Shown piece after piece: positions 1 to 64,000 of a DNA stretch of 64,000 nucleotides. Below the pieces are notes generated by a model, which was not told the origin of the DNA, ran no database searches, and was given only the letters and a program-made list of their open reading frames with translations. The DNA lies in IMG/VR virus record IMGVR_UViG_3300047362_000477, positions 35,492 through 99,491 of that record; one strand, 5' to 3'. Source of the DNA: a virus. Positions within the stretch are counted from its first letter, which is position 1. Each line of letters opens with the position of its first letter. The translations under genes were made by a program, and so were the position numbers.

Positions 1-650
1 TTTATTTTAAAAACTGTTCCATGTTTAAAAGGCATAGTTCCATATTCTTCCATAACTAAAGAACACCCATCTGGATTATTAATAGCAACGTTTGTTGCTC
101 CCAATCCAGGTACTTTATCCACATCTTTATGCGGTGCTATATAACCACCTGGTAACAAACACATAAATCTTACTCTTGTAAAATCATCGTATAACATTTC
201 ATCTTGCATCCATTCTTTTGTAAGTGGTGCAAACTTTGCAATATCAGTCCAATCACTTAAATCTTTTTCTGCCCTGTCTGGCATATTATAATCTTCTGGA
301 CAATTTGTATGTACACTACTCATACCGTGTATACATAGGCTCATCCAACCTCCTGATCCTGCAGATCTATGATTTGTAAAACATTCAGTTTCCATTAAAT
401 GATATGCTTCTCTTTTAATATCTCCCCATGGCACATTTATATCATGTAATCTTACCCAAGGAACTCGTGTGTTATCTCCAATATAGTCTATATCGTCTGA
501 TGCATCTAATTGTACTTTATCTGCTGAAGCAGGATTTTTATCAAAGTTTTCCCATATATCAAAATGCTCTCGAGTCTCATCATCAACTCTTTCCCACCAG
601 TCACTTTGAAAACCAGTTTTTTTACTTCTGTATCTATCAAATTTCCTCAT
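1..650 (-). CDS. Aspartyl/asparaginyl beta-hydroxylase-like 2OG-Fe(II) oxygenase (partial, 3' end cut by window)
   Basis: The frame is open from an ATG at 650 to the left edge, giving 216 codons with no stop, so the C-terminus lies outside the window. Residues 159-178 contain R-V-R-F...PGG...PHKD, with H174 and D176 forming the HxD iron-binding pair of double-stranded beta-helix 2OG-Fe(II) oxygenases. The R-x-R-(5)-PG-(4)-PHxD arrangement resembles the aspartyl/asparaginyl beta-hydroxylase family. The distal His and the 2OG-binding Arg would be in the missing part. The start overlaps the preceding gene's stop as ATGA, which supports this start and translational coupling. It is the last gene in the window of a long leftward operon of modification enzymes. 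Substrate unknown. Confidence 0.65.
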   Translation of the reverse strand, partial: MRKFDRYRSKKTGFQSDWWERVDDETREHFDIWENFDKNPASADKVQLDASDDIDYIGDNTRVPWVRLHDINVPWGDIKREAYHLMETECFTNHRSAGSGGWMSLCIHGMSSVHTNCPEDYNMPDRAEKDLSDWTDIAKFAPLTKEWMQDEMLYDDFTRVRFMCLLPGGYIAPHKDVDKVPGLGATNVAINNPDGCSLVMEEYGTMPFKHGTVFKI

Positions 651-2029
651 ATCCAAGTCCTTCTTCCTATGTCTATCATGTCTTTGTGTGTTCCTCCTGC
701 ATCTCCACTAAAATATACTTTTTTTGATTTACCCAAAATCTTGTGAATATAATCAATTAGAGAGAAGTATACATTCATTCCACTATCAAAATAATTTGCT
801 TCGTAGCTCCATATATTACTTACTTGTAAAAATACTACCTTATTAGGTTTTACTACAGATACTATATCATCATATGAGTTTATAATATCTGCTATGATAA
901 AGCTATGTTCTAATTCTTTAATCTTATACCAAGCTTCTAGCCATTTTTGTTCGCTATCAAAACTATTAAAAAAATCATCTACTTTACTTTCTTCATAAAT
1001 TAAACTTAAATTACTAGGTTTATTATTTTCATAATACTGCTTAAAGTTTATACCGTTCCAATCATGAATAAGTCCTTGTAACCAATCCATTTGTGGTTTA
1101 CTAAAGTCAACCCATATAACTTGTTCCATTGTATCTAGGTTATTTGCTATATGTTTAAATTGAGATAATCCACTTGCTGGACATACTAATACTTCAACAC
1201 CTTTTGAACCATAGTTTGGTACGTCTTCTGTGTTTGTAACATATATCATATTATGTGATGAATTCAAAAGCTCAAACAAAGGTTTCTTATCTGCTTCGTT
1301 GTTTTTTAAATCATATACAAATTCTATTTGATTTTGTTTAGTTAACGAATTCCAATATTTTAAATTTGCGTGTAGTTGAGTCCATTGTTGCTCATCTTCA
1401 GGATACACACATACTTTTTTACTTCTTATATCAAAGTCAAGATTTAATACTGTATAACCTTCTTTTAATGATACCCATAAAAACCTATCAAATATATTAG
1501 CTGGTTCAATTTTTCCATCATTTCCTTCTATAGGTTTTATCCAATAAGGAGTGTAATCATCGTGTATATTCTCTTCACTTACTCTATATTTCTTTTTAAG
1601 TATTTCATCTTTAGTTAACCATTTAATATTATCAATTTCTTTTAAGTTAACAATTATACATTGTTCATGAAATCTAGGATCTTTATTTTTGAAATTTAAA
1701 ATATGTCCGGCTACAAGCCATCTATCATATGTATGAAAGGCTTTTAGAATAGCTTCGTCTATTTCTGGTTCAAGAGGCCAACTGCCTTCTGCCCATAGTA
1801 CTGCATATTTGTAATCTAACTTTTTTAGTCTTCTTAATATTGCAATTATTTCATCGTCCTCTATTTCAGTTATAATAGAACTTTCCATAAAGTTTATATT
1901 TACATTAGTACAATTTTTTAAAGTAGACACATATGAATCTTTTGTATCGTCATCATACTTAATTAATGCCTTATCAAAAGAAATATGACATACTGGAATG
2001 TCGTTATATTCATTTATTTTTATTTTCAT
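647..2029 (-). CDS. Conserved protein of unknown function, paralog of the next gene upstream
   Basis: A 460-residue soluble protein that I do not recognise as a named family. It is a diverged paralog of the upstream gene at 2029-3312. Shared landmarks in the same order are KYA-(3)-(E/D)G-(S/C)-WP near residues 75-85, (Y)(V/I/F)xNTE, a tract ending WxDF followed by a (hx)NWDG/DWNG motif, and W(L)(E/D)xW-(16)-AD(I/L)I-(13)-(h)SNI(W/Y)SY near the C-terminus. The middle tract ending in WVDFSKPQ looks like a nucleotide- or SAM-binding Rossmann-type edge, but this is only a resemblance. It begins in a TAATG overlap with its paralog and ends in ATGA overlap with the oxygenase, so all three are probably co-translated. 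Inference: two non-identical subunits of one complex acting with the radical SAM enzymes next door. Confidence 0.6.
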   Translation of the reverse strand: MKIKINEYNDIPVCHISFDKALIKYDDDTKDSYVSTLKNCTNVNINFMESSIITEIEDDEIIAILRRLKKLDYKYAVLWAEGSWPLEPEIDEAILKAFHTYDRWLVAGHILNFKNKDPRFHEQCIIVNLKEIDNIKWLTKDEILKKKYRVSEENIHDDYTPYWIKPIEGNDGKIEPANIFDRFLWVSLKEGYTVLNLDFDIRSKKVCVYPEDEQQWTQLHANLKYWNSLTKQNQIEFVYDLKNNEADKKPLFELLNSSHNMIYVTNTEDVPNYGSKGVEVLVCPASGLSQFKHIANNLDTMEQVIWVDFSKPQMDWLQGLIHDWNGINFKQYYENNKPSNLSLIYEESKVDDFFNSFDSEQKWLEAWYKIKELEHSFIIADIINSYDDIVSVVKPNKVVFLQVSNIWSYEANYFDSGMNVYFSLIDYIHKILGKSKKVYFSGDAGGTHKDMIDIGRRTWI

Positions 2030-3312
2030 TATATTGCTTTCCCTATACTATCGTTCGTACTGAATCCAATTATCGATCTTACATCACAATTTAATTCATT
2101 GTCATCTACATCTGTTCCCAAGAACCAGCATCTTTTTGTTCTTTGTAATTCTGTAATTAAATCAGCAAAACTCTTTTCTAATGTAAATGGTTCACTTCTT
2201 ACTTTTAATAATACATAACTGTATATGTTACTGGCCCAAAAAAATGCACTCTTATCGTTATCTACTGCATTAGTAATTTTATGGTAATCATTTATTAAAT
2301 CAGCTTCTATATATTCATGTTTGCATAGTTTAACTTGTGTCCAAAAATCTAACCAACTATGTTCACCACCAAATGCTTCAACAATATTTAACCATTCCTT
2401 GTCCACATTTTTTAATAGATCTGTATTAGCTTCTGGATTATCCTTACAGAACTGTTTTACGAACTCTGGATAGTTAGATCCGTCCCAATTTTCCACCATT
2501 AGACGCTTAAATTTGAGGCTACAAGCGTCGAAATCAAACCAGATGTACTTTGTACTGTCTATATCAAAACCGTACTTAAAAGCGAAATATAGCAGTTTAA
2601 AACCTGCGGTTGTGCCTACATATTGTTGGAAATTTTCGTGTTTTAATCTACTAGAAATACCAGAATTAACTGGCTCAGTATTAACAAAATATATAGGACT
2701 AGTTGGTATATTTTTACGTTTAATCACTACTCTAGCACCACGTGTTATTGTATGGTCTGTATATTTTTTACCCATTAGTCCATTTAAGAAGTTTACTGGA
2801 TCTGTCTTTGGAGCACATACAACTATGTTTCTTAATATTGTTGGATTTAATTCAACTGTTTGTTCGCCTAGCCACCTTTCGGCCCAGAAATCATAACTAC
2901 CAAAGTTAGGTGCTTTAGGTGGCCAGGCATTGAACTGGTCTATGTTAAGTAACATTAGACTATCTGGAAAATTAGGATGTACTGCCGTAATCCATTCTTT
3001 GTCCAAATTCTTTATAAACTGTAATATTTTTTTCTCTATCCCATCTGATTTAGGCCAACATCCATCAAACCAAAATGCGGCATACTTATGACCCATTTTT
3101 CTAACTGACTGTACCCACGCAATGTTTCTATCATTGTATAAGTTTACTATACTTGAATTAATATGATTGTCAATCTCTACTTGTTGTAGCAACTGTATTT
3201 TTTGTTTTAGTTCTTCCCAATTAGACAAATGAGTGTTTTTAGGAATAAAAACATTTACAATCTCGCTATCACTTATCCATTGATAGTCCCAATCTTTATC
3301 ACCCTTTTTCAT
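2029..3312 (-). CDS. Conserved protein of unknown function, paralog of the downstream gene
   Basis: A 427-residue soluble protein of no family I can name, clearly related to the product of 647-2029. Matching blocks are KYAAFWFDGCWP (about residue 75), YFVNTE, TKYIWFDFD followed by ENWDG, and HSWLDFW...IEADLIND...FFWASNIYSY near the C-terminus. The tract GTTAGFKLLYFAFKYGF ahead of the predicted strand IWFDFD could be the nucleotide/SAM-binding part of a methyltransferase-like fold, but no classical GxGxG motif is present. It overlaps the upstream radical SAM gene by 14 nt and the downstream paralog by TAATG. The pair appears to have arisen by duplication within this operon or an ancestor. Confidence 0.6.
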   Translation of the reverse strand: MKKGDKDWDYQWISDSEIVNVFIPKNTHLSNWEELKQKIQLLQQVEIDNHINSSIVNLYNDRNIAWVQSVRKMGHKYAAFWFDGCWPKSDGIEKKILQFIKNLDKEWITAVHPNFPDSLMLLNIDQFNAWPPKAPNFGSYDFWAERWLGEQTVELNPTILRNIVVCAPKTDPVNFLNGLMGKKYTDHTITRGARVVIKRKNIPTSPIYFVNTEPVNSGISSRLKHENFQQYVGTTAGFKLLYFAFKYGFDIDSTKYIWFDFDACSLKFKRLMVENWDGSNYPEFVKQFCKDNPEANTDLLKNVDKEWLNIVEAFGGEHSWLDFWTQVKLCKHEYIEADLINDYHKITNAVDNDKSAFFWASNIYSYVLLKVRSEPFTLEKSFADLITELQRTKRCWFLGTDVDDNELNCDVRSIIGFSTNDSIGKAI

Positions 3313-4534
3313 TTACTAACCTTTCATTAACTATATCCATACCTTCAAGTTTAACTCCAAGATGTTGTTTTATCATTTTCTTTAAATCTACATTAAGCAA
3401 ATAACGATTCTCTATATCTCTGGTATACTTCCTCATCTTTGCATAATCTCTTATAGTTGGTTCATTGTTTTTTAAATAAGTTATAAACTTATTCATTTCT
3501 GGAAATTCTTTTTTAGCTTCTTCTAATTTATTTAAAATTAATTCTCTATATTCAGCTGGCCATAAATTAGGTCTCAAGTATTTTGGTGTTTGCAAAATGT
3601 TTGCCGTAATAAACTTTAAGTCAATCGGACTATCTTTCCAAAACTTAAAGAACTCTGGCATATGAAAAATATTGTGTGCCTGTACTGTTATACCAGCGGC
3701 AAGATCTATTGTTGGTTCTGAATCCAATATCATCATATTTGCATATACTGTATCCCAATCACCATCTCTTCTTATATAATTGTATACATCTCCTATACCG
3801 TCCATACTTACTTTTATATTAACACTTTTAAACTTATTCCAAATTTCAATTAAATCGTATTTTTTAAATTTGATATAACTTAAATTACTAGCATAACGTA
3901 ACTTAATTCTTCTCTTTACTTCGTCTGGTATACTATCTAATAAATCATAATGCTCTTTGTTTATTATTGGCTCACCACCAGTAAATTGTAAAGTATGAAC
4001 TGTATCCCATATACTAGGCCATTTACCAAGGCTTTCAAATAGTGTAGTTGGTCTCAATAGTCTAGTTTCATATCCATCTGTAGTATACTTTTTAATAATA
4101 TCTAAATCAGCAACACGTTTATAACTACTATGAGTACTGCACATAATACATTTTAAATTACAAAAATTACTTACTTTTAATTCCACCCAATAAGGTTTAT
4201 TGTTTACAGTATAATCATCATTAACATCTATTATATCAGAAAAAGTTTTCCAATTATCTTTTTCCCATTGTAGCCTATTGCTTATAATTCCAGAATCTTC
4301 ATTGTGCCAACATACATCACAACGTTTAGGTCTTTCACCATTAGCTAACGCCCTTCTAAGTTCTTTATAGTTTTTATTATTCCAAGACTGTATTGCACTT
4401 TCTCCTTTTTCATTTAAAGGTATTTCTTGTGCTTCACAACAAGGTACAAGGTCTCCACCTGCACTTCCATAGACGTGCATAAATGGTAACATACAAAAAG
4501 TTTTACTTTTCTTTAATTTCTCTTTATCTATCAT
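3299..4534 (-). CDS. Radical SAM enzyme with N-terminal twitch/SPASM-like domain
   Basis: 411 residues. The N-terminal auxiliary-cluster module shows C14 in a CxLP context, CC at 32-33 and CDVC at 72-75, a cysteine layout like a SPASM/twitch domain but placed before the core. The radical SAM core follows with CxxxCxxC at C125, C129 and C132 (FCNLKCIMC), and FTGGEP acts as the SAM-contacting GGE motif about 60 residues later. It belongs with the marine 'twitch domain-containing' (N-terminal twitch) radical SAM group. The core binds a [4Fe-4S] cluster and cleaves SAM to the 5'-deoxyadenosyl radical; the substrate is unknown. It overlaps its upstream neighbour, another rSAM gene, by 11 nt and its downstream neighbour by 14 nt. 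Confidence 0.85.
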   Translation of the reverse strand: MIDKEKLKKSKTFCMLPFMHVYGSAGGDLVPCCEAQEIPLNEKGESAIQSWNNKNYKELRRALANGERPKRCDVCWHNEDSGIISNRLQWEKDNWKTFSDIIDVNDDYTVNNKPYWVELKVSNFCNLKCIMCSTHSSYKRVADLDIIKKYTTDGYETRLLRPTTLFESLGKWPSIWDTVHTLQFTGGEPIINKEHYDLLDSIPDEVKRRIKLRYASNLSYIKFKKYDLIEIWNKFKSVNIKVSMDGIGDVYNYIRRDGDWDTVYANMMILDSEPTIDLAAGITVQAHNIFHMPEFFKFWKDSPIDLKFITANILQTPKYLRPNLWPAEYRELILNKLEEAKKEFPEMNKFITYLKNNEPTIRDYAKMRKYTRDIENRYLLNVDLKKMIKQHLGVKLEGMDIVNERLVNEKG

Positions 4535-5663
4535 TATACTTTAATATACTGGCAAACTTTGGTGCCATACTTATATCTTGTCCTCTGTGTTTTAAAACTT
4601 TGTTTAGCTCTGCTATATACTTCTCACTATTATCAATGTTTGATTCTGTATTAATAAGTCTTTTAATCATTTTATAAGAACTTTTAAACTTACCTGCATT
4701 TTTATTAAAGCCACCGTACTGTGACTCTATCATAAAATCAAGTGTCTTTTTATACCATTCAGGCCAATGCCTAATACTCATATAATGAGGTTCTTCTACA
4801 ATTTGTAACATAACATCAATACCTTTATGCACTCTAGCCCAATGTATAAATTCGTGTAACTGTGGAGCATTAATTACACTTAAAGTGGTGGCTGTAGCTA
4901 TTTTTAAGCGTCCTGTAGCGTCTTTAAACTCTATCCACTTGTCAAGTGTTGCTTCTATCTTATCCCACTTACTAGGGTAACGTAGAAGCTCATTTGTAGT
5001 TCCTACTCCGTCAATACTAGGACTTAAATCTATTTGTTTAAACTTTAATAATGCGTCATGCTCTAATTTTGCTGGAAACCATGTACAGTTTGTAAATATT
5101 TCTAAATGTATTTGTTCTGCTATTCCATGATCAGCTAATCTTACAATTAGGTTTAAAAATTGTTTATGTAAAAATGGTTCACCACCTGTTACTTTAATAT
5201 ACTTCACGTGTTTTAGATCATCAATGTTGATATTATCTAAATCATATTCTTGTACTTCTTTTAATTTAGTAATCTTTTCTTGACTACTGATACCTAATGC
5301 TAGTTCATCTTTATCCCAATTATGACTATATTCACTACCACAACTTAGACAGGCTAGATTACACAATCTACCTACAGTTATTTCTAGATACTCAAGTCTT
5401 ACAGTATCGTCAAAGTCATTAAAGAATTGATCTGCTTCTGTTCTCATACTTGATCCATTATTAGCTTCGTCTATTTTACATTTGTAACAACCAGGATGCC
5501 ATTTGTTTTGCATCATTAGTTTTCTAATATCTTCAAAATCATTATGATCATTTGGTCCCAGAAATCTATTGTGAAATCTACAACATGGTGTATTTGGTAC
5601 ACCATGCATAAGCATCTTACCCTTAAATGGATAAGCACAAGCATATTCTGGAAGTCTAGCCAT
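4524..5663 (-). CDS. Radical SAM enzyme with N-terminal twitch/SPASM-like domain
   Basis: 379 residues. The N-terminal auxiliary module has C9, CC at 27-28 and CYKC at 59-62. The core cluster motif is C101, C105 and C108 in a LCNLACLSC context, and VTGGEPF provides the GGE motif. It is a diverged paralog of the 3299-4534 protein with the same layout. It is coupled on both sides: ATGG overlap with the aminotransferase-like gene upstream and 11-nt overlap with the rSAM gene downstream. Known of the family: SAM cleavage and radical chemistry, usually on peptides or small molecules. The N-terminal cysteines probably hold an extra Fe-S cluster or position the substrate. Function is otherwise unknown. 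Confidence 0.85.
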   Translation of the reverse strand: MARLPEYACAYPFKGKMLMHGVPNTPCCRFHNRFLGPNDHNDFEDIRKLMMQNKWHPGCYKCKIDEANNGSSMRTEADQFFNDFDDTVRLEYLEITVGRLCNLACLSCGSEYSHNWDKDELALGISSQEKITKLKEVQEYDLDNINIDDLKHVKYIKVTGGEPFLHKQFLNLIVRLADHGIAEQIHLEIFTNCTWFPAKLEHDALLKFKQIDLSPSIDGVGTTNELLRYPSKWDKIEATLDKWIEFKDATGRLKIATATTLSVINAPQLHEFIHWARVHKGIDVMLQIVEEPHYMSIRHWPEWYKKTLDFMIESQYGGFNKNAGKFKSSYKMIKRLINTESNIDNSEKYIAELNKVLKHRGQDISMAPKFASILKYNDR

Positions 5664-6568
5664 TACTCAGTAAATTTTCCTTTCTTCTTATGTTGTCTTA
5701 CTTCTTTACCAATGTTAACTCTGTTGTACAATCCATCTCTATGATACTCGTCCCACTTTGGACCTTTAGGTGCTAGTCCAATATGAACTGTGTTTGTAGC
5801 TTCAAATCCATAGTGTTCACATACTGCTAACTGACTGCTCATATAATTGTTTGGATGGGTATCAGGACTAAACTCGTTCATTAATCTATTTCCAATAGCA
5901 ATGTTCAAATGATTTAAATGATTCCATTCATTCTGTACAGGAACAGTTCCTTCGTCAATATTTGAGAAAGCTATACCTGTTCTCCAATTACCACAACTTA
6001 ATCCTTTGGTAGTACTAAACACTACCATTTTAATACAAGGCTCAACAAAATTAATTTCAATATCGTAACAAGTACCAAACCAAGCACAATCAATTAATAC
6101 AGGAACATCTTTTTCATTGCATTGTTTTATTACGTCATAGTATTGTTCAGGTACTCTACCTGTTCCACTAAATGGCACACTTATTAATATTGCATCACCA
6201 GATTGTATTCCAGTATCATCAATACTATCATGCCACTCCATTGGGTGATTAATTTGTGCATCTCTATTGTATGGAAACTCTCCACGAAACATTTTTAAGT
6301 TATATCCATTCACCTGTGTCCAATGATGCCACCAGGCTAATGATTGTATTGTACCATCTGTAACATATCTATTTTTAAATGTTTCTACACCTGTAAAACT
6401 ATTCAACTTACTACTAGCTATCCATTTAGGATAATTCTCTAACAATATATTTCCTTCATCTGTTATTGTACTAGGATCAATATTGGGAAAGTATTCTTTT
6501 ACTAGAAAATCCATATATGGTTGATGCCATATACTATTTCCTGTTTTACTAAAATTGGGATTACTCAT
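5663..6568 (-). CDS. PLP-dependent aminotransferase-like protein (fold type I)
   Basis: 301 residues, shorter than the usual 380-420 of class I/II aminotransferases. The PLP-site pattern is visible: D160 in VLIDCAW (pyridine-nitrogen contact), then K188 in STTKGLS as the candidate Schiff-base lysine, followed by R196 in the GNWRTG stretch, matching the order in aspartate-aminotransferase-fold enzymes. The small C-terminal domain appears reduced, so it may not be a standard transaminase. It lies inside a run of radical SAM genes, overlapping the upstream one by 8 nt. Inference: installs, removes or rearranges an amino group on the same unknown substrate. Alternative: a PLP-fold lyase. Confidence 0.65.
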   Translation of the reverse strand: MSNPNFSKTGNSIWHQPYMDFLVKEYFPNIDPSTITDEGNILLENYPKWIASSKLNSFTGVETFKNRYVTDGTIQSLAWWHHWTQVNGYNLKMFRGEFPYNRDAQINHPMEWHDSIDDTGIQSGDAILISVPFSGTGRVPEQYYDVIKQCNEKDVPVLIDCAWFGTCYDIEINFVEPCIKMVVFSTTKGLSCGNWRTGIAFSNIDEGTVPVQNEWNHLNHLNIAIGNRLMNEFSPDTHPNNYMSSQLAVCEHYGFEATNTVHIGLAPKGPKWDEYHRDGLYNRVNIGKEVRQHKKKGKFTE

Positions 6569-7829
6569 AATATTTTAACTCCTTAATAAATTTAAAGGTA
6601 TCTGTACCTCTTAAACGATCAAGGTCTTTTGTGTATCTCATAAACCATTGCCAATATTTCTCTTGATCTTTTTCATCTACACCTTCCAACTGTAATCCAT
6701 CTCTTATTGCATGAATGCCTGTTTGGTAGTGTATTTCTTGTGCATGATAGCTTCCTTTAGGCCAGATACTTCTATCTGGTATTTGTAGAAGTTTATCATA
6801 CATGATATATTTTAATTCTTCTGGCAAGTATGCTATGTTTAAGTAACTAGGATTAACTACAACATTACTCATACTAATACTTGCTCTATGTTCGTGTTTT
6901 TCTTTAAACCATTTCCATACTTTATCTAACCCAAATATATTAGTTGACATTACGGTTACTGCAAATACAACTTCAATATTATCATATGTATAAAATTTCT
7001 CTATATTATTTTCTAATTCTTTAAACGTGTATTTTCCACCACGTATAATACTATATAATTCATCTACTGCTTCTATACTAATAAGCAATTCTATATGCTT
7101 AAAGTGTTTAAATATCTCTTGAAAGTCTTCGTCAAATACTGTAGCATTAGTTGATATATCTAGCATAATATTCTTTGCTAGTCCTTGATCAATAAACCAT
7201 TGTAATATTGCTTTACAACTTTCATCATACAAAGGTTCGCCACCTCTTAATGCTACCCATTGTAAATTTCTAAAGTAGTCTGGGTCTGCAAACAAGTTAT
7301 CAAGAAACTGCATATCAGTTACTCCATGATATCCTATCTTTGCTTGTTCCCAATAATCTGGCTTTTCTTTGTTTAGCTTTTTTCCATCTTTGGTCCAACC
7401 TGTACTTACAAATGGATTACAATGTAAACAAGCTAGGTTACATTTATTGCTTATTGTAAAGTCTAAATAACGTATATCAGGTTTACTAGTAGCATTATTT
7501 TTAATTGATCCACGTTTTACATCTTCATCAAGTTTATCCCAAAAATACATTCTACGACTCTTACCACTTTGTTCTTTCTTTTGACAAGCTATACAAGCTG
7601 GCGGTATATTTCTACCTGCATGAGCTTTTCTTAATTCTACTGCTTCTTTACTGTTTAATATTTCTGGTAATGTCTGCTTTGTAATATTGCCAAATTTTCC
7701 TTGATAGATAATGTCTGGTAATACATTACCTCCCCACTTAATCGTTAAGGCGTTCCATGGTGCAAGGCACGTAGGAAACCTAGTATCTTTTAACATTGGA
7801 TTTACATACATATTATTAGCATACTCCAC
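6561..7829 (-). CDS. Radical SAM enzyme with degenerate N-terminal twitch domain
   Basis: 422 residues. The rSAM core motif is C130, C134 and C137 (KCNLACLHC), with LRGGEPL as the GGE motif. The N-terminal twitch-like region keeps C21 and the CIAC pair at 79-82, but the central CC dipeptide of its paralogs is missing; the corresponding stretch reads GGNVLPDI. The auxiliary cluster may therefore be lost, or ligated differently, in this member. It overlaps the upstream rSAM gene by 14 nt and the downstream PLP enzyme by 8 nt. Substrate unknown. Confidence 0.83.
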   Translation of the reverse strand: MEYANNMYVNPMLKDTRFPTCLAPWNALTIKWGGNVLPDIIYQGKFGNITKQTLPEILNSKEAVELRKAHAGRNIPPACIACQKKEQSGKSRRMYFWDKLDEDVKRGSIKNNATSKPDIRYLDFTISNKCNLACLHCNPFVSTGWTKDGKKLNKEKPDYWEQAKIGYHGVTDMQFLDNLFADPDYFRNLQWVALRGGEPLYDESCKAILQWFIDQGLAKNIMLDISTNATVFDEDFQEIFKHFKHIELLISIEAVDELYSIIRGGKYTFKELENNIEKFYTYDNIEVVFAVTVMSTNIFGLDKVWKWFKEKHEHRASISMSNVVVNPSYLNIAYLPEELKYIMYDKLLQIPDRSIWPKGSYHAQEIHYQTGIHAIRDGLQLEGVDEKDQEKYWQWFMRYTKDLDRLRGTDTFKFIKELKYYE

Positions 7830-8865
7830 ACGATCGTTTACATACTTCCCATTTGGCTTCTTTGACTACAGTATCAAGGTGATGGTTGTACCAATCGTTA
7901 CTTAATATTTCTTGTAAACTATATTTGAATAAGCTATTTTCAGTTCTTCTTTCAATAATAGTTTCATCGCAATTTGTTTTAAGAGATTGTTTGGATAAAT
8001 TTACTCCATATAAACTTACATGGCAACAAGGCCATACAGTTCCAAAAGGATCAATTTGTATCTCTCCTTCATTGTACCAAGGACATTTTGTTTCATTCAT
8101 AAATTTTGAGTCTTTTAATACTTCTGTTATATGCATCCAATAATCTGAATCAGGTTGGTCGCTTATTGTAAACTCGTCATTTTGTTCAAACCACCATTCT
8201 TGCTCTTTCATATTAGATTTTTTTATTACGTATTTTTCATCTTTATCATTTATTCTTATGTCACCTCCTTGGTGACTGCTTCTTGTTACAAATTGTCTGC
8301 ACTTTAAAGTTTCTGCCAAATTCTTTAGTTCTTCAACTTGATGCTGGTTATGTTCAAACAATGTCATTATTATTCTTCCACTACCACCAGCTTCATTAAA
8401 ACTTTTTATATTTTGTATAATTTTTTTAAAATCTGTTCTTCTTCTATATATGTGATGTGTATCTTCTAATCCATCTACTGCAAAATTAACCTGATGAGCA
8501 GGATACTTTCTTAATTGTTTAGCTAAATCAAACCAAAACTTTTCACCTCTCATACTACCATTTGTATGGATAGTTATAAATGTTTCTGGGTGATTCTCAA
8601 TCCATATTCTTACCATCTCAACTAAATTTGGATGCATCATAGGATCGCCCCAATTACCATTTAATGCTAACTGACCAATGTACCAACCTTTAGTATCTTT
8701 AGTACATATTCTTTTCCATAAATCTATATCAAAATGATTCAATGCTAATTCTGGTTCAGTATCTCCACCATCTTTGTTTCTAACACAAGCACCACATCTT
8801 GCATTACAATGACTGGTTACATCAAACTGAAATTTGTGTACCTTTGATTGCCATTTCATTCCCAT
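7816..8865 (-). CDS. Radical SAM enzyme with C-terminal SPASM-like domain
   Basis: 349 residues. Unlike its neighbours, the core sits at the N-terminus: C20, C24 and C27 in HCNARCGAC, then LNGNWGDP in the place of the GGE motif (the GNxGDP variant also seen in the genes at 55399, 60562 and 62270). The C-terminal cysteines (KCPW..., WPCC, and CKRSCGVC at the end) form a SPASM-like auxiliary-cluster module. This architecture is typical of peptide-modifying rSAM enzymes and of anaerobic sulfatase-maturase relatives, but no precursor peptide is obvious nearby. It overlaps the next rSAM gene by 14 nt. Confidence 0.82.
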   Translation of the reverse strand: MGMKWQSKVHKFQFDVTSHCNARCGACVRNKDGGDTEPELALNHFDIDLWKRICTKDTKGWYIGQLALNGNWGDPMMHPNLVEMVRIWIENHPETFITIHTNGSMRGEKFWFDLAKQLRKYPAHQVNFAVDGLEDTHHIYRRRTDFKKIIQNIKSFNEAGGSGRIIMTLFEHNQHQVEELKNLAETLKCRQFVTRSSHQGGDIRINDKDEKYVIKKSNMKEQEWWFEQNDEFTISDQPDSDYWMHITEVLKDSKFMNETKCPWYNEGEIQIDPFGTVWPCCHVSLYGVNLSKQSLKTNCDETIIERRTENSLFKYSLQEILSNDWYNHHLDTVVKEAKWEVCKRSCGVC

Positions 8866-8868
8866 ATG

Positions 8869-9213
8869 TTATCCGCTAAAGTCCATTCTCCAAGGATACA
8901 TTGTGTATCCTGCTGGCTTTAAAATATATTCTTCAAACAATATAATAAGTACGATACCAAACACATACTTTACCCATGTAGGCCAAGTGTTTTGCCATCT
9001 TGTAAATGGTTTCAATATCCACATCCAAAAACTTGCTACTTTACCCCAAAACCAATCACCAATATTAAATGGTGGCGTTTTCCATAAAACTACTGGAATG
9101 AAAAGATACCATATCCAAACTGGTATTTCATCTGTTGGTTCAGATGCATATATTAGGAAACACACTATTGCTAATAGATATATTCCAATGTAATTTTTTA
9201 AATGATTATACAT
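8869..9213 (-). CDS. Small multi-pass membrane protein, function unknown
   Basis: About 114 residues, aromatic-rich, with three likely membrane segments: near residues 8-24 (IGIYLLAIVCFLIYA), 32-46 (VWIWYLFIPVVLW) and 85-100 (YVFGIVLIILFEEYIL). I recognise no family. The start is uncertain: this ATG overlaps the end of the upstream amidinotransferase gene, and a GTG at 9222 is the alternative, with GGAG close upstream of it. It sits between the amidinotransferase and an rSAM-SPASM gene. Inference: it may anchor the pathway or its product at the host membrane. Confidence 0.6.
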   Translation of the reverse strand: MYNHLKNYIGIYLLAIVCFLIYASEPTDEIPVWIWYLFIPVVLWKTPPFNIGDWFWGKVASFWMWILKPFTRWQNTWPTWVKYVFGIVLIILFEEYILKPAGYTMYPWRMDFSG

Positions 9214-10270
9214 AACTCTCACAATCTCCTTCTCTAACTATATCACTCGTTAAGCAATGTATGCCACCATCCCAAAAATACTGATGTCTAAAATTCCAGT
9301 AAATTGGTTCAATACCATGTGCTTCCATTTCAGCAAAGGCGGCTTCGTTCTTGCCTGTGCAGATTACTGTGTTCTCATCTAACGATAATACGTTAACATC
9401 AAATACACTTTCGTCTGGACAGCCTACCCAATGCTCTAGCCATTTGCTTACATACTCTGTATGAAATCTTTGCTTACGAGTATTTTGAAAATCTTCTGGC
9501 ATATCAAAATCATCTGCTACTTCAATGATAGTCCAGTTCTTCATTTCTTCTGGTACCCAGTTTTTATTCCAGGTCATTAGTACACCAGGTTTCAGCAATG
9601 CAATTTTGCCATCGATATGTCCTCCGACTGGTATGTCCAAAAATTGTGTCTTAGGATATCGCAACTTTATTTCACGTTGAATCCACTCACGGCCCAGTTC
9701 CGTACCTTTACCTCGCTTATTGTCTCCCTCATAGGGTTGGCTAAACAACACGCGGTCCCCACACTTTATCATGTTAGCCGCATGATAAAGTAAGCGATGA
9801 TTCTCTACAAAGTAGTCGTATTTTTTACCACTCTCAATCATTGCTCCTGGCATACTAACCCAATCAGCACCTTCACGAAACCATTTACTACAATGGTCGT
9901 AGTATGCTAGATTCTCAAAATATCTATTATCACTACCTGTATAAATTTCAAATATTGTATTACCGTAAGGCATTAATGTATCACGTGGCATTAATGGATG
10001 ATTAGGAAATCTACAATGCATCCAAGGTAGCTGAATTTGCTCGCCACCGGTGATTGTAAATATGTCTTTTGGCCTTACGACCTCAACACCTTTGCTTTTT
10101 AATATATTTTCTAGTATGGTTAAATCTTCGGCAGTTTCTCTGAATATTTGTTCCATGACAGTTCTGGTCTCTTCGTCCTTATGCCATTCAAATGTTTCTG
10201 GAGGAAACGGAGCACCTAATATAACCCGTTTGAGCGGTTGAAACTCGCTCCATACATTAACTGATTTCAT
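9206..10270 (-). CDS. Amidinotransferase family enzyme (glycine/inosamine amidinotransferase-like), copy 1
   Basis: 354 residues, close to the family length. Landmarks of the arginine:glycine/inosamine amidinotransferase fold are visible: GGHIDG (catalytic His region, about residue 217) and, near the C-terminus, DGGIHCLTSD with the catalytic Cys. The family transfers an amidino group from arginine to an amine through a covalent Cys-amidine. The acceptor cannot be read from the sequence. A paralog lies at 14325-15557. It is the first gene leftward of the divergent region 10271-10371, which carries a palindromic late-type promoter. GC content looks somewhat higher than in neighbouring genes around 9.3-9.8 kb, which may reflect separate acquisition. 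Confidence 0.82.
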   Translation of the reverse strand: MKSVNVWSEFQPLKRVILGAPFPPETFEWHKDEETRTVMEQIFRETAEDLTILENILKSKGVEVVRPKDIFTITGGEQIQLPWMHCRFPNHPLMPRDTLMPYGNTIFEIYTGSDNRYFENLAYYDHCSKWFREGADWVSMPGAMIESGKKYDYFVENHRLLYHAANMIKCGDRVLFSQPYEGDNKRGKGTELGREWIQREIKLRYPKTQFLDIPVGGHIDGKIALLKPGVLMTWNKNWVPEEMKNWTIIEVADDFDMPEDFQNTRKQRFHTEYVSKWLEHWVGCPDESVFDVNVLSLDENTVICTGKNEAAFAEMEAHGIEPIYWNFRHQYFWDGGIHCLTSDIVREGDCESYV

Positions 10271-10324
10271 TATGTTCCTTTGGTAGTTTTCTACTTAATT
10301 ATGCTTGTTGGTAGATTTCTGTTG

Positions 10325-10340
10325 CATAAATATATTTATC
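10325..10340. promoter_or_regulatory. Palindromic late-type promoter box between divergent genes
   Basis: The 14-bp core at 10326-10339 (ATAAATATATTTAT) is a perfect palindrome, so it presents a T4-late-like ATAAATA box to both strands. It lies between the leftward amidinotransferase gene (start 10270) and the rightward oxygenase gene (start 10372). The same 15 bases, CATAAATATATTTAT, recur at 60549-60563, at the other divergent junction. The promoter function is inferred from resemblance to the T4 late consensus TATAAATA. Confidence 0.5.
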
Positions 10341-10371
10341 CGTATATAATATATGCAATGGAGCAAAAATC

Positions 10372-11202
10372 ATGACAAGAATCGCTAAAGATATTATAGC
10401 AAAGGATGACTTCATAGTCAACATATTTGATTATAATAAAGATAAAATATTCAATACCGATGAGTTATATGCCGCATTTGAGAGCGGTTGGCCTGTGGTT
10501 ATTCAAAATTTACCCATAGAAGGGCTAGATTACAAGTATTATGATGATCTAGAGGATTGGACTATTAAGGATAACAAGTGGATTATGCCTTGGTATAACA
10601 GCCATATAAAAAACCGTGATAGATTACGTGAAGAACGTAATTGGTCTGAGGAACAAATTGACGTATTCCACAAGAAACATAAGCAGGCAAATAATGCTTG
10701 GAATGAACTATTTGATAAAATGTTTCCAAAATACAATACTACAGAACGTATGCTCAGTCATAGATACAATACACTAGTTGAAAATAAACTACACTTAGAT
10801 GAACTAGATGAGCAACATACAGGTAACGAGCAACAGATACGTATGTTTGTACAACTAGATAAAAAACGTCCCAGAGTACTTACATTTGGTCCTGACTTAG
10901 AACAACTGTATCAAAAATATTATTGGGAATTTAATTTAAGAGATATAGATAAAAATAATGTACACAAATTTATAAGTGAAATGAGAAATCGTTGTGTATG
11001 GAATGATAAGAAATGGGATCAATTTCATCACCCATTACATTATATTACTTTTAATCCAGGCGACATTTGGTTTTTTAATGCACAATGGATTACACATCAA
11101 ATAGTATATGGAACAAAACTACAATGTTTTGAAGCTGACATTTTAAATGATAGTTTAATCTATCCTGAACTATGTATGGCTGAACGTATTAAAAACTTAT
11201 AG
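10372..11202 (+). CDS. 2OG-Fe(II) oxygenase-like protein
   Basis: 276 residues, one of only two convincing rightward genes here. HLD at H141/D143 and a distal H242 in WITHQIVYG, preceded by NPGDIWFF, fit the HxD...H iron facial triad of the double-stranded beta-helix oxygenases. The RPRVLTF strand and the GD(I)WFF strand are placed as expected. ATG at 10372 follows GGAGC. It converges with the nitroreductase-like gene, overlapping it by 6 nt end to end. Substrate unknown; probable partner of the surrounding biosynthetic genes. Confidence 0.6.
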   Translation: MTRIAKDIIAKDDFIVNIFDYNKDKIFNTDELYAAFESGWPVVIQNLPIEGLDYKYYDDLEDWTIKDNKWIMPWYNSHIKNRDRLREERNWSEEQIDVFHKKHKQANNAWNELFDKMFPKYNTTERMLSHRYNTLVENKLHLDELDEQHTGNEQQIRMFVQLDKKRPRVLTFGPDLEQLYQKYYWEFNLRDIDKNNVHKFISEMRNRCVWNDKKWDQFHHPLHYITFNPGDIWFFNAQWITHQIVYGTKLQCFEADILNDSLIYPELCMAERIKNL

Positions 11203-11880
11203 TTTTAATTTATATACATCTTCAAACTTAGGTTCTGCATAAGGTCGATAATCATATGGATATGGAATAGTTCTGTGTAAGCCTGTTCTAGGATCTTTAT
11301 ATCTTGGATAGTCAGTTTCTTTTCCAGTAACTGAATCTGTTCTACTCTCTCTACCAACGCCAATTATTAAATCTGCTTTTCCATGAGTTCCTAATATTCT
11401 TGCCGCTTCACCTCTACTTCTTAAGCATTGACATAAACCAGTATGCCATCCTCTAGCAGTGAGTGCATGAATAAAAGAAAGAGCAACCATACCAAGTTCA
11501 ATGTTATCAGTATTAGCTACTCCTTCAGGAACTCTATGTTCTATTTGTTGATATAAAGTTTCTGCTTTGTGTACATTACGTTTACTGAATACAATTAATG
11601 TTGGTGCAAGTATTTGAGGATTACCTCTATCTTCTTCAATAGACTTATCTGTATTTCTATGACTATTTAAATGAAATTCTTTTCTAGTTTCTTCATCTGT
11701 TGGTCCTCTAATTATATCAATAACGTATGGCATTCTTCTATTTTTACTAGGGCAATATTTGTGTACTTCTCTAGCAACTTCTTCCATAACTTCAGCAGGA
11801 ACTAATTCATCAGTCCAACTAAATGTTGTCCATCTGTTAGATATAATATCTTCCCACTTTTCGTATTTAAAATCACTCAT
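11197..11880 (-). CDS. Nitroreductase-like flavoprotein
   Basis: 227 residues. The N-terminal segment with SNRWTTFSW and the later NIELGMVALSFIHALTARGWHTG stretch (about residues 125-147, cited in part) match the FMN-binding and dimer-helix regions of the nitroreductase fold. IIGVGRE near residue 175 resembles the family's strand before the C-terminal tail. Members are homodimeric NAD(P)H:FMN oxidoreductases. In biosynthetic clusters they often act as dehydrogenases or oxidases. A GGAGCAAGT Shine-Dalgarno region precedes the ATG. An ATAAATA box lies at 11900-11906. Confidence 0.7.
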   Translation of the reverse strand: MSDFKYEKWEDIISNRWTTFSWTDELVPAEVMEEVAREVHKYCPSKNRRMPYVIDIIRGPTDEETRKEFHLNSHRNTDKSIEEDRGNPQILAPTLIVFSKRNVHKAETLYQQIEHRVPEGVANTDNIELGMVALSFIHALTARGWHTGLCQCLRSRGEAARILGTHGKADLIIGVGRESRTDSVTGKETDYPRYKDPRTGLHRTIPYPYDYRPYAEPKFEDVYKLKL

Positions 11881-11899
11881 AATACTTGCTCCTTTATAC

Positions 11900-11906
11900 T
11901 ATTTAT
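11900..11906 (-). promoter_or_regulatory. Candidate late-type promoter (ATAAATA)
   Basis: ATAAATA on the minus strand, 20 nt ahead of the nitroreductase-like start and touching the stop codon of the upstream fibre-like gene. It resembles the T4 late -10 element. A 7-mer like this is common by chance in AT-rich DNA, so support rests on its position. Confidence 0.35.
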
Positions 11907-13351
11907 TATGCTACTACTGTATATTCGTACAAGTATGTTGTACTTGCTGGTGCTACACTTACATCAAAGTAATAATCATAGTAATCGCCACTGATTTGAG
12001 TCTTAGTAATATTACCTGTTACTGTCATTGAAGTTCCTGATGTTGTACCAACATAGAATGTATCACCTGTTGATAAGTTATCTAGAACATAGTTAATATT
12101 TCTACGTAAGTCATGGTCCTTGCCTTCATTCATTCTAACACGCATTTGTGCGTTTCCAGTTGAACTGTCAGCCGCTGTGTACCATTGTGTCTGTGATGAA
12201 CCTGAATCGCTATAGTATTCACCACCTGTGAATGTTTCACCAGACGATGGAGCAGTCCAGGTTTGTGATGGATCAGCAATATGGAACCATTGTGATTCTG
12301 CGAGTATATTACTATAATCACCTGCTTGTTTCATCAACCAAACTTGTCTAATTTCGCCATCTTCTGTGACACTATCATCTATCGCAGTTATAGTAGCACT
12401 AACTTGTCCATTTGAAACTGTTAGCCATCCACTTGTTGAAGGATTACCTGATACGTCATTCCAGTTTGGATCACTACCTGATTGGTATGAACCATAATAT
12501 GTTGATACACAAGTATAGTAAACTTGTATTCCGTCTGGTGCATTGGTTGTTGCTGTCCATGTCATAGTATCACCTTCTTCTAATTGTGCCTGATAAGCAC
12601 CGTCATCATAATTTGAACTATGAACTCCATAGTCGGTTGCACCTGAGGCAAGAGTACCATACGTAACCGGACTAGCAATATCAATCGTTGTTGCTACGCT
12701 CCAATTAAAATCAGAAGCGTCTTGAGTAGCTGGTGTTGTTGATGTATCGTTTATTGTAACATACTTAATATTTGAATTACCATTGTCTAACGATATTTGT
12801 AAAGTTTCTGTTCCTTCTGTAGTAGAATCAGCAGTAATATTTAAAGTTATTGAATCTGTTGTTCCAACAACAAAGTTTCCTGTAAGACTAGCATTATCAA
12901 TATCTGCACTAGAAACTCCAGAGATTGTATATGGCAATGTAGTTCCGTCAGCTACGGCTGTTGTTGCTAGAGATATTGTAACTGAGCCACCTTCATTAAC
13001 TGTTGAATAATCGCACGATAAACTATAGCTTAAAAATTCGGCATCTTTTTCTGCATACAAATCACCATCTTCTGTTGGACGTAATGTCCACGCACCAACT
13101 CTAACTCCGCCGTCTGCTATAAAAGGTCTTTGTGATCCTGTTATTGCAGTTTCAGATAGATTCATATCTCCATTACCGTCAACTGTCATTCTCCAGTCTC
13201 CCATACGTAAACCTTTGTCAACTCTGAACATCTTTTGTGAACCTGATATAGTATGCATATTAGAAACTTGCAGGTCGCCGTTTGCTAATTCAACAATGCT
13301 CCATTCGCCTAAACGAACGCCAGCATCTGCCATAAATGCTTTTTGTGCCAT
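11906..13351 (-). CDS. Repeat-bearing virion or fibre-like structural protein
   Basis: 481 residues, Thr/Ser/Gly/Asp-rich and short of Lys, like phage tail-fibre or neck-fibre proteins. Residues 1-105 hold three tandem repeats of about 33 residues, each following the pattern F-(h)-x-D-x-G-(V/L)-R-(h)-G-x-W-(6-8)-GD(L/M). A Calx-beta-like segment follows (VNEGGSVTISLATT, then STTEGTETLQISLDN), then Ig-like or beta-rich sequence to the end. The start has AGGAGATT upstream, and an ATAAATA late-type box lies at 13396-13402. It is the only clearly structural-looking gene in the biosynthetic cluster. No virion association can be proven from the sequence. Confidence 0.6.
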   Translation of the reverse strand: MAQKAFMADAGVRLGEWSIVELANGDLQVSNMHTISGSQKMFRVDKGLRMGDWRMTVDGNGDMNLSETAITGSQRPFIADGGVRVGAWTLRPTEDGDLYAEKDAEFLSYSLSCDYSTVNEGGSVTISLATTAVADGTTLPYTISGVSSADIDNASLTGNFVVGTTDSITLNITADSTTEGTETLQISLDNGNSNIKYVTINDTSTTPATQDASDFNWSVATTIDIASPVTYGTLASGATDYGVHSSNYDDGAYQAQLEEGDTMTWTATTNAPDGIQVYYTCVSTYYGSYQSGSDPNWNDVSGNPSTSGWLTVSNGQVSATITAIDDSVTEDGEIRQVWLMKQAGDYSNILAESQWFHIADPSQTWTAPSSGETFTGGEYYSDSGSSQTQWYTAADSSTGNAQMRVRMNEGKDHDLRRNINYVLDNLSTGDTFYVGTTSGTSMTVTGNITKTQISGDYYDYYFDVSVAPASTTYLYEYTVVA

Positions 13352-13395
13352 GATAATCTCCTAAAGTATTACAGTTACTTCTCTAACTATTCTAG

Positions 13396-13402
13396 TATTT
13401 AT
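13396..13402 (-). promoter_or_regulatory. Candidate late-type promoter (ATAAATA)
   Basis: ATAAATA on the minus strand in the 68-bp intergenic stretch, 45 nt ahead of the fibre-like gene. The gene it precedes is the kind expected to be late. The 13352-13419 gap holds nothing else I can identify. Confidence 0.45.
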
Positions 13403-13419
13403 TTAGATATTGGTAATAA

Positions 13420-14247
13420 TTAAGTTACAGTATTTTGTTTATCTAAAGCACTAATCATTCTTGTCATGCCTATACCACCGCCTACACGTGGGAAGAAGTC
13501 AAACTTTAAGAACTCTTCTAGTTCTGCTTGTACTCGTTCTTTACCAAATAGTTTAAATAATAGTTCACTATATGCACCTTCTGTAATAGTATGAAATGTA
13601 TCTCGCATTTGTTCTACATCACATGAACGTTCTGCACTTCCTATTGTTTCCATTCCACCTAGTATTACATCAATCTTCTTTGATTCTGTGTCACCAGGAT
13701 ATCTACTCATATTCCAAAAAGGACTTGTGAATTCTGGAAAGTCTGTAATCATTGCAGTTTTAAAGTCTTCGTACATTTTAGTTTCATGTTCTGCCTTTAG
13801 CTCACCTTCAACACCATAATGACTTTGCCAATCAGCATATGTCATTTCGTATGGTTTTTCAAAGCCTAAGTAATCTACTAGTTCGTATTCCATTTCTTTT
13901 AAATTGTCAATGTTACCTGGCATTTCAAATTCAAACATTGGAAATATTATATCGTGTCTACCTGGAATAGCATTTGGCTCTTGTCTATAGCTGGTACTTA
14001 CACAAAAGAAACCTTTTGCATTAGGGTCTGTAAGTAATTCGTGTTCAAGCCACATTTGACCTGTTTGTGGAAGTGGCCATACTTGACCTGCATAATTGTA
14101 TGTTGCTACATTAAATGGATCTTCACAAGCGGCAAGTATTGATAATCTGTTTTGGGTATGGACTTCTTGGAAACCTTTAGCCAAAAAAAATGACCTTAAA
14201 AGGCCAACTGCGTCTGTAAATTTTTGTGGGGATATTAACTGTGTCAT
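13420..14247 (-). CDS. Free-standing class II aminoacyl-tRNA synthetase catalytic core (AsnRS/AsnA-like)
   Basis: 275 residues from the chosen ATG at 14247, which follows AAAGGAAAAAG. A longer reading from TTG at 14292 lacks a good ribosome site. Motif 2 is visible as STSYRQEP...FPMFEFE and motif 3 as GGGIGMTRM near the C-terminus. There is no N-terminal anticodon-binding domain. Such truncated Asp/Asn/Lys-type cores include archaeal AsnRS-related asparagine synthetase and the EF-P lysylating enzyme EpmA. The likely chemistry is aminoacyl-adenylate formation, with transfer to something other than tRNA. It lies between the fibre-like gene and the second amidinotransferase. Confidence 0.72.
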   Translation of the reverse strand: MTQLISPQKFTDAVGLLRSFFLAKGFQEVHTQNRLSILAACEDPFNVATYNYAGQVWPLPQTGQMWLEHELLTDPNAKGFFCVSTSYRQEPNAIPGRHDIIFPMFEFEMPGNIDNLKEMEYELVDYLGFEKPYEMTYADWQSHYGVEGELKAEHETKMYEDFKTAMITDFPEFTSPFWNMSRYPGDTESKKIDVILGGMETIGSAERSCDVEQMRDTFHTITEGAYSELLFKLFGKERVQAELEEFLKFDFFPRVGGGIGMTRMISALDKQNTVT

Positions 14248-14321
14248 TTCTTTTTCCTTTTCATTGTTCAAAAAAAAATATTTGATAGCCAAAAAAAAAT
14301 CTGATTAATTTGTTATCGTTT

Positions 14322-14328
14322 TATTTAT
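14322..14328 (-). promoter_or_regulatory. Candidate late-type promoter (ATAAATA)
   Basis: GATAAATA on the minus strand, overlapping the stop codon of the upstream amidinotransferase gene and about 75 nt ahead of the synthetase-like ATG at 14247. The leader between them contains two poly-T/poly-A tracts. Confidence 0.35.
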
Positions 14329-15557
14329 CTTCGTAGCTCGTTATTACCCCATAATCTACCAAACTCAATTCCCTGATCTCCACGTTCTGGAAAATAGTCT
14401 TCACAATCACCTTCACGTTCTAGATCACTTGTAGCACAATGTAATCCACCGTCCCAGAAGAATCTGTGTCTCATATTACAAGTAACTACATCTACTTTAT
14501 GTTCACCTAATTTATCTTCAAGTTCTTTAGCAGGGCCACTAGCAATTACTGTATTCTCATTAACACTCAAACAATTTACATCAAAATTAGTCTCCCAACA
14601 AGCACCTACACTAGGGTGCATATATAAATCAATAAATTTATGTAATGCTTCGTTTTGTTCTTCGCCTGCTATCCAATAATCTGCTACTGGTCTTTTCTTG
14701 TTTAATCTCCAGTCATCTTTTACTGTTACTCTATAATCTTGCCAAGCAGTAGTATGATCATTATGCTTTCTATCTATTTTAATAACATCCCAACCTGGAT
14801 ATGTTTCTTCATATTTGTTTACATTAGTATGACTAATAAGCAATCCTGGTCTCACTAGAGCTAATACTGCATCTGTATGACCACCCATAACTGTAGTATT
14901 GATTCTAAAATTGTACCCATACTTTTCATTAAACTTTTTAAACCATTCAACTAATACTTTAGTAGGGCCATTAAAGTCATGTAAGTCAATCATAATATCT
15001 CTACCAGTTCTCATAATACTAGGCCAAGAAATAGCAAATCCTTTGCCTGGGTTTAGTGCCGTTGCTTCTTTTATTATGTTTAATTCTTGATTCTCATCTC
15101 CTAGATCTAAAAAATCATCACAACCTGCCCAAGGTGCATATTCATCTTCAGTAAAGATATTATGGTTATCAAGCATTGTTTTATTCCATTTTCTAAAAAT
15201 ACTATCACGTTTGCCTGTTAATAATTTTTCACCAAATATAATTTGATCATCTCTAGGTGTATTAAATGGTCTTGGTATGTATCCTTCTTCTTCTACAAAT
15301 TCTGTTACACTTTCGTATCTTTTATTATCAGTTACACAAGTATCTGGCATTCTGTAAACTTTTACACCATAACTTTCTGTTAATACTTTACAAAAATAAT
15401 CCAAGTCTTCTCTGGTTTCTTCATTTACTTTCGTCATGACATCTGCTACTTTTTTATCATGATAGTCTTCAAAGAAGCCTTTAGGAAATACATTTCCCAC
15501 CATTACCTTTGTTAGTTTATCCCAACTATTATAACTTTTAAATCCAAAATTATTCAT
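14325..15557 (-). CDS. Amidinotransferase family enzyme, copy 2
   Basis: 410 residues, about 55 longer than the copy at 9206-10270 because of insertions in the first half. It retains the GGHTDA His region and the DGGLHCATSDLEREGDCE block containing the catalytic Cys; the GDCE tail is shared with copy 1 (EGDCESY). The divergence and size difference suggest distinct acceptors rather than a recent duplication. The ATG overlaps the preceding stop as TAATG and has GAGGAGC upstream. The family transfers an amidino group from arginine to an amine. Confidence 0.82.
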   Translation of the reverse strand: MNNFGFKSYNSWDKLTKVMVGNVFPKGFFEDYHDKKVADVMTKVNEETREDLDYFCKVLTESYGVKVYRMPDTCVTDNKRYESVTEFVEEEGYIPRPFNTPRDDQIIFGEKLLTGKRDSIFRKWNKTMLDNHNIFTEDEYAPWAGCDDFLDLGDENQELNIIKEATALNPGKGFAISWPSIMRTGRDIMIDLHDFNGPTKVLVEWFKKFNEKYGYNFRINTTVMGGHTDAVLALVRPGLLISHTNVNKYEETYPGWDVIKIDRKHNDHTTAWQDYRVTVKDDWRLNKKRPVADYWIAGEEQNEALHKFIDLYMHPSVGACWETNFDVNCLSVNENTVIASGPAKELEDKLGEHKVDVVTCNMRHRFFWDGGLHCATSDLEREGDCEDYFPERGDQGIEFGRLWGNNELRR

Positions 15558-15623
15558 TACTTTTTTGCTCCTCCATTAAACCAAAATGACCACTTGCAAT
15601 GCCAGTGAATATGTTCGTTAATG

Positions 15624-16883
15624 TTATTTAGTGACTTCTGATCTAATTCGTTCAAACTCGGGCGACACTTTGGTAACCACGTGTTGTCTGAATCTGTCAT
15701 AGTTTTCTGTGACTTTGACGTATTGACGCATGATGTCAGCATTATACTTATGCTTACTATCAAGACTAAAATTAACCACTTCCATAAGTGGCTCTTCGTA
15801 TTGTTTAAAGTGTGGGCTATTTCCGATACTCTTAAGAAATTCCAATATTTGTTCACGTTGTCTCTCTTTCAACCATTCTGGAGCATGAGCCATACTATAA
15901 TATTGAGGTTCAATAAGTTGATTAGTACTCATTCCAATTCCTCTATTACTAGTCATTTGGTAGTCATGCATAAACTTCCAAAACTTTGTAATGTGAAGTG
16001 CATTAGTCATCTGGTTAACTGTAGTAACTCTTACCTTAATACGTTTACCTGCTTTAGTATCTGCAAACTTAACTAACTTATCAAAGTTCTTCCAAACACT
16101 ATCCCATTTAGATGGCGGTCTTAAATAATCGTTCATTTCTTCCATACCTTCTAATGAGCAGTTAACTATTACACGTTCAAACTTACTTAATTGTTCTAAC
16201 CATTTGTCTTGCATATTAGTAATGTTTGTATAAAAACTTAACTCAATATGTTCTGCGTGTCCACTTTCTACTGCAAGATCTAATAGTTTAAACATATCTT
16301 TGGCTACTGTTGGTTCGCCTCCAATTAATTTTATTTTACGAGCATACTTTAACATAGGAGTAAAACTTTCCCATTCTATTCCTGGCTGAAGTAATGCTTT
16401 TTTCTTTTCTGCAATCATGCCTTTCCAATCCTTGTGATCTAACCCAAGTCCTTGGTCTATCATCTTTGCACGTTCTATACTTACCAAATGTGATGCTTCT
16501 TTGTTACACATTTGACATTGTAAATTACATAGATTTCCTAGTCTAAAATCAAATTGTAAAGGTTGTTCAACTTCCCAATCATTAGCTGAAGCATCAGCTA
16601 CTACATCATCAATTACATCTTTCCATTGTTCATTTTCCCATTGTCTTGAACTCATAATGCCATTACGTTCTAAGTGTTGACATTCGCCACATTCGGGTAA
16701 CCATTCGCCTGCAGTCATTTTACGTCTTACTTCTTTTACGTAGTCATGATTCCAAGTACCTTCTATACCTAGTTCTTCTTGATTAACTAGTTTTTTAGGT
16801 TCTTTGGCCATACAACATAGTCTATAACGTCCACCGTTATATGTACTATATTGAACAAATGGTAACGAACAAAATCCGCTCAT
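15624..16883 (-). CDS. Radical SAM enzyme with N-terminal twitch/SPASM-like domain
   Basis: 419 residues from the ATG at 16883, one base after the nucleosidase stop, with GGAGATG upstream. A longer reading to 16964 would overlap the nucleosidase gene by about 80 nt and is rejected. The N-terminal module has C5, CC at 23-24 and CGEC at 65-68. The core motif is C119, C123 and C126 (LCNLQCQMC), with LIGGEPT as the GGE motif. A second frame in its last 230 bp contains a lipoprotein-like reading (see findings). It sits directly behind the gene that can remove 5'-deoxyadenosine. Substrate unknown. Confidence 0.85.
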   Translation of the reverse strand: MSGFCSLPFVQYSTYNGGRYRLCCMAKEPKKLVNQEELGIEGTWNHDYVKEVRRKMTAGEWLPECGECQHLERNGIMSSRQWENEQWKDVIDDVVADASANDWEVEQPLQFDFRLGNLCNLQCQMCNKEASHLVSIERAKMIDQGLGLDHKDWKGMIAEKKKALLQPGIEWESFTPMLKYARKIKLIGGEPTVAKDMFKLLDLAVESGHAEHIELSFYTNITNMQDKWLEQLSKFERVIVNCSLEGMEEMNDYLRPPSKWDSVWKNFDKLVKFADTKAGKRIKVRVTTVNQMTNALHITKFWKFMHDYQMTSNRGIGMSTNQLIEPQYYSMAHAPEWLKERQREQILEFLKSIGNSPHFKQYEEPLMEVVNFSLDSKHKYNADIMRQYVKVTENYDRFRQHVVTKVSPEFERIRSEVTK

Positions 16884-16884
16884 A

Positions 16885-17424
16885 TTATTTACACATCTCC
16901 AAAAAGGCACCTGCGCCTTTTGCTTGATTATTTTTCCAACTATCTGCCGCATTCTCATCAGCAAAATCTGTTACATATTTATAGCAAATAAAAGGCTTGT
17001 TAAAATGTTTACAAACTTTTGCTATACCATACGATTCCATATCAACTATATCACTTTCAAGTTCTGGTGGTGCTTGTACAAAATTATCACCACTACTACA
17101 ACTCCATGCACTATTTGATATTCTAATATCTCCTGCAAATCCAGTTTCTTCAAAAGGAGTTATACCTAACCCAGCTTGTGGTCTTGTATCCATATCACGT
17201 TGTTTAACAAGTCCAACCTGAACTAATTGTTCTGCTAGTTCTGTATTTAATGCACCAGCAGTTCCATAATTAATTACTGCTTCGCAATCAGATTGTATAC
17301 AAGCCATAGTAGCAAACATTGTAGCATTTACTTTTCCGACTCCATGATACCAGACTTTATATTCTTCTGGATTTAGATTATGCTCTGGAAGTTCACCTTT
17401 CAGAGCTACTAATACATACTTCAT
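16885..17424 (-). CDS. 5'-methylthioadenosine/S-adenosylhomocysteine nucleosidase-like protein (MTAN/Pfs family)
   Basis: 179 residues, shorter than cellular enzymes (about 230). The nucleoside phosphorylase fold is indicated by YHGVGKVNATM, INYGTAGAL and VDMESYGIAKVC (the VDME region binds the ribose), then YVTDFADENA, where the Asp is the expected purine N7 contact (VSD/ISD in cellular proteins). The family hydrolyses MTA, SAH and also 5'-deoxyadenosine, the by-product of radical SAM enzymes. It is wedged between two rSAM genes with 1-nt spacing on each side. Inference: it relieves product inhibition of the viral rSAM enzymes. Confidence 0.8.
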   Translation of the reverse strand: MKYVLVALKGELPEHNLNPEEYKVWYHGVGKVNATMFATMACIQSDCEAVINYGTAGALNTELAEQLVQVGLVKQRDMDTRPQAGLGITPFEETGFAGDIRISNSAWSCSSGDNFVQAPPELESDIVDMESYGIAKVCKHFNKPFICYKYVTDFADENAADSWKNNQAKGAGAFLEMCK

Positions 17425-18695
17425 TATTTTTCCTCAATATCTAAATTTGTTAAATCTTCACCAAAATGTTTCCAGTTCTGATTTAGTCGATGTTTCGCTA
17501 ACATCAATTCTTTTGTTAAATGCTGATCTAAATTTCCAGTTTCATCTATATGAAATCTAGCTACATCAAGCATTCTGCCTATAGGACTTTTTCTTGCTGG
17601 TGGATTGCTATTTTCCCAATCGTTCCATTTCTTTTTAATTCTATCTTTTGTTTCCTTACTAAGATTTCTAAAATCTATATAGTCATCATGTCCTGGTGTA
17701 ATTGGATTAACATTAAACCAGTCTAATTCTTTATCTCCAACTTTACTATATAACCAATCTGCTATATCAGTTATTTGTCCTATGTTTAATGCTGTCATAA
17801 CAGTATTACTAGCAAATTGTATATTAACTTCGTTTGATAGTTCTCTATACTTGTTTACAGTATCTTCTATCATTTGCCAAGTATATTTGCCTGGCCGTTG
17901 TAATGTAGCATTTTCTTTTACCCCATCAAGACTAAAAATAATATGAATTTTTTTAATCTTTTTCCAACATTCAATAACTCTTCTACTAGGAAAATGACTA
18001 GCATTAGTATGATATTCTATTGCTAGTTTTTCTGGAGTATCATTAAGCTGAATAACTTTTTCTAATAAGTCATCATGTTTGTGTTCTAGCATAGGTTCAC
18101 CACCTACAAATTTTAAATAACGTAATTCAGATAAGTCATCATCTATGTTATCATTAGATTCATGAAAGCCTCTTGGTATTTTCTTTTTAGGAAATTTAAT
18201 ACTGTAGATTGTACTACTAGCATAAGGGCCACACATAACACAAGCCATATTACAAAGACTGCTTATACCTGTTTCTAAATATTTTATTTTTGCAGGGCCT
18301 GTTGTAGTTTGTCTTGTTTTATCTGTTTTTTCATCAATGTTTAATCTAGGAAGACTTCCTCTAACTAATTTGTCGCCAGCATCTTCTGCTTTTAACAAAG
18401 AGTCTTCCATACCCCAACATTTTCCACATTGATATGGTCTCTTCCCTTCAATCATTTGTTTTCTTATACTAGTAAAGTATTCACCTTCTCTGGCTTTTTT
18501 TATTCCGTCTCTAATATGAGGAGCTGGATCGTTTTTTGTCCTAGGACCAAAAAATCTGCAACATGGCATAACAAGCCCATCAGGGCCAACTGCGGCGCCT
18601 GCCCAAAGATATGAACAATAACTTGATGTAGGTAAATCTTCTAGCCTAGATCTAATAGTTGGTGGTTGGTTATTCTTTTCCATCTTTTGGCTCAT
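17424..18695 (-). CDS. Radical SAM enzyme with N-terminal twitch/SPASM-like domain
   Basis: 423 residues. The N-terminal module has C27, CC at 45-46 and CGKC at 90-93. The core motif is C148, C152 and C155 (LCNMACVMC), with VGGEPM as the GGE motif. It ends in TAATG overlap with the nucleosidase gene and overlaps the upstream rSAM gene by 26 nt. A second ATG at 18683 is an alternative start; neither has a strong Shine-Dalgarno. Architecture and cysteine spacing match the other N-twitch members here. Function unknown beyond SAM radical chemistry. Confidence 0.85.
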   Translation of the reverse strand: MSQKMEKNNQPPTIRSRLEDLPTSSYCSYLWAGAAVGPDGLVMPCCRFFGPRTKNDPAPHIRDGIKKAREGEYFTSIRKQMIEGKRPYQCGKCWGMEDSLLKAEDAGDKLVRGSLPRLNIDEKTDKTRQTTTGPAKIKYLETGISSLCNMACVMCGPYASSTIYSIKFPKKKIPRGFHESNDNIDDDLSELRYLKFVGGEPMLEHKHDDLLEKVIQLNDTPEKLAIEYHTNASHFPSRRVIECWKKIKKIHIIFSLDGVKENATLQRPGKYTWQMIEDTVNKYRELSNEVNIQFASNTVMTALNIGQITDIADWLYSKVGDKELDWFNVNPITPGHDDYIDFRNLSKETKDRIKKKWNDWENSNPPARKSPIGRMLDVARFHIDETGNLDQHLTKELMLAKHRLNQNWKHFGEDLTNLDIEEK

Positions 18696-20100
18696 CTAGT
18701 AAGTAAGCCATCTCAGGAAATGTTGCACGGAAATCTGTGCCACGAAGTTTATCTAACTTGTTAATGTATTCTCTAAATTCAGGAAGTCTACGAGTCCAGT
18801 CTTCACTCTTAGCAAACTTAATCATTCCTCTAAGTCTTTTGATTCCATAACTAGCTTCTTCCCACTTTTCATATGGTACTTTACCTTTATGCCAGCTAGG
18901 AACACCTAGTTCCCAATTTTCTTTCCACCATTCAATAAACTCTTCATACTTGGCTTCAGTCTTATCTAAAAACTCTCTTGGTAATACTTTAACATTCAAG
19001 TGTCCAGGCCAATATACAAAGTGATAGTTAATACCACCTGCACCAAATGGCCACATATTAGTTTTCTTTAGTCCGCTTTCCTGAAGTTTCCATTTAAGGA
19101 AATCTGGAATATAATGAATGTTTAAGGCATTAACTGCACAGGCAATAGTTACTTCTACATTGTTTGATGTCATTGTATCCAAACGTTTGAACTGTCTTAA
19201 ATTATGTTCCCACTCACTTGGATATCTTATATAATCATTCATAGCACCAATGCTATCTACACTATAATGCATACGAACTTTTTGAAAGTGTTTCCATTGC
19301 TCAAGTAACCTATCTGGTAACTCAATACAGTTTGAATTGTAACGCACTTCAATTTGGTGTGCGTAACCCATTTCAATAACTTTATCTAAGATTTCATAAT
19401 GTTCTTCAATAACTGTAGACTCACCACCTGCAAAATATAATTGTCTTATGTACGGTATTTGTTTCCAAAACTGATCCCAAAACATTGGATTATCTTTGTG
19501 CCAATTATAACTTGCATCAAATTCTCTACCTTTTTTCTCCCATACCATAGTATCTTTGAGTGTTTTATTTTCAATCTGTGGGTGTAATGCTTTCCAGTCT
19601 TTAACCCAACCACTCGAGTCATGTGGGCTACACATAACACAGGCTAATTGACATTTGGTTCCCATACGTATATCGATGTAACGAAGTTTACTGTCAGTAC
19701 TTCCATCTTCGTATGTTTCTTTTTTTAATTGTTCTATGTCAATTCCATCTTTAATCCAGTAGTCCGTTTCCCATTGTCGCTTACTTCTATGTCCTGCGGC
19801 TTCTTCCTTGTAGCACTTTAAACAACTTGCCGGTTTTTCGCCGTTCATCATCATCTTACGTACACTTCGCATATAAGAATTATTCCAGCTACTATCTAAA
19901 TCTGAATTATTTAAGTTGGCAGGTCTGCCATCTTCTAGTTTCAAAACTCCAACACGACCACCGTGCTCTTTGTCGTTTGTAGCACCTACTGAACTTGCAT
20001 TTGCGGTACAACATACTCTCATACTTCCGTCTGGTCTTGTTGATAAATGAATCCATGGTAGGATACAAAATGTATCCGAAGGTAATTTGTTATCTGACAT
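18670..20100 (-). CDS. Radical SAM enzyme with N-terminal twitch/SPASM-like domain (largest member)
   Basis: 476 residues. The N-terminal module has C12 (CILPW), CC at 30-31 and CLKC at 93-96, with a roughly 25-residue insertion between the CC and the last pair compared with paralogs. The core motif is C150, C154 and C157 (KCQLACVMC), with FAGGESTV in the GGE position. It appears to be the first gene of the leftward rSAM-nucleosidase-rSAM block. GATAAATA lies about 40 nt upstream, and AAGGAAAAAT precedes the ATG. Substrate unknown. Confidence 0.85.
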   Translation of the reverse strand: MSDNKLPSDTFCILPWIHLSTRPDGSMRVCCTANASSVGATNDKEHGGRVGVLKLEDGRPANLNNSDLDSSWNNSYMRSVRKMMMNGEKPASCLKCYKEEAAGHRSKRQWETDYWIKDGIDIEQLKKETYEDGSTDSKLRYIDIRMGTKCQLACVMCSPHDSSGWVKDWKALHPQIENKTLKDTMVWEKKGREFDASYNWHKDNPMFWDQFWKQIPYIRQLYFAGGESTVIEEHYEILDKVIEMGYAHQIEVRYNSNCIELPDRLLEQWKHFQKVRMHYSVDSIGAMNDYIRYPSEWEHNLRQFKRLDTMTSNNVEVTIACAVNALNIHYIPDFLKWKLQESGLKKTNMWPFGAGGINYHFVYWPGHLNVKVLPREFLDKTEAKYEEFIEWWKENWELGVPSWHKGKVPYEKWEEASYGIKRLRGMIKFAKSEDWTRRLPEFREYINKLDKLRGTDFRATFPEMAYLLDEPKDGKE

Positions 20101-20140
20101 TATTTTTCCTTATGTGCAAGTTCGTCTGCACCGTACTGTG

Positions 20141-20147
20141 TATTTAT
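20141..20147 (-). promoter_or_regulatory. Candidate late-type promoter (ATAAATA)
   Basis: GATAAATA on the minus strand, about 40 nt ahead of the 476-residue rSAM gene, in the 59-bp gap before the upstream oxygenase gene. It resembles the T4 late consensus. Confidence 0.4.
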
Positions 20148-20159
20148 CATTAGCATATG

Positions 20160-20864
20160 TTAGATTGTATATGTTTTATCTGCTGATCCATTGTTTACTA
20201 TATTCCACGTTTCTTCTGTAGCATTGCCTGTTAACTGCAAACAAGGGCGTTTACGCCAACTTCCATTCCAAGTTAAATGAGGTAATGTACTCCACTCCCA
20301 CGTGAATATAGTACCTGCTTTCCATTGTGTATATACACGATTACCAAATTGAAATATCTGTCCTGGCTCCCAATCTTCCATAGGAATGAGGAATCTTATT
20401 TTGTTACTGTTTTGATATTGGAAATCTGGATTATCTATTACCCGTTCACCACGTGGATTACCTGGTAAGTTATCTATATGCCACATAAGCTGATCATTAG
20501 GGTATTGATCGTTAAACTTACAAGTTAGTTTATCGTCTTTGTTAAATTTTAAAAATTCTGTGATTTTGGTAAATTGAGGGAACTCGTCTGGATATTTGTC
20601 AAAGTTTACCTTACGGAACATAACGGCTTCTGGTTTGCCATCTGGGTTCTCTTTATCTTCTTCTACGTGATTTTCGCTTTTTTTATTAGCGGCGTGTTCG
20701 TATCTTTGCTCGTTGTATGCTTGATTTTGTACACCCTTTGATCTAGCTAATTCTATTTCATCAGTCCAGTCGCCTATAAAACGACCTACTATTTTTACAT
20801 ATTCGCCTTCTTGGTCTTCTCTAAACTTGTCAAAGTGCCAAGGACTTTTAAAAGGTGATCCCAT
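20160..20864 (-). CDS. 2OG-Fe(II) oxygenase-like protein
   Basis: 234 residues from the ATG at 20864, which has GGAGAG upstream; a longer reading would overlap the upstream gene. LMWHIDNLPG supplies HxD (H129, D131), followed by NKIRFLIPM, the strands around GQIFQFG, and a distal His in STLPHLTWNG (H196) with nearby Arg residues for 2-oxoglutarate. This is the spacing expected of a double-stranded beta-helix dioxygenase. It follows the sulfotransferase-like gene closely. Substrate unknown. It is the third oxygenase-like protein in the window. Confidence 0.62.
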   Translation of the reverse strand: MGSPFKSPWHFDKFREDQEGEYVKIVGRFIGDWTDEIELARSKGVQNQAYNEQRYEHAANKKSENHVEEDKENPDGKPEAVMFRKVNFDKYPDEFPQFTKITEFLKFNKDDKLTCKFNDQYPNDQLMWHIDNLPGNPRGERVIDNPDFQYQNSNKIRFLIPMEDWEPGQIFQFGNRVYTQWKAGTIFTWEWSTLPHLTWNGSWRKRPCLQLTGNATEETWNIVNNGSADKTYTI

Positions 20865-20865
20865 T

Positions 20866-21537
20866 CTATCTCTCCGGAATTGTTGCTGATGCAATATAAA
20901 CATCTGAATGCTTATGTTTATTTACCTCTACATACTCCAAAGATTTATCTAGGTTAAATGAATTCCAGTTTTTAAATAGTTCTGTACTCCACGGTTTGAA
21001 TTCTAGTCCTTTACGAACTGCAAAGTCTGTAATACTACTACTTTCTTGCCATAACAGTTCCCACATTCTATCATAGTTTTTATATCCAGGTCTATAATCT
21101 GGATAATGATCCTCATCAAAACACATAACTTCACTCCACCAAGCAAAGCTCTTTTGAGGTTCTCTATAAACTAACATAATCTTATCACCTGGAAAGTGAT
21201 TCCATATGTAATCTAAATTAAAATGCCTAGCAAACACATGACCTTTAATAATACGATATCCCTCTCCAGAGAATACATCATTAATATCATCCTGTAGTTT
21301 ATTAGGTGTAAGAAAATTAAAGTCTATCCAATCTTCACCACAGCCCATTCCTGGACCCCAATAACTACCACGATGTCCATTGTTAACATCACCTGGTGTT
21401 TTAGGTCTATGATATTGAGTTCTTTCTGGAGTTTCGTCTGTACGATCACAGGTTAAGATAGAACGTAATTGTATATCAATTCCGCTCCACCTAGATCCTG
21501 GTATACCGCATAGCCATACATTAATATTATTTGTCAA
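20866..21537 (-). CDS. Sulfotransferase-like P-loop protein
   Basis: 223 residues. WLCGIPGSRWSG at residues 8-19 resembles the 5'-phosphosulfate-binding loop. IMLVYREPQKSFAWW near residue 122 resembles the 3'-phosphate-binding R-(D/E)-P-(4)-S segment of PAPS-dependent sulfotransferases. The match is partial, so it could be another nucleotide-dependent transferase. It ends 1 nt ahead of the oxygenase start and overlaps the upstream gene by 11 nt. Confidence 0.45.
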   Translation of the reverse strand: MTNNINVWLCGIPGSRWSGIDIQLRSILTCDRTDETPERTQYHRPKTPGDVNNGHRGSYWGPGMGCGEDWIDFNFLTPNKLQDDINDVFSGEGYRIIKGHVFARHFNLDYIWNHFPGDKIMLVYREPQKSFAWWSEVMCFDEDHYPDYRPGYKNYDRMWELLWQESSSITDFAVRKGLEFKPWSTELFKNWNSFNLDKSLEYVEVNKHKHSDVYIASATIPER

Positions 21538-21823
21538 AGTGTTTTCCTAAAAATCCTGTAACGCCATTCATCACGTCTGATTTAATTGCGTCATAATCTA
21601 ATTTAAGATTAATTTTTGACATAGAGTCTACTGTTAATGCTTTTAAGATATCATCTTTTGGAGATTCTTCTTTTATCTTTTTTAGATCTTCTTGAGTCAG
21701 TACAACCTTCTCACCAGTAGCTAGGTTTATTTGGACCTCTTTAATATACTCTGCTGGTATATGGTCCATAGATACTTGATCAAAGATCAGATCAAAAGAT
21801 CTATCTTTTCTTTCAATTGGCAT
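21527..21823 (-). CDS. Conserved phage protein, function unknown
   Basis: 98 residues, acidic and Lys/Asp-rich, with predicted helices at the C-terminus (LKLDYDAIKSDVMNG). The style and the company of the next two genes upstream match small conserved proteins of T4-like marine phages, but I cannot name a family. It overlaps the sulfotransferase-like gene by 11 nt. Confidence 0.6.
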   Translation of the reverse strand: MPIERKDRSFDLIFDQVSMDHIPAEYIKEVQINLATGEKVVLTQEDLKKIKEESPKDDILKALTVDSMSKINLKLDYDAIKSDVMNGVTGFLGKHFDK

Positions 21824-21848
21824 TTTTTGCCCGCCTTCTTGTTTTTAA

Positions 21849-22475
21849 TTATTCAGCTGGTTCAGTAACTTTAGCATCAGTCTTCTTTGGTCCTGGTTTT
21901 AAACCTGGTGCCAATTCATATGCCTGAGCTTTTAAGTTTTTAGCTTCTGACTCAAACGATTTAGCTTGAGCTAATAAGTTCTTTGCCATCTGTGTATCAT
22001 CAAGAGTCTCACCTGGTGTAGCAGTTTCTGCAACTGGTGCAGGAGCGGCTTGGTCAGCTTTAACTTCTTTACCCGCCATTGGAGTCTCATCCGTTGGTGG
22101 TGCTACAATAGGTGCACCTTTAGTTTCTTCACGAACAATGTTATTAATTTCAGTTAAGCCTACTGCAATTTCTGCATTAGGTGTCATTAACACATTATCA
22201 GTAGACTGTTTCATAAGTCTTCCTGTCTTGTGAAGTGTTTGAAGCATATTAGTACCGTCTGCCATTACAGTTCTCTCTGCATACTCGTAGAAGTTAGGAC
22301 TCGCTTGAGCACCTGGTGCTTCTACTGCATTGATTACATCATCATGCATCCAGTCTGCTAGTGCATCAGTATCTACAACCAAACAACTTTTTGGATCATC
22401 TGGTAATTCTCTGAATACAACTACAACTTTTTTCTGCGTGTTGGCCAATTTACCAACGTGTTTTGTATTTCTCAT
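21849..22475 (-). CDS. Conserved T4-like marine phage protein, function unknown
   Basis: 208 residues from the ATG at 22475, with GGAGTAAT upstream; a longer reading overlaps the upstream gene. The N-terminal half is a compact domain with KVVVVFRELPDDP and DALADWMHDDV. The C-terminal half is Ala/Pro/Glu-rich and low complexity, ending in Lys/Pro-rich sequence. The latter suggests a flexible tail of a virion or scaffold protein, but this is inference. Confidence 0.6.
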   Translation of the reverse strand: MRNTKHVGKLANTQKKVVVVFRELPDDPKSCLVVDTDALADWMHDDVINAVEAPGAQASPNFYEYAERTVMADGTNMLQTLHKTGRLMKQSTDNVLMTPNAEIAVGLTEINNIVREETKGAPIVAPPTDETPMAGKEVKADQAAPAPVAETATPGETLDDTQMAKNLLAQAKSFESEAKNLKAQAYELAPGLKPGPKKTDAKVTEPAE

Positions 22476-22479
22476 ATTA

Positions 22480-22716
22480 TTACTCCTTTGCCGGAGTTTC
22501 TGCTTTTGCATCAGTTTCAACTTTTGCATCTTCAGGTTGTTCCGGTGTATTTGCTTTAATAAAAGCTACTAGCTTTTCAAAACATTTTCCTACTTGACCT
22601 GCTTCAGCGGCTTTAAATGCGCCACGTTGTGTAGCAAGGTCAATAATATTAGCTGAAAGAACAATGTCCTGAATAGACAATGTTACTGCTTCAGCATTTT
22701 TATTTTCTTCTGCCAT
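22480..22716 (-). CDS. Small conserved phage protein, function unknown
   Basis: 78 residues: a helical N-terminal part (LSIQDIVLSANIIDLA, FEKLVAFIKAN) and an acidic Ala/Glu/Lys tail. It has AGGAGATT upstream and an ATAAATA late-type box at 22750-22756. It is 4 nt ahead of the next gene and shares its low-complexity tail style, so the two probably act together. No named family. Confidence 0.6.
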   Translation of the reverse strand: MAEENKNAEAVTLSIQDIVLSANIIDLATQRGAFKAAEAGQVGKCFEKLVAFIKANTPEQPEDAKVETDAKAETPAKE

Positions 22717-22749
22717 TTTAATCTCCTTTGATTAATTAACTACTATGTT

Positions 22750-22756
22750 TATTTAT
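22750..22756 (-). promoter_or_regulatory. Candidate late-type promoter (ATAAATA)
   Basis: CATAAATA on the minus strand, 34 nt ahead of the 78-residue protein gene and overlapping the stop of the gene upstream. It is one of several ATAAATA boxes placed on stop codons here. Confidence 0.42.
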
Positions 22757-23082
22757 GCCGGCTCGTGTGCGGTATCTGCTAATTTGCTAACATAAAGGTT
22801 CTTTTTGAACTGTTCAATATCTTTGGGTAGCTCAAACCATAGTTGGTATATATGTTTTACCTTATCTAAAGGTTTAATGTGATACAACCCAGAAATATTA
22901 TCAACTAATGACTTCCAGGATATATCTTCATTGTTGGTAACAATTACTACTCTATTCCTAACCATCTTTTCTAGCAATAGAGTACCTTTGAGTAACTCCA
23001 TATCAGAATTACTTAAACTGTTACCATTTGATACTAACCTTATTTTATCTTTAGTCTTAGCTTGTTTATTAACTAATCCCAT
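22753..23082 (-). CDS. Hypothetical protein
   Basis: 109 residues, basic N-terminus (KQAKTKDKIRLVSNG), then a predicted alpha/beta stretch with VVIVTNNEDISW and a helical C-terminal half. I recognise no domain. It lies 12 nt downstream of the cold-shock gene and is probably transcribed with it. Confidence 0.5.
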   Translation of the reverse strand: MGLVNKQAKTKDKIRLVSNGNSLSNSDMELLKGTLLLEKMVRNRVVIVTNNEDISWKSLVDNISGLYHIKPLDKVKHIYQLWFELPKDIEQFKKNLYVSKLADTAHEPA

Positions 23083-23094
23083 ATTAGTACCGTA

Positions 23095-23301
23095 CTACTG
23101 TTTCTTTAACTGAACAGCCACTGGTCCTTTGTTACCATCTTCAACTTCAAATTCAATAGTATCACCTTCTACAAGTGAATCAATTCCTGAATCCTTTACT
23201 GCTGAAATATGTACAAAGATATCCTTCTCGTCGCCGTCAACGGCAATAAAACCAAAACCTTTAGTTCCATTAAACCATTTTACTTTACCTATTTTACTCA
23301 T
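23095..23301 (-). CDS. Cold-shock domain protein (CspA-like)
   Basis: 68 residues from the ATG at 23301 (AAGGAAAAT upstream). GKVKWFNGTKGFGFI contains RNP1 and DIFVHISAV contains RNP2, the nucleic-acid-binding motifs of the OB-fold cold-shock domain. Length and sequence are complete. The family binds single-stranded RNA/DNA and melts secondary structure. It lies in an operon behind the VWA protein. A viral copy could stabilise phage mRNA. Confidence 0.93.
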   Translation of the reverse strand: MSKIGKVKWFNGTKGFGFIAVDGDEKDIFVHISAVKDSGIDSLVEGDTIEFEVEDGNKGPVAVQLKKQ

Positions 23302-23314
23302 ATTTTCCTTTTCT

Positions 23315-24481
23315 TTATGTTGCTTCGTAATGTACTGTGACACCAAATGGTGCTTTAATTCTTTTTTGCTTATCACTATGGATTACAAATAATGAATCAC
23401 AGTAGTCTGGGTTACCCCAACTTTCCCAAGGGTATCCGTCTGTGAACATGACTAACTGATCTGGATTGATGTCGTTCAATTCCATATAGTTATAAACTGC
23501 ATCAAAGTCAGTTCCACCACCACCTTCAAGTTGGTAGTCGTTCATAGTTCGTCCATCATCACTATGGAATTCTTCAACACCATAAACCTTAGTGTCAAAT
23601 TGCATAATAGTAACTTTATAGCTATTATACTGATCCATAATACCCTGTACTTCAGATAGGAAGTCACGAAGCATATCTTGACTTATACTTCCTGAAGTAT
23701 CTAATGCAATCGCTATATTCAATTGCTCGTCCTTATTCATACCAGGAAAAATAACTTCTCCTGACCTTTTACTTGGACGCATAAAAGTAAAATCGTTTTT
23801 AAGAGAACTTTCTAATTGTGTTCTAAGAATATCTCTCCAATCCATTTTAGGAGCAATTAATTCATTAATCATTCTCTTAACGGATTCAGGCACATCCATA
23901 CCAGCATTTTGTGCCGCTTGGATTGCCGCTTGTTTAATTTCGTCTGCTAGTGCTTTCTTTTCTTCTTCACTTAATTCAGCACCTATACCTTTGCCATCTT
24001 TGTCACCTGGCTTAATTTCTTCTAAGTGTACATCCATACCTTTAGCATCTTTTTTATTTGCTTTAAGATGATCATAAATTTCAAAACTATTCCAACCTTG
24101 ATATTTCCAATCAAGACAAATTTTGCCACCACCTAGTTTATCTTCTGTAATTGGTTCACCTACGTTTTGTTCAACTAGTGTCATATTAATATTATAATCA
24201 GCGGCCGCATTATATAATTGCGGTTCACGATCTCCTCTTGCCTGCATATGATCAAATACACAATGCAATACTTCATGTCCCACTAAAAAGTCTAACATAG
24301 GATCTGTTAAACTGTTTACAAAATCACGATTAAAAAGAAACTTTCTACCATCTGTTGCCGCAGTAGGCAAATAGTCAGCTTCTTCAATTTTTAATCTAAC
24401 AGCCAATTGCCCAAAAAACGGTTTAGTTAATAGCAACCTAACTCTAGATTGTGTAATTCTTTCTTCAGCAGTTTTATTCAT
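23315..24481 (-). CDS. VWA-domain metallopeptidase-like protein (CobT-like partner of the MoxR ATPase)
   Basis: 388 residues. The N-terminal region has VGHEVLHCVFDH, an HExxH zinc-metallopeptidase-like motif near residue 88. After an acidic linker, a VWA-like domain carries IALDTSGSIS (MIDAS DxSxS) and, later, MFTDGYPWE. This two-part layout matches the putative metallopeptidase/VWA proteins encoded beside CobS-like ATPases in marine myoviruses. The gene has its own TTGACA/TATTAT promoter. Inference: substrate-binding partner of the MoxR ATPase two genes upstream. Confidence 0.83.
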   Translation of the reverse strand: MNKTAEERITQSRVRLLLTKPFFGQLAVRLKIEEADYLPTAATDGRKFLFNRDFVNSLTDPMLDFLVGHEVLHCVFDHMQARGDREPQLYNAAADYNINMTLVEQNVGEPITEDKLGGGKICLDWKYQGWNSFEIYDHLKANKKDAKGMDVHLEEIKPGDKDGKGIGAELSEEEKKALADEIKQAAIQAAQNAGMDVPESVKRMINELIAPKMDWRDILRTQLESSLKNDFTFMRPSKRSGEVIFPGMNKDEQLNIAIALDTSGSISQDMLRDFLSEVQGIMDQYNSYKVTIMQFDTKVYGVEEFHSDDGRTMNDYQLEGGGGTDFDAVYNYMELNDINPDQLVMFTDGYPWESWGNPDYCDSLFVIHSDKQKRIKAPFGVTVHYEAT

Positions 24482-24511
24482 CTTTATGTCCCTTATCTAA
24501 CTTATAACTAT

Positions 24512-24540
24512 ATAATACTATCTTTACCAACATATGTCAA
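24512..24540 (-). promoter_or_regulatory. Sigma70-type promoter for the VWA gene
   Basis: TTGACA (24535-24540), 17-bp spacer, TATTAT (24512-24517), reading leftward. The -35 box includes the stop codon of the upstream 112-residue protein gene. It is one of nine such promoters with identical -35 and spacing. Confidence 0.75.
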
Positions 24541-24875
24541 CCTTTATATGACAATTTAAATACCATTGCATCTGGTTGGTTTTTAAAGAAAACTTTATCA
24601 ATTTCAATATGAAAATCTTGGTGATAAAAGTGTTTTCTACAAAATTTAGTTATCCAAGTCTTATGTCCTTTACTGTATAATGGAATAATTTCACAGTTTT
24701 TCATCCACTCTTGCTTGTATTTACTAATATCACTAGCAGTATAATCTTTGAATCCCAAACCATATAATCTAATGTTAGTTCTCTGTCTTGGGGTAAATTG
24801 GGAGAGATCAACTGTCTCTCCCTCTTTTAATTTAGGCGTCAAGTACGAGTCTACCATATCGGTTAAAGTACTCAT
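24537..24875 (-). CDS. Hypothetical protein between MoxR ATPase and VWA genes
   Basis: 112 residues from the ATG at 24875, preceded by GAGAGGTT; it overlaps the end of the ATPase gene by 44 nt. The N-terminus is helical and the rest a basic, aromatic-rich alpha/beta stretch (CRKHFYHQDFHIEID). No family recognised. Its position suggests a role with the ATPase/VWA pair. Confidence 0.6.
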   Translation of the reverse strand: MSTLTDMVDSYLTPKLKEGETVDLSQFTPRQRTNIRLYGLGFKDYTASDISKYKQEWMKNCEIIPLYSKGHKTWITKFCRKHFYHQDFHIEIDKVFFKNQPDAMVFKLSYKG

Positions 24876-25956
24876 CAAACCTCTCTATCTTTTGTTGCTT
24901 AGGTACTAGCTTGTACTGTTGCATTGCAATCCTAGAAGCCATAACAACCATTTCAGTTTCAAAGTTATCCATCATAAAGCTGATGAAGTTTGAGAACCTT
25001 TTATGGTATTTGTCCATCTCCTTAGATTTAGCACCAGCTTTTTCACCAGCAATAAAACTATCTCTCAACTCATAACATAGTGATGTAGCAAGAGCATACA
25101 TAGCTGATACTTCAGTATTATCAACTTTCTTAACTTTAGCATCTAGTACATCTTCTGGAACAGGAAGGTCACCTGCAATTTTTCTATGAGCCATAAACTT
25201 GACAGCAACACCTTCTCCTACACAACCTGCAACCATATCTGTTTGTAGACTTTCAGAAAGTTCATCACCATCTTCTAGTAATTCTGAAGTAAATGTCCAA
25301 GCCCTTGGTGTAGCAAATCCACGTGAACTTGATTGTGGATCAAAGTTATAAAGATCACCTTTGGCAAATGAAAGGTATCCAACTACATCTGGGTTAACAT
25401 TATTATGAACTGCCCAATTTAACCAATCTGTAAAATCAACACGTAGTTCAAAGTGTACGAATCTATTCTCAAGTGGCTTAGGCATTCTATAAGTAACACC
25501 TTTGTCAGTCTCTCTATTACCAGCGGCAATTAAAACTACATTGTCTGGTAATACATATTGACCAATTCGTCTATTAAGAATTAACTGATAACCTGCGGCC
25601 TGTACACTAGGAGCGGCAGAGTTCATTTCGTCTAAGAAAACGATAACAGTATCAAACTGTTTCGCAAATTCTTCTGAAGGTAAATCAGCTGGTGGTAACC
25701 AAACCATTTTACCATTTTTAAGATCTGGAGCTGGGTAACCTCTAAGGTCAGTTGGCTCAAATAGTGCAAGTCTCATATCAACAACGTGAGTCTTACCTAA
25801 TGCACCAGAATCACCAATACCTTGGATTAATTCTGATTTACCAATTCCTGGAGGACCCCATAAAAATACAGGTCTCTTCTTTTTAAAAGCCCTAGTAATC
25901 AAAGTAGTGGCTTCGCTAATTTTTACAGTTCTTGTATCTGATATCGCAGTTTGCAT
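24832..25956 (-). CDS. cobS: MoxR-family AAA+ ATPase, CobS-like
   Basis: 374 residues from the ATG at 25956, chosen because GAAGGAC lies upstream; an ATG at 25992 would sit almost on the predicted transcription start. Walker A is GPPGIGKS, Walker B is VIVFLDEMN, and sensor 1 is LIAAGNRETD, followed by the LENRFVHFEL arginine-finger region. T4-like marine phages commonly carry a 'CobS' of this type. True CobS is the AAA+ subunit of aerobic cobaltochelatase, but the phage protein may instead be a MoxR-type chaperone working with the VWA protein. It is driven by its own TTGACA promoter. Confidence 0.88.
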   Translation of the reverse strand: MQTAISDTRTVKISEATTLITRAFKKKRPVFLWGPPGIGKSELIQGIGDSGALGKTHVVDMRLALFEPTDLRGYPAPDLKNGKMVWLPPADLPSEEFAKQFDTVIVFLDEMNSAAPSVQAAGYQLILNRRIGQYVLPDNVVLIAAGNRETDKGVTYRMPKPLENRFVHFELRVDFTDWLNWAVHNNVNPDVVGYLSFAKGDLYNFDPQSSSRGFATPRAWTFTSELLEDGDELSESLQTDMVAGCVGEGVAVKFMAHRKIAGDLPVPEDVLDAKVKKVDNTEVSAMYALATSLCYELRDSFIAGEKAGAKSKEMDKYHKRFSNFISFMMDNFETEMVVMASRIAMQQYKLVPKQQKIERFDEYFNRYGRLVLDA

Positions 25957-26000
25957 TTTTTGTCCTTCTTCTAAGTTTGCTTTCTTTGGCATATAATATT

Positions 26001-26029
26001 ATAATAAGATATCTTACTTATTTTGTCAA
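26001..26029 (-). promoter_or_regulatory. Sigma70-type promoter for the MoxR/CobS gene
   Basis: TTGACA (26024-26029), 17-bp spacer, TATTAT (26001-26006), leftward. Its predicted start falls next to the upstream in-frame ATG at 25992, supporting translation from 25956. Confidence 0.72.
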
Positions 26030-26037
26030 CCTATAAA

Positions 26038-26211
26038 TTAATTATTTTCTGTTAAAGTTTTATCTGTCATAAGTGCCCAGATACCTAGCACGATTCCAGT
26101 GATTGCAAAAAGAAAACATCCTAACCAGTTATTTGATTCGTAACCTGTTGGACCGTCAATACAACCTACTGCTAAAATTAAACATAAAATTGAAAGTGTT
26201 ATTCTAATCAT
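26038..26211 (-). CDS. Small lipoprotein-like membrane protein
   Basis: 57 residues. The N-terminus is a short signal-like segment ending LAVGC, with C16 a possible lipobox cysteine. A hydrophobic segment (CFLFAITGIVLGIWAL) lies near residues 31-46. Start ATG at 26211 has GGAGAAAT upstream. A dedicated TTGACA/TATTAT promoter precedes it, arguing that it is a real gene despite its size. Function unknown; probably inner-membrane or envelope located. Confidence 0.65.
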   Translation of the reverse strand: MIRITLSILCLILAVGCIDGPTGYESNNWLGCFLFAITGIVLGIWALMTDKTLTENN

Positions 26212-26244
26212 TTATATTTCTCCTTTGTTTCTAACTATACTATT

Positions 26245-26273
26245 ATAATACAGTAAGACGTCTTGATTGTCAA
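26245..26273 (-). promoter_or_regulatory. Sigma70-type promoter for the small lipoprotein-like gene
   Basis: TTGACA (26268-26273), 17-bp spacer, TATTAT (26245-26250), leftward, about 35 nt ahead of the start at 26211. Confidence 0.72.
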
Positions 26274-26298
26274 CCTTTTATACAAAAAAAGATCATAA

Positions 26299-26325
26299 AA
26301 AAACCCTTATATTACAAGGGTTTTT
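26299..26325 (-). terminator. Intrinsic terminator
   Basis: A 10-bp inverted repeat (AAAAACCCTT / AAGGGTTTTT) around a 7-nt loop, followed on the minus strand by a T run. It lies just downstream of the gene at 26350-27711 and insulates it from the next promoter. Confidence 0.82.
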
Positions 26326-26349
26326 AAATTAATTTAAATTATTTTTGTA

Positions 26350-27711
26350 TTAATTCATACACTTTGGCTCAAATCCAAAGTTTCTGTCTACAAAATAAGC
26401 TGATTTTTTAGATTTCCACATTCCATCATCTGCAACTATAGTATGATCTCTATCTGTATAATTCTCAATTAACCAGTCTAGTGATATAGCCATTTGGTGT
26501 ACGTGGTATGCTGAATGAGATTTGTCTTTTGTATGATTCTTCATTCCTGATGGATCCTTACGTTTTCTGTAAGTTTTAACGTCTGTAAGACCCAAGTTAA
26601 GTATATCTACACTTTTGTCTATTCTTTTCTTTAAATCTTTTGGAAACTGCTTATAACCCCATAGTTCAGCTATGGCATATAGTCCTAGCAAATTGTTTAC
26701 ACCTTGTGAATGATACCATACATCTCTAACACCTCTGAAACTGTTGTTATGAATATATCCATCTTTGTATAAAACATGATCAGCTTTAGCAATTCCTTTT
26801 TCAATCCACTTTACTACTTGTTCTGGTTTATCTTTCCAAGCCAAATATGATAGTATTCCAATAGTTCCATCAGCTAACTGTATAAAACCTCTGGTATGTT
26901 TATTTAACTTCAAAGAACTAATAGCCATTGGTTTAACATATTTTTTGTATAAGGTTTCAATATACTCATCAACAATTTTAAATTGTTCTTCTGTAAATTG
27001 ATCTTTCATTAAATATGCTTGTTGCATATAAGTGGCTCCAAATATCTGAGCTTCGTGTGGTCTATGAGAAATACAAGGTTTACTACCGTCACCTTTACCA
27101 TTTCCATAACATAGATTATCAACTTTGCCTTGGTCTTTTAATTTTCTAATTTCTTCGGAAGTTAAAGTACTTAACATCACACCTGCTTCTGCCCAGGCTA
27201 CCATAACTTCAGCAATAATTGGACCATGTTCTTCCATTTTGTTGTTTACGATTGCATAAACAATAGTTCCGTGTAATAGTGCTAATCTATTAGTATGTTT
27301 TTCGTGATTAACATATATACTATTTGATCTTAGTTCATGATCTTTGTTCCAATCATACTCAGTAAGTTTCATTAGGTGATCATAGTTATTACCTTGAAGT
27401 TCAGGATTTTTTGACTTGCTCACGTGTGTTATAGCAAGATCCATTTCCCAATGGGTTTTGCCCCAACTTCCATAACCATGCACACCTTCTAGTGAACAAG
27501 TTTCTTTTGTAAGTTCATTTGCAAAGAAATATTTTGGAATAGCTATATCATTTGCTTTAGCTGATGTACTACAACCTACTAGTGCTAATACAAGTAGTAT
27601 AAAAAGAATACCTTTAAAGAAGGATACCCAATAGATAGCATAATGTGACATACCTAATTTTTTTCTAACTGACTCAGATAGATCCTTGTGCCATTTAATA
27701 ATTTGATCCAT
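26350..27711 (-). CDS. Predicted membrane-anchored or lipoprotein-like periplasmic protein, function unknown
   Basis: 453 residues from the ATG at 27711 (GGAGAAAATATT upstream). After about 28 polar residues, a hydrophobic segment ends LVLALVGCSTSA, a lipobox-like sequence set unusually deep (Cys near residue 48) or a signal anchor. The remainder is helix-rich with repeated aromatic-basic segments (RGVRDVWYHSQGVNNLLGLYAIAEL, cited in part), suggestive of an alpha/alpha-toroid carbohydrate-active fold such as alginate-lyase relatives, but no diagnostic motif is certain. It has a consensus promoter and its own terminator, so it is an independent unit. Inference: acts on the host envelope or polysaccharide. 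Confidence 0.55.
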   Translation of the reverse strand: MDQIIKWHKDLSESVRKKLGMSHYAIYWVSFFKGILFILLVLALVGCSTSAKANDIAIPKYFFANELTKETCSLEGVHGYGSWGKTHWEMDLAITHVSKSKNPELQGNNYDHLMKLTEYDWNKDHELRSNSIYVNHEKHTNRLALLHGTIVYAIVNNKMEEHGPIIAEVMVAWAEAGVMLSTLTSEEIRKLKDQGKVDNLCYGNGKGDGSKPCISHRPHEAQIFGATYMQQAYLMKDQFTEEQFKIVDEYIETLYKKYVKPMAISSLKLNKHTRGFIQLADGTIGILSYLAWKDKPEQVVKWIEKGIAKADHVLYKDGYIHNNSFRGVRDVWYHSQGVNNLLGLYAIAELWGYKQFPKDLKKRIDKSVDILNLGLTDVKTYRKRKDPSGMKNHTKDKSHSAYHVHQMAISLDWLIENYTDRDHTIVADDGMWKSKKSAYFVDRNFGFEPKCMN

Positions 27712-27748
27712 AATATTTTCTCCGTTTATTATCATTAATAATAAGTAT

Positions 27749-27777
27749 ATTATAAGATATCTTGGCTAATTTGTCAA
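27749..27777 (-). promoter_or_regulatory. Consensus sigma70 promoter
   Basis: TTGACA (27772-27777), 17-bp spacer, TATAAT (27749-27754): a perfect match to both boxes with optimal spacing, leftward, driving the 453-residue envelope protein gene. Confidence 0.85.
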
Positions 27778-27783
27778 TGAATA

Positions 27784-29022
27784 TTATCGTGCTATTTGTG
27801 CGATTGATTTAACGATTTTTGAGTGATCAAACTCGGTTAGTGCAATTTTTAGTGAAATTAGCTCTTCTCCTCGTTTAACTGTTACATCCCATACGTCACC
27901 TGGAAATGCTTGTAAAGTAAGTTTCATAACTCCGAAACTATTCTCTATTCTTTTACCATTTATTTCTATCAAAATATCACCTTGTAGTAATCCAGCCAAT
28001 TCACCTACTGTTTTCTTTGGTGCTTCTTTACCTTCTTCTACTTCAGGATAATTTATGTACGCCATGTGTCTTTCGTCTTTTGGTATATCTTTAACATCTT
28101 GTATTTCAAAAGTGCCCATACTAAAAGGAAGCTCTGCATAAGGTACATATCCTTTAGATTTATAATGAGGGCTCATTATATATTCGTATGATCTTAATGC
28201 TTGATCTGCGGATATTGCTACTCCTACTCCATCCCAACCAGGGATTTGTCTACCTGGACTGTATATAGCCTGTGCTACACCAACTATATTACCTTCTAAA
28301 TTTAATATAGGTCCGCCACTATTTCCTTGATTAATTACTGCATCAGTTTGAATCATTAATGCATATGGTCTTAAACCATATCGTTGTGAATGTGTAATAT
28401 GTCCTTGTGTTGTTGTCCAAGGCATACCCATTCCGTGTCCTATAATAACTACAGGATCACCAGTATTGTAATCATCAGTATCAGCAAACTTTAAAGTTTT
28501 CCAATGTTCATCGTCTTGTTTATTAATTTTGATAACGCCAATATCTGATACTGCATCATAACCTACTATTTCTGCATTATAGGTCCAATAATCTTCGGCT
28601 GTTAAAACATTTATTTTTATATCTTCGTTTTCTATTGCTCTTGATATAACATGATGGTTTGTAATGATATAACCTTCTGTGTCTGTTACTTTAATAAAGA
28701 ATCCTGTACCTCTACCATTAAATGAAGTATTCTCTGGTTCTTTTTCGTTAACTATATTAATAATAACAATACGAGTATAGTTTTCATATATTGTAAATTT
28801 TTGACTGCGTTCTAGATCAAAATGTTTACCATTCAATAAAAATCCATTCACATCATATAATGCTTCACCAACTATTTTATTTTGGTCGTATATGTAACCT
28901 ATTCCGTTATGTATGGTTTCTTGTATTGGACGGTAGTGAGAAGTGACTATAACTGTTATAGACACAACGATAAGTAGCCTGGCTACGTTACCTAGAACTT
29001 GGTTTACTAGTTTCTTCAACAT
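27784..29022 (-). CDS. DegP/HtrA-like trypsin-family serine protease with PDZ domain
   Basis: 412 residues. An N-terminal hydrophobic segment (about residues 12-28) is a signal anchor or signal peptide. The trypsin-like triad is visible: H124 in TNHHVIS, D160 in SDIGVIKI and S235 in GNSGGPIL. A PDZ-like region follows near residues 310-400 (GLLQGDILIEING, then VTVKRGEE). The family degrades or refolds envelope proteins. A viral copy may adjust host periplasmic proteostasis during infection. CTAAATA upstream could be a weak late box. Confidence 0.88.
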   Translation of the reverse strand: MLKKLVNQVLGNVARLLIVVSITVIVTSHYRPIQETIHNGIGYIYDQNKIVGEALYDVNGFLLNGKHFDLERSQKFTIYENYTRIVIINIVNEKEPENTSFNGRGTGFFIKVTDTEGYIITNHHVISRAIENEDIKINVLTAEDYWTYNAEIVGYDAVSDIGVIKINKQDDEHWKTLKFADTDDYNTGDPVVIIGHGMGMPWTTTQGHITHSQRYGLRPYALMIQTDAVINQGNSGGPILNLEGNIVGVAQAIYSPGRQIPGWDGVGVAISADQALRSYEYIMSPHYKSKGYVPYAELPFSMGTFEIQDVKDIPKDERHMAYINYPEVEEGKEAPKKTVGELAGLLQGDILIEINGKRIENSFGVMKLTLQAFPGDVWDVTVKRGEELISLKIALTEFDHSKIVKSIAQIAR

Positions 29023-29064
29023 AAAGTTTTATTACCTTTTCTATATATGTATTTAGCTAAAACT

Positions 29065-29817
29065 TTATGTCTTAAAAGCCTGCTTGGTCCACTCACTGTA
29101 ATAGCGATTCCCCCATCTTACATCTTCGTCAGTCTCATCATGGTCCCAACTTATTTCGTTAACTGTACAGTTAACCTTTTCTGAAATATCCATAATGTAT
29201 TCTTCTGACCAGTTAAAGAAATCAACCCACTTGGCGTGTTCGTTGTCGTGTGTGATACCAGGATTGCATCTCCAGAATATCTTTCCTCCAGGTTTTGTTA
29301 AGTTAACAACATTACTGACCTGTTTGCTTATTTCTACTTGATCTCCAAAATTTATACTTCCTAGTGCTAGTACAATATCGTATTTGTTTTGATGTTCTTT
29401 TAAACTAGCAAATTCATTTATACCCATTCTAATATCTGCATTAGGATGGAAAGGGTCTATGCCTAATAACCTTCCACCTAATTTTGATTTCCATTCGTTT
29501 TCGCCACATCCTACATCAAGTATCTTTAATGGAACTTGTGGACTTTGGTCTTGTATAGTATTAATATATTCTAATAGCTTTTGTCCTGTTCTACGTGTAT
29601 TCCATTTTAACTGCTGAGTCCAATATGTTCCTTCTTCTTCCGGATTATCATTAGGACCAAAATATCTTTCTAGTATTATTTCGTCTAGCCAGTATTGCAT
29701 TCTCATAAAATTTTTAAAAAGCTCTGGAGTCTTTTCATTATGCTTTGTTACATCTATATTATACCTCATTTGTATAAATTTTGCTAGATCCTGCAATACT
29801 TTTTTATTCATTCTCAT
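29065..29817 (-). CDS. Class I SAM-dependent methyltransferase
   Basis: 250 residues. Motif I is ILDVGCGENEW and motif II covers LLGIDPF. IVLALGSINFG is the post-II strand, and the region with LTKPGGKIFWR is motif III. The N-terminal 90 residues are helical and may bind substrate. It is coupled to thyX by an ATGA overlap. The methylated target (small molecule, nucleic acid or protein) cannot be deduced. Confidence 0.8.
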   Translation of the reverse strand: MRMNKKVLQDLAKFIQMRYNIDVTKHNEKTPELFKNFMRMQYWLDEIILERYFGPNDNPEEEGTYWTQQLKWNTRRTGQKLLEYINTIQDQSPQVPLKILDVGCGENEWKSKLGGRLLGIDPFHPNADIRMGINEFASLKEHQNKYDIVLALGSINFGDQVEISKQVSNVVNLTKPGGKIFWRCNPGITHDNEHAKWVDFFNWSEEYIMDISEKVNCTVNEISWDHDETDEDVRWGNRYYSEWTKQAFKT

Positions 29818-30512
29818 ATTTTTAATTCTCTAATTAATGGAAATATTTCTGCAATAACGTCTGCACAGGCACGAGCTATTTCCATATGCTCTTTTTGTGT
29901 GCCATTTGCTCCACGTAATTCTATATAATGAACCCAACTTCTTAATGTGCCATTTGCATATAGTCTACTTGACGTAAGTCCTTCTGGCAGTACTGCTCTT
30001 GCTTGTTCTTTAGCAATGCCATTTTCAATAGCCCAATTATATACTTCCTTACAATTATTTATTACTCCGTGTTGCTTTCTTTGCCAATTAGTAATTAGTT
30101 CTTGATCTTTTACATTTAATTGTAATTCTGGGTTGTTCTCAATTTCAATTGAGTTTTGTCTATTAGTAAGATCTTGTTTACGTGTTTCTCTAATCTTAAA
30201 CTGCATACCTTGCTCGTTAACATCAGCATAACGTTGACTAAACTCTTGAAAACTAAAACTACGATGCCTTAGTAATTGTCTAGCTATATCTCTGGTTGTT
30301 TCAATTTCTAAACAAGCACTAACCATCTCTAATGGTGACCAGTGCTTATGTTTAATTAGGTATGATATTAATTTACTGCTAGTCTTCTTATTAATTTGTG
30401 CATTAGGATTGCTTACTTTAGCACAATAGGCTATGAGGTCTTGAGCATTGTTTAGCCCTTCAGCCTCAAAATGTTCTGTTGGTTTGCTATAACTGACCAA
30501 ACGTACTTGCAT
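29814..30512 (-). CDS. thyX: Flavin-dependent thymidylate synthase
   Basis: 232 residues. The ThyX signature RHRxxSxxxxSxR is present at residues 82-94 (RHRSFSFQEFSQR). LRSWVHYIELR near the C-terminus carries further substrate/FAD contacts. ThyX makes dTMP from dUMP using methylene-tetrahydrofolate, FAD and NADPH. With thymidine kinase at 42266 it supports phage DNA synthesis. The stop overlaps the methyltransferase start. Confidence 0.96.
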   Translation of the reverse strand: MQVRLVSYSKPTEHFEAEGLNNAQDLIAYCAKVSNPNAQINKKTSSKLISYLIKHKHWSPLEMVSACLEIETTRDIARQLLRHRSFSFQEFSQRYADVNEQGMQFKIRETRKQDLTNRQNSIEIENNPELQLNVKDQELITNWQRKQHGVINNCKEVYNWAIENGIAKEQARAVLPEGLTSSRLYANGTLRSWVHYIELRGANGTQKEHMEIARACADVIAEIFPLIRELKI

Positions 30513-30516
30513 TTTA

Positions 30517-30969
30517 CTATTCCTCTTCTTCAGTATTTAGTACTTTTATTTTTAAGGTTTTGCCACCACCGTGACTATCTTCTGTTTCTATTTCCATCTG
30601 GTCAACGTTAACATCTACATTAAAGATACCATTAGCATCAGATATCTGTAAATTAGATAAGTTACTTAATGTATCATCTTCTTCTAACTTTTCTTGTAAT
30701 TCTCTATATCCACATTCAATACCTGCATCGTACATATCTGCACCAAATTTAAATACGTTATATAGAGAATCTCTATAGTTATTTTTTTCTTGTATTTCTG
30801 CTTTATGCATTCTGCTTATTACTGCATAGAATGCTTTTTGTTTATCCTCAAGACTTAAATTATACCACCACTTGGCATTCTCTTTTGGATTTATTTTTAT
30901 CTTTTTAATTTTTGTTTCCATTTCTATCTTTTCTAATTGTCTTACAAATTGACTAAATTCAGATTCCAT
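30517..30969 (-). CDS. Hypothetical protein
   Basis: 150 residues, charged, helix-rich in the first 100 residues (WWYNLSLEDKQKAFYAVISR), with an acidic beta-like C-terminus ending in a run of Glu. No family recognised. It lies 4 nt ahead of thyX and follows the Smr gene, in a run of small conserved phage genes. Confidence 0.5.
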   Translation of the reverse strand: MESEFSQFVRQLEKIEMETKIKKIKINPKENAKWWYNLSLEDKQKAFYAVISRMHKAEIQEKNNYRDSLYNVFKFGADMYDAGIECGYRELQEKLEEDDTLSNLSNLQISDANGIFNVDVNVDQMEIETEDSHGGGKTLKIKVLNTEEEE

Positions 30970-30986
30970 AAATTTACTTTCTTTAT

Positions 30987-31301
30987 CTAATGATCGTTAA
31001 ATTTTTTAATTAGTTTAGAAAGATCTAACGTTGGTTTTTTTACTTCACCTATAGTAACCTTGTGAGATAATTTCTTTTTCTTTATTTTAATTAAAAATGC
31101 TCCTGTATTTTTTGGATTTCTGATAATAGTTTTACAGTTTACATTGGAATGTACCCAAGCAATTATTTCTTCTGCTATTGCACCGTGTCCTGTGATAATT
31201 TCAGTTTCTTTAATTTCATTATAGTAACACTCATTAACGTGTCTGGTAAATTCTTTCCAGGCATTGTGTATTGTGTATCCGTGTAAATCTAATTTTATCA
31301 T
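30987..31301 (-). CDS. Smr-domain protein
   Basis: 104 residues. LDLHGYTIHNAWKEF at residues 3-17 matches the LDLHG signature of the Smr domain, and IITGHGAIAEEI matches its HGxG region (TGHG). The family domain nicks branched DNA or cleaves RNA (MutS2/SmrB-type). Free-standing viral copies are uncharacterised. It overlaps the downstream end of its neighbour by ATGA. Confidence 0.75.
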   Translation of the reverse strand: MIKLDLHGYTIHNAWKEFTRHVNECYYNEIKETEIITGHGAIAEEIIAWVHSNVNCKTIIRNPKNTGAFLIKIKKKKLSHKVTIGEVKKPTLDLSKLIKKFNDH

Positions 31302-31504
31302 AATGACATAACAAACTCTTTACCACGCCAATTGGCTATGTAAAGATTACGTTTTAAATGAACGAAATTTAAAGGGACTCCGTGTAAGGCAGTTTTAATT
31401 GAATGTTGTGTGTTTGATATGTAATCTACTTGATAAGTTTCGTCATTGTCTGTACATCTGACTTCTATCTTATCTGGTAAATCAAAGTTATTAATCTTTG
31501 CCAT
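31298..31504 (-). CDS. Hypothetical small protein
   Basis: 68 residues, predicted beta-rich (IEVRCTDNDETYQVDYIS, NLYIANWRGKEFVM). No domain recognised. It overlaps neighbours on both sides (14 nt and 4 nt), consistent with an operon of small T4-like accessory genes. Confidence 0.5.
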   Translation of the reverse strand: MAKINNFDLPDKIEVRCTDNDETYQVDYISNTQHSIKTALHGVPLNFVHLKRNLYIANWRGKEFVMSL

Positions 31505-31817
31505 CTAACCAACCTTGGGTTCCTGCTAGTTTAGCAAGAAATGCATCTTGTTCTGTGAATAAAACCATTTTCTTTTTATCTATATAATAAGGATATCTCA
31601 TTTTTCTTAATAATTGGATTAAGTTACCTGCACTAAGAACTGGCGGGTCTACTGTCCATTTATCATATTGCTTTCCTAATAGTCTCAAACCTGTTTTTGT
31701 CAATCTTAAGGTCTGTGTATTTTTAAAAACTGTTTTGATGGATATATTTTTATCGTCAGTAATAAGTTTCAGAATCTTAATCTGAACCTTTTGCATCTCT
31801 ACTGATCGTTTGTCCAT
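31491..31817 (-). CDS. Hypothetical protein, possible winged-helix
   Basis: 108 residues from the ATG at 31817. The predicted pattern is helix-helix-LRLTKTGLRLLG-helix-strand (YPYYIDKKKMVLF), which resembles a small helical nucleic-acid-binding fold, but there is no clear family. It overlaps the upstream gene by about 40 nt and the downstream one by 14 nt. Confidence 0.5.
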   Translation of the reverse strand: MDKRSVEMQKVQIKILKLITDDKNISIKTVFKNTQTLRLTKTGLRLLGKQYDKWTVDPPVLSAGNLIQLLRKMRYPYYIDKKKMVLFTEQDAFLAKLAGTQGWLDGKD

Positions 31818-32079
31818 CAACTAGTTTTACCACACTAAACTTATCTGTATTAAACTTTTTATTCAGCCTATCTGCTAAATTAAAAGCATGACCGCTATTT
31901 GAGAAACTAACCTTTTTATACTTTGGACCTGGATAGTTTACTAACGTATTCATAGTCCTTAGATTGATAGGTTTGTTTTCATAATACACCGCATATATTG
32001 CAACGGCATTAAGTATTTGTTCACTATTATATGACTTATCAACTGAGTCAAGTATAATTGTAGGTTTTGGTCTAGCCAT
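31777..32079 (-). CDS. Hypothetical protein
   Basis: 100 residues from the ATG at 32079, chosen for GGAGAAAC upstream; a longer reading to 32130 is not supported. Alpha/beta, basic. CTAAATA upstream near 32110 is a possible weak late box. No family recognised. Confidence 0.5.
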   Translation of the reverse strand: MARPKPTIILDSVDKSYNSEQILNAVAIYAVYYENKPINLRTMNTLVNYPGPKYKKVSFSNSGHAFNLADRLNKKFNTDKFSVVKLVDGQTISRDAKGSD

Positions 32080-32141
32080 TAAATGTTTCTCCTTATTACT
32101 TGTATTTAGCATACTTGTAAGAAAAAACATCAGTTAATGGC

Positions 32142-32627
32142 TTATTTTTCTGTGCTTTGGTCTTGTTCCAACTGTTTAATAACGTCTAATGTTGATTGTA
32201 TAGCCGTACCCATTTGTACGATACAAGTTAGACCAGTAGATACTTGAACTAGCATCAATGTATACTCACCTGTTGTAAGATTCTGTGTTATAATTAATCC
32301 TTCAAACGGATCAGCGGGTACATATTGAGGTGCTTTAAACCCAGATAATATTATTTGCTGTCCACGTGCCATTGTAAATGCTCTAACATTGTCTATAGTA
32401 TGACATTGTAAGGATCTATTATGTTGGATCCACCCTGTTTCATCCCACGACTGAGCTGGCAACTGTTTTTCTGGATCTTTCTCTACCTGTTTCTTTTCCT
32501 GTTTAGGAGTAGAATTTGACATATCTGGCGGTGAGCCATCCAATAAACTGTCTGGACTAACTGTTTGTGCATATGTCACGTTTGCAATAGTAAACAGTAC
32601 TAACAAAGATAATATTAAGTTTCTCAT
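32142..32627 (-). CDS. Secreted protein of unknown function
   Basis: 161 residues. A classical signal peptide is visible: LILSLLVLFTIANVTYA with likely cleavage after TYA near residue 20. Then comes a Pro/Lys/Glu-rich linker (to about residue 57) and a compact domain with two Cys (CHTID..., LTCIV). Periplasmic or outer-surface location is inferred. It overlaps the upstream gene by ATGA. Confidence 0.6.
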   Translation of the reverse strand: MRNLILSLLVLFTIANVTYAQTVSPDSLLDGSPPDMSNSTPKQEKKQVEKDPEKQLPAQSWDETGWIQHNRSLQCHTIDNVRAFTMARGQQIILSGFKAPQYVPADPFEGLIITQNLTTGEYTLMLVQVSTGLTCIVQMGTAIQSTLDVIKQLEQDQSTEK

Positions 32628-33067
32628 TCTTTTTTAGCCTTTTTTAAGTTTAAATTCATATCCCACTCTGTGAGATAGGGGCCTCGGTGTTCATATTTGT
32701 CCAATGTTTCTAATTTAGGACAAAATGCGTGTTGCCACCCCATACCATCATACTTTAAAATATAATAGCCTGCAACAAATATTGTTTTCCCATCTTTAGC
32801 TTTTTTAAATAAAGCTCTAGATTCATCTTCTACTTCAAATAATATAGGAGTATTTGTTGGAAATCCTTTGTACTCTTGGTTTTCATTAGTAGTCTGTAAT
32901 ACTACTGTTTCTTTAAACCTATCTAAATTTGGAAGTAATTCTTTTGTATTATCGTCTTGATTAAAATATTCAAATCCATTGTCAAGTTTTCTTACTGTAC
33001 CTACTTTACCGTAGCCACTTTCAACTATCCAATATTTGTCTTTGATTATTTGTTTAATCTTTAACAT
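32624..33067 (-). CDS. Hypothetical conserved protein
   Basis: 147 residues from the ATG at 33067; the extended reading uses TTG. Beta-rich with IKDKYWIVESGYGKVGTVRK and a C-terminal aromatic part (YDGMGWQHAFCP). It resembles small conserved proteins found beside the Sm-like/SH3 gene in T4-like phages; function unknown. Confidence 0.5.
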   Translation of the reverse strand: MLKIKQIIKDKYWIVESGYGKVGTVRKLDNGFEYFNQDDNTKELLPNLDRFKETVVLQTTNENQEYKGFPTNTPILFEVEDESRALFKKAKDGKTIFVAGYYILKYDGMGWQHAFCPKLETLDKYEHRGPYLTEWDMNLNLKKAKKE

Positions 33068-33335
33068 CTTCAACTTCAATAATCCTGTCTATTCTAAATC
33101 CACGCCATCCATTGGCTTTAGTATCCCATACACTTAATACTTCTGGATTGATATTTCTAACTTTCTTTTGACTTAATGGATCTTCTTTTTTAGCTGGAGG
33201 TAATATATCTTCTTGCAATGTACAAGTCATTTCTCTATAGTCACCATTTAATTTATTAAACTTTACAACTAGTTTACCTTGTTTCAAACGTTCTGTCAAG
33301 TCTTGTCTAATTGATTCTATTTCTATATTTTCCAT
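33054..33335 (-). CDS. DUF2693-like (Sm/SH3-like barrel) conserved T4-like protein
   Basis: 93 residues from the ATG at 33335 (GGAGAAAT upstream). An ATG at 33374, which forms TAATG with the preceding stop, is an alternative giving 106 residues. LTERLKQGKLVVKFNKLNGDYREMTCTLQ and VWDTKANGWRGFRID (each cited in part) follow the pattern of the DUF2693 family: LxxGxVxVxFxKxxGxxRxMxCTL, then VWD...GWRxFR. Function of the family is unknown. Confidence 0.72.
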   Translation of the reverse strand: MENIEIESIRQDLTERLKQGKLVVKFNKLNGDYREMTCTLQEDILPPAKKEDPLSQKKVRNINPEVLSVWDTKANGWRGFRIDRIIEVEDVKD

Positions 33336-33373
33336 TATTTTTAATTTCTCCACTCTGTTAATTACAAATTCCA

Positions 33374-33538
33374 TTATTTTTTATTACCTGGAAAGTCTTT
33401 CCAAAATTCAGTTATTGGATTATCAGGTTCTTCTTTATCAGTTTTTTCGTATGTTGCTATTTTAAATGCAATAAAGAATCCTAGGATTGATATTAATGTT
33501 CCACCTACTCCCATAAGTATTCCGAACTCAGCTGTCAT
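33374..33538 (-). CDS. Small single-pass membrane protein
   Basis: 54 residues, too short for the usual ORF cut-off. An N-terminal hydrophobic segment (GILMGVGGTLISILGFFIAF) is followed by an acidic, Pro-rich tail ending GNKK. It overlaps the HAD phosphatase gene (ending 33528) by 11 nt and the next gene by TAATG, consistent with a real gene in this compact operon. Function unknown. Confidence 0.55.
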   Translation of the reverse strand: MTAEFGILMGVGGTLISILGFFIAFKIATYEKTDKEEPDNPITEFWKDFPGNKK

Positions 33539-34277
33539 TCATTGCCTTTAATAAACTAAATGTTTGTTCCCACCCATTTACTTGATAACACTTATCGTTA
33601 TTATTATTACGTTTGATTATAGCATTTTTAAGAGGTTCGTCATTACCGCCTGGTTGCATCATATCACCAAAAAAGTATATGTTCATATTGTCAAAGTCAT
33701 TTATAATTTGTCCTTTGTCTGCTCCTACTTGCATTATATCTACACCAGTTGATCCTGCTACTTGAGCCCTTACACCTTTAGATTCAAATTGTCTATTAAA
33801 CTTTTTACAGATGTATTCTCTTTCATTGGTTTTCTTATCAAACTCTTGATATTCTGATCTATCGTTATCATACTGCTCTCTGTCTTCTTTAGCAGACTCT
33901 GTTCCTCTACCTAGTATACTAAAATTACATAAGCCTATTCGTTCATCAATGTGTTTACCTATTCGTTTTTTAAAATCTGATTCATCTAACATCTCTTCTA
34001 AGAATGTTCTTATCTCTTCACTAATTTTCCAATCATTTGAGTATATGCTTTTGTCACCTTCGTATACATCATTGCCACTACATTGATATGCTTTCTTAGC
34101 CATACTATAGTTTGCTTCACCTAATTGTTCAACTGTTTTATATTTGTCACTACCAGTTACTATATAAACATTATTGTTAGTACAAAATTCATAAAAGAAT
34201 TTTGAAAACTCTGGATCCATTAAAGTTCTACTAGGTGTTAATGTTCCGTCTACATCAAAAATATATGCTCTAGGCAT
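33528..34277 (-). CDS. HAD-family phosphatase, eukaryotic-type phosphomannomutase-like
   Basis: 249 residues from the ATG at 34277 (GGGAG upstream). Motif I is FDVDGTLT with the nucleophile Asp, motif II is VTGSD, and the cap contains NFSILGRG, equivalent to the NxSxxGR phosphosugar-binding segment of the alpha-phosphomannomutase family. IYFFGD completes the acidic motif. The family interconverts mannose-6-P and mannose-1-P. With GalE, a sugar dehydrogenase and glycosyltransferases nearby, a sugar-nucleotide role is likely. It overlaps the exonuclease gene by 8 nt. Confidence 0.72.
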   Translation of the reverse strand: MPRAYIFDVDGTLTPSRTLMDPEFSKFFYEFCTNNNVYIVTGSDKYKTVEQLGEANYSMAKKAYQCSGNDVYEGDKSIYSNDWKISEEIRTFLEEMLDESDFKKRIGKHIDERIGLCNFSILGRGTESAKEDREQYDNDRSEYQEFDKKTNEREYICKKFNRQFESKGVRAQVAGSTGVDIMQVGADKGQIINDFDNMNIYFFGDMMQPGGNDEPLKNAIIKRNNNNDKCYQVNGWEQTFSLLKAMNDS

Positions 34278-35268
34278 TTGCACTCCCATAACTTGAATTT
34301 AAATATTGTGAATGATCCTGTGCTTTTTCAGATACTCTTTGCATATCCCATTTGCCACAGAACTTCATAAAATGAATACCTACTTGTGACTTAGGTTGCT
34401 TCTGCACTTGTTCAACAATAGCACCATCTAGCTTTTGTTTAATCTCATCTGGTTGTGCATTAAGATCAATTAACTGTAAATTACGTTGATAGTCATCAAG
34501 TACTCTGTGTTCTACATTCTCATGATCAACCCATCGTTGTAACATAAAGTTATTCCAATTAAAGCCTTTTGCACCTTTATCAGCAAAGGCTTCTAGCATA
34601 CCTACTTTATTCTTAGTACCTTTTTTACGAGCACCAGGAAATGCACTAAAGATATTATCACTAGTATCACCTCGTATACACTTCTCAAATAATAAGTATT
34701 CTGGGTCTCCTAGTAACTTAGGTTCTTTAGTTTTCTTATCAATAATAGCTTTACCACTATCATCAAATATGCCATCTATAGTAATTAATTGTCCCATGAT
34801 ACCATTGTATTGTGTTACATTCTCTTTAATAAGCTGATAGAAGTCACTATCGCTACTTACTATACAATGTTTATCATTAGGGTGATTGTGAATCCAACGT
34901 GCAATAAAGTCATCTGCTTCGCACTCTTTGTTTTGTAATACTGTACAATTTGTTTTGTCTTTAAAGAACTGTTGCAGTTCATCAAATGCTTGCCAAAACT
35001 CTTCGTCTTCAGTTTTCTCTTGATCTGTTAAAGCAGACCTTGCTTCAGCTCTGTTACGTTTATAAGGCTCGTATGCGTCTTTACGCCAGCTACGTCCTTC
35101 TAAGCATAATACAACGTGTGTGCCTTGTTGCTCACGCCACACCTTGTTAATACTATTAAAAATAATATGATATGACATACCAATCTTAGTTTTCATATCA
35201 CTTCCTCTTACAACGTGCCTTGCTCTAAAAAACATATTAGCGGCATCAACTAAAATATAACTCAACAT
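34270..35268 (-). CDS. 5'-3' exonuclease (FEN / T4 RNase H-like)
   Basis: 332 residues. LVDAANMFFRAR at residues 7-18 is the N-terminal metal-binding strand. KECEADDFIARWI and CIVSSDSDFYQL carry the conserved acidic cluster (ExxADD, SxDxD), and KCIRGDTSDNI is the RGDxSDN motif of FEN-family enzymes. The H3TH region follows. In T4-like phages this protein removes RNA primers and flaps on the lagging strand, working with the sliding clamp. Confidence 0.9.
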   Translation of the reverse strand: MLSYILVDAANMFFRARHVVRGSDMKTKIGMSYHIIFNSINKVWREQQGTHVVLCLEGRSWRKDAYEPYKRNRAEARSALTDQEKTEDEEFWQAFDELQQFFKDKTNCTVLQNKECEADDFIARWIHNHPNDKHCIVSSDSDFYQLIKENVTQYNGIMGQLITIDGIFDDSGKAIIDKKTKEPKLLGDPEYLLFEKCIRGDTSDNIFSAFPGARKKGTKNKVGMLEAFADKGAKGFNWNNFMLQRWVDHENVEHRVLDDYQRNLQLIDLNAQPDEIKQKLDGAIVEQVQKQPKSQVGIHFMKFCGKWDMQRVSEKAQDHSQYLNSSYGSANA

Positions 35269-35298
35269 TTTATTCCTTATAATTTAAGTTTATAGAAT

Positions 35299-35583
35299 CT
35301 ACGACGTAGATTCATCTTCTGCAATTCCTCTGCATAGTGTAGTAAACCATGCATCGACTGTTTCATTTTCATCTTTGCCACTATAACCTGCTTCTTCTAA
35401 TTTAGTTACAAAGTGTTTGTTCCATTCTAACTCAAAGTATCCATCTCCTGGATTCTTTTCATCAAACTTAACATCAATTACTTTTACAAAAGGTTTGCCT
35501 TCGGCTGTTGCTTTTTCTTTGTCAGACATTATTTGCTGTCTATTGCTACTACCTGACATTAGATTTTTTAGTTTTTTAAACAT
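35299..35583 (-). CDS. Hypothetical conserved phage protein
   Basis: 94 residues: a basic N-terminal helix (MFKKLKNLMSG), then an alpha/beta body (PFVKVIDVKFDEKNPGDG) and an acidic end. No family recognised. It sits between the exonuclease and flavodoxin genes with 3-nt spacing to the latter. Confidence 0.5.
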   Translation of the reverse strand: MFKKLKNLMSGSSNRQQIMSDKEKATAEGKPFVKVIDVKFDEKNPGDGYFELEWNKHFVTKLEEAGYSGKDENETVDAWFTTLCRGIAEDESTS

Positions 35584-35586
35584 TTA

Positions 35587-36018
35587 TCATCCTATAAGTT
35601 TTGCTATTGAATCTTCTGAATATTCTCTAGCACCTTCATCGTCGCCATCACACTCAAGCCTATCTGCTATTCGTGTTGCTCCGAGTGCTTCCATTCGTGC
35701 ATCTATCTTTTTACCTGCACCACAGAAATTTGTATGAGAACTATCACCTAATGCACATACTGCATATTTTGTTTTACTTAGATCAAGTTCTGCTTTTTCT
35801 AGTTCACTATAAAAGTTTTCACCATTAGTAGGTACATCACCTTGTCCTGTGCTACTAGAAACAAATACAACGTTTTCCATTGCTTGGAAGTCTTCCATTG
35901 AAACATCATTCATTTCAAATATTTCTACGCCTTTATCTTTTACTTTTTCGTGTACGTCAATTGCAACATCTTCTGCGGTTCCAAACATTGACGCCCATAA
36001 TATATTTACTTTTACCAT
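35587..36018 (-). CDS. Flavodoxin
   Basis: 143 residues from the ATG at 36018 (GGAGAAAATAG upstream). ASMFGTAEDVA is the phosphate-binding loop (S/T-x-T/F-G-T-A). SSSTGQGDVPTNG and CALGDSSHTNFCG are the isoalloxazine-binding loops. The GQGDxP and GDSS patterns resemble the FMN domain of sulfite reductase/cytochrome P450 reductase. Flavodoxins donate electrons to the [4Fe-4S] cluster of radical SAM enzymes. Here the gene overlaps metK and lies in the operon with SufE, IscU and QueE, which makes that role likely. Confidence 0.9.
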   Translation of the reverse strand: MVKVNILWASMFGTAEDVAIDVHEKVKDKGVEIFEMNDVSMEDFQAMENVVFVSSSTGQGDVPTNGENFYSELEKAELDLSKTKYAVCALGDSSHTNFCGAGKKIDARMEALGATRIADRLECDGDDEGAREYSEDSIAKLIG

Positions 36019-37100
36019 CCTATTTTCTCCCACGGTACATCTTTATTTCCAAAATGTCCAAATGTACAATTCTTACTATACATATAATACTTGAATAAAT
36101 CGAATTTGTCAATGATTCCTTTTGGTGTTAGGTCAATATTTTCTTTAATAAACTTTTCAATACTTTTGTTATGTCCATTACTATCAACGTATATACTTGT
36201 TGGTTCTTTAATACCAATAGCATAACTTAATTGGATACTACACCAATCAGCCATATTGTCTGCTACAACGTTTTTTGCTAACCAACGTGCCATATATGCC
36301 GCACTTCTATCTACTTTCGTAGGGTCCTTTCCGCTAAAAGCGCCACCACCGTGAGGAGCAAAGCCCCCATATGTATCAACGATAATCTTTCTGCCTGTAA
36401 GGCCAGTATCACCGTCAGGACCGCCGATAACAAAGTTACCGGTTGGATTAAGATGCCATGTAGTATTTTCATCATATAAACCTTCCAATACTGTCATTCC
36501 TGCTAACTTACATATATTTCTTGCTTGTTGAATTTGTCCTTCGCCATGTTGACTACTGATAATAACTTGATCTACTCTTTTGGGTATACCACCTACGTAT
36601 TCAATACTTACTTGTGATTTACTATCAGGACCTAATACGTGTTGTCTTTGTGTTTTTAATTGTTTAAGAATCTCGTGTGAATAATGTATTGGTGCTGGTA
36701 AGTATGATTCATTCTCATTACAAGCATAACCAAACATAATACCTTGATCTCCTGCACCAAAGTCGTCTGTACCTAATCCAATATCTGCACTCTGTGAATG
36801 TATTTCATTGTAGACTTTTAATTTATCCCAATGAAATCCATCTTGTTCATAGCCTATTTCTTTTACTTTGTTTCTTACAATTTGTTCTACTTCTTCTTTT
36901 GTTACATTAAAGTTTTTAACTTCACCTGCAACGGTTACAAGATTTGTTGTTACAAGAGTTTCAACTGCTACTCTTGTGGTATCATCGCCATTCTTTAGAC
37001 CCGCATCAACTAGAGCATCACTAATTTGATCTGCTACTTTGTCTGGGTGCCCGTCACTAACACTTTCGCTAGTGAATACGTAATTACCTATCTTTGTCAT
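36012..37100 (-). CDS. metK: S-adenosylmethionine synthetase
   Basis: 362 residues, near full length for the family (380-400). SESVSDGHPDKVADQ at the N-terminus, GAGDQGIMFGY (methionine/ATP-binding) and GGGAFSGKDPTKVDRS (phosphate-binding) are all intact. The enzyme makes SAM from methionine and ATP. It sits between flavodoxin and SufE/IscU genes, with 4- to 7-nt overlaps. Inference: boosts SAM for the 12 viral radical SAM enzymes and the methyltransferases. Confidence 0.96.
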   Translation of the reverse strand: MTKIGNYVFTSESVSDGHPDKVADQISDALVDAGLKNGDDTTRVAVETLVTTNLVTVAGEVKNFNVTKEEVEQIVRNKVKEIGYEQDGFHWDKLKVYNEIHSQSADIGLGTDDFGAGDQGIMFGYACNENESYLPAPIHYSHEILKQLKTQRQHVLGPDSKSQVSIEYVGGIPKRVDQVIISSQHGEGQIQQARNICKLAGMTVLEGLYDENTTWHLNPTGNFVIGGPDGDTGLTGRKIIVDTYGGFAPHGGGAFSGKDPTKVDRSAAYMARWLAKNVVADNMADWCSIQLSYAIGIKEPTSIYVDSNGHNKSIEKFIKENIDLTPKGIIDKFDLFKYYMYSKNCTFGHFGNKDVPWEKIGW

Positions 37101-37495
37101 ATCGATTCTATCCTTTTTATTATTGTCCCAATTAAACTACCTAACCCATTTCTTCTTTGTGGTGTTAACAACTGTTGAATGTTTAACTTTTCAAAGTCTT
37201 CTAGTTTAATTTTCTTAGCATCAGCAACTGTTTTATCTGAAAAACAATCACATACAATACTTGTTATTCCTTTAGTGATCATTGCATCACTGTCGTAGTA
37301 AACTTTTACTTTATCTTCTACAATTCCTACATCAACCCATATCTTTGACATACATCCACCTATTAAACGATCTTCTGTTCTTAGTTCTGGTGGTAGGCTA
37401 GTTTCTTTTCTAGCTAACTCAACTAGATACGTTAGTTTTTCTGTACCATCTTCTATGAGATCTAAGTTCTCTGCCCATTCTGATATACTTGCCAT
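37097..37495 (-). CDS. sufE: SufE-like sulfur acceptor
   Basis: 132 residues, full length. The persulfide-accepting Cys is C48 in the GGCMSKIWV segment. SDAMITKG and a C-terminal RRNGLGS segment, typical of SufE, are present. SufE takes sulfur from the cysteine desulfurase SufS for Fe-S assembly. No desulfurase is seen in this window, so a host enzyme would be needed. It overlaps metK and iscU by 4 nt and 1 nt. Confidence 0.93.
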   Translation of the reverse strand: MASISEWAENLDLIEDGTEKLTYLVELARKETSLPPELRTEDRLIGGCMSKIWVDVGIVEDKVKVYYDSDAMITKGITSIVCDCFSDKTVADAKKIKLEDFEKLNIQQLLTPQRRNGLGSLIGTIIKRIESI

Positions 37496-37881
37496 TATCT
37501 ATGCATTCTATTTTTGTTCTGATAATTCTTTACTGCTGACTTAATAGCATCTTCCGCCAATACACTACAATGAATTTTAACTGGAGGTAATGATAGTTCA
37601 TCTACTATGTCCATATTTTTAACTGCCTTTGCTTCTCCTAGTGTCATACCTTTAATCATTTCTGTTACAAGACTGCTACTAGCAATCGCACTTCCACAAC
37701 CGTATGTTTTAAAACAAGCATCTTCTATAACTTCGCCTTCTACTTTAATTTGTAACTGCATTACATCACCACAAGCAGGAGCACCTACCATTCCTGTTCC
37801 TACCTTAGGATCTTCTTTATCCATCTTACCTACATTACGTGGATTATTGTAATGATCCATAACTTTTTTACTGTAAGCCAT
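37495..37881 (-). CDS. iscU: Fe-S cluster scaffold protein IscU
   Basis: 128 residues, full length. All three cluster cysteines (C37 in GAPACGD, C62 in YGCGSA, C105 in IHCSVL), D39 and H104 are present. The LPPVK chaperone-recognition motif (98-102) used by HscA is intact, so the viral scaffold can probably hand clusters on through the host chaperones. It is the first Fe-S gene in an operon running IscU-SufE-MetK-flavodoxin. Mixed ISC (IscU) and SUF (SufE) parts in one operon are unusual but also seen in some alphaproteobacteria. Confidence 0.95.
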   Translation of the reverse strand: MAYSKKVMDHYNNPRNVGKMDKEDPKVGTGMVGAPACGDVMQLQIKVEGEVIEDACFKTYGCGSAIASSSLVTEMIKGMTLGEAKAVKNMDIVDELSLPPVKIHCSVLAEDAIKSAVKNYQNKNRMHR

Positions 37882-38192
37882 TATGCTACTCCAAAATAAT
37901 ATTTCACAAGTCCCATTATAATTAATGTTACTAATACCCCATTAAGCATGATAAGAGCCCTATCATGCCAAAGCATTCCAACCCAAAACCAACCCATAGT
38001 TCCAAATAATCCAAACCATAAATCAACTTGTGGTACAGTACCTGTTGCTCTAGCAACGGTTGCAAAAAGAATTAATATACTTGCTGTCCATTTTACATAC
38101 CAAGATAAATCACCCTTTGGTGTAACTTTTTTAAATACCCTTGTAGAGTTAAGTTCTTTTATCTTGTCATCCAATTTCTTTTTATATTCCAT
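37881..38192 (-). CDS. Small membrane protein (DUF6552-like)
   Basis: 103 residues with three hydrophobic segments: about 32-48 (WTASILILFATVARATG), 58-72 (LWFGLFGTMGWFWVG) and 80-100 (ALIMLNGVLVTLIIMGLV). The GTMGWFWVGMLWHDRA stretch recalls a small family of unknown function (possibly DUF6552) found in alphaproteobacteria and phages. It overlaps QueE and IscU genes by 1 nt on each side. Role unknown. Confidence 0.6.
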   Translation of the reverse strand: MEYKKKLDDKIKELNSTRVFKKVTPKGDLSWYVKWTASILILFATVARATGTVPQVDLWFGLFGTMGWFWVGMLWHDRALIMLNGVLVTLIIMGLVKYYFGVA

Positions 38193-39088
38193 TATGTTCC
38201 TATAGCATTACCAAACAAGTAAACGTGTACTCTTGCCGCAACATTGTACCCACGTTTAAATGCTTTTTCTGCAACTTTACCTGCACCTGCAGTCTGCTCT
38301 TCTTCTCTAGCACCTGTTGGCATAACCCATACGGGCCAGTCAACACCTGCATCTTTAAACTGTTTAATTACTGATTCCATCTCATCCCACTCTCTATCTT
38401 TAGGACCTACTACAAATTTTAATTGCCCTTTACTAGATAGTTTTCTGTACTCTGCAACTACTTCAGGCTTAATTGCTTTACCAGGAGCTTCTCCTGATAC
38501 TGTAAATAGTTTAGGACTACAACTAAAAAATATTTCTGTATCAATTCTCTTAACCCATTCCATAAATGGTTCTCTGAGTTTTTGTGTACCATTTGTTTCA
38601 AATGTCATTGACTCTGGTAAGTTATTTTGTCTTTCAAGTTCTTCATATATTCCTACTGTAGCCATTTGCCCTGTTGCCATTAATGGCTCTCCGCCTGTAA
38701 TACATAAATGCTGTCTTTGCCCTGTAACAGGATGTAAAAACAATCCATCAGGGTTACTTTCATTTTTCATTATGTCTACAATTTTATTTGCTAATACAGA
38801 AGGAGTTTCTTGACCCATAAGACTTTTAAACTTCTTGGCCCACGTGTAACTACTATCACAACCTTTTTCCCATACAGGCAAGTCTTCAACTCTCTTTACA
38901 CTTGATACATCAAAGTCTTCAAATGGTAAATCATATGTTTCAGGATTTGTAGGATCAATCTGCCCAAACCCACTACATTGTAAGTTACATAAAAAGAATC
39001 TTATCCAGGCAGTTGGTACTCCTGTATAATGTCCTTCACCTTGTATAGAATGAAATATTTCTGAGTAGTAATACTTTTTCTCTTCCAT
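38192..39088 (-). CDS. queE: 7-carboxy-7-deazaguanine synthase (radical SAM) with displaced third Cys
   Basis: 298 residues. SIQGEGHYTGVPTAWIR at the N-terminus and CITGGEPLM are QueE landmarks. QueE converts 6-carboxytetrahydropterin to 7-carboxy-7-deazaguanine using SAM and a [4Fe-4S] cluster. The cluster cysteines are C34 and C38 (CNLQC), but the usual WCDT third Cys is replaced by a Gly-Phe turn, and the only following candidate is C77 in KGCDSS, leaving a 38-residue insertion. The downstream partners IscU/SufE/MetK/flavodoxin can support it, and FolE, QueD and a DpdA-like protein complete most of the pathway. A TATAAATA box lies 2 nt upstream of the ATG. Confidence 0.9.
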   Translation of the reverse strand: MEEKKYYYSEIFHSIQGEGHYTGVPTAWIRFFLCNLQCSGFGQIDPTNPETYDLPFEDFDVSSVKRVEDLPVWEKGCDSSYTWAKKFKSLMGQETPSVLANKIVDIMKNESNPDGLFLHPVTGQRQHLCITGGEPLMATGQMATVGIYEELERQNNLPESMTFETNGTQKLREPFMEWVKRIDTEIFFSCSPKLFTVSGEAPGKAIKPEVVAEYRKLSSKGQLKFVVGPKDREWDEMESVIKQFKDAGVDWPVWVMPTGAREEEQTAGAGKVAEKAFKRGYNVAARVHVYLFGNAIGT

Positions 39089-39090
39089 AC

Positions 39091-39098
39091 TATTTATA
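39091..39098 (-). promoter_or_regulatory. TATAAATA, exact T4 late consensus, abutting the queE start
   Basis: TATAAATA on the minus strand, only 2 nt before the queE ATG. If it is a late promoter, its transcript would begin at or inside the start codon and serve downstream genes or a leaderless queE. The AGAAGGAA Shine-Dalgarno is upstream of it, so the match may be chance. Confidence 0.3.
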
Positions 39099-39120
39099 TT
39101 CCTTCTGTTTAAATACTAAG

Positions 39121-39155
39121 AAAAGATCCGTAATTGTAGGCACCACGGATCTTTT
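39121..39155 (-). terminator. Intrinsic terminator
   Basis: An 11-bp inverted repeat (AAAAGATCCGT / ACGGATCTTTT) with a 13-nt loop, followed leftward by a T-rich tail. It lies 14 nt after the glycine-zipper gene stop and separates that single-gene unit from the queE operon. Confidence 0.85.
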
Positions 39156-39168
39156 TATAAATTTTGAG

Positions 39169-39678
39169 TTATTGTCTTTGAAATGTAAGTTCAAAAACTT
39201 TACCGTTTTGATCAGTAAATCTAATTGTACTGTGGCTATATACGTTTTGTTGAACTGTGTTATATGTTGTATTAGTTTCACAGATTGTTTGTCTCTTATA
39301 ACCAACAATATTATTGTTATTAGTTTGAGCATTATTTTTACCAATCTTAGAACCAATTATAGCACCAACACCTGTTGCAACTTTACTACCATCGCCACTT
39401 CCAATTTTAGATCCAATTACTCCACCAATGATAGCACCTAGTATTTCTGCACCATCTGTATTACCACCTGTGTTTCCATATATTGGAACATCAACTTCTC
39501 TACAAGTTTGTGTAGATGGATTAGGTGTTCTAATTGTTTTAGTGATATAATGATCTTTGATGTATGCCCTATCTGTTTTTACAGGATCAGATGTAAATCC
39601 ACCTGCACTAGCAGTTGAAGCATATGTTAAAATTATTGCAACTGTTAATGTTACAATACTAGTTATTGTTTTTCCCAT
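39169..39678 (-). CDS. Glycine-zipper outer-membrane-type protein (17-kDa antigen-like)
   Basis: 169 residues. A signal peptide ends STASA near residue 25. A glycine-zipper (GxxxG repeats, GAIIGGVIGSKIG, repeated as GVGAIIGSKIG) spans about residues 80-112, as in the Rickettsia 17-kDa antigen/SlyB 2TM family. There is no lipobox Cys, so it is probably not a lipoprotein. It has a consensus sigma70 promoter and its own terminator: a monocistronic early unit. Inference: alters the host envelope early in infection. Confidence 0.78.
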   Translation of the reverse strand: MGKTITSIVTLTVAIILTYASTASAGGFTSDPVKTDRAYIKDHYITKTIRTPNPSTQTCREVDVPIYGNTGGNTDGAEILGAIIGGVIGSKIGSGDGSKVATGVGAIIGSKIGKNNAQTNNNNIVGYKRQTICETNTTYNTVQQNVYSHSTIRFTDQNGKVFELTFQRQ

Positions 39679-40453
39679 TTGTAACCTCCTTGATTAATAG
39701 GGTTTCATTTACCTTAACAACGTTCTTTATTATACTATGATTTAGGATATTTGTCAATGCTTTTAGATCTTTAGGAAAACAAGACCCACTATATCCTAGG
39801 GTTCCTTGAGAGTTTGGCACAAGCATATGTGTCGATCCTATAGTAGAAAATTTACCTAGTACACTAGATAAAGTGCCATAGTTTACCTCAGGTTGCATTG
39901 TATCATATAGTTCATGAAACCATGCTACTTTTGTGGCTAACCAAGCATTATGGACATATTTTATCATACTAGCTGTCTCTCTATTGGTAAATTCTGTAGC
40001 AATAGGTTTAGAATGAATTTCATTAAACAAATCTGCCCACCAAACGGCATCATCATATGCATTGTTATGATGGCCAAATATTTGTGTGTGTTGATTTGCA
40101 AAATCTTCTTTAGCACTTGCTTCTCGTAAAAACTCTGGATTATATACTACGTTAGGTACATAGCTACTTAATAAGTCTGATGTTACTGTACTCTTTAATA
40201 ATACTTTAGTTCTGTAATCACATAGTTCCAATACTTCTTTAATATGTTTATCATCACATGAACCATTTTCCATACTTGGAGTTGGTACACAAATAATTAT
40301 ACCATCTGTATTCATTATTGCTTCTGTTGGATCTGTGTCTGGGTATAGTTTAGGATCAACTCTAGTTACTTCTACTCCGCCTTGCTCTAAAAAGTCAGCA
40401 ACTGTTCCTCCTACAAACCCACAACCAAATACTGCTATCTTATATGTCTTCAA
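39659..40453 (-). CDS. UDP-glucose/GDP-mannose dehydrogenase-like protein (short)
   Basis: 264 residues, much shorter than cellular enzymes (about 400-450). The N-terminal NAD-binding GCGFVGG, then PTPSMENGSCD, and the catalytic Cys in GYSGSCFPKD are all present. The C-terminal UDP-binding domain is missing. It therefore resembles the N-terminal plus central part only and may act on another nucleotide sugar or be regulatory. Its 3' end contains the promoter of the glycine-zipper gene. Confidence 0.78.
   Translation of the reverse strand: MKTYKIAVFGCGFVGGTVADFLEQGGVEVTRVDPKLYPDTDPTEAIMNTDGIIICVPTPSMENGSCDDKHIKEVLELCDYRTKVLLKSTVTSDLLSSYVPNVVYNPEFLREASAKEDFANQHTQIFGHHNNAYDDAVWWADLFNEIHSKPIATEFTNRETASMIKYVHNAWLATKVAWFHELYDTMQPEVNYGTLSSVLGKFSTIGSTHMLVPNSQGTLGYSGSCFPKDLKALTNILNHSIIKNVVKVNETLLIKEVTNGKNNN
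39729..39757 (-). promoter_or_regulatory. Consensus sigma70 promoter inside the dehydrogenase gene
   Basis: TTGACA (39752-39757), 17-bp spacer, TATAAT (39729-39734), leftward, within the 3' end of the upstream gene. It drives the glycine-zipper gene. Confidence 0.82.
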
Positions 40454-41206
40454 TTATCTATCCTTTAAATATTTTTGAAATGTTACTGTTCCAGTTTTTA
40501 CTAGCTTTTTCCAATCTTCTCTTGGTTCAGTTTCTAATGCTCTTACTAGATTGTCGTACTCACCTTGACTTTCGTTTAATAGCCTGCCTATGTTCACAAT
40601 ATAGTTTGGAGCATTTTCTGCTAGATATGGAAAGTTTGTAGTAACATTTTTCATATCAATCATCTTAACATAAGTTGATTTTAATTTTTCTCTTCTTACT
40701 TTTGCACTATCATCTAAAGTTAAGTCATACATTCTTCTACCAATTAACCATTCGTAATCTCCTGAGATCATCATAATATTTTTATATACTTTACATTCTT
40801 TTGCGATGTCTGAATTAATTTGCCAAGTACGAGCTTTGTGTGGATTATGTTGTGCTGATAGTTTTAATGCAATGCTTGTAAAAGATTCATCATGCTTATC
40901 TGTCATAAAGTATTTTCTATGTTGTTCTAATGTTACAGTCTTATTATTAAATTTGTCTTTTACTTTTGGAGGTAAAAAATTACGATCAGTTGGCATTTTA
41001 GTTTCTAGATGCCAACTTACTCCATCACAACTATAATGTAATGGCAAATCAAATTCGTACTTTGATCCTGCGGCGCCGGCGACTGGACTATATAGATACC
41101 TTCCTTTAAATTTAGGAAAGTTTGTATGTTGATTGATAAACCATAACAACCAAGTGCCGGGCCAACCCGAATCATGCCAAACTAAAAATAACTTTTTATC
41201 CTTCAT
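40454..41206 (-). CDS. Hypothetical protein, possible sulfotransferase-like fold
   Basis: 250 residues. The N-terminal strand-loop LFLVWHDSGWPGTWLLWFI resembles the strand-P-loop-helix start of sulfotransferase-like proteins, but the loop is not canonical and no 3'-phosphate motif is clear. It follows the MazG gene (11-nt overlap) and precedes the dehydrogenase gene directly. Function unknown. Confidence 0.45.
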   Translation of the reverse strand: MKDKKLFLVWHDSGWPGTWLLWFINQHTNFPKFKGRYLYSPVAGAAGSKYEFDLPLHYSCDGVSWHLETKMPTDRNFLPPKVKDKFNNKTVTLEQHRKYFMTDKHDESFTSIALKLSAQHNPHKARTWQINSDIAKECKVYKNIMMISGDYEWLIGRRMYDLTLDDSAKVRREKLKSTYVKMIDMKNVTTNFPYLAENAPNYIVNIGRLLNESQGEYDNLVRALETEPREDWKKLVKTGTVTFQKYLKDR

Positions 41207-41612
41207 ACTTGTATCCGTGTAAACTACTGTACTTTTTTAATTTAAGTTTTTTAACTTGTTTACGTGCATTAATTTCATCTTTAGTAATAAACCCTGCATC
41301 TACTATCAAGTCAAGCATTAAAGCAACATCGCCAACTTCTTCAATAAGGTCCTGCATCTTTTTCTTATCTACACCCCATCTAGCAATTTTCATACATACT
41401 TGAACTAACTCACCACATTCTTCTGCGGTTATGCAAAATAGTTCTTTCTCTTTATTTAGATCTGATTTAACTACTTGTTCTTCAAATTTCATTTCGTATT
41501 GTCTCCAGTCTGTGCTATATCCATCTGGATACTTGTTGGCAATACTTTCTTCTTGTCGCATTTTCCATAGCATCCAATCATAATATCTTTCTGGTTCACT
41601 GTAATCTGCCAA
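41196..41612 (-). CDS. MazG-like nucleoside triphosphate pyrophosphohydrolase
   Basis: 138 residues. TAEECGELVQVCMKIARWG and LIEEVGDVALMLDLIVDAG (each cited in part) give the EExxE...ExxD metal-binding pattern of all-alpha NTP pyrophosphohydrolases. The family hydrolyses (d)NTPs to NMPs. Phage MazG has been linked to nucleotide pool or (p)ppGpp control, but that is not settled. It overlaps its downstream neighbour. Confidence 0.83.
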   Translation of the reverse strand: MADYSEPERYYDWMLWKMRQEESIANKYPDGYSTDWRQYEMKFEEQVVKSDLNKEKELFCITAEECGELVQVCMKIARWGVDKKKMQDLIEEVGDVALMLDLIVDAGFITKDEINARKQVKKLKLKKYSSLHGYKYEG

Positions 41613-41631
41613 TTCATTGTTCCTCTTCTAA

Positions 41632-42081
41632 TTAATCCCATAGATGGTTATAGTATTTTCCAAATAGTGTAAAGCCTTTTGCTATTCTTTTTTGATAATT
41701 TTTCATTCCTTTTGTATCAACTTTATATGTATGATTAGGACCTTCTGTTAATTCTGCAAGTCCTGGTTCAATCTTATCAACTAATTTCATATCCCATTCA
41801 CCTGAAGTAAACTCACTTTCCCAATCAATAGTTTTAGATTTAAAAGCAAATATCATATCATCTAATATACTATCCCATTCTTGTTCTGTTAACTTTGGTG
41901 GATGTGTATTTTTTGTTTCTTTTAATTGAACTAGCATAGGATGAATAATATGTGCTAGTGTTACATCCATATTCCAAGTATCCCATTTGTTAATCTTTAC
42001 AGATATCTTTTGCTCAGTATTAATACCCATCTTGTAAAGAATACTATATGGGTTAGGATGAGTTCCAATATTAATTTTCAT
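41632..42081 (-). CDS. Hypothetical protein
   Basis: 149 residues, mostly helical with several Trp (KINKWDTWNMDVTLAHIIHP, WESEFTSGEWDMKLVDKI). No family recognised. It overlaps the upstream 64-residue gene by 11 nt. Confidence 0.5.
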   Translation of the reverse strand: MKINIGTHPNPYSILYKMGINTEQKISVKINKWDTWNMDVTLAHIIHPMLVQLKETKNTHPPKLTEQEWDSILDDMIFAFKSKTIDWESEFTSGEWDMKLVDKIEPGLAELTEGPNHTYKVDTKGMKNYQKRIAKGFTLFGKYYNHLWD

Positions 42082-42265
42082 AGTTCACTACCTTTACATT
42101 GTTTCTAGTTGATTTTTTACGCCATATACCTGCGGCTTTTTCTGCATCTAATTTAGACTTATAAGTTTCTGGAACAAGATCCCAACAATGTTTGCTATCG
42201 CTTTTTGTTATGTAAATCCAATCGTTAGGAGCAAGTTCAACTTTTATTGCATATTGCTTTGCCAT
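42071..42265 (-). CDS. Small hypothetical protein
   Basis: 64 residues, basic, with a YAIKVELAPNDWIYITK beta-hairpin-like start and a Lys/Arg-rich end. It starts directly after the thymidine kinase stop. No family recognised; likely real because of tight packing and phase. Confidence 0.5.
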   Translation of the reverse strand: MAKQYAIKVELAPNDWIYITKSDSKHCWDLVPETYKSKLDAEKAAGIWRKKSTRNNVKVVNYEN

Positions 42266-42841
42266 TTACTTTGCCTCCCAATGTTCGTTGCACCTTGGTT
42301 CATAAGTTTCTGCACCACCTACTTTTACTCTATCAGAAAGTTTAGTGGCTCTTAGTCTTTGAGTTTTACCAGCATCTAAACCACATATAGTACAGAATGC
42401 TTTGATCTTAATAACTTCATCTGCTAGTGCCAAACATCTTGATGTAGTTTCAAAAGGAACACCTCTACTGTCTTGATCTAATCCTGCACATACAAAGTTA
42501 ACACCTTCTCTTAATCCTTCTTCAATAAACCACATAGTTTCTGCCGTATCAAAAAACTGTACTTCGTCAATGAATACTGTATGAAAGTTATAAGGTTTAA
42601 TTGTATAGTTATCTTTGACTAACTCCAAATCTATAACTGCTACTGCTGGATGTTTTAGTTGATTGTGTGTAACAATAAAATTGCTATCATATCTATCATC
42701 AATAACAGGCTTTAGCACTAATACTTTGTGTCCACCGTGTTCAATAAAGAGCAATCGCTTTAGAAGCTCACTGCTCTTACCGGCAAACATAGGGCCTGCG
42801 ATGACCTCTAGTTTGCCTCTTTTGTATGGTTTAACTGACAT
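42266..42841 (-). CDS. tdk: Thymidine kinase
   Basis: 191 residues, typical of type II TK. P-loop GPMFAGKSSELLKR is at the N-terminus and DEVQFF is the Walker B/DEVQ motif. The lid zinc site includes CTICGLDA and a later Cys near the end. It phosphorylates thymidine using ATP. Its start overlaps the autotransporter stop by 1 nt. It works with ThyX to supply dTTP. Confidence 0.94.
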   Translation of the reverse strand: MSVKPYKRGKLEVIAGPMFAGKSSELLKRLLFIEHGGHKVLVLKPVIDDRYDSNFIVTHNQLKHPAVAVIDLELVKDNYTIKPYNFHTVFIDEVQFFDTAETMWFIEEGLREGVNFVCAGLDQDSRGVPFETTSRCLALADEVIKIKAFCTICGLDAGKTQRLRATKLSDRVKVGGAETYEPRCNEHWEAK

Positions 42842-45528
42842 TAAAATGTAATCCTATAGTTAATACCTAGTTCAACAGTATCGTCTTCGGTACCTGCATA
42901 GTTTGTTCTCATTTCTGCAAAACTTGAGATTGTACTATTTTCAGTAAGTCCTACATTGTAGAACACACCAAAGTCTATCTCTCTATTTTGTGATTTTAAC
43001 GAACTGTTTATGTCGCTATTCTCAATATCACCATTAGCACTTACTGTAGAAGGCATATTAAACTTGGCATCGCCATCTACTATAGCAACTGGCATACTTG
43101 TTGTAAACCCGAAGCTATGGGTGTCTATTGTACGTTTAACACCTATTGTAGCACTATTTGATAACATCATATCTGCACTTTTAAGCATTGAGCTTTTATC
43201 AACGTTTAGATTAGTGAAACCTACTGTTGCACTACCAAACACGTTAACGCCATTTCCTACATCAAGATTATTGTTATAACCTAAGTATGTAGTTTGTGAA
43301 CCGTTAACTCTCATAAGAGGACTATCAGCAATATTACCTAAGAAGCTTTTATCTTCTGTAATATAACCTATTGTAAACTTATTTATGTTTGTAGCAATTC
43401 CATATTGACTAGCATTTTCATTTACACTTAACATTGTATTATGTGCAACTGGTAAAAAGTGTCCGCCAGTATAACCTGCATAATAGTTTGTGTTAAATCC
43501 TGCTTTAGTATTCAATATAGCACTAGTAGTTCTAGTATCATTTACTTGTACGACATTATTTCCGTTGAAATAATAATCTCTATCGTACTCGTCTAATACC
43601 ATAATTTCATTAAAAGCTGAAATATTAGCACCGCCACTAAATGCAATAGTTCCATCAACACTTACTGTATTTCCATCTGCTCTACCTGTTGTAGGAATTC
43701 CTACAACACCTTGTGGAAGTGTTGCCGCATCTAGATCTAACAATCCTTGTCCGTGAACATTTACATCATAGTTTGCTATTGTTTTATCTGCTGTCGTTAG
43801 CAATAGTTTCTTAATATTAGAACCTTTCATATGTGGCCACATTTGATGTATGATAGCAACTGCACCACTAACCTGAGGAGCCGCCATCGATGTACCACTA
43901 TTAGTTCTATATTCACCATTAGCATCAGGAGCCGCAATATATCTACCAGGAGCGATCAAATAGTGATCACTAACTTTATCATCTGAATTACAAGTATTTG
44001 TAATTGAGTTAAAGTCATAACATATAGTACCTGCTCTGTTACTACCATGTGCCATTTTATTAGTTCGTGTATCCCATGAACCAACAATCATTACCCTGTC
44101 ACCTACACCATCTTCAAATGCAAGTTTACTAGGCTGTCCGGCATAGTCAGCATTTTGATTACCAGCCGCTAATACAAGAACTGCTTCATGTCCTTTCATA
44201 GCTTCTACAATATTTTTGTAATATATATCACTACTGTATAAGGCCGCATATCCATACTTGTCATATGTAATACCATTTCTACCTCGTGTATCATTTGCAA
44301 AATACATACCTGGCGATACTTCTGTAGTACTGTTCATATAAGTTCTATCAAAGTTATAGTTTGCACTTATATTGATTACATCAGCACCATTTTGTACTGA
44401 CCAAGCAATAGCTTCGTCGGCAGTACTAAAATCAAACATACCAAAATTCCAGGCTGTTTTAGCAATTAATAAACTTGCATCAGGAGCAACACCTGTAGTA
44501 CCATTGCCATCTAAATTAGCGGCCGCAATACCTGCAACGTGTGTTCCGTGCGAGTATCTATTTTCATCTTGTATAGTTTCGTGTCCTGCTTTACAAGTAC
44601 TTGTAAAACATTTTGCATCTATAATTTTATTTTCAAACTCGCTATGGTCTAAATCAATACCAGTATCAAGAATAGCAATAATACTATCTTTACCTGTATA
44701 TCCTCTACTCCACGCCGCCGGTGCACCAATTACTTCTAAATGGTTACCATAGTTCTTAGAAAGAATTTCAGTAGTATACCATTCGTTAATTCTGCTATTC
44801 ATATTCCAAACTGCATCTTTGTAAGTTTGTGTATCATATAAAGATACATCATCTCTAGCAAGATATTCAGCTTCAGTTAGAGTAACAACTACTGTATCTT
44901 CTATTGGTTGTTCTATTACTACTGCATATTCTCTGATAAGTTCTTTTTCAACTTTTGTTTCAGTTTCAGTAGTATTGTCAATTTTGATTGTTTTAACATC
45001 ACTAGTAGAACCCATTGATCCGTCACTGTAATGTTTAATAGTTTGTGTATTTTGCCAGTGTTGTTTTTTAACAGGAGTAGAATATATCTTAGTAACAACT
45101 GCATACTCTTTAACAGTATTACCTGTTCTTTCTTCTACTACTGCTGAACTTTCACTTGCAACTATAGTATCACCTTTAGTAACAATAACACCATTAGTAA
45201 CTTTAGTTTCAGTTTTAACTAGAGTAACTAATGCTTCTTTATTATTAATTAAGGCTTGATACTTAACTATTTCTGCTTGTTGAAATTTGTACCTTGATTT
45301 CATATTTTGGAACCAAGAATATTTTCCAAACATATGATCGTATTTTGTAATTAAATTGCCATATGTTTTGTTACTTCGTTCATAGGCCTTAATCATTGAA
45401 GTGGAAAAACTGATCTGCAATCCGCTATTTAGGCCTGATGCATAATCGTAATAACTTTTAAAAGATGACGCATTTGCTGAAGTAGTTAATCCTACTACTA
45501 GTAATGCAACTGCAATTAGCTTTTTCAT
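42841..45528 (-). CDS. Subtilisin-type autotransporter (S8 passenger plus C-terminal beta-barrel)
   Basis: 895 residues. The signal peptide (1-21, ending ANASS region) is followed by a Thr/Val/Glu-rich N-terminal region to about residue 260, then an S8 protease domain with D288 (AILDTGID), H327 (YSHGTHVAG), oxyanion N457 (AAGNQN) and S547 (NSGTSMAAP). From about residue 620 to the end the sequence is beta-rich, with a final segment ending INYRITF, like an outer-membrane barrel. This is a complete autotransporter, a cellular gene type rarely seen in phages. It has a TTGACA/TATTAT promoter and precedes thymidine kinase. Inference: cleaves surface or secreted proteins during infection. Confidence 0.88.
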   Translation of the reverse strand: MKKLIAVALLVVGLTTSANASSFKSYYDYASGLNSGLQISFSTSMIKAYERSNKTYGNLITKYDHMFGKYSWFQNMKSRYKFQQAEIVKYQALINNKEALVTLVKTETKVTNGVIVTKGDTIVASESSAVVEERTGNTVKEYAVVTKIYSTPVKKQHWQNTQTIKHYSDGSMGSTSDVKTIKIDNTTETETKVEKELIREYAVVIEQPIEDTVVVTLTEAEYLARDDVSLYDTQTYKDAVWNMNSRINEWYTTEILSKNYGNHLEVIGAPAAWSRGYTGKDSIIAILDTGIDLDHSEFENKIIDAKCFTSTCKAGHETIQDENRYSHGTHVAGIAAANLDGNGTTGVAPDASLLIAKTAWNFGMFDFSTADEAIAWSVQNGADVINISANYNFDRTYMNSTTEVSPGMYFANDTRGRNGITYDKYGYAALYSSDIYYKNIVEAMKGHEAVLVLAAGNQNADYAGQPSKLAFEDGVGDRVMIVGSWDTRTNKMAHGSNRAGTICYDFNSITNTCNSDDKVSDHYLIAPGRYIAAPDANGEYRTNSGTSMAAPQVSGAVAIIHQMWPHMKGSNIKKLLLTTADKTIANYDVNVHGQGLLDLDAATLPQGVVGIPTTGRADGNTVSVDGTIAFSGGANISAFNEIMVLDEYDRDYYFNGNNVVQVNDTRTTSAILNTKAGFNTNYYAGYTGGHFLPVAHNTMLSVNENASQYGIATNINKFTIGYITEDKSFLGNIADSPLMRVNGSQTTYLGYNNNLDVGNGVNVFGSATVGFTNLNVDKSSMLKSADMMLSNSATIGVKRTIDTHSFGFTTSMPVAIVDGDAKFNMPSTVSANGDIENSDINSSLKSQNREIDFGVFYNVGLTENSTISSFAEMRTNYAGTEDDTVELGINYRITF

Positions 45529-45565
45529 TATAGTCTCCTGACTGTTTTAGTTTATCAATACATAT

Positions 45566-45594
45566 ATAATAACAAAGAATACCAAGAATGTCAA
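45566..45594 (-). promoter_or_regulatory. Sigma70-type promoter for the autotransporter gene
   Basis: TTGACA (45589-45594), 17-bp spacer, TATTAT (45566-45571), leftward, 38 nt ahead of the start. AGGAGACT follows as the ribosome site. The 106-bp gap upstream holds no gene. Confidence 0.75.
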
Positions 45595-45634
45595 CCGAAA
45601 TGTCTTGGTTAAAAGTCTAATAAAATCAAGGGTT

Positions 45635-46177
45635 TTATAAAATTTCGTACAAACTTTGCCCTGTTTGTCGTACTTTTGTAGTTCCTGTGTCAGTTTCTAG
45701 CTCTTTATTATCATACTCTATGCCATAAATTATAGCATCATTATCTATGCTTTTAGCATAGAATTTAAGTAGATCTTTGTTAAATTTGTCAGTGTCTATT
45801 TCAGCTTGAAAAAACATACCTTTTTCATATGTAAGTGATTTTAAGTAGAATCCTGGGTCTAATGTATTATGATCAACAATGTGATTTCTTGTTATTGTTG
45901 GAGTTAATGTAGTATATATTTCTTGTCCATCTTCATCTTTTACTACAATTTTACAATCATCTAAGTTTACTCCATAAGTATGAACTATATCTCCACTATC
46001 TTCAAAGTTTCCTATATATCTTTCATCGTCTTCGGGAATATCACTTGAACTGTCAAATAAATGAGAAGTTAATGCTTCGTCTGTTTGCGATTCCCAATAC
46101 TCGTATGATTCTTGGGATATACTTCCTATTGTAATCTCACCGCCAGAACCAGTAACTTCAATATCATATGTTGCCAT
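45635..46177 (-). CDS. Hypothetical protein, possible structural
   Basis: 180 residues from the ATG at 46177 (GGAGAAAGGG upstream); a longer reading overlaps the PRTase. Acidic and beta-rich, with GSGGEITIGSISQESYEYW at the N-terminus. No family recognised. It overlaps the PRTase gene end by 14 nt. Confidence 0.5.
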   Translation of the reverse strand: MATYDIEVTGSGGEITIGSISQESYEYWESQTDEALTSHLFDSSSDIPEDDERYIGNFEDSGDIVHTYGVNLDDCKIVVKDEDGQEIYTTLTPTITRNHIVDHNTLDPGFYLKSLTYEKGMFFQAEIDTDKFNKDLLKFYAKSIDNDAIIYGIEYDNKELETDTGTTKVRQTGQSLYEIL

Positions 46178-46646
46178 AGTCCCTTTCTCCTTCCCAAGGA
46201 AATACAACCCAGACGTCTTTTTCCATCTTGTTAATTTCCAAGGCTGTGTAATCTACTTCTCCAAAATTGCTAGATCCATTATCAACTAGAGCGGCAGTTC
46301 TTACGTTAGTACCCCACTTAATATTCCAATCATCTTTTATCCATTGAAATGTGCGACCACTATCATTTATATCATCAAGTATTAGAATGTTTTTGCCAGC
46401 ATAAGCATCTGCGGCCATTTTCTTATTGCTTTCAGGATTGTTGTCTTTAGTAACATCTCTGAATCTAACATCAAGAGCATACATTTTTATGCCTGTTGAA
46501 TTAGACATCATAACTGCCGGTACTAAACCACCACGGGTCATGCCTACAATATAATCAGGTCGCCAATTATCTGCAAACATAAGATTGTTAATAGTAACAA
46601 TCATATGCTCAATATCTTTCCAAGTATAATAAACCTTATCAATCAT
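46164..46646 (-). CDS. Purine-type phosphoribosyltransferase
   Basis: 160 residues from the ATG at 46646, with AAGGAAAA at the end of folE as ribosome site. The PRPP-binding motif is ILILDDINDSGRT, and VGMTRGGLVPA is the pyrophosphate loop. It resembles xanthine-guanine and hypoxanthine phosphoribosyltransferases. Placed right behind folE, it could salvage guanine to GMP for the GTP that FolE consumes, or act on a deazapurine; both are inferences. Confidence 0.8.
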   Translation of the reverse strand: MIDKVYYTWKDIEHMIVTINNLMFADNWRPDYIVGMTRGGLVPAVMMSNSTGIKMYALDVRFRDVTKDNNPESNKKMAADAYAGKNILILDDINDSGRTFQWIKDDWNIKWGTNVRTAALVDNGSSNFGEVDYTALEINKMEKDVWVVFPWEGERDYGNI

Positions 46647-46650
46647 GAGT

Positions 46651-47340
46651 CTATTTTCCTTGTGCAAATTGTTGTTGTAATTTTACGTTATCAATAAATT
46701 CTTTTTTAACGTTAGGATCTGTTTTGAATACACCACGTAATACTGTAGTTTGTGTTAAACTGCTATGTGCTTGGATACCTCTGTTCTCACAACAACCATG
46801 TGTTGCTTGTACATAAACACCTACATCATCACTACCTGTTGTTTCCTGAATAGTGTTTGCAATCATAACATTTAGATCTTCTTGTAGTGTTCCACGTCTT
46901 GCACACCATTGAGCGATACGTGTATATTTAGATAACCCTAATAGTTTAGGTCCTGCAAGGATACCAATATATGCTACACCTTTTACTGTTTGATGGTGAT
47001 GCGAACATAGACTTGTAAGTTCACTTCTCACAACTAGCATACCTTCATAACCATTTTCAATGTAGTTAGGAAAAGCACTAGGATTAGGCATTTCATTATA
47101 TCTGCCAGACATAATCTCATTGATATACATCTTAGCCATACGCCTTGCGGTATCCATACTGTTAGGATCTGTTTTTGTATCTATCAATAAACTTTGTAGT
47201 ACATTTTCAAAAGCAGGTACTGCTTCATCAATTAATTGTTGTTTTTCATCTGCATCAATGTATTTGCTAATATTATCATTAGCCCAATATCTAACATTGT
47301 TTTCTTCTAGTCGTTTTTTAATTGTGTCTCTTATTGTCAT
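46651..47340 (-). CDS. folE: GTP cyclohydrolase I
   Basis: 229 residues. The zinc/catalytic residues are in SLCSHHH and HGCCENRG, and IGILAGPKLLGLSK and QEDLNVMIA are family landmarks. The enzyme makes 7,8-dihydroneopterin triphosphate from GTP, the first step toward 7-deazaguanines (and folate). It is coupled by ATGA to GalE upstream. The phage also has QueD- and QueE-like proteins, so 7-deazaguanine synthesis is the likely use. Confidence 0.95.
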   Translation of the reverse strand: MTIRDTIKKRLEENNVRYWANDNISKYIDADEKQQLIDEAVPAFENVLQSLLIDTKTDPNSMDTARRMAKMYINEIMSGRYNEMPNPSAFPNYIENGYEGMLVVRSELTSLCSHHHQTVKGVAYIGILAGPKLLGLSKYTRIAQWCARRGTLQEDLNVMIANTIQETTGSDDVGVYVQATHGCCENRGIQAHSSLTQTTVLRGVFKTDPNVKKEFIDNVKLQQQFAQGK

Positions 47341-48332
47341 TTCTTTTTCTCCGAGTTAAAGACGAGGATGTCTGCTGAGTGCTTGACCTCTTTTTTTTGA
47401 TACCAATCGTATGCAGTCTTTACAATATGATTTAAATCATATTCAGGTTTCCAACCTAACACACTACTGGTAATAAAATCATTTGCTACTAGCTTGGCAG
47501 GGTCTCCTGCTCTTGCTGGTCCAAACTTTACGTTAGGTTTTAAAGGAGTATTATCTTCTACTGCTTTTACAATTTCTTTATTACTGTAACCTTTACCATC
47601 ACCTAAATTAAATACATGAGCACCTATATTGCTCTTTGTAAATTCTACTGCTTTTACTATTCCACTAGCAACATCTTCTACATGAACATAATCTCTTATG
47701 CAAGTTCCATCTGGTGTTTTAAAGTCATCACCATTAAGTGTAAAATCTTTGCCGTCCATAGTCATTTCCATAAGTTTAGCAATTATATGAGTTCCATCTT
47801 TTTCTTGTCCTAACTCACAATCACTATCTGCACCAGCTACATTAAAGAAACGTAAACTTACACTAGATAAACTATAAGCTCTAGCAAAGTCTTTTAACAT
47901 AACTTCTGTCATACGTTTACTCCAGCCATATGGATTAACTGGTTTTACTTCATCTGTTTCTGTACAATATTCTTCTTCTGGTTCTCCATAAACTGCCGCA
48001 CTACTTGCAAATACAAATCTGTTAATACCTACAGTTTTACAAGCATCTAGTAATACTAGAGTACCAGTTACATTATTAAAATAATAAGATGCAGGATCAA
48101 GTACACTAGGTCCAACTAAACTTGTTGCACCAATATGTACTACACAATCTACACCTTTTAAAAATGCTAGAATAGCAGGATCTGTATAACTACCTTCAAA
48201 GAAATCATTATAGTATTCATGTCTTATAGGATTACGATCAACTGCTACTACGTGATGATTATCTTTTGTTAATTGTTTACAAGTTTGAGCACCTATATAA
48301 CCATTTGCTCCTGTTACTAATACTTTTGCCAT
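47337..48332 (-). CDS. galE: UDP-glucose 4-epimerase-like NAD-dependent epimerase
   Basis: 331 residues, full length. VTGANGYIGAQT is the NAD-binding GxxGxxG. The YGWSKRMTE segment contains the YxxxK catalytic pair, and SSAAVYGEPEE supplies the catalytic Ser/Thr. RDYVHVEDVA is a GalE-typical segment. It interconverts UDP-glucose and UDP-galactose (or another NDP-sugar). It overlaps folE by 4 nt and follows a glycosyltransferase gene by 1 nt. Confidence 0.9.
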   Translation of the reverse strand: MAKVLVTGANGYIGAQTCKQLTKDNHHVVAVDRNPIRHEYYNDFFEGSYTDPAILAFLKGVDCVVHIGATSLVGPSVLDPASYYFNNVTGTLVLLDACKTVGINRFVFASSAAVYGEPEEEYCTETDEVKPVNPYGWSKRMTEVMLKDFARAYSLSSVSLRFFNVAGADSDCELGQEKDGTHIIAKLMEMTMDGKDFTLNGDDFKTPDGTCIRDYVHVEDVASGIVKAVEFTKSNIGAHVFNLGDGKGYSNKEIVKAVEDNTPLKPNVKFGPARAGDPAKLVANDFITSSVLGWKPEYDLNHIVKTAYDWYQKKEVKHSADILVFNSEKKK

Positions 48333-49550
48333 TTAATACTTTGCCTCCGCTACGTGATCTCTATATCTATTTCCACTACGTAACCACTTATTAGCTCTAT
48401 AATCACCTTGCATAATATGAATCATACGGTCAATAGTTCCATTAGTCCAATCACTTAATTTACCCATATCCTCACTTGGCTTTTCTAATCCAGCCATAAT
48501 CTTAGCAACTGCATCTTCTTTACTCCAAGGAGTATAAAGCCTACTATAATCATTTGCAAACGTTTCAGGAAAGCTTCTATAAGCAGGATACACTACGTTA
48601 CAACCTAATGTGTCTGCTTCACTTACTGTATTGCTTACCCAATCTTGTAATGCACAATTAAATAAAACTTTACTATCATTTACTATATTATAATAATCGT
48701 TTTTTTGCAAGTCTTTATATATTTTTAATTGACCTTTTTCTTCCATTTCTAAAGCACGTTTCAAATACTTTTCATTGTTGCTTCTTAATGGACCTCCACT
48801 TAATACTGCAAATTCTACAGGATCAATTCTATCTGTTAACGTTTCTCTATCAAAGTTTCTAGTTTTTTCATGGACCATTTCAATGACATCCATAAAGAAA
48901 TCTGGTTGTTTCTCTTGATCAAACCTTGCCGCAAATACAACTCTATTACTACGTTCTGCCCATGGCTTAACTTTATTGTTTACTCTTTCTAGTACTTCTT
49001 CTTTACCAAAACTTAAACCTGATATATTATAAATTGGTGCCTCCCAACCTGCAATTCTCATATGAGCAACCATTTCTTCATTTGTTGCTAGTATATGAAC
49101 GTTAGGAATTTCATTACACATTTTTTCATACAAGCCCATCCATTTGCCCATACCCCATACATGAACAAAGTCATCTGGATCAACAGCCTGTGCTAAACAA
49201 CGTAAGAAGATCTTAGGTCGTTGTGCTTCTGGAATTTGACACATAATATATGGCAAACTTTCAATACCTGGTTGAAACATATCTTCAAAGAAAACTGCAT
49301 CTTCTGCTGTCACTTCTCCATTACGCATCATCTGTACTAGATTCATAAGCTGGCTCATACCAAAATAACTTCTACCGTGTGCATCTAACACTTGACCAAC
49401 ACTAATAGACTTTGTATTATCAATAGTAGTACCAGGAACAATTACATAATCTATATTGTTCTTTTTAAATACTCTTTCACTCCACTCTTGTAATTGTAGA
49501 GTGTATCTTCCTTCATACGGTTCTAAACCCATATAAAATAATTTACGCAT
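48333..49550 (-). CDS. Glycosyltransferase-like protein (GT-B/GT4-type)
   Basis: 405 residues from the ATG at 49550, with GGAGGCG upstream. VVFAARFDQEKQPDFFMDVIE (cited in part) is the typical start of the C-terminal GT4 domain. NDSKVLFNCALQDWVSNTVSEA matches the ExxxxxxxE-region helix where a GT4 catalytic Glu is expected. The N-terminal acceptor domain is diverged. With GalE, PMM-like and dehydrogenase proteins it could build or attach sugars, possibly to DNA. Acceptor unknown. Confidence 0.7.
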   Translation of the reverse strand: MRKLFYMGLEPYEGRYTLQLQEWSERVFKKNNIDYVIVPGTTIDNTKSISVGQVLDAHGRSYFGMSQLMNLVQMMRNGEVTAEDAVFFEDMFQPGIESLPYIMCQIPEAQRPKIFLRCLAQAVDPDDFVHVWGMGKWMGLYEKMCNEIPNVHILATNEEMVAHMRIAGWEAPIYNISGLSFGKEEVLERVNNKVKPWAERSNRVVFAARFDQEKQPDFFMDVIEMVHEKTRNFDRETLTDRIDPVEFAVLSGGPLRSNNEKYLKRALEMEEKGQLKIYKDLQKNDYYNIVNDSKVLFNCALQDWVSNTVSEADTLGCNVVYPAYRSFPETFANDYSRLYTPWSKEDAVAKIMAGLEKPSEDMGKLSDWTNGTIDRMIHIMQGDYRANKWLRSGNRYRDHVAEAKY

Positions 49551-49965
49551 CAGCTTTCGCCTCCTCCGCTTCATTATCATTTGAAGCTTCATGCTCTGGT
49601 TGAATCCAAAGTTTACCTACGTGGATCTTAAGTTTTTTAGGACTGCGATCTCTCTGCATTTTAATTTGAATGTCAAATGTAATTGCATTCTCTTTTTCAG
49701 TAGGAACAATTTCAAAACTAAAAATCTTCCTAGCTTCTCGTAGATCTCCCAAGTAGGAGTTGAATACACTAATCAATTGATTAGTTTCTTTTTCATTATA
49801 CATATAACCATCATATGGTTGTATAATCTTAAGTAGGTCATATTTAATATCATTGATATTATAGAACCCACTCATTCTAAAGTAACGAACCGCAACACTT
49901 TCTTCTTTGCGTTCACGTTTTACGAAGTCTTTCTTCACTTCAACGTTTTTATTATCTGTAGACAT
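49543..49965 (-). CDS. Hypothetical conserved protein
   Basis: 140 residues: a charged N-terminus, a helical centre (YMYNEKETNQLISVFNSYLG) and a beta-rich half (ITFDIQIKMQRD), with an acidic Ala/Glu/Asp tail. No family recognised. It lies between the QueD-like and glycosyltransferase genes, so it may belong with either. Overlaps the latter by 8 nt. Confidence 0.5.
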   Translation of the reverse strand: MSTDNKNVEVKKDFVKRERKEESVAVRYFRMSGFYNINDIKYDLLKIIQPYDGYMYNEKETNQLISVFNSYLGDLREARKIFSFEIVPTEKENAITFDIQIKMQRDRSPKKLKIHVGKLWIQPEHEASNDNEAEEAKADA

Positions 49966-49968
49966 TGT

Positions 49969-50370
49969 CTATCCTTTAGTTACAGGGTTAAAAGTCATTG
50001 TTGCACCATTTTCATTATCTTCTGCAACACTTATTGTTATTGATCTATTTGGATACCTATTATGAATCTGATTAGCTAATTCTTCACCAATCATTTCACA
50101 ACTTCTGTGATTAAGTTCTAGGACTCCATCTTTAGCATATAATGATTCCAACCAACGTTTGAATTGAATAAATTCAATATCTCTGTCATCATGGAATACA
50201 TCAATTGCCACTCTAAAGTGAAAAATATGTCTGTGTGCATAGCCTAAAAAGCTAACATCATATTCATCACCTGTTGCTAATGCTGGGTCATCTTTTGCGG
50301 CAGGATACAAATGTACACCTTCCTTTTGAAATGTTACCCAAATTTGCCTTGTCGTCACATCTAGTGCCAT
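49969..50370 (-). CDS. queD: QueD-like 6-carboxytetrahydropterin synthase (divergent PTPS family)
   Basis: 133 residues. YAHRHIFHF near residue 48 corresponds to the HxH zinc-ligand strand of the PTPS/QueD fold. ELNHRSCEMIGEELANQI (cited in part) is the helix following the usual PT(A/S)E segment, and SVAEDNENGATM resembles the C-terminal E-(T)-(6)-A motif. It is more divergent than QueE and FolE, so the assignment rests on pattern and context: folE, queE and a DpdA-like gene are in the same window. The reaction would be dihydroneopterin triphosphate to 6-carboxytetrahydropterin. Confidence 0.7.
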   Translation of the reverse strand: MALDVTTRQIWVTFQKEGVHLYPAAKDDPALATGDEYDVSFLGYAHRHIFHFRVAIDVFHDDRDIEFIQFKRWLESLYAKDGVLELNHRSCEMIGEELANQIHNRYPNRSITISVAEDNENGATMTFNPVTKG

Positions 50371-50371
50371 A

Positions 50372-50569
50372 CTATTCTTTCTCTTCTCTGTCTGCCTTCA
50401 TTAATTTTAGCATTTCCCAAAGTTTCCAGTCAATTGCTTCTAGATACTTCATTAATTGCTTTTTGTAAACATCATCTGCTACAGCCTCATCAACTGGTGC
50501 ATCTGGATTTACAGTTCCTGGTTCAGTAGCTTTCGCTTCTTCATCCATTAAACGTATTTTCTTTGTCAT
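50372..50569 (-). CDS. Small hypothetical protein
   Basis: 65 residues, acidic N-terminal half with Pro/Glu/Ala, then a helix (YKKQLMKYLEAIDWKLWEML). It is 1 nt from the QueD-like start. AGGAGAATCTT lies upstream. No family recognised. Confidence 0.5.
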   Translation of the reverse strand: MTKKIRLMDEEAKATEPGTVNPDAPVDEAVADDVYKKQLMKYLEAIDWKLWEMLKLMKADREEKE

Positions 50570-50578
50570 AAGATTCTC

Positions 50579-51127
50579 CTATTCAATTATCTTATCTGAT
50601 TTATATTGGTCCCATTGTGTGAATCTATCGCGATCCATTAAGTCATGAACCTTGTGAGTCCATACTCCTTTGTTTGTTGCATTAAAATCTTTATCGTCAA
50701 TTTTAATACAAGCATTATACCCCAACTGTTCAATGTATGGAACCTTAACACTAATCATTGGTATAAATTTATTATGTTCTGTGTAACCTGCTTCTTGAAT
50801 CCATTCTAAATATTCATGTTCAAAATCTAATGTTACCCAAAAACCTTCTTCGCAAAGTGTCTTAACTAAATTATCCCAAGCTTCTTCTTCCTCTTTTAAT
50901 ATATCTTCGTTATCAGATAAATCAAAACTTTGATTTGCTCCTAGATATATATGTTGTACGTTTTTCCTTGTTGCAATTCCTTTTACTTCTTCAGGGTCTT
51001 GCATACCAACAACAAATAAAGTATCCATGCCATAAGCAGGTGTATGTTCAATTTCAACACCTTGAAAGTATGTTATACCTTCTTGTATGTTAGTTTTTTT
51101 GTTGCTTGAGTGATAGTCTCTTTTCAT
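50579..51127 (-). CDS. Hypothetical conserved protein next to the DpdA-like gene
   Basis: 182 residues, alpha/beta with LFVVGMQDPEEV and a W-rich central part (FWVTLDFEHEYLEWIQEAG). Its position between the DpdA-like and QueD-like genes suggests a role in the same DNA-modification system, but no motif supports a specific activity. Confidence 0.5.
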   Translation of the reverse strand: MKRDYHSSNKKTNIQEGITYFQGVEIEHTPAYGMDTLFVVGMQDPEEVKGIATRKNVQHIYLGANQSFDLSDNEDILKEEEEAWDNLVKTLCEEGFWVTLDFEHEYLEWIQEAGYTEHNKFIPMISVKVPYIEQLGYNACIKIDDKDFNATNKGVWTHKVHDLMDRDRFTQWDQYKSDKIIE

Positions 51128-51130
51128 TTA

Positions 51131-51310
51131 TTAAGCCTCTGCTAATTGTGTTTCTAATCTTGTAATTTGCATTTTCAAATCAAGTTTTTGATACTTTAAC
51201 TCTTTTAATACATCTTCATTAACATACTGATTATATAATGTATTAATTTTTTTGTCAAGTTCTCTATGTTTCTTTTTTAATGTATTTAGATATGTTGCTT
51301 TATCAGCCAT
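51131..51310 (-). CDS. DUF465/YdcH-like small coiled-coil protein
   Basis: 59 residues, just under common ORF cut-offs. LKKKHRELDKKI and LKYQKLDLKMQI match the DUF465 pattern (LKxxHxxLDxxI ... LKxxKLxLKDxI), a small helical hairpin found in proteobacteria. It overlaps the DpdA-like stop by 8 nt. Function of the family is unknown. Confidence 0.72.
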   Translation of the reverse strand: MADKATYLNTLKKKHRELDKKINTLYNQYVNEDVLKELKYQKLDLKMQITRLETQLAEA

Positions 51311-52811
51311 TTGTTTCCTCCAAGTTATTCAAGAAGTCTTCTGCGGCCTCTACCTGTTCACTAGTATACTCGCCGTCATCAACGTCTTGTAAATCATCTC
51401 CAGAATCAAATAAACTATCAAATGCACTCTGTGAAGTTTTGATAGACTTCATACCACTAAAGTGTGTAAGCATTGATTCTGCTTCTTCTAATAATTGCAT
51501 TGGTGTTTCACTTTTGAATAGCTTATCAATAAACTCGGTTACATATATCACATCTCTTGGAACCCATAAGTCAAATTCTTCTTGCTTAGGTTTTACTTTA
51601 CGCCATTCCAAGTGACTTGGCTTGTATCTAGTACAGGCTATATCTGCTAGAGTATTAGCACGTTGACAAGCTTCAATGTGTTGATATACATTGTGTGCCA
51701 TTAACAAGAAGTATGAGAAACTATCCCAACTTGTCTTGCCTTCTTTGCCAATTTTATTTAACATACCAGGACCCATATAACATAAGTCACCCATTGTCAT
51801 ACGTTCGCCAATAGGACTGTTAAATGGAAACGGTATATTGCTATGTTGAAATTTCTTATCGTCAACTGCTTGTTCCATTACATAACTAAACTTATCGTTA
51901 CGATGAACGTGTTGACTGTATGCTTGTCCTTTAGCCGTTGTAATAAAAGGACTAGCGGCATCATACGTAACCATCATATTAGGATTAATAGTTTCTCTAA
52001 TGTTACGTTGTATTGCAGTAAAGATACAAGACCAATTAAGTTTACTTGTACCCAAGTAGTGAATTAGATCTCTGCCTGGATCTAACAGTTTCTCATCTCG
52101 CATTACAATAAGTCTACGTAGAGCAAGATGCAACTGTTTCATATTGTAACCAGCCATTGCCCAACCTTCAAATGGATAATGTTTAACTGCACTAAACCAA
52201 TCATCAGCTTGTTGCTCATTGTTACCTTGTAATACATTTAAGAATTTAGTTTTACCTTGTCTATTACGTACAAAGTAATCGTTATTAAACATTGTGTATT
52301 CTAAACAATCAACCCAATCTTTCAATCCTGTTTTAGCATTCAATGGTGGAGCCGCCGCTAATGTAGGAATATCTAATACCATACTATAATCTGCAGTATG
52401 CTCTAACCAATTTAAAATTGTTTTACGTAGATCATCATCAGTTTTAAAATTAGGCCAATCACATTTGATTACACCTGTAGCAATCTGAAACCCACCACTA
52501 TCACCAAGTATAAAACTATGTTCTCTATCACGTTTTTGAATCATAGGTTCTTGCTCATCACTTTTGACTGGATCTCGAGTGGCATGACCTGCAGAGTATA
52601 AACCCCACTTGTAACTATAATAATTGTCTTTAGGTTTTAGAAAATCAAAGCCGTCTATGCCAAACTCAAAGCCCTTAGGCATTCTCTCTGGTTTAACAAA
52701 GTCTGGTCTTTTCTGTGCTTGTCTAATAAACTTAGAATAAAAACTACTAATGCTCGGCAAGAATACTGAGTAGTCTTTATTACTTTCTGTAAGGTTTTTG
52801 TTACTTGCCAT
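51303..52811 (-). CDS. dpdA: DpdA-like tRNA-guanine transglycosylase paralog (7-deazaguanine insertion)
   Basis: 502 residues. The TGT signature is visible as GDSGGFQ at 103-109 (catalytic Asp region). The expected nucleophile is D284 in VTYDAASPF, which parallels the FDCVLP segment of bacterial TGT. AGYNM near 220 parallels the GG loop. The zinc-binding CxCxxC of tRNA-TGTs is not apparent, as in DNA-acting DpdA relatives. With FolE, QueD-like and QueE here, insertion of a 7-deazaguanine into phage DNA is the likely role. The acidic C-terminal 60 residues may be regulatory. Confidence 0.82.
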   Translation of the reverse strand: MASNKNLTESNKDYSVFLPSISSFYSKFIRQAQKRPDFVKPERMPKGFEFGIDGFDFLKPKDNYYSYKWGLYSAGHATRDPVKSDEQEPMIQKRDREHSFILGDSGGFQIATGVIKCDWPNFKTDDDLRKTILNWLEHTADYSMVLDIPTLAAAPPLNAKTGLKDWVDCLEYTMFNNDYFVRNRQGKTKFLNVLQGNNEQQADDWFSAVKHYPFEGWAMAGYNMKQLHLALRRLIVMRDEKLLDPGRDLIHYLGTSKLNWSCIFTAIQRNIRETINPNMMVTYDAASPFITTAKGQAYSQHVHRNDKFSYVMEQAVDDKKFQHSNIPFPFNSPIGERMTMGDLCYMGPGMLNKIGKEGKTSWDSFSYFLLMAHNVYQHIEACQRANTLADIACTRYKPSHLEWRKVKPKQEEFDLWVPRDVIYVTEFIDKLFKSETPMQLLEEAESMLTHFSGMKSIKTSQSAFDSLFDSGDDLQDVDDGEYTSEQVEAAEDFLNNLEETNG

Positions 52812-52837
52812 TTACTATCCTTTATATAAGGTTAAAG

Positions 52838-53590
52838 TTATACAGTTAATGCTGGTAAGATGTAGTCGTATTTGCCTAAGCCTGAATCAACTGAAATCAT
52901 TAATGCACCTTTTTTACTGATGTTCATTACACACGTTCCACTCATACCTAGTCTTAGAATTGCTAACACTTGGTTTAATGGCCATGCATAACCTTCTGTA
53001 ATTTCTCCATTTACATTGTTTGCAAATGTACGTTTACCTGTAAAAGATCCATCAGCGGCACCTACTGTAAGAATTAAATCACCGTTGTCTGTTTTAACAG
53101 TAAAGTTAGGTTCAATTCCACCATAGATTCCTGCAACTGCTTGAAGCTCACTTACTTTAGCTTTTGTAGGTGCAAATGTTACATCCCACTCAACGCCTTT
53201 GAACTTAACAGTTTGTAAGGTCTGTTCAATAATTTCTTTACTCATAAATCTGTATTGATCTGTATTGCCTTCTTTGTCTTTAAACAATAAGTGATCTGGA
53301 ACTGTTACTCCATTACGTTCACGAGTTACTACATCAACTGTAGCATCATCTGTTTGATAGTTAGGTAGTCCTGTAACACCAGATAAAAATCCAAGGTTTC
53401 CAAGACCAAATTCGCCGTTAAATTCATCAACTGCATTATGCATTGTTGCTTGTAAGATTACTGTACGATCAGCATCCATAGCATCTAATGTAGTTGATTC
53501 ATCTGTGCCTGTTACTTTCACTGAAGTAATAAAGCCTAAGCCGGCTGTGTGCTTAACAATGTCTTGCACTATATCACGAGTCTGACTCAT
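52838..53590 (-). CDS. DNA sliding clamp (T4 gp45-like)
   Basis: 250 residues, close to T4 gp45 (228). Two-domain beta-rich sequence with the N-terminal VTGTDESTTLDAMDADRTVILQAT (cited in part), typical of clamp strand pairs, and IYGGIEPNFTVKTDNGDLILTVGAAD and ALMISVDSGLGKYDYILPA in the second domain. The clamp tethers DNA polymerase and, in T4, activates late transcription with the sigma factor gp55. It has its own TTGACA promoter, in keeping with early expression. The gp45-type clamp supports a T4-like identity and the late-promoter reading. Confidence 0.82.
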   Translation of the reverse strand: MSQTRDIVQDIVKHTAGLGFITSVKVTGTDESTTLDAMDADRTVILQATMHNAVDEFNGEFGLGNLGFLSGVTGLPNYQTDDATVDVVTRERNGVTVPDHLLFKDKEGNTDQYRFMSKEIIEQTLQTVKFKGVEWDVTFAPTKAKVSELQAVAGIYGGIEPNFTVKTDNGDLILTVGAADGSFTGKRTFANNVNGEITEGYAWPLNQVLAILRLGMSGTCVMNISKKGALMISVDSGLGKYDYILPALTV

Positions 53591-53623
53591 TTAGTTTCTC
53601 CTGTTTGAGTTATTAATATAAAC

Positions 53624-53652
53624 ATATTACAATAGTATTTAGAAAATGTCAA
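53624..53652 (-). promoter_or_regulatory. Sigma70-type promoter for the sliding clamp gene
   Basis: TTGACA (53647-53652), 17-bp spacer, TAATAT (53624-53629), leftward, followed by AGGAGAAAC before the clamp ATG. Confidence 0.72.
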
Positions 53653-53671
53653 CAAAAACATTGACTTATAC

Positions 53672-54211
53672 CTATTTTAATTTAAGTTTTAGTTTACCAA
53701 TAGATTTTTGAACACATAATGCCTGTACTTTACAGTCTTCTAAAGCATTATGAGCCGCAAATTCTATTTCTTTTCTTGGATCACTTGGCATAATACTGAA
53801 TAGTGTTCTACTATCTCTTATTTTCCAAAATGCCCAAGGTATATGATGTTTGTACTGATGATACATATTTTCTAGTATAACTATATCAAATGCAGGTCCT
53901 TGGCACCATATAACATCAACACCAACACACCATTTATTTAGATGTTGTAGGACTTCTAGTACAGACGTTCTTCCTTCGTCACCAAGTGCTTCATCTCTAA
54001 CACTTTTTTCTTGCCTACCCCACCACTCTATAGTGCTGTCTAATGTTGTTCTTCCTTTTGCTAATTGTTCATCTACATCAAATCGATAGTAGAATTCATT
54101 GTGGGTATCACTTATTTCATTAGGATTGAACTTTACACCTCCTATAGTTAGAACTACACAATCAGGACCTGTGCCCAATGTTTCTAAGTCTATCATCGCG
54201 TGAGTAGTCAT
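53672..54211 (-). CDS. DEDD-type 3'-5' exonuclease (Rv2179c/DexA-like)
   Basis: 179 residues. MIDLETLGTG (DxE motif), a later Asp in QGPAFDIVILENM and HNALEDCKVQA (HxxxxD) give the DEDDh exonuclease set. T4 DexA and Rv2179c-type 3'-5' exoribonucleases share this compact form. Likely DNA or RNA trimming during replication or nucleotide scavenging. It has its own TTGACA/TACAAT promoter. Confidence 0.88.
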   Translation of the reverse strand: MTTHAMIDLETLGTGPDCVVLTIGGVKFNPNEISDTHNEFYYRFDVDEQLAKGRTTLDSTIEWWGRQEKSVRDEALGDEGRTSVLEVLQHLNKWCVGVDVIWCQGPAFDIVILENMYHQYKHHIPWAFWKIRDSRTLFSIMPSDPRKEIEFAAHNALEDCKVQALCVQKSIGKLKLKLK

Positions 54212-54245
54212 ATTAATCCATGTTCAAAGTTTCAGTTTAAAGTGT

Positions 54246-54274
54246 ATTGTAACACACTATAAGTTCTTTGTCAA
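54246..54274 (-). promoter_or_regulatory. Sigma70-type promoter for the exonuclease gene
   Basis: TTGACA (54269-54274), 17-bp spacer, TACAAT (54246-54251), leftward, overlapping the 3' end of the upstream rSAM gene. Confidence 0.72.
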
Positions 54275-55399
54275 GCCTTCTATTGGTATTATTTTTTTAT
54301 AGAAGTCGGCAAACTCTGGAAATGCTTTTTCAAATGAGTTACCGTGATATCTATCATGTCTTTCAAGCATAAATTTTGTTGGGTATAGATATACATCTTT
54401 TGGTACAACATTTTTAAATGCTACTTGTACTTCTGGGTAATCTTTCCAATGCTCTATTAGTTTGTCTAGGTGTTCTTTTGGTAAACAATCAATACTCAAA
54501 CCATATGGGTTGGTAACAAAGTTATGTCTCATCTTATCAACATATTGAGCTAAGTCATCAAACACGTATCTAGCACCATATGCATTTGGCCAACTTATGG
54601 CTGTTCTTATTTTTGTACGTACTGACTTTGGATTAGATAATTTAAATTTATGAAACTCTTTTAAGTTAGAAAGAACTTTATTCCAAGTACCTTTGTGTCT
54701 CCAGTAATCATGTTGTTCACCTACACAATCTATACTAATTGATAATCCTACATCAGCAAATCCATCAATTGTTTCTAACACATTCTCACCGTGCCTGTTC
54801 AGTACACTTCCATTGGTTACCATGCTTATACTGATGTCTTTTTCTCTGCCTAATTGTTTAATCTTTTTACATATATCAAAGAAAGATTTAGTCATTAATG
54901 GCTCTCCGCCTGCAAATGATACGTGTTCTACAGTATGTAAATTATCTAAACATTGTTGTAATTGATGTACATTATTAAGTACTCCAGTCTTACCATGCTT
55001 ACCTTCTATTTTTGCATGAGTACTACTTAAATAACTACCACACATTTTGCAACTAAAATTACACAAGTTACTTTCTCTATAATCTAAATACCTTAATACA
55101 AATTTATCTTCTTGCCATGTATCATCTAAATAATCTTCATTGAATTCTTGCCTTAATGATTTAGAACCTTTTTGTTCTTGTGATACACAATTATTACACA
55201 TAGGAGGAAGTGTATCTGAATTCAACATAATCTTTTTAAACTTTTCCATTTCTGGATGAGAAAAGCGTTCTTCAAAAGACATATGTCTTTTTTCTTTATT
55301 AGGAATTAATATTTTATTTGCTTCACAACATACTTGTATGCCTCCACCTGTATGGTCATATGTTGTTACCCAAGGTGCTATACAAGACGGTCTATTCAT
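54257..55399 (-). CDS. Radical SAM enzyme with N-terminal twitch/SPASM-like domain
   Basis: 380 residues. The N-terminal module has C6 (CIAPW), CC at 24-25 and CNNC at 68-71. The core motif is C113, C117 and C120 (LCNFSCKMC), with FAGGEPLM as the GGE motif. It is the seventh N-twitch member and the only one outside the left-hand cluster. It overlaps the upstream SPASM-type rSAM gene by 1 nt, so two rSAM architectures are translationally coupled here, as at 6561-8865. Substrate unknown. Confidence 0.85.
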   Translation of the reverse strand: MNRPSCIAPWVTTYDHTGGGIQVCCEANKILIPNKEKRHMSFEERFSHPEMEKFKKIMLNSDTLPPMCNNCVSQEQKGSKSLRQEFNEDYLDDTWQEDKFVLRYLDYRESNLCNFSCKMCGSYLSSTHAKIEGKHGKTGVLNNVHQLQQCLDNLHTVEHVSFAGGEPLMTKSFFDICKKIKQLGREKDISISMVTNGSVLNRHGENVLETIDGFADVGLSISIDCVGEQHDYWRHKGTWNKVLSNLKEFHKFKLSNPKSVRTKIRTAISWPNAYGARYVFDDLAQYVDKMRHNFVTNPYGLSIDCLPKEHLDKLIEHWKDYPEVQVAFKNVVPKDVYLYPTKFMLERHDRYHGNSFEKAFPEFADFYKKIIPIEGLTKNL

Positions 55400-56493
55400 T
55401 ATTTAAATTGCTCCGCATATGGATCAAATTCTGTGCCACACTTCATTGAGCAAACTCCTAGTTTACCATTCTTAATACTATCTAGTTTCCAACTACGTTG
55501 TATATCATTCATAATGCCACTACCAAATACTCCTTCAATGCCGTGTATCTTTGCATTGATTCCATCCTTGCCACCAGCTCTATCTATAAAATCCCATATC
55601 TGTTCTACTTTAGGATCTTCATGCCACCATTTGTACATACGACCTGCAGTCCAACAACAAGGCATTATTAGTCCTTCAGCCGTGACAAAGATACTATTCT
55701 TATCTCCACTAGCAACTTTACATTTTATTTTTGCTTGGTTATAGTAGTTCATCATACCACCATAACTTTTCTCTATCTCTTTTTGTTTTAGTAGAGCAAG
55801 ATTTTGATGTTCTTTCTTTTGTGGCTTTGCTAAAACTGTTGTCTGTTCGCCTTTTCTATTACGTGCTTGATGCATTTCTTTTGGTTTACTTGCTTGAGTA
55901 ATGAACCTGCCTGTTTTCTTTTTGATAAACTTTTCAACGCCCCATTCTTTGGCTAACTGTTCTGCACGTTCTACATCACATTCGCTATGTTCAAATATTA
56001 AATAATCCCATCTAGCTCTACCACCTGCATTAATAAATGCTTTCATATTACGTTCAACGTGTTCCCACTTAACACCTTGTCTATATAAATGATTAGTTTC
56101 TTCTAGTCCATCCACACTAAAGATTACACAACCTTTTTTGCCTATAACTTTAGCTACTTCTGCCCACCATTCAGGTTTCTTAGCACCTGCATTAGTATTC
56201 ATACTTAACCACATATTAGGATTACAATCACGGAACCATTGAAATATTTCTAATGTATCTCTAGCACTAATAGGATCGCCCAAGTTACCACACATATACA
56301 TCGTGTGTAATTGAGATATAAAATCGTGTGGGAATATATCAATACAATGATCTAATGTAAGTTCTGCTTCTTTGCCTTTGATGTGTGGATTTACTTCTCC
56401 ACCATTAACATTACGATCACACATAGGGCATGATGCATTACACCGTTGGGTCACTTCGAGGTGAACTTCGTTTATGGATTTGTAATTGTACAT
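55399..56493 (-). CDS. Radical SAM enzyme with C-terminal SPASM-like domain
   Basis: 364 residues. Core cysteines C18, C22 and C25 (RCNASCPMC), with CGNLGDP as the GGE-position variant and FSVDGLEETNHLYR as a conserved core strand. The C-terminal module has KCKV..., IMPCCW and CSMKC, matching SPASM-type ligands. This is the same subtype as 7816-8865, 60562-61767 and the split pair at 62270-63207. An ATAAATA box lies at 56510-56516. Start ATG with GGATATC upstream is moderate. Confidence 0.82.
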   Translation of the reverse strand: MYNYKSINEVHLEVTQRCNASCPMCDRNVNGGEVNPHIKGKEAELTLDHCIDIFPHDFISQLHTMYMCGNLGDPISARDTLEIFQWFRDCNPNMWLSMNTNAGAKKPEWWAEVAKVIGKKGCVIFSVDGLEETNHLYRQGVKWEHVERNMKAFINAGGRARWDYLIFEHSECDVERAEQLAKEWGVEKFIKKKTGRFITQASKPKEMHQARNRKGEQTTVLAKPQKKEHQNLALLKQKEIEKSYGGMMNYYNQAKIKCKVASGDKNSIFVTAEGLIMPCCWTAGRMYKWWHEDPKVEQIWDFIDRAGGKDGINAKIHGIEGVFGSGIMNDIQRSWKLDSIKNGKLGVCSMKCGTEFDPYAEQFK

Positions 56494-56509
56494 AGGATAT
56501 CTCTCTTAG

Positions 56510-56516
56510 TATTTAT
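56510..56516 (-). promoter_or_regulatory. Candidate late-type promoter (ATAAATA)
   Basis: ATAAATA on the minus strand, 17 nt ahead of the rSAM-SPASM gene at 55399-56493 and next to the stop of the upstream membrane-protein gene, as at several other junctions. Confidence 0.38.
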
Positions 56517-56517
56517 T

Positions 56518-56868
56518 TTAATAAAGATTGTCAAATATAAAATAATCAACTATAAATGTGGCTTCAGCGCCTATGAATACTGACAAATAGAATCTATCAG
56601 TTTTCATCCATAACCACTTAATAAAACCCCAGGCTATTCCTACTCTTGCGGTATATGCGGCATTGGCATATACCCATTCCATTATTGGAGGAAACTGTTC
56701 CGCTCCAAATAATACAGAAAATAAACCACTATCGTATATGAAACTTACTTGAGCACCAATTAGTACTGCAATACTATATGGCATAAACTTCATTAAAAAC
56801 TTAATGATGTGAGCTGTTACTATTAGCCTATAAGCTACGTATGTTATATTTACTAAGATTAATTCCAA
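56518..56868 (-). CDS. Small membrane protein
   Basis: 116 residues if started at TTG 56868; no convincing ATG exists until 56790, so the start is uncertain. Hydrophobic segments near residues 8-25, 31-46 (YSIAVLIGAQVSFIY) and 95-113 suggest two to four membrane passes. No family recognised. It overlaps the upstream gene by about 40 nt if TTG is used. Confidence 0.5.
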   Translation of the reverse strand: MELILVNITYVAYRLIVTAHIIKFLMKFMPYSIAVLIGAQVSFIYDSGLFSVLFGAEQFPPIMEWVYANAAYTARVGIAWGFIKWLWMKTDRFYLSVFIGAEATFIVDYFIFDNLY

Positions 56869-57436
56869 ATTCTACCAATTTTCTTTTGTTTGTTTCTGTA
56901 TATACTCGTATATTTTCTGCTACTGTGTTTAAAGTTTCTTGTGTTAGATCCATACAACAAAAACTAAACATCTTTTTAATTATTGCTTTGTCTTGTCTAA
57001 GAAACAACCCACCATAGCTTACAGTTATATACTTATGATGCGGGTACAAAGTTTTTAAAAAATTATCAATATCTTGCTTTCGTTCTGCAGAAAATGCGTG
57101 GTTTTGCTTTTGTTTTCTAACATTCATTATAGTTTTGTCGTGTTTAAAGAACCCAAGGTCACTGCAATACTTAGATTCGTCATCATCACAAGTAACAACA
57201 ATTATTTTATTCTGTGTCAATTTTTCATAATCTTTAATGTTTTGTGGGTGTGTTCTACTTAAAAATGGATGATATGTAGTGTAAAGATACTCATTGTCTT
57301 CGGTTGTTACTGATGGTTTGAGTTTTGTTTTATCCATACATGGAATACAATTACTGGAAATTAAGTAACTCAAAAACTGTCCGCCTGCTCCATATTGATA
57401 AACAATATTTACTAATGATACTTCTTCTGATTTCAT
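56828..57436 (-). CDS. Hypothetical protein, possible sulfotransferase-like fold
   Basis: 202 residues. The start VNIVYQYGAGGQFLSYLIS resembles the strand-loop-helix entry of sulfotransferase-like P-loop proteins, but later motifs are weak. It is one of several such proteins in the window (20866, 40454, 59873). Function unknown. Confidence 0.45.
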   Translation of the reverse strand: MKSEEVSLVNIVYQYGAGGQFLSYLISSNCIPCMDKTKLKPSVTTEDNEYLYTTYHPFLSRTHPQNIKDYEKLTQNKIIVVTCDDDESKYCSDLGFFKHDKTIMNVRKQKQNHAFSAERKQDIDNFLKTLYPHHKYITVSYGGLFLRQDKAIIKKMFSFCCMDLTQETLNTVAENIRVYTETNKRKLVEFGINLSKYNIRSL

Positions 57437-57706
57437 TTATTCGTCCAATACAAATTTAACATCTTTTCCTGGTCCTACTTCACTTGGCATACCGCCATAC
57501 TCATATACATAATGTTTTATTACTGCTTTATACCACATCCAACTATTATGATGTGCATCTTTGTTAAACTTATGAATTGACTTATTATCTGCAGGCATTG
57601 TACTTATTGCTCGTGCGGCTTCTCGTTGTAATTCTCTTGTTTTTAATGTATCTAGATGTTTATCAAATTCTGCAACTGTAAGTTCCCAAACTTCATCGTC
57701 TTCCAT
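57437..57706 (-). CDS. Hypothetical protein
   Basis: 89 residues, helical and charged (FDKHLDTLKTRELQREAARA) with several His. No family recognised. It abuts the next gene with no gap and overlaps the upstream gene by 1 nt; part of a run of short genes. Confidence 0.5.
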   Translation of the reverse strand: MEDDEVWELTVAEFDKHLDTLKTRELQREAARAISTMPADNKSIHKFNKDAHHNSWMWYKAVIKHYVYEYGGMPSEVGPGKDVKFVLDE

Positions 57707-57945
57707 TAAATTCCTCTTAATCTTTCTATCATAGCTTTTTGCGGATCACTGAATCTAAAAGTTAATACTTGTCTTCCACTTTTATCAAAGTGTACTTCTT
57801 GCAACCAATAATCATTTTCTTTACCATACTCAAATCCCTTAACAGTCAACAAAGATGATATGTTTGCTACTGCATCTAAAGTAGAAAAATGTTCTTTAAG
57901 TTTTGTAAAGTCTTCTGTATAGTATTTTATTTCTGCTTTCATCAA
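57706..57945 (-). CDS. Small protein of unknown function, tandem paralog A
   Basis: 79 residues. It shares with the next gene upstream a FxFSD-(2)-xAM-(2)-xLxG(I/V) ending (FRFSDPQKAMIERLRGI) and a YGxxxDYW/YGTDFWF block. The pair overlap by 4 nt, indicating tandem duplication. Function unknown. Confidence 0.55.
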   Translation of the reverse strand: MMKAEIKYYTEDFTKLKEHFSTLDAVANISSLLTVKGFEYGKENDYWLQEVHFDKSGRQVLTFRFSDPQKAMIERLRGI

Positions 57946-58190
57946 TGTAAACTTACTGCTCCAGGTACTCCAGATAACTTTAGTAACATCGCTTCGTGTC
58001 TATCACTAAATCCAAATCTTATTGCTACTTCTTTTGCTTTTACATTTCTGATTATATCATGAAACCAAAAGTCTGTTCCATATACTAATCCTTTAGCACC
58101 TAGCTCTGATGCTATTTTACAACAAGCATCTTGTTCTCCAATATGTTCAATGTCTTCACCCATTACAAATTCTATATATACTGCATCCAT
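57942..58190 (-). CDS. Small protein of unknown function, tandem paralog B
   Basis: 82 residues, related to the 57706-57945 product through FGFSDRHEAMLLKLSGV and YGTDFWFHD. It starts immediately after the methyltransferase stop. Two Cys (ACCKIA) are not shared with its paralog. Function unknown. Confidence 0.55.
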   Translation of the reverse strand: MDAVYIEFVMGEDIEHIGEQDACCKIASELGAKGLVYGTDFWFHDIIRNVKAKEVAIRFGFSDRHEAMLLKLSGVPGAVSLH

Positions 58191-59171
58191 CTATTTAATT
58201 CCAATTAACATAAACCTATTGTATAAATGAGTATCTAACTCACCCTCATATAAAATACTTTGCATAGGATATTTCTTTTTAACGTCTTCTATATCTTTGC
58301 AACAATTAACGTGTTGCTCATTGCTGAAATAATCATTTTGATGCAACAATACAAATGTACCTGCTGGTAAATTTTCATACCAAGTATTATCCATATGTTC
58401 ACAACTTGTATTAATTACTAGATGTACTTTACCTCTATCAATAAAACTATTATCATATATATCTTGTGGAAGTAACTTGCCTGCTTCTTTATGCTTTGCT
58501 TCTAAATCAGCACTATAAGTTAACATATTCTTATTAGTCCATCTAATCTTGTTTACATCTGTTGTTATAGGAGTAAACTTTTCTTCTTTAACTTCATTAG
58601 GATATAATCTTTTACTTGGTTCAATTACATTTTGATCTAAGTCTAAACTCCATATTTTAGAAACATCAAATTGTGAGAATAACATATGAGCGATAAAGTT
58701 ATACCAGCCTCCATAGAATACTACGTTACCTATAGGACCATCAACTACTTTTGCTAGTTCACTTACTAGCCATAGTTTACTTTTTACTTGTCCTCTACTT
58801 AAGAAGTCATTCATATCTGGCATCTCTGCGGCCTTATCGCCATCTGCCCAATAGTTAATAAACTTACATATGTTTACTAAGAAAGGATCTTCAAACATAT
58901 ATTTTCTAAATAGTGTTGCAACTAACTGTGGTTTAATTTCTACGTCATCTAATTGTTCGTGTAGTAATACATTCATCCAAGCCTTTACGTGTGCAGGATT
59001 TGAATTAGGCATATTAGCTAGGTCAATCATAACATCACGTTTTCTATACCAATTATCATGATAGAGAGCTTTATGAACGTTCTCCCATCTACTACCTGTA
59101 CCATTGAACTCAAAGTATTCACTTAATCCATTCATCCAGTGATACTGTTCTTTAAACTCAGATAACTTCAT
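58191..59171 (-). CDS. Class I SAM-dependent methyltransferase-like protein
   Basis: 326 residues with a helical N-terminal 150 residues. NVVFYGGWYNFIAHMLF replaces the usual VLDxGxGxG motif I. It is followed by IWSLDLDQNVIEPSKRLYP, a typical motif II with acidic residues that bind the ribose, and LVINTSCEHMDNTWY and AGTFVLLHQNDYF as later strands. The unusual YGGW in place of GxGxG is noteworthy. It overlaps the glycosyltransferase gene by 14 nt. Substrate unknown. Confidence 0.68.
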   Translation of the reverse strand: MKLSEFKEQYHWMNGLSEYFEFNGTGSRWENVHKALYHDNWYRKRDVMIDLANMPNSNPAHVKAWMNVLLHEQLDDVEIKPQLVATLFRKYMFEDPFLVNICKFINYWADGDKAAEMPDMNDFLSRGQVKSKLWLVSELAKVVDGPIGNVVFYGGWYNFIAHMLFSQFDVSKIWSLDLDQNVIEPSKRLYPNEVKEEKFTPITTDVNKIRWTNKNMLTYSADLEAKHKEAGKLLPQDIYDNSFIDRGKVHLVINTSCEHMDNTWYENLPAGTFVLLHQNDYFSNEQHVNCCKDIEDVKKKYPMQSILYEGELDTHLYNRFMLIGIK

Positions 59172-59862
59172 TAAATTTCTCCTTTAACCATTTCCAGTCA
59201 TTAATTTTTCTTAATGCTTCTGTATTATTTTTATAATGCTCTCCAAAGTCTTTACCTTGCTGAGCGCCTAGTAAAGCATATTCGCCATACCTTCTATTGT
59301 CTCCACGTGTACACCACACCTCAAGCCTGTATGCGTCATCAACTTGTTTATTGTGGTCAATAATATTACTTGACAGTTTTGTACATTCACGGAATGCACT
59401 ACGCCATGTATTAAATGGATCAGTATTGAATGCTGTAACATTGCTTATCTCAAATTTAGGAACAAACTTTGCTCCTATACTTGTAGTCATATCAACTTTA
59501 AATTCTTCTACTGCTAATAAATTCTTTTTAGGAAACAGTTTAAGTCCACCATATCCATATATCAAATCATTAATAGGATTATGACTTCTGTATGTAAATA
59601 CACATTCAGTTTCTGGAACTCCAGGATATGCTTCTCTTCTGTCGCTTGGTTCAAACTTAAACTGAAAGTTTTCTTGTATAACTGCATCAGCATCACATAC
59701 ATAGAAGTAACTTGTTTTAGATTCTTCTGCACAGGCTTTGTGTGCGTTCAGTAATCCTTCAATACCATCTATGCGTTTTGCGTGTGGTGCTTTTTGTTTT
59801 AATATTTCAAAATTATCATCTGCCTCTGGCTCTCCAAAGGTTAACATAAAAACATCTAACAT
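59158..59862 (-). CDS. Glycosyltransferase-like protein (GT-A, DxD)
   Basis: 234 residues. YVCDADAVI near residue 55 provides the DxD metal/nucleotide-sugar motif after a TSYFYV strand, typical of GT-A enzymes. Downstream segments are diverged. It lies between the P-loop protein and methyltransferase genes, with 10-14 nt spacing or overlap. It could glycosylate DNA, protein or the pathway product. Confidence 0.62.
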   Translation of the reverse strand: MLDVFMLTFGEPEADDNFEILKQKAPHAKRIDGIEGLLNAHKACAEESKTSYFYVCDADAVIQENFQFKFEPSDRREAYPGVPETECVFTYRSHNPINDLIYGYGGLKLFPKKNLLAVEEFKVDMTTSIGAKFVPKFEISNVTAFNTDPFNTWRSAFRECTKLSSNIIDHNKQVDDAYRLEVWCTRGDNRRYGEYALLGAQQGKDFGEHYKNNTEALRKINDWKWLKEKFNEVI

Positions 59863-59872
59863 ATAATTCTCT

Positions 59873-60499
59873 CTAACTTTCGCGAACTGCTCTGTATACT
59901 TCAGAGTCTAACCAATGTTCGTCGGCTGGTTTGATATACTTTTTGTTCGCATCTTCTTTTAGGATCTCATCTATTTCTGGATCCCAATAAGCAATAGGCC
60001 AATCTAAATCTCTACCCACTTGTTCTAAGTAACTGCTCTTATACAAATACAATAGTTCTTGACTTAAAAATGTACATCTTTGTTTTTCTAACAACCATTT
60101 AAAGTTTTCTTTTGCTATTGGTGTTGTATGAGCTTTTCTAATTCTGTTTTGTTGATACTCTAGTATAGTTTGATCTCTACCAATAATACCAACATCTACT
60201 ACATCAACATACTCTTCTGCTATTTTAATAAATTCTTTATAAGCAGGAGAATGAGGTTTCTGATCTTTAAAATAAGGACAGCTAACACTAGTAACAAAAT
60301 GTTCACTTTGTGTCCAATCAAACTCTCTTAACAGTTCAGGATCTTGCCACATATCAGCAAATGGTTCATGGTGATGTCCTTCCCAATACGTGTTCAGTAG
60401 ACTTTTCCAGCCATATACATCTTCATGTACTGCTAAACATTTACTGAAAACATGGTTACCTGAACCTTGAGGTCCTGTTATAATTAATAATCTGCTCAT
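59873..60499 (-). CDS. P-loop protein, sulfotransferase- or kinase-like
   Basis: 208 residues. LLIITGPQGSGNHVFSK at residues 4-20 is a P-loop-like motif (GPQGSGNH instead of GxxxxGK), seen in some sulfotransferase-type proteins. Later Trp/His-rich sequence is not diagnostic. It has a consensus sigma70 promoter and heads the leftward block with glycosyltransferase, methyltransferase and rSAM genes. Alternatives: nucleotide kinase. Confidence 0.5.
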   Translation of the reverse strand: MSRLLIITGPQGSGNHVFSKCLAVHEDVYGWKSLLNTYWEGHHHEPFADMWQDPELLREFDWTQSEHFVTSVSCPYFKDQKPHSPAYKEFIKIAEEYVDVVDVGIIGRDQTILEYQQNRIRKAHTTPIAKENFKWLLEKQRCTFLSQELLYLYKSSYLEQVGRDLDWPIAYWDPEIDEILKEDANKKYIKPADEHWLDSEVYRAVRES

Positions 60500-60508
60500 T
60501 TATACTCT

Positions 60509-60537
60509 ATTATATACAGTAGTGTTGGATTTGTCAA
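60509..60537 (-). promoter_or_regulatory. Consensus sigma70 promoter
   Basis: TTGACA (60532-60537), 17-bp spacer, TATAAT (60509-60514), a perfect match, leftward, 10 nt ahead of the P-loop protein start. It faces away from the rightward rSAM gene at 60562. Confidence 0.83.
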
Positions 60538-60548
60538 GTTATACTTAA

Positions 60549-60564
60549 CATAAATATATTTATG
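60549..60564. promoter_or_regulatory. Palindromic late-type promoter box at the second divergent junction
   Basis: CATAAATATATTTATG: the core ATAAATATATTTAT is a perfect palindrome offering an ATAAATA box to both strands. It shares 15 bases with the box at 10325-10339. The rightward rSAM ATG (60562-60564) is inside it, so a rightward late transcript would be leaderless or nearly so. Confidence 0.48.
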
Positions 60565-61767
60565 CAACATCAATTTCCGGTCTCAAATAAAATAGAATTA
60601 GAACTCACTTCTAAGTGTACCATTAAGTGTCCTAATTGTCCTAGAACATACCAACAACATCGTAGAAAAGAATGGGACAATGGTAATATAAAAGAAGATG
60701 ATTTAATTGAGTTTCTTCATTCCACTAATGCTTACGACTTTAGATTAGCAGGTGCGTATGGAGATGCGTTATATCATCCACAATTAATTAAGGTAATAAA
60801 AGCTATAAAAAGCCTACCAAACGGTAGATTTATATTTGACACTAACGGAAGTTATCGTAAAAAAGAAGATTGGGAGGCAATTGGTAAGCTAGTAAACAAA
60901 CAAGATTTTATTGTTTTTAGTATAGATGGAACTCCAGAAAACTTTACAAAATATAGAGTGAATGCAGACTGGCCTAGTATCAAAATAGGTGTAGAAACTT
61001 TAGTAAGTTATGGAGCTAGACTTAGATGGAAATACATTGTTTTTAAATATAATCAAAGTTTTGAAGATATGAAACTTGCATACGATACTGCCAGAGAGTT
61101 AGGCTTCTTTCAATTTGTTGTAGTACATACTCATAGAGCTCCTCCAGAAATGTTAGCTAATAAAGAAGAATTTGATAAGAACTTAACTAAACTAGAAGAA
61201 TATGTTTATATGAAAGAAAAAGAAGCTCTCGCATATTACGGAAAGTTTCAATATCAAAAACATATTACTAGATTAAAAATTGCTATTACACCAAGAACAA
61301 GTCAATTTAAAATAAAAGAAATTATAGAAAACAAAGACCCTGAGGCACATAATCTTAGAATAAAAGACAAAACTACTAAAGTTATTGATATAGAAAATAA
61401 GCCAGGGGTAAAAGAATTAGAACTTAAAGCAAGGCAACTAAACAAATTTGCTCAACAGCCAATTAGATTTAAGAAAGAAGCTATTGAAACTAAGAGTGTT
61501 TTTCCACAATGTATGAATATGGAAAATTATACTAACTTTATATCAAGTGAAGGATTGTATTTGCCTTGTTGTTTTATGCGTGTTGATCAAAAGAATAACT
61601 TTAAAGAAGCAGGAATTACAGATGAAGATGTTAAGTCACTGAGTATATACGAAAACACCCGAGATGAAATTATCTCAGGTGTTGCGTTTAAAAAGATTAT
61701 GAATAACTTTGAAAATATAACTATCTGTAACAGAATATGTCCTAAATCAAAAGTTAAACCTAAATAA
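60562..61767 (+). CDS. Radical SAM enzyme with C-terminal SPASM-like domain (rightward)
   Basis: 401 residues, the only rightward rSAM gene. Core cysteines C19, C23 and C26 (KCTIKCPNC) follow a beta-strand IELELTS. LAGAYGDALYHP is the GGE-position variant, and FSIDGTPENFTKYR is a conserved core segment. The C-terminal module has a Cys in FPQCMN, LPCCF and CNRIC. An unusual Lys/Glu-rich insertion (about residues 205-300) separates core and SPASM. The ATG overlaps the palindromic promoter-like box and no Shine-Dalgarno is visible; no other start is available upstream of the core. Confidence 0.8.
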   Translation: MQHQFPVSNKIELELTSKCTIKCPNCPRTYQQHRRKEWDNGNIKEDDLIEFLHSTNAYDFRLAGAYGDALYHPQLIKVIKAIKSLPNGRFIFDTNGSYRKKEDWEAIGKLVNKQDFIVFSIDGTPENFTKYRVNADWPSIKIGVETLVSYGARLRWKYIVFKYNQSFEDMKLAYDTARELGFFQFVVVHTHRAPPEMLANKEEFDKNLTKLEEYVYMKEKEALAYYGKFQYQKHITRLKIAITPRTSQFKIKEIIENKDPEAHNLRIKDKTTKVIDIENKPGVKELELKARQLNKFAQQPIRFKKEAIETKSVFPQCMNMENYTNFISSEGLYLPCCFMRVDQKNNFKEAGITDEDVKSLSIYENTRDEIISGVAFKKIMNNFENITICNRICPKSKVKPK

Positions 61768-62268
61768 TTATTGAGCTAGTGGATTATCTAATGCTCTTTG
61801 TAATCTTTTATTAAGTCTAGATTCAAGTTCTTTAAGTTTTAAATCAGTACTAGTACGTAAACTATCAGCTTTTTGTTCGTAATCAGTTAACAGTTGATCA
61901 CGTTTGTTTTCAAAACGTTGGTCAGCTAGATCGATAGCTACACGAACATCTTCTTCAGTTTTGTTTACATCATCTTCAACTTGATCAACAATACGTTCTA
62001 GTCTAACAATATCATCACGTAAACCATTCTTAATATCTTTAGAATAATCTAGTGCTTCGTCAAGTTTAGTGTTGACTACTGCTAGTTCTGCTTTAATTCC
62101 ACTTAGGTCTGGTGCTACATACTGTTCGATCTTATCTTTCATATTTGAGTAGTCTTTGTAAAATTCAAAACCTCCCCATAGAGCTCCACTTATCATACCT
62201 AGTAAAGGAATTATTAATAATAGTTTACTTCCGCCTACCTTTAGACCTTTGTATTCTATTTCAGCCAT
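61768..62268 (-). CDS. Membrane-anchored coiled-coil protein
   Basis: 166 residues from the ATG at 62268 (AAGGAGATAT upstream). A membrane segment (LLLIIPLLGMISGALWGGF, about residues 15-33) is followed by a long coiled coil of charged heptads to the C-terminus. The form resembles small phage membrane/tail-associated proteins, but no family is certain. It ends head to head against the rightward rSAM gene with no gap. Confidence 0.62.
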   Translation of the reverse strand: MAEIEYKGLKVGGSKLLLIIPLLGMISGALWGGFEFYKDYSNMKDKIEQYVAPDLSGIKAELAVVNTKLDEALDYSKDIKNGLRDDIVRLERIVDQVEDDVNKTEEDVRVAIDLADQRFENKRDQLLTDYEQKADSLRTSTDLKLKELESRLNKRLQRALDNPLAQ

Positions 62269-62269
62269 G

Positions 62270-62923
62270 TTATATCTCCTTATTATTTCCGTCATGTACT
62301 TCTTCGGGAAGCCATTTTGCGGAAGGTCTTAATGGATCATCTTTAGAAGTCCATCTTCCACTTAATCTAAGTACAAGATTAATTCCATTGTCTTTTGCTA
62401 GTTTCCTAGCTTCATCTATCTGGTGTTCGTTAAAACTAAATGGGATCCATTGCCAATTAACTTGTTTACCTTTTTTAACACCTAAACACATTGCATCAAA
62501 TGACTGTTGCCAATTAATGCCAACTCTATATTTGTGAGCTGTATCTTCTAGTCCATCAATTCCGAACCAAATTTTGTTATATTTATTTCCATTTGGTTTT
62601 TTATTGTATTCTTTGTATGAATCATAAAACTTTTCCCACCAAGATACTTTCTTTCCTGATCCATTAGTATGAATTGCAAACGGGTAATTGGTTAAGTTTA
62701 ACCATCTTACAAATTCAATTAAGTTTGGATGATATATAGGATCACCCAAGTTACCAGACATAACAACATCACTTGGTCTTGTTTTAAGTACTAGTTCTTT
62801 TGCATGGTTAATATTTAAATCGTCAATAGTATACGTGCCTCTACGAATAGTTCTTGGGCATTTAGGGCATTCAAGTAGACACCTTTTACTCATTTCTAAA
62901 TGTAGTGACATTCCTGTATTCAT
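62270..62923 (-). CDS. Radical SAM core, stand-alone half of a split rSAM/SPASM enzyme
   Basis: 217 residues: only the radical SAM core, without a SPASM tail. Core cysteines are C15, C19 and C22 (RCLLECPKC). SGNLGDPIYHP is the GGE-position variant and GIDGLEDTAHKYR a conserved core segment shared with 7816 and 55399 products. The C-terminus stops where those proteins continue into SPASM. The preceding gene (62920-63207) encodes just such a SPASM module and is joined by an ATGA overlap, so the two parts are probably made together as a heterodimer, in inverted order relative to the fused versions. Confidence 0.8.
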   Translation of the reverse strand: MNTGMSLHLEMSKRCLLECPKCPRTIRRGTYTIDDLNINHAKELVLKTRPSDVVMSGNLGDPIYHPNLIEFVRWLNLTNYPFAIHTNGSGKKVSWWEKFYDSYKEYNKKPNGNKYNKIWFGIDGLEDTAHKYRVGINWQQSFDAMCLGVKKGKQVNWQWIPFSFNEHQIDEARKLAKDNGINLVLRLSGRWTSKDDPLRPSAKWLPEEVHDGNNKEI

Positions 62924-63207
62924 TTTTTAACCTTTACCCAGTTTTCTATTGGATTGTCAACTGATGTAAATGGTTTATTACATTGTTCATAACAAGCCTT
63001 CTGTGCCCAATTTTTAGTATTTTCTTTTACGTTCTTTACGAATTCTTTTAATTGTACTTCTAGGATATCTTCTATACTATTGTAATTTAAATTCCATTTT
63101 TTATCTTGATTTATCTTTCCGTACTCACCAATCCAACAACAAGGTCTTACTTGACTACTTGACGTAACATAAAGTTTTCCTCCATTTTCGCACTTTGGGT
63201 AAATCAT
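62920..63207 (-). CDS. Stand-alone SPASM-like auxiliary-cluster protein
   Basis: 95 residues. The Cys pattern YPKCENGG, then RPCCWIG, then CYEQC mirrors the C-terminal SPASM-like module of the fused enzyme at 55399-56493 (KCKV, MPCCW, CSMKC) and includes SIEDILE-type helix sequence in between. There is no rSAM CxxxCxxC motif. It overlaps the rSAM core gene by 4 nt (ATGA). The pair probably reconstitutes an rSAM/SPASM enzyme; the auxiliary [4Fe-4S] cluster would sit here. Confidence 0.75.
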   Translation of the reverse strand: MIYPKCENGGKLYVTSSSQVRPCCWIGEYGKINQDKKWNLNYNSIEDILEVQLKEFVKNVKENTKNWAQKACYEQCNKPFTSVDNPIENWVKVKK

Positions 63208-63542
63208 TTGTTTGTTCTTTCTTTAAAATTAAATTGTAATCCAAGTACAACTCCAGCTCTATTATTTTCTAATGCTGGCATTACAAAAAAGTTTTTATAT
63301 CTTAATCTTGTCATTGGTACAACATCATAATCATATCCAGTAACAACTCCAAGATCTAATACTAAATCTTCACTTATATTTAACTTATATGCTCCTACTA
63401 AACTTGTTCTATCTAAACTATTATAGTATGCGCCGGTAATAGTATTATCTGTTTCACACATAGCATAAGGATGTACTTGATTATAGTCATTTACTAATCC
63501 TAAATGCATAGACAAAGCCAAACCTAACACTAAACAATTCAT
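63204..63542 (-). CDS. Secreted or outer-membrane beta-barrel-like protein
   Basis: 112 residues. A short hydrophobic N-terminus (CLVLGLALSMHLGLV) may be a signal peptide. The body has alternating beta-type strands (ITGAYYNSLDRTSLVGAY, LVLDLGVVTGYDY, FFVMPALE, VVLGLQFNF) ending with an aromatic, as in small outer-membrane barrels. It overlaps the SPASM gene by ATGA. Function unknown. Confidence 0.55.
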   Translation of the reverse strand: MNCLVLGLALSMHLGLVNDYNQVHPYAMCETDNTITGAYYNSLDRTSLVGAYKLNISEDLVLDLGVVTGYDYDVVPMTRLRYKNFFVMPALENNRAGVVLGLQFNFKERTNK

Positions 63543-64000
63543 TATTCCATACCCTCATATTGCATATCAACCATTTTCTTATGTAGTAATTCACTCGCAA
63601 GTCCGTTTAACAACCCACGTTGATTCTCTGGAACTTTTTTATCTTGGTATATAGATTCTGGTTGATAAAAGTTTATGCCTGGTATATTATATTTACCGTA
63701 TTCATTAAACCCTGGCACATAATTTATTAGTGCCGCAATTAATTGTTGTAGTGCCGCTTGGTCTTTTAATGATTGTGCTTTACCCATTTCAACTGCTAGT
63801 GCTTTTAGTTTATTTTTAATTATTTCTTTCATTTTCTTTTTCTTAGCATCTGCTTTTTGTTTTTTAGTTAATGTTTTCTTTTTAGTTTCTTTCTTAGCTA
63901 CTACAGTTTCTTCTTTAGATTCTTCTTTTTCTTCTGCTTCTTCAGTAGATTCTTCTTCAGTACTTTCTTCCTCTGTAGTCTCTTCCTCAGTTGATTCTTC
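63542..64000 (-). CDS. Partial protein with low-complexity acidic/basic N-terminal region (5' end outside window)
   Basis: The frame is open through the right edge: 56 codons continue upstream of the first visible ATG (63832) without a stop, so that ATG is probably internal. The visible N-terminal part is a Glu/Ser/Thr tract (repeats of ESTEEE-like units) followed by a Lys-rich tract, then a folded 95-residue C-terminal domain (IKNKLKALAVEMGKAQSLKDQ, then NYVPGFNEYGKYNIPG, cited in part). The domain is not recognised. Charge-segregated low complexity suggests a flexible linker in a scaffold- or virion-associated protein. Confidence 0.6.
   Translation of the reverse strand, partial: EESTEEETTEEESTEEESTEEAEEKEESKEETVVAKKETKKKTLTKKQKADAKKKKMKEIIKNKLKALAVEMGKAQSLKDQAALQQLIAALINYVPGFNEYGKYNIPGINFYQPESIYQDKKVPENQRGLLNGLASELLHKKMVDMQYEGME

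Follow-up and report, generated by a model that had tools for sequence, protein, structure and literature searches.

A radical SAM core gene preceded by a gene for a twitch-like module in a marine phage: a putative two-subunit enzyme and its rearranged relatives

The DNA analysed here (the window, 64,000 nucleotides) comes from a linear virus record of 99.5 kb, of which it covers bases 35,492-99,491. Two adjacent genes on its minus strand were studied: the small subunit gene (62920..63207), predicted to encode a 95-aa stand-alone auxiliary Fe-S (twitch-like) module, and the core subunit gene (62270..62923), encoding a 217-aa radical SAM core without a C-terminal module. The small gene lies 5′ of the core gene, so that the auxiliary-cluster gene comes before the catalytic one, and the two share a 4-nt ATGA stop/start overlap (62920..62923, minus strand), as the original prediction had described. 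Both belong to a longer series of overlapping genes on the same strand. The upstream member (63204..63542), which overlaps the small gene, is short and PagP-like, matching phrog_3600 (E 5e-11) in its C-terminal part only, and the downstream member (61768..62271) encodes a coiled-coil protein with a probable membrane segment. The same flanking genes were found in a second contig (L001), where both genes are 100% identical, and in a third (L096), where they are 75-84% identical.

The core protein carries the CX3CX2C motif of the SAM-cleaving cluster (C15, C19 and C22, in CLLECPKC; 62858..62881, minus strand) within a radical SAM domain, which places it in the radical SAM superfamily. It matched Pfam Radical_SAM (PF04055) with an E-value of 2.9e-4, under the gathering score, and NCBIfam radical SAM models down to 5.6e-7. 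The model of the homologous core of L121 showed six strand/helix units and matched radical SAM enzymes in the PDB. The core terminates about twenty residues past the last well conserved stretch (DPLRPS), with no Cys module, and it scored 21.7 bits against N_Twi_rSAM (NF033640; cut-off 170), of which it is not a member.

The small protein contains five cysteines (C6, C23, C24, C72 and C76) in the motifs PKC, RPCCW and CYEQC. In its AlphaFold model (mean pLDDT 76), Cys6 (codon at 63190..63192, minus strand) precedes a beta-hairpin formed by residues 12-14 and 19-22, Cys23-Cys24 follow directly after it (P22-C23-C24-W25; 63133..63144, minus strand), and the CX3C motif (C72-x3-C76; 62980..62994, minus strand) comes after a long helix (45-62). 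This topology fits the order Cys, beta-hairpin, Cys, helix, two Cys that has been described for the twitch of SkfB/BtrN (PMC6231123) and that we used to define a twitch, a truncated SPASM domain; the motif glycine is Ser in the window. A full SPASM domain, defined by the two-cluster, seven-Cys motif CX9-15GX4C-gap-CX2CX5CX3C-gap-C, was ruled out because the protein has five cysteines and lacks CX2CX5CX3C, so that it is better described as a one-cluster twitch-like module. We infer that it binds one auxiliary Fe-S cluster, with C6, C23, C72 and C76 as likely ligands.

Searched alone, the window's small protein matched no family significantly in Pfam, NCBIfam or PHROGs, and Foldseek of its model against the PDB gave no meaningful match; among PDB sequences, the small-family profile reached only the part of YydG around its auxiliary cluster, below threshold (E 0.25). 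At the family level, Pfam SPASM was matched by 31 of 40 aligned stand-alone members (best E 3.5e-7). The small-family HMM also matched the C-terminus of a fused radical SAM protein of the same genome (60562..61767, plus strand) at residues 309-397 (E 5e-7), a stretch within which the fused protein itself matches Pfam SPASM (317-390, E 1.8e-5), and a second fused protein (55399..56493, minus strand) at 252-357 (E 6e-6). In hhalign comparisons, the small-first clade aligned to C-fused modules with E 3e-16 and to N-twitch modules with E 2e-7, values that are pairwise and not database-calibrated, the C-fused set having itself been collected with the small-family HMM. The expectation of a SPASM-like module nearer to the C-terminal than to the N-twitch type was therefore borne out as to homology, but not as to a full SPASM domain.

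Both proteins just named, together with a third (7816..8865, minus strand), have the core first and the Cys module last, as had been read from the sequence, and an N-twitch enzyme is encoded alongside (54257..55399, minus strand; 235.8 bits against NF033640, cut-off 170). Across the whole record (G000), 19 ORFs carry CX3CX2C radical SAM motifs, at 3299-62923 of the window and upstream of it, and many of them have N-terminal twitch-like modules. Other partners for the small protein are accordingly possible.

Scans of IMG/VR yielded more than 100 related loci, from which 91 distinct cores were classified: 53 split with the core first, 15 C-fused, 9 split with the small gene first and 2 N-fused, with 10 scored as core-only and 2 ambiguous by rule because they are located in tandem arrays. 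The core-only class includes truncated or distant cores as well as three (L030, L022 and L036) with a small gene in the neighbourhood; between the core and the small gene of L036 (3986-6454) stands a 540-aa gene resembling a B12-binding-type radical SAM protein. In two loci scored as split (L029 and L055), the ORF after the core is a longer one of the fused type, and the trees treat both loci as core-only. A further scan with the N-fused pair added two distinct N-fused sequences, bringing these to four. The small-first order, which the original prediction had suggested looking for in related phages, was found in 13 independent contigs representing 9 distinct sequence types, and 60 of 62 split pairs overlap. 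These results showed that the split state is the usual state of this family in marine phages and no local oddity. Tandem and alternating arrays occur in L026, L054, L067 and L162, and these genomes with several split cores hold several different small genes. The array of L162 (2619-6912) reads small-core-small-core-[QueC-like]-small-core-small, an order from which the pairing of small to core genes cannot be read. Leaving aside two likely phage contigs, the closest cellular homologues found are C-fused proteins encoded in MAGs of Bdellovibrionia and Bdellovibrionales (L152-L154).

Both genes of the pair are intact, conserved and under purifying selection, with dN/dS of about 0.05-0.21 for each (Nei-Gojobori, pairs with dS <1). 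Of 57 pairs, all retain CX3CX2C and 56 retain the module cysteines. The distance matrices of core and small proteins were strongly correlated (Mantel r 0.90), at a level that none of 2000 permutations reached. In the core tree, the eight small-first pairs and three core-first ones (L018, L019 and L021) form one clade (99/82), with the core-first three as sister to the window's group (94/80), and the small-module tree gave the same grouping (98/83). This agreement shows that both partners are orthologous and that the order alone differs; with a core-first sub-lineage of orthologous partners inside the small-first clade, it was an already split pair that changed order, in one direction or the other. 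The change was a swap of two genes already separate, rather than the permutation of a fused gene that had been proposed originally. AU tests were compatible with the small-first order having arisen once (p 0.20 and 0.27), and repeated independent swaps are therefore not claimed. Two C-fused proteins (L060 and L085) inside the core-first clade suggest re-fusion, and the own-genome pair in L011/L003, which lies in a separate clade, suggests an independent split.

Relatives carry this module fused to the N-terminus or to the C-terminus of the core, and with all four arrangements represented, it appears to behave as a movable part. The linker between module and core matches is about 35-50 residues in N-fused proteins and 5-15 in several C-fused ones; a longer N-fused linker would be expected if a module attached at the opposite end has to be placed at the same site. 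The grouping of the N-fused proteins with the small-first clade is weakly supported (95/34), and the model of an N-fused relative matched SkfB (Foldseek, E 4e-7). When small and core rows were aligned together to the N-fused protein, the small proteins were misplaced; they were therefore left out in building the N-fused model, in which the module has low confidence. Against NF033640 (cut-off 170), L121 scored 25.7 bits and L159 24.4, and L160 gave no match. The suggestion that the split pair is a clue to the origin of N-twitch enzymes thus gains from the existence and grouping of N-fused relatives, but these fall far under the family cut-off, and the link is suggestive only. We tentatively propose, at a little short of even odds, that in marine phages this module became a free subunit that was split off, swapped in order and re-fused at either end, and that N-terminal twitch enzymes arise via small-first split pairs.

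Taken together, the gene structure, conservation, co-inheritance and module homology are best read as two genes encoding two subunits of one radical SAM/twitch enzyme, as had been anticipated, with a probability that we put at roughly three in four; complex formation, cluster ligation and a redox role are predicted. Alternatively, the small protein might be a free-standing Fe-S protein, an electron carrier or cluster donor that serves several radical SAM enzymes and is no dedicated subunit. The 19 radical SAM ORFs of the genome would offer it clients, and in L036 the small gene stands one gene away from its core. Close congruence of the core and small trees, the presence of the same module fused in both orders to the same core type, and the several different small genes wherever several split cores occur (L026, L054, L067 and L162) nevertheless make such a shared role rather unlikely.

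Accounts in which the two genes are not really separate working units fare worse. A deletion between two tandem fused genes could have joined the 3′ part of the first to the 5′ part of the second, with neither remaining functional, and the tandem and alternating arrays make it plausible that the order originated by duplication followed by loss. It is very improbable that the genes are such remnants, since both are under purifying selection, the ligands are fully conserved and the order has persisted between cores that share as little as ~47-50% identity. We give equally little credence to a programmed frameshift that would join both frames into a single protein in practice. The genes overlap, and an A-rich stretch stands right before the TGA of the window's small gene, but that stretch is absent in the relative L096, the frame relation varies among relatives (gap modulo 3 of 1 or 2, about equally), and L036 has its 540-aa gene in between. 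Finally, about 1 kb separates the site from the end of the record, and an assembly error or chimera might be suspected; with the same order in 13 independent contigs and matching flanks in L001 and L096, there is next to no chance that the order arose in this way.

In the proposed two-subunit enzyme, the core subunit would bind the SAM-cleaving [4Fe-4S] cluster and generate the 5′-deoxyadenosyl radical, and the small subunit, bearing the single auxiliary cluster, would dock at the site occupied by the C-terminal module in fused relatives, where it may take part in substrate binding or electron acceptance. The product would be a heterodimer whose two chains carry the SAM cluster and the auxiliary cluster, respectively, and the gene overlap might allow the two subunits to be made in step. 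Neighbours of related loci include genes for QueC-like PP-loop ATPases, glycosyltransferase-like and methyltransferase-like proteins, nitroreductase and TauD; the glycosyltransferase-, methyltransferase- and QueC-like ones suggest modification of a surface glycan or small molecule. PP-loop ATPases recur beside split pairs (L017:7436-8068, L026:5008-5817 and L162:4673-5548), those of L017 and L162 reaching the whole-protein Pfam QueC cut-off.

A second auxiliary module family (WxCxAG...C...CxC) accompanies another radical SAM core in the same phages, where 4 C-fused, 3 N-fused and 5 stand-alone distinct types were counted (examples are L011:9144-9545, minus strand; L017:5813-6751; and L023:1292-2338); the stand-alone module of this family in the window's own genome has 133 aa. 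As this family shows the same arrangements, the behaviour may be general. In the solved radical SAM examples considered here, the auxiliary clusters are carried by a SPASM/twitch module at the C-terminus of the enzyme's own chain. A tiny separate module in all four linear arrangements would make it possible to test the role of the auxiliary cluster by adding or withholding the subunit, and the family would also record how domain order changes and put an identity on a widespread unannotated phage gene.

Radical SAM genes are known from T4-like marine phages, one of which has 12 (PMC5332604), and radical SAM cassettes are contained in the host-recognition cluster of pelagimyophages (PMC7029224); stand-alone twitch subunits were not found in this literature. 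PMC11528403 was dropped as an analogue, the "split" there being hyperfine splitting. The lipoyl synthase LipS1/LipS2 (PMC9585515) resembles the present pair in that two proteins jointly replace a single radical SAM enzyme, but each of the two is a complete radical SAM protein that has auxiliary clusters of its own, and there is no split between core and module. Closer in architecture are the C-terminal-twitch enzymes BtrN, MoaA and SkfB (PMC6231123, PMC9012708), which have a CX3CX2C core, one auxiliary cluster, as is expected here, and the same succession of a Cys before the beta-hairpin, a Cys after it and two past the helix; unlike in these enzymes, the module here is a separate protein whose gene precedes the core gene. 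The N_Twi_rSAM enzymes (NF033640), abundant in the same phage, also place the module before the core, and the modules are distantly similar, but they are single chains with a different core subfamily. The split core and small pair of the cultured Pelagibacter phage Mosig EXVC030M (MT647606), genes 84/85 (Mosig_00084/Mosig_00085), belongs to the same family and differs from the window's pair in having the core first; in Mosig, the sole cultured phage found with it, the small gene is annotated as hypothetical.
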